The position numbers and the translations under genes are program-made. A DNA stretch of 5,832 nucleotides from Thiobacillaceae bacterium (GTDB lineage Bacteria > Pseudomonadota > Gammaproteobacteria > Burkholderiales > Thiobacillaceae): assembly GCA_024643305.1 (NCBI GenBank), contig JAHENE010000134.1, forward strand, positions 1-5,832, written 5' to 3'. The notes under the pieces were generated by a model, which did not search any database, was not told the DNA's origin, and saw nothing but the letters and a program-made list of their open reading frames with translations. Shown here one piece after another: positions 1 to 5,832 of the stretch (its first letter is position 1; each line of letters starts with the position of its first letter).

Positions 1-504
1 GTCGCTCTGGGCGCGAATCTGGGCGATGGTGTCTATTGCCTGGCGCCCCTGTTCAGCAGCCTTGCGGATAAGACCCATGCCGCCGAGTTCGCCGGCGATA
101 TAGATGCCGGGGACATTGGTCTCGAAATTGGGTTTGACGTAGGGGATATCAATGCCGCGTTTGGCAGTGCCGAATACCAGGGAAATCGCGCCCAGCGGGC
201 AGCTGGCGGCGCAGGCGCCATGACCGATGCATACCGTGGGGTTAACGAGATAGGCCTTGCCGTTGATGATGCCGAGAGTGTGCTCGGGACAGGCGCGTGT
301 GCAGGAGCCAGATCCCACGCAAATGGCGGGGTCGATAACTGGATGGAGGCTTGGTGGTTCGGTCAGTCCACTCTTGACGGATTGTTCCAGAAGGGATTTG
401 GAGCGGGCCTCGTGCTTTTTTCTTTTAAGTAGATAAATGGCCAGGACCACGACCAGCGGAGCCGCGTAGATTGACCAGAGGTACAAATCGATCGTTGAAG
501 GCAT
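1..504 (-). CDS. Membrane-anchored ferredoxin / FAD-NAD(P) oxidoreductase, 5' part (runs off the left edge)
   Basis: Open frame of 168 codons read leftwards, with no stop before position 1, so only the N-terminal part is present. Residues about 6-26 form one hydrophobic helix followed by KRKK, a cytoplasm-facing anchor. Residues 62-72 and 92-102 form two ferredoxin-like cluster motifs, C-x5-C-x3-CP, about 30 residues apart. Both lack the usual second cysteine: Ser65 and His95 stand in its place. Residues about 126-153 (FETNVPGIYIAGELGG and following) match the flavin-binding signature normally found near the C-terminus of thioredoxin-reductase-like flavoproteins; from memory of the family, an NAD(P)/FAD Rossmann domain should follow outside the window. 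Likely role: cytoplasmic electron entry or exit between NAD(P)H or ferredoxin and the membrane and periplasmic haem proteins encoded just upstream. The ATG at 504 is 21 nt after the cytochrome stop; no good Shine-Dalgarno is visible, and an in-frame GTG at 507 is an alternative start. The substrate is unknown. Confidence 0.85.
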   Translation of the reverse strand, partial: MPSTIDLYLWSIYAAPLVVVLAIYLLKRKKHEARSKSLLEQSVKSGLTEPPSLHPVIDPAICVGSGSCTRACPEHTLGIINGKAYLVNPTVCIGHGACAASCPLGAISLVFGTAKRGIDIPYVKPNFETNVPGIYIAGELGGMGLIRKAAEQGRQAIDTIAQIRAQSD

Positions 505-525
505 CACATTCGCGCAGGCATAAAC

Positions 526-1971
526 CTATCGCGCCCCATCTTTCTTAAGCACCTTGCGCCAGTCCTCGGTGACATGGCATTGATCGCAGCGCAGGTCATA
601 ACTGCCGAAATGCACGTCATCGTTCTTGTGGCAGCCATAGCAGCGCTTGTCGAACTTGGGTGATCCAAGAGGCTCCTTGTGGCAGTTATCGCATTTGACC
701 TGCCGATGTTTGCCGGTCAGAAGAAATGAGGTGTCTTGATCATGATCGAAGTGGATGGTCTTGAAATCCTTCTCGACATGGCAGGTTTCGCATTTCTGTC
801 CGTAGCGTCCCTTGTGCGCCTTTTCCATGTCGTCGCGTTCGTGGCAGGTGAAACACTTTGTTCCCATCTTGTCATGAATGTTGGCGCCGGTGTGGCAACT
901 GTCACATTTGACCTGCCTGTGCTTACCAAGGAGGGTGTACTGGGTATCGCGCTCGTGCACAAAGATACTGGGTTTGAAACCCTTCTCGTTGTGGCATGAC
1001 TCGCATTTTTCACCATATCGGCCCTTGTGTCCTTTTTTCTGATCATCCTCGGCATGACAGGAATTGCACTGTGATGAAAGTTTTTCGTGCGGGCTTGAAG
1101 GCTTGTGGCAGCTCTGGCATTTGGCTGACGCATGCTTGTCTCGCAGCTTGAACTGCGTGTCGCGGTCGTGATCAAAGCGCGCGGTCTTCCAAGATTTCTC
1201 TGTATGGCAGTTTTCGCACTTGTCTCCCAGACCGCGCTTGTGCACGTCGTCCTTGATATGGCAGTCACGGCAACGCGACGGCGTCTTCTGCCGGTAAAGG
1301 GGTTTCGTATGACAGCTTGTGCAGCGCACTTCCTGGTGCTGCCCCAACAAGCGGAAGCGGGTATCCAGGTCATGGCGGAACGTCGGCTGGTCCCACTTGG
1401 TTTCCCTGTGGCAGGACTCGCAGCGCGTGCCGAACGAGCCCTTGTGTGCATCGTCCTTGCGATGGCAACTCAGGCAATCACGCGGTGTTTTCGCAAAGCG
1501 CTGATCGATGTGGCACTTCGCACATGCAAGGTTCTCATGCGCGTCATGTAGCGAGAACTTGGTCTTCGAATGATCGAAGTGCGCTTCCTTCCAGCCGTTT
1601 TCATCATGGCAGTTGCCACACTTGTTACCAAGATTGCCCTTGTGTTTGTCATCCTTGCGGTGGCAGGACACACACTCGGAGGGCGCCTTGCGGTGTTTTG
1701 CACCCGCCTCATGGCACTTGTCGCAGGCTTTGTTTTCGTGTTTGCCCCGCAGTAGGAAATCGGTCTGTGTGTGGTCGAAATGCTTTTCGTCCATTTTCAC
1801 AATGATGGCAGTACGGCCTTTATGCTCTGTGTGGCACTCGCGGCAATTCTTTTCCTTGAGGCGGCCATGGTATCCCCGCTTGGTCCGCACATCGGCGGCA
1901 ATGGGTTTGTGGCAATCCAGGCATAGGCGCGGCTGGGCGTCACGGTCAAAGCGCACGTGACAGTTAGCGCA
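526..1971 (-). repeat. Seven tandem tri-haem modules within the 21-haem cytochrome gene
   Basis: Measured from the first cysteine of each three-haem group, modules begin at 1971, 1725, 1524, 1323, 1119, 906 and 693 (minus strand). Unit lengths are 246, 201, 201, 204, 213 and 213 nt, and the last unit ends at the stop codon. Units 5 and 6 share a 3-residue insertion (HKGRYG after the second haem), and GKHRQVKCD stands at the ends of both units 5 and 6, leading into units 6 and 7. This points to recent internal duplication at the C-terminal end. The first unit has wider haem spacing and is the most divergent. Confidence 0.9.
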
Positions 1972-2169
1972 CTTGCCTTCAAGGTCGGCGTGGTCCTTGA
2001 TCACGCTGCCAGGCATGATTGCGGATTCGATACTTGCCGCGCCTGCCGGGGTGACGAAAATCAGGACAATGTAGAGTCCAAGCGCGACACGTCCCAGTAT
2101 TTCAGTAAGCGTGCACTGCCACAACGTGAACAATCGCCGTGATAAGCAGCATGAAGAGAAAGGGGACAT
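526..2169 (-). CDS. 21-haem periplasmic cytochrome c built from seven tri-haem modules
   Basis: Predicted protein of about 547 residues with 21 CXXCH motifs, the first at residues 67-71 and the last at 528-532. They form seven groups of three. The repeating pattern is CXXCH, about 12 residues, CXXCH followed by xxDDxHKG, CXXCH, then FDHxxDTxFxLxGKHxxVxC leading into the next group. Histidines outside the motifs are abundant and can serve as distal haem ligands. An N-terminal hydrophobic stretch (about 28-41) ending in AGAA, just before Ser46, is a likely Sec signal. No membrane anchor follows, so the protein is probably a soluble periplasmic electron-transfer wire; an outer-surface site is less likely but possible. 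The start is uncertain. ATG 2169 supplies an Arg-Arg n-region but overlaps the upstream gene by 68 nt; TTG 2124 would overlap less; the open frame reaches 2250. None has a clear ribosome site, so translational coupling is likely. It lies between a di-haem-type membrane protein and an Fe-S flavoprotein, and probably takes electrons from or gives them to that pair. Confidence 0.93.
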   Translation of the reverse strand: MSPFSSCCLSRRLFTLWQCTLTEILGRVALGLYIVLIFVTPAGAASIESAIMPGSVIKDHADLEGKCANCHVRFDRDAQPRLCLDCHKPIAADVRTKRGYHGRLKEKNCRECHTEHKGRTAIIVKMDEKHFDHTQTDFLLRGKHENKACDKCHEAGAKHRKAPSECVSCHRKDDKHKGNLGNKCGNCHDENGWKEAHFDHSKTKFSLHDAHENLACAKCHIDQRFAKTPRDCLSCHRKDDAHKGSFGTRCESCHRETKWDQPTFRHDLDTRFRLLGQHQEVRCTSCHTKPLYRQKTPSRCRDCHIKDDVHKRGLGDKCENCHTEKSWKTARFDHDRDTQFKLRDKHASAKCQSCHKPSSPHEKLSSQCNSCHAEDDQKKGHKGRYGEKCESCHNEKGFKPSIFVHERDTQYTLLGKHRQVKCDSCHTGANIHDKMGTKCFTCHERDDMEKAHKGRYGQKCETCHVEKDFKTIHFDHDQDTSFLLTGKHRQVKCDNCHKEPLGSPKFDKRCYGCHKNDDVHFGSYDLRCDQCHVTEDWRKVLKKDGAR

Positions 2170-2989
2170 GCACGGCATGCCATTGCGAAAAAAGGCGCTC
2201 ATAGGTCGAAAATTGCGCAGCTGCCTGCGCCGCTCGTAAGGTCGCATCAATATTTAGGAGTACTTCATGCAAATCCGCAAGCTTGCCGTGCAAAACAGTA
2301 TGCGCCACCTTGGCATGGTCAGCCATTGTGTTGCGCGCGTTCCTGACTGCAACATGGCGCCGAATGCCCAGTGAAAGAAAGTGCAACATACGTTGCCAGC
2401 GAGCTTCGGGAACAAACAACACCAGCCGGGCGAAGTTCTCTATTTCCTGCTTGACCTCGTTTGGCAGAATCAGCGAACCCCTCACTTCCTTAAGCTTTTT
2501 GTCCACCACCTGCTGCAGATCATCGTGCGTTGTTCGCCTCCCATACAGGCCCCTGTGTATCCTGCGGTACAGGAAGCGGCCGACAATTCCACTTGCAGCC
2601 ACGAGCAGCATGCTTGAGAGCGCCACAGCCGCATTGACGGAACGAACGTGGAAGGTCGAGTGAAAAAGGACCAGAAGCGGGCCCAGTATTCCGGCGATCA
2701 TGTGAAAACGAAACCAGTAACGGAGTGGACCGAGCTGCTGCAGGATGTGAATCCTTTTGCGCAAGGGATACAGCAGGAGCGCCAGCATCAGGATGCCCCC
2801 AACAAGACCTAGGTAATAGGCGAATTCGGAGTTCGAGCTGTATGGGGCCTGATTCCGGACATACCACCCGGCCATAAGCAGAACTATTGTCAAAATGGCC
2901 GCCACGGCCGACGGGCGTAAACTTTTTTGCGATTTGGACGTTAATTGCTGTGGGTGACGCGCGGCGTCCATCGCGATATTCAGGCTCAT
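2102..2989 (-). CDS. Inner-membrane protein with two HX13H pairs, predicted di-haem b electron carrier
   Basis: A 295-residue membrane protein with five predicted helices: about 26-44, 55-76, 91-113, 120-144 and 272-295. A charged loop of about 120 residues lies between helices 4 and 5. Helix 3 carries His96 and His110, and helix 5 carries His274 and His288. Each pair is spaced HX13H, the bis-His arrangement used to stack two b haems across a membrane in ferric-reductase-like and cytochrome b proteins. His114, His271 and His293 are nearby alternatives. Positive charges after helices 2 and 4 put those loops and the long loop in the cytoplasm and the C-terminus in the periplasm. This suits transfer between the cytoplasmic Fe-S flavoprotein and the periplasmic 21-haem cytochrome of the same operon. 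ATG 2989 is preferred because AAAGGG lies 9 nt upstream; ATG 2998 and the longest frame to 3127 are alternatives, but the extra N-terminal segment looks non-coding. No close named family is recognised, and haem binding is inferred from histidine spacing. Confidence 0.88.
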   Translation of the reverse strand: MSLNIAMDAARHPQQLTSKSQKSLRPSAVAAILTIVLLMAGWYVRNQAPYSSNSEFAYYLGLVGGILMLALLLYPLRKRIHILQQLGPLRYWFRFHMIAGILGPLLVLFHSTFHVRSVNAAVALSSMLLVAASGIVGRFLYRRIHRGLYGRRTTHDDLQQVVDKKLKEVRGSLILPNEVKQEIENFARLVLFVPEARWQRMLHFLSLGIRRHVAVRNARNTMADHAKVAHTVLHGKLADLHEVLLNIDATLRAAQAAAQFSTYERLFSQWHAVHVPFLFMLLITAIVHVVAVHAY

Positions 2990-2998
2990 CGAATCCAT

Positions 2999-3004
2999 CC
3001 CTTT
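2999..3004 (-). promoter_or_regulatory. Ribosome binding site deciding the start of the membrane protein
   Basis: On the minus strand AAAGGG ends 9 nt before ATG 2989. It lies directly against the other in-frame ATG at 2998, which is too close for normal initiation, so 2989 is the better start. Confidence 0.5.
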
Positions 3005-3087
3005 CGTTTCATCAAAACACGGCCTTTTCTGGCCACATCCACCCCCGACACCCTCCACCTTACCAAGGATCTCTCTGTCCTTATTCG

Positions 3088-3104
3088 GTGTAAATATATT
3101 ACAC
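3088..3104. promoter_or_regulatory. Putative operator 1: GTGTAA-N5-TTACAC inverted repeat
   Basis: A perfect 6-bp inverted repeat with a 5-bp centre (ATATA). The right half continues as TTACACATAT, which is the reverse complement of the ATATGTGTAA half-site in the second repeat about 145 bp away. The shared half-site suggests one dimeric regulator binding both places. The site is 99 bp upstream of the leftward membrane-protein start, so it is well placed to control that operon. The regulator cannot be named from the sequence. Confidence 0.55.
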
Positions 3105-3149
3105 ATATACGTACACTGGACAGCCATCCTTTACTGTATTTTACGTCAT

Positions 3150-3170
3150 CGATATTAAAACGATATAAAA
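3150..3170. repeat. Tandem near-repeat CGATATTAAAA / CGATATAAAA
   Basis: Two adjacent copies of 11 and 10 bp differing by one T, spaced about one helical turn apart, in the middle of the AT-rich control region. This could be a curved or factor-binding element, or simple AT-rich drift. Confidence 0.4.
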
Positions 3171-3210
3171 CAATTAGTTAGAAATTATTGTATCTTGTCT
3201 GCGCCTGGAT

Positions 3211-3239
3211 TTGAAATCGCTAAAGAAAAAGTGTCTAAT
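3211..3239 (+). promoter_or_regulatory. Putative sigma70 promoter for the tetrahaem cytochrome
   Basis: TTGAAA (3211-3216) and TCTAAT (3234-3239) are separated by exactly 17 bp and match the TTGACA and TATAAT consensus at 5 of 6 positions each or close to it. Transcription would start around 3245-3248, inside the left arm of the second inverted repeat, giving a leader of about 60 nt before the ATG at 3309. Confidence 0.6.
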
Positions 3240-3272
3240 GCCGATATGTGTAAAAGATTCACACATATTGGC
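3240..3272. promoter_or_regulatory. Putative operator 2: long inverted repeat at the predicted transcription start
   Basis: Arms of 12 bp, GCCGATATGTGT (3240-3251) and ACACATATTGGC (3261-3272), pair with one G-T mismatch around a 9-nt centre. The central 17 bp (3248-3264) have the same length and half-site layout as operator 1, with TCACAC in place of TTACAC. It abuts the predicted -10 box, the classic repressor position. As RNA it would also form a hairpin at the very 5' end of the leader, so an RNA role such as transcript stability is an alternative. Confidence 0.6.
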
Positions 3273-3308
3273 GTGAGCCCTTATCCACTTCTCTAGGGAG
3301 ACAGGAAA

Positions 3309-3956
3309 ATGAAGATGAATTATTTTGTTCGCTTGGCGGCTGCTGCGAGTGGAACCTTGTTTTTGATTTCGGCTGCCGTAGCCGGCACGATTACGGGCTC
3401 AGCCCACGATTTCACCACCCAGTCCTGGTCTGGCGGGCGGATTTGCGTCGCATGCCATGCACCGCACAAGACCGACACCACCATTGCAGACGCCCCTCTG
3501 TGGAACCACGCAACTTCGACTGCTACCTATACGCTGTACAGCAGCCCAACACTGAATGCCGCCATTTCACAGCCAGGAGGCAATTCCAAGCTCTGCCTGT
3601 CTTGTCATGACGGCACAGTTGCTGTTAACAGCTTTGGCGGAGTAACCGGTTCGACCAACGTTTCTGCGGCCAACAACCTGGGGTCCAACCTCAAGTCATC
3701 CCACCCCATCGGTTTTACGTATGACGCTGCGCTTGTCACCGCGGATGGCTCGCTGCACCCAACCGGCAATTCTGCGACAATAGGTTCAGGCGGCCAGATC
3801 AGGACGGATACGATCTCTTCATTGTTGCTGTTTAACGGAAAAATGGAGTGCAGCTCGTGTCACGATGTCCACAACACCTTCACGGCACAAACGACCGCCC
3901 TGCTCAAGATGGACCCGTCGGGCAGCAAAGATTGTCTGACCTGCCACAAGAAGTAA
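3309..3956 (+). CDS. Secreted tetrahaem cytochrome c, candidate extracellular wire subunit
   Basis: A protein of 215 residues with a Sec signal (positively charged start, hydrophobic core to about residue 22, likely cleavage after AVA at 25). Four CXXCH motifs lie at 46-50, 96-100, 181-185 and 209-213, the last only two residues from the C-terminus. Additional histidines at 33 (SAHDF), 53, 67, 132 (SHPIG), 150 and 188 are candidate distal ligands. The layout of SAHDF, CHAPH, LWNH, CLSCHDGTVA, SHPIGF and a final CXTCHKK resembles small tetrahaem cytochromes of Geobacter-type bacteria, a group that includes filament-forming extracellular cytochromes (OmcE type). Assignment to that exact family is from memory and untested. 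AGGGAG ends 8 nt before ATG 3309; a second ATG at 3315 is possible. The gene is first in the rightward unit, has its own promoter, and is followed by a terminator, so it is probably made in excess over the downstream propeller and barrel. Confidence 0.93.
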   Translation: MKMNYFVRLAAAASGTLFLISAAVAGTITGSAHDFTTQSWSGGRICVACHAPHKTDTTIADAPLWNHATSTATYTLYSSPTLNAAISQPGGNSKLCLSCHDGTVAVNSFGGVTGSTNVSAANNLGSNLKSSHPIGFTYDAALVTADGSLHPTGNSATIGSGGQIRTDTISSLLLFNGKMECSSCHDVHNTFTAQTTALLKMDPSGSKDCLTCHKK

Positions 3957-3970
3957 GCTTTCTACGACCT

Positions 3971-4005
3971 GACCGGGCATCCTGCCCGGTCTTTGTTCAT
4001 TTTTG
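3971..4005 (+). terminator. Intrinsic terminator / attenuator after the tetrahaem cytochrome
   Basis: GACCGGGCA (3971-3979) and TGCCCGGTC (3983-3991) form a perfect 9-bp GC-rich stem with a 3-nt loop, followed by a T-rich stretch (TTTGTTCATTTTTG) to 4005. It starts 14 nt after the cytochrome stop. Partial read-through would feed the downstream genes at a lower level; no clear separate promoter was seen between it and 4042. Confidence 0.85.
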
Positions 4006-4041
4006 ATGTTAATGTTGGTAATCCAACTCACCGGAGGAGTG

Positions 4042-5193
4042 ATGGACTGCAGGATAAGGAGCTTGCTTGGGCTGCACAGGTTCGGAACAGCGATGGCAGC
4101 CGTGATCCTGTTGCTGGCTGGCGCAGGAGGGATCGCCCATGCAGCCGACGAAGGCAAGACGCCTGACACGCCCGCCGTCTTCTACCCGGCCCTGCCGGAC
4201 CCGCCCAGAATACAGTTACTGGCTACATTTACGGGCGAACAGGACCTGCATCCACCAACCAGCTCTTTCGCCAAGTTCATTCTTGGTGATGACGATTCCA
4301 CCCAGCAGCTGGTTCAGCCCTACGGCACGGCTTTGTTCAATGGCCGTTTGTATGTAGTAGATACCGGTGCGGCGGGCGTTGCGATTTTCGACTTCACCAA
4401 CAAGCGTTTTTCCTATTTGTCCGGTGCCCCCAACGGGCAAATGCGCAGGCCAATCAATATCCGCATCGATACGGATGGCACCAAGTACGTTACCGACACA
4501 GGCGTGGACAAGGTGTTGGTTTACGACAAGGCCGATCGTTTCGTAGCGGCCTACGGCAAGGAGGACCAGTTCCGACCGACGGATGTGGCTATCACCGCCG
4601 ACCGGCTGTACGTCACTGACGTGCAGCACCATCAAGTCCATGTGCTCGATAAACATACTGGCAAGCCTCTGTTTGTGTTTGGCAAGGCCGGCTCGGGCGA
4701 GGGCGAACTGTTTCACCCAACCAATATCGTAGTGGCCCCAGATGGCGACCTCTATGTTTCCGAAACAAGCAATTACCGCATCCAGCGCTTTACGCAGGAG
4801 GGCAAGCCGGTACGCAGCTATGGTGCTGTCGGCACGACGCCCGGCAGTTTCGCGCGGCCAAAGGGTTTGGCCATCGACCACACCGGAAGGATGTATGTGG
4901 CAGATGCCGCGTTTGAAAACGTGCAATTGTTTGATGCCAAGGGAAAGTTGCTCATGTTCTTCGGTCAGTCCGGAAGGGCGGAAGACCGGATGCACCTACC
5001 TGCCGGAGTGGGCATCGATTACGACAATGTCGAGTTGTTCAAGAAATACGCCGCCCCTAACTTTCAGATCGAGTACCTGATTCTGGTGACCAGCCAGTTC
5101 GGGCCGAACAAGGTTGACGTCTACGGATTTGGCCGCATGGCAGGAATGGAGTACCCGTCTGATGCGGATCTGGCCGTGAAAACGCCACGCTGA
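4042..5193 (+). CDS. Secreted NHL-repeat six-bladed beta-propeller protein
   Basis: A protein of 383 residues with a signal peptide (Arg-rich start, hydrophobic core about 18-31, likely cleavage after AHA at 34). Six NHL-type blades begin at about residues 93, 137, 179, 226, 273 and 320, spaced 42-47 residues. They share a PxxhxhxxxGxhYVxDxxxxxhxhFxxxGxxxxxxG-like pattern with YVVD, YVTD, YVSE and YVAD strands; the last blade is the most divergent. There is no CXXCH and no lipobox; the only cysteine is in the signal. Such propellers are protein-binding scaffolds, not enzymes by default. NHL-repeat genes occur beside extracellular cytochrome genes in Geobacter, where a role in cytochrome secretion or assembly has been proposed, and that is the likely role here. 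ATG 4042 has GGAGG 4 nt upstream; the frame opens earlier at 4003, but that start overlaps the terminator and has no ribosome site. A 23-nt gap leads to the barrel gene. Confidence 0.9.
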   Translation: MDCRIRSLLGLHRFGTAMAAVILLLAGAGGIAHAADEGKTPDTPAVFYPALPDPPRIQLLATFTGEQDLHPPTSSFAKFILGDDDSTQQLVQPYGTALFNGRLYVVDTGAAGVAIFDFTNKRFSYLSGAPNGQMRRPINIRIDTDGTKYVTDTGVDKVLVYDKADRFVAAYGKEDQFRPTDVAITADRLYVTDVQHHQVHVLDKHTGKPLFVFGKAGSGEGELFHPTNIVVAPDGDLYVSETSNYRIQRFTQEGKPVRSYGAVGTTPGSFARPKGLAIDHTGRMYVADAAFENVQLFDAKGKLLMFFGQSGRAEDRMHLPAGVGIDYDNVELFKKYAAPNFQIEYLILVTSQFGPNKVDVYGFGRMAGMEYPSDADLAVKTPR

Positions 5194-5197
5194 TGAT

Positions 5198-5208
5198 GGA
5201 GGGAGAGG
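5198..5208 (+). promoter_or_regulatory. Strong Shine-Dalgarno fixing a GTG start for the barrel protein
   Basis: GGAGGGAGAGG ends 8 nt before GTG 5217. A TAG stop lies immediately before that GTG in the same frame, so no upstream start is possible, and no ATG occurs in frame until well after the signal peptide. Confidence 0.8.
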
Positions 5209-5216
5209 ATCGATAG

Positions 5217-5832
5217 GTGCGCTCTCGAAAAGATCCCCCCCCTGTCGCCGGCTACAAAAAGGTTTGCGGAACAGGGATTCTGGCAGTATTGATATGGCAG
5301 GCCAGCCAGGCCGAGGATATTGCAGCCTTCCGGTTTACGGGTTTCGATGGCTATGTCCTGCTGGACTACCTACGCGACGGGTTAACAAGCGGGTCAGGCG
5401 GCCCCGTAAACACGGAACAGAAGCAGTCCGATCTGCGCGAAGAGGTATTCGTCATGACGCACAGCTATGTCTATCACCCGAACTTCATTTCGCTGGATAT
5501 CGGTGGGGGGCCCATCCGCCAGGACAACAGCATCGATCTTGGCGGCATCGAGACCAATGCGGGCAAGACACTGTATAACTTCACCGGTCGGGCAACCCTC
5601 CTGCGTGACAAGCCCATGCGCGGATCGCTTTTTTACGAACATCTCAACCCGACAGTCTCGGTCGCCCCCGGCGAAATCATGCTGCAGGAAAACACTCACT
5701 ACGGCTTCGATTTTTCCATGTCCGGCTCCGCACAAGGATTTCCGCTCAGTCTTGGCTACAACCACACACAAATCCAGGGGAGTGGTGCTGGCCGCGTCCT
5801 GGACGACGAGACAGACCAGATCAGTTTCAACA
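5217..5832 (+). CDS. Outer-membrane beta-barrel protein, N-terminal part (runs off the right edge)
   Basis: An open frame of 205 codons from GTG 5217 with no stop before the window ends. Residues 1-34 form a signal peptide: RSRK start, hydrophobic GTGILAVLIW, likely cleavage after ASQA. The mature part shows alternating polar and hydrophobic strands with aromatic ends and short Gly/Asp/Asn turns (for example YNFTGRATLL, RGSLFYEHL, HYGFDFSMSG, PLSLGYNHT), typical of a transmembrane beta-barrel. It has no CXXCH and no CXXC motif after the signal, so it is neither a fused Cyc2-like cytochrome-porin nor clearly MtrB-like. Placed after a tetrahaem cytochrome and an NHL propeller, it is a candidate outer-membrane pore or sheath for secreting or contacting the cytochrome. 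An 8-C run near its start may make it switchable. The exact family is not recognised, and the total length is unknown. Confidence 0.8.
   Translation, partial: MRSRKDPPPVAGYKKVCGTGILAVLIWQASQAEDIAAFRFTGFDGYVLLDYLRDGLTSGSGGPVNTEQKQSDLREEVFVMTHSYVYHPNFISLDIGGGPIRQDNSIDLGGIETNAGKTLYNFTGRATLLRDKPMRGSLFYEHLNPTVSVAPGEIMLQENTHYGFDFSMSGSAQGFPLSLGYNHTQIQGSGAGRVLDDETDQISFN
5235..5242 (+). repeat. Homopolymeric C8 tract in the 5' coding end of the barrel gene
   Basis: Eight consecutive C bases covering codons 7-9 and part of codon 10 (three Pro codons). Gain or loss of one C would shift the frame before the signal peptide ends and abolish the protein. Such tracts mediate phase variation in many surface-protein genes; here the effect is inferred. 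Confidence 0.6.

Follow-up and report, generated by a model that had tools for sequence, protein, structure and literature searches.

A conserved divergent locus joins a PCC3-type inner half to an OmcE-related module, a predicted electron conduit across both membranes

We have described here a divergent locus whose inner half and outer module are each of known kinds but whose combination we found named in no paper, and which is predicted to encode a hybrid wire crossing both membranes and likely carrying electrons between the cell interior and its surroundings. In the reading we prefer, to which we give a probability of a little under 60%, an inner half of the PCC3 type is joined to an OmcE-related module, and NAD(P)H in the cytoplasm supplies electrons that likely travel out to a filament of cytochromes outside the cell. 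It is unsettled how a nanowire receives its electrons from the cell interior, and at this locus both ends of the conduit are tied in one conserved unit.

The window, by which we mean the whole stretch of 5,832 nucleotides analysed, is one entire contig (G000:C183) of a draft genome, and both of its ends are assembly ends that lie inside a gene. It is the middle of a larger divergent locus, and the system exceeds it, with the rest on two further contigs of the same draft genome (G000:C232 and G000:C171). The genome is Thiobacillus-like. Six coding regions were found, three per strand and back-to-back (Table 1), as a preliminary description of this DNA had it, and exact counts of 21 and four CXXCH motifs bear out the two multihaem cytochromes that it named. 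Two further genes that it listed are there only in part: the Fe-S portion of its cytoplasmic Fe-S/flavin protein lies in the window but the flavin/NAD(P) domain only on G000:C232, and its outer-membrane barrel is cut after 205 codons, with the C-terminal part opening G000:C171, where a second NHL propeller and then an 11-haem cytochrome follow. Matches to Pfam and NCBIfam comprise c3/c7-type cytochrome repeats, doubled CXXCH, NHL repeats and Fe-S domains; the barrel fragment and the inner-membrane protein (IMP) have no Pfam, NCBIfam or PHROG match.

Table 1. Coordinates of the features in the window
Feature	Positions	Strand	Remarks
Fe-S flavoprotein, N-terminal part	1..507	-	membrane helix and two three-cysteine Fe-S motifs; cut by contig end, rest on G000:C232:3-806
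21-haem cytochrome ORF, PCC3-periplasmic type, tri-haem repeats	526..2250	-	21 CXXCH; true start within ORF, uncertain
Inner-membrane protein (IMP), five helices	2102..2998	-	two WX3HX13H and SGXXG; predicted two b haems; ORF open up to 3127
Shared divergent control region	2999..3308	.	palindromes GTGTAA-N5-TTACAC (<=1 mismatch) at 3088-3104 and 3248-3264
Secreted tetrahaem cytochrome, OmcE homologue, predicted filament subunit	3309..3956	+	7tfs match, E 5.2e-21
NHL propeller 1	4003..5193	+	PF01436; possible ATG at 4042
Outer-membrane barrel (Uet-type porin), N-terminal part	5217..5831	+	cut by contig end, rest on G000:C171:2-1108

In its sequence features the left half corresponds to the inner half of PCC3, the porin-cytochrome c complex that has been predicted to serve iron oxidisers as a conduit (He et al. 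2017, PMC5566968; PMC10734462). The IMP is of the published kind, about 300 residues long with five hydrophobic segments, two WX3HX13H motifs and SGXXG, and the motifs are present in the window and in 80 of 80 relatives, a regularity that is partly built in, because the scan itself used patterns from around the last helix. It is predicted to bind two b haems, and the di-haem b membrane protein guessed at in the preliminary description is consistent with these motifs. The structure model of the IMP (pLDDT 86) gave no Foldseek match at E <= 0.001, and the VIA rows were mostly generic helical bundles. The ORF of the 21-haem cytochrome overlaps the end of the IMP gene, and the mature part has about 24 residues per haem, within the low ratio of 22-39 published for PCC3 periplasmic cytochromes.

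The third gene of this arm encodes an Fe-S flavoprotein that is likely an overlooked subunit of PCC3, because, among 399 genomes, the 21 that carry it (14 genera) are precisely those that carry the IMP. The window part corresponds to residues 4-172 of a 439-residue relative and so holds only the membrane helix and the Fe-S domain. The protein is of the YpdA/thioredoxin-reductase-like type, CXXC is absent from the flavin part in 66 of 66, and a GGGDSA-type NAD(P) motif is present in 60 of 66. The gene is present in 15 of 16 loci with the layout of the window, the single miss being a contig end, and it is adjoining and divergent in 48 of the 64 other, PCC3-side IMP loci; in 13 of these 64 the flanking DNA retrieved does not show it, with about 10 kb upstream covered in most of the 13, and in one genome of the order sample (G351) it lies on a different contig from the IMP. 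We found no mention of it in the PCC3 texts that we searched, which give the IMP no cytoplasmic partner, and the locus supplies a candidate for this cytoplasmic subunit.

The right half is, judging by homology, an OmcE-related module of tetrahaem cytochrome, propeller, porin, propeller and undecahaem cytochrome, near but not identical to the undecahaem electron transfer cluster (Uet; PMC10734462, section 8). This five-gene set is present across the window and G000:C171, and is complete in 12 of the 16 window-type loci, the remainder being cut by contig ends. The tetrahaem cytochrome (215 residues) is homologous over its full length to two PDB chains, that of the OmcE filament (7tfs; PMC12954529) and 9yuq, an entry with 16 chains. 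Four histidines outside the CXXCH motifs, common to OmcE, are kept in 17 of 17 tetrahaem cytochromes and in the N-domains of 13 of 13 undecahaem cytochromes. Residues 17-216 of the undecahaem cytochrome are themselves homologous to OmcE (E 1.8e-29), so that its first four haems lie in an OmcE-like domain, and a cytochrome with a filament-subunit domain suggests a way of anchoring a filament. It is possible, though unlikely, that the tetrahaem protein is instead a soluble or surface-bound secreted carrier that forms no filament, with the remaining conduit as described; polymerisation is not readable from sequence, and the AlphaFold model of the monomer (pLDDT 41) is unusable, but the full-length homology to 7tfs and 9yuq and the retention of the four shared histidines argue for a filament subunit.

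Gene order across genomes indicates that the two halves belong together as one conserved divergent unit. The divergent layout recurs in 16 of 80 inspected IMP loci, which with the window makes 17 genomes, and the 17 IMPs form one side of one branch (100/99) that is found in 100% of 200 bootstrap trees. The tetrahaem gene, the first propeller and the Uet-type porin stand beside the IMP and large cytochrome in 16 of 16 of these loci, and none of the three was found in the other 64 IMP loci. A PCC3 porin, searched for at the loci with three reference porins (tblastn, E 1e-8), is present in 35 of the 64 and in none of the 16, and no second large cytochrome is listed on the IMP strand of the window-type loci. 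The preliminary description had taken the two halves for one system whose genes should co-occur, and this stands as far as the conserved unit is concerned; however, each half also occurs alone, PCC3-type loci being found apart from the outer module, and six genomes having all five genes of the outer module but, over the ~20 kb retrieved, no membrane protein. Its remark that it did not recognise the combination as a named pathway agrees with our literature searches, in which we found no paper naming it.

Both arms share the control region of ~310 bp, and co-regulation is therefore likely, although its palindrome occurs in only two of 17 control regions, those of the window and G006. That sparse palindrome, and the occurrence of the halves apart elsewhere, would suit a chance neighbourhood of two unrelated systems. 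We consider this very improbable, because 16 further named genome records have the same gene order; the layout is kept under five family labels (Thiobacillaceae, Rhodocyclaceae, Zoogloeaceae, Azonexaceae and Sterolibacteriaceae) without the PCC3 porin being seen there, and synteny already contradicts the chance explanation. The locus shows that such a conduit can swap its outer part, as a module, and retain the inner one.

The proposed path begins with NAD(P)H, which would reduce the FAD of the membrane-anchored flavoprotein. The electrons could then move by way of this protein's Fe-S sites, of which there are two with three cysteines each, to the IMP and its two b haems; flavoprotein and IMP together would form a split version of the NADPH oxidase or ferric reductase layout. 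The b haems would then reduce the 21-haem periplasmic wire, and this in turn the undecahaem cytochrome at the porin. A filament of tetrahaem subunits may grow from the OmcE-like domain of the undecahaem cytochrome, which would serve as its base, and assembly or docking is likely aided by the propellers. We favor outward flow because transfer in the opposite direction, from donors at the level of the haems to NAD(P)+, would be uphill in both redox span and membrane potential.

The same conduit could run inward, with electrons from Fe(II), minerals, a cathode or a partner cell passing through the filament to the quinone pool at the IMP, and the flavoprotein serving some other coupled reaction. 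We regard this as the less probable direction, but one that retains real weight. A quinone-linked IMP is modelled in PMC5566968, PCC3 and Uet are linked with iron- and cathode-oxidisers, one PCC3 IMP gene is raised in iron-oxidising Sideroxydans CL21 cells, and RuBisCO matches (E < 1e-100) are present in nine of 16 window-type hosts, a count that stands without an order-wide base rate. However, the IMP co-occurs tightly with a flavoprotein bearing an NAD(P) motif, to which an inward transfer would have to run uphill, and no RuBisCO match was found in G000 or G006, both incomplete genomes. Outward flow fits the energetics and inward flow the reputation of the relatives. A bolder version of the outward reading, speculative and in our view rather doubtful, is that the engine missing from PCC3-type conduits is this flavoprotein, which forms with the di-haem b protein a quinone-independent exporter of electrons from NAD(P)H, a bacterial NADPH oxidase in pieces, and that one betaproteobacterial lineage plugged this engine into an OmcE-type nanowire with the OmcE-like N-domain of the undecahaem cytochrome as its base; if so, a direct wire would run from NAD(P)H in the cytosol to a filament outside the cell.

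The locus can be compared with four known systems. If the outward model holds, it resembles NADPH oxidase and the ferric reductases (FRD) in that electrons from NAD(P)H in the cytoplasm would cross the membrane by way of a flavin and two b haems, and HX13H pairs are compared with FRD by He et al. (PMC5566968), although here the IMP matches no Pfam family and the flavin belongs to a second protein, which is thioredoxin-reductase-like and has Fe-S sites. With the OmcE filament of Geobacter sulfurreducens (7tfs) the tetrahaem protein shares, besides full-length homology, four CXXCH motifs and four histidines, but host lineage and gene neighbourhood differ, a fifth conserved histidine (67) is Arg in OmcE, and the tetrahaem filament is only predicted. 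The likeness to PCC3 lies in an IMP with the same motifs, a periplasmic cytochrome of 18-27 haems and the same flavoprotein neighbour, which is downstream of the big cytochrome in window-type loci but divergent in PCC3-side loci; the PCC3 porin and large extracellular cytochrome are unseen in the 16 window-type loci, in which the OmcE-related module of five genes makes up the outer half. With Uet, compared by description only for the Tenderiales cluster (PMC10734462), the tetrahaem, porin, two NHL propellers and undecahaem are shared, whereas the three periplasmic tri-haem cytochromes and the peptidylprolyl isomerase that belong to Uet are unseen in the complete loci inspected: no tri-haem gene is listed among ORFs with at least two CXXCH in the 16 window-type loci, and L067 and L091 (the latter a record of Azoarcus sp. 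Aa7 that bears no MAG label) have no extra ORF of at least 100 residues within the cluster, the isomerase being judged by eye. The window-type loci differ further from Uet in that a PCC3-type inner half is attached.

All six coding regions listed in the preliminary description are present in the window, three per strand. Both window ends are assembly ends, since it is an entire contig (C183) of a 311-contig draft genome (G000) that is 83% complete at 2.08 Mb.

Coding regions of the window, with coordinates and strand
Feature	Position	Strand
Fe-S flavoprotein, start of gene only	1-507	minus
21-CXXCH cytochrome ORF	526-2250	minus
Five-helix membrane protein (IMP)	2102-2998, ORF to 3127	minus
Secreted protein with 4 CXXCH (tetrahaem)	3309-3956	plus
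NHL propeller	4003-5193	plus
Predicted outer-membrane barrel, start of gene only	5217-5831	plus

The barrel has no family model match and is read as such from its sequence and its relatives. In G006, a genome of the same genus, the porin has 657 residues, and its matches in G000 are exactly two and complementary: residues 5-189 align at the right end of C183, and residues 289-657 align where contig C171 begins. On C171 the porin remainder is followed by a second NHL propeller and then an 11-haem cytochrome. The flavoprotein is also split, with residues 4-172 on C183 and 172-439 on C232:3-806, and the ends of G006 contigs C21 and C20 overlap exactly, by 151 bases, within the porin. The full locus therefore very probably runs flavoprotein, 21-haem cytochrome and IMP, then, divergently, tetrahaem cytochrome, first propeller (NHL1), porin, second propeller (NHL2) and undecahaem cytochrome. 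The G006 locus also carries about 150 extra in-frame codons 5' of the porin (L030:1-610, on C21) that are absent from the window and may reflect an assembly error or an insertion.

Named genomes were scanned with an IMP alignment, the best 80 of 196 relatives were kept, and all locus parts were mapped across these 80 loci by tblastn (E 1e-8). Both halves occur together and divergently in 16 of the 80, as well as in the window (G006 and L066 are one genome, counted once as L066). The tetrahaem cytochrome, NHL1, Uet-type porin, IMP and large cytochrome are each present in all 16 of these window-type loci, with outer genes divergent from inner genes throughout; the flavoprotein is found in 15, NHL2 in 13 and the undecahaem cytochrome in 12, the missing genes falling where contigs end. 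At the same threshold the PCC3 porin matches in none of the 16, and the tetrahaem cytochrome, both propellers and the Uet-type porin match in none of the 64 other loci. A PCC3 porin match is present in 35 of the 64, and in 26 of the 29 others the sequence extends no more than 6.4 kb past the IMP; three of the 64 have, next to their large cytochromes, a weak match to the undecahaem protein at 23-25% identity. In the IMP tree, whose root is drawn at the midpoint only, the 17 window-type rows form one side of one branch (100/99), and in every one of 200 bootstrap trees the architecture changes once. Genomes labelled Thiobacillus are present in both groups. The title of a MAG record does not establish taxonomy, and some titles look unreliable: L080, titled 'Rhizobium sp.', pairs with a Thiobacillus record in the tree, and L143 is a MAG named Bordetella parapertussis. 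One window-type locus (L074) has three tetrahaem genes, two of them past the undecahaem gene. In another, two ORFs between the tetrahaem gene and the IMP resemble, by eye, a sensor kinase and response regulator (L077:7084-9074), and could possibly regulate both arms.

The outer half is related to OmcE, the filament cytochrome of Geobacter sulfurreducens. The tetrahaem protein matches it from end to end (7tfs, E 5.2e-21; profile E 1.1e-29) and matches 9yuq at E 3e-17, and residues 17-216 of the undecahaem cytochrome match OmcE at E 1.8e-29. Four histidines outside CXXCH motifs (33, 53, 132 and 188), the number required to bis-histidine-ligate four haems, are present in 17/17 tetrahaem proteins and 13/13 undecahaem N-terminal domains and align with OmcE histidines. 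In OmcE one subunit's histidine ligates the next subunit's haem, according to the available text of PMC9473688 and PMC12954529. Because it carries a domain of the filament-subunit type, the undecahaem cytochrome would be a good candidate for the base of a filament. Residue 67 is a fifth such histidine in 17/17 tetrahaem proteins; the position is Arg in OmcE and in 13/13 undecahaem N-terminal domains.

The identical five-gene outer order is found in six of seven gene-by-gene annotated loci from other orders of the class (L172-L177), the order differing in the seventh (L178). The six have no IMP match within the approximately 20 kb fetched; 8-haem plus 6- or 7-haem cytochromes lie nearby in four, and one more locus has a nearby 8-haem cytochrome. 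Three further loci from the window's own family of genomes (L039, L040 and L043, from G029, G020 and G009) have the order NHL1, 5-haem protein, porin, NHL2, undecahaem cytochrome. A 9-haem cytochrome adjoins it in two of these three, and none shows an IMP match within the sequence fetched.

On the inner side, the IMP shows the PCC3 inner-membrane protein features given in the available text of He et al. (PMC5566968), among them five helices, SGXXG and two WX3HX13H motifs. The motifs occur in the window and in 80/80 relatives, a count partly built in because the scan patterns surround the last helix. Haem spacing in the 21-haem protein is mostly 17/18/33, corresponding to tri-haem repeats, and its complete relatives have mostly 18, 21, 24 or 27 haems. 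The IMP-adjoining cytochrome ORF of L138 (JAAXVL010000004.1) reaches 2,387 residues with 89 CXXCH motifs; 85 was the most known to the authors of PMC5566968 in 2017, in the text available.

IMP (E 1e-20) and flavoprotein (E 1e-80) mark identical sets of 21 of 399 genomes of the order, in 14 genera. Of the 20 genomes besides G000, 18 carry the two genes side by side in divergent orientation, one has them separated by 8.4 kb and one has them on different contigs. Among the 64 non-window-type loci the flavoprotein is adjacent and divergent in 48, at the cluster's far end in three and absent from the fetched flanks in 13. Its flavin domain is thioredoxin-reductase/YpdA-like, with no CXXC in 66/66 and a GGGDSA-type NAD(P) motif kept in 60/66. 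Both Fe-S motifs are without the usual second cysteine: among the 65 of 66 proteins with a pattern match, that position is Ser, Ala or Gly in 63 and Cys in two for the first motif, and His in all 65 for the second. Three-cysteine Fe-S sites often hold [3Fe-4S] clusters. The available text of PMC12442390 gives PCC3 four genes, the flavoprotein not among them; the main text of PMC5566968 lacks 'flavo' and the whole words 'thioredoxin', 'ferredoxin' and 'FAD', and that of PMC10734462 lacks 'flavoprotein' and 'thioredoxin reductase'. As far as these main texts go, the flavoprotein is likely an overlooked PCC3 subunit.

We propose that NAD(P)H would reduce FAD, from which electrons would pass through two Fe-S sites to two b haems, on to the 21-haem wire, and by way of the undecahaem cytochrome and porin to a tetrahaem filament. 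The outward direction is favoured, since to carry electrons inward from haem-level donors to NAD(P)+ would mean climbing both the redox span and the membrane potential. Several observations point the other way: relatives are associated with iron and cathode oxidisers in the literature available; expression of one PCC3 IMP gene is raised in iron-oxidising cells (PMC12442390, available text); and RuBisCO matches (E < 1e-100) occur in 9/16 window-type hosts, with two more weaker and five without, and in 23 of 34 PCC3-type hosts, which cover 34 of the 35 loci with a PCC3 porin, one more being a contig-end fragment. RuBisCO has no match in G000 or G006, both incomplete, and a match in six of the nine genomes of the genus that include them. 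Respiration of oxygen or nitrogen oxides is probable for G000, given its four genes of the COX1 family (PF00115), a family that may include NO reductases.

The preliminary description had recognised no named pathway in this combination. In the available text PCC3 and Uet are treated as separate systems, and in the literature searched we found no description of their union or of a PCC3 inner module paired with OmcE-type subunits. PMC13386937 reports PCC3 and UetJ together in its Group 2 and one outlier genome, without joining them in the text available. The mature 21-haem protein, at about 24 residues per haem, falls inside the range of 22-39 published for PCC3 periplasmic cytochromes, as available. 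The outer module's kinds of protein match those listed for Uet in section 8 of PMC10734462. Uet differs, in this comparison by description, in also having tri-haem cytochromes and an isomerase, not seen in the loci inspected here. Each half is of a known kind; what seems new, within the literature searched, is the joining of a PCC3-type inner half to an OmcE-related outer module.
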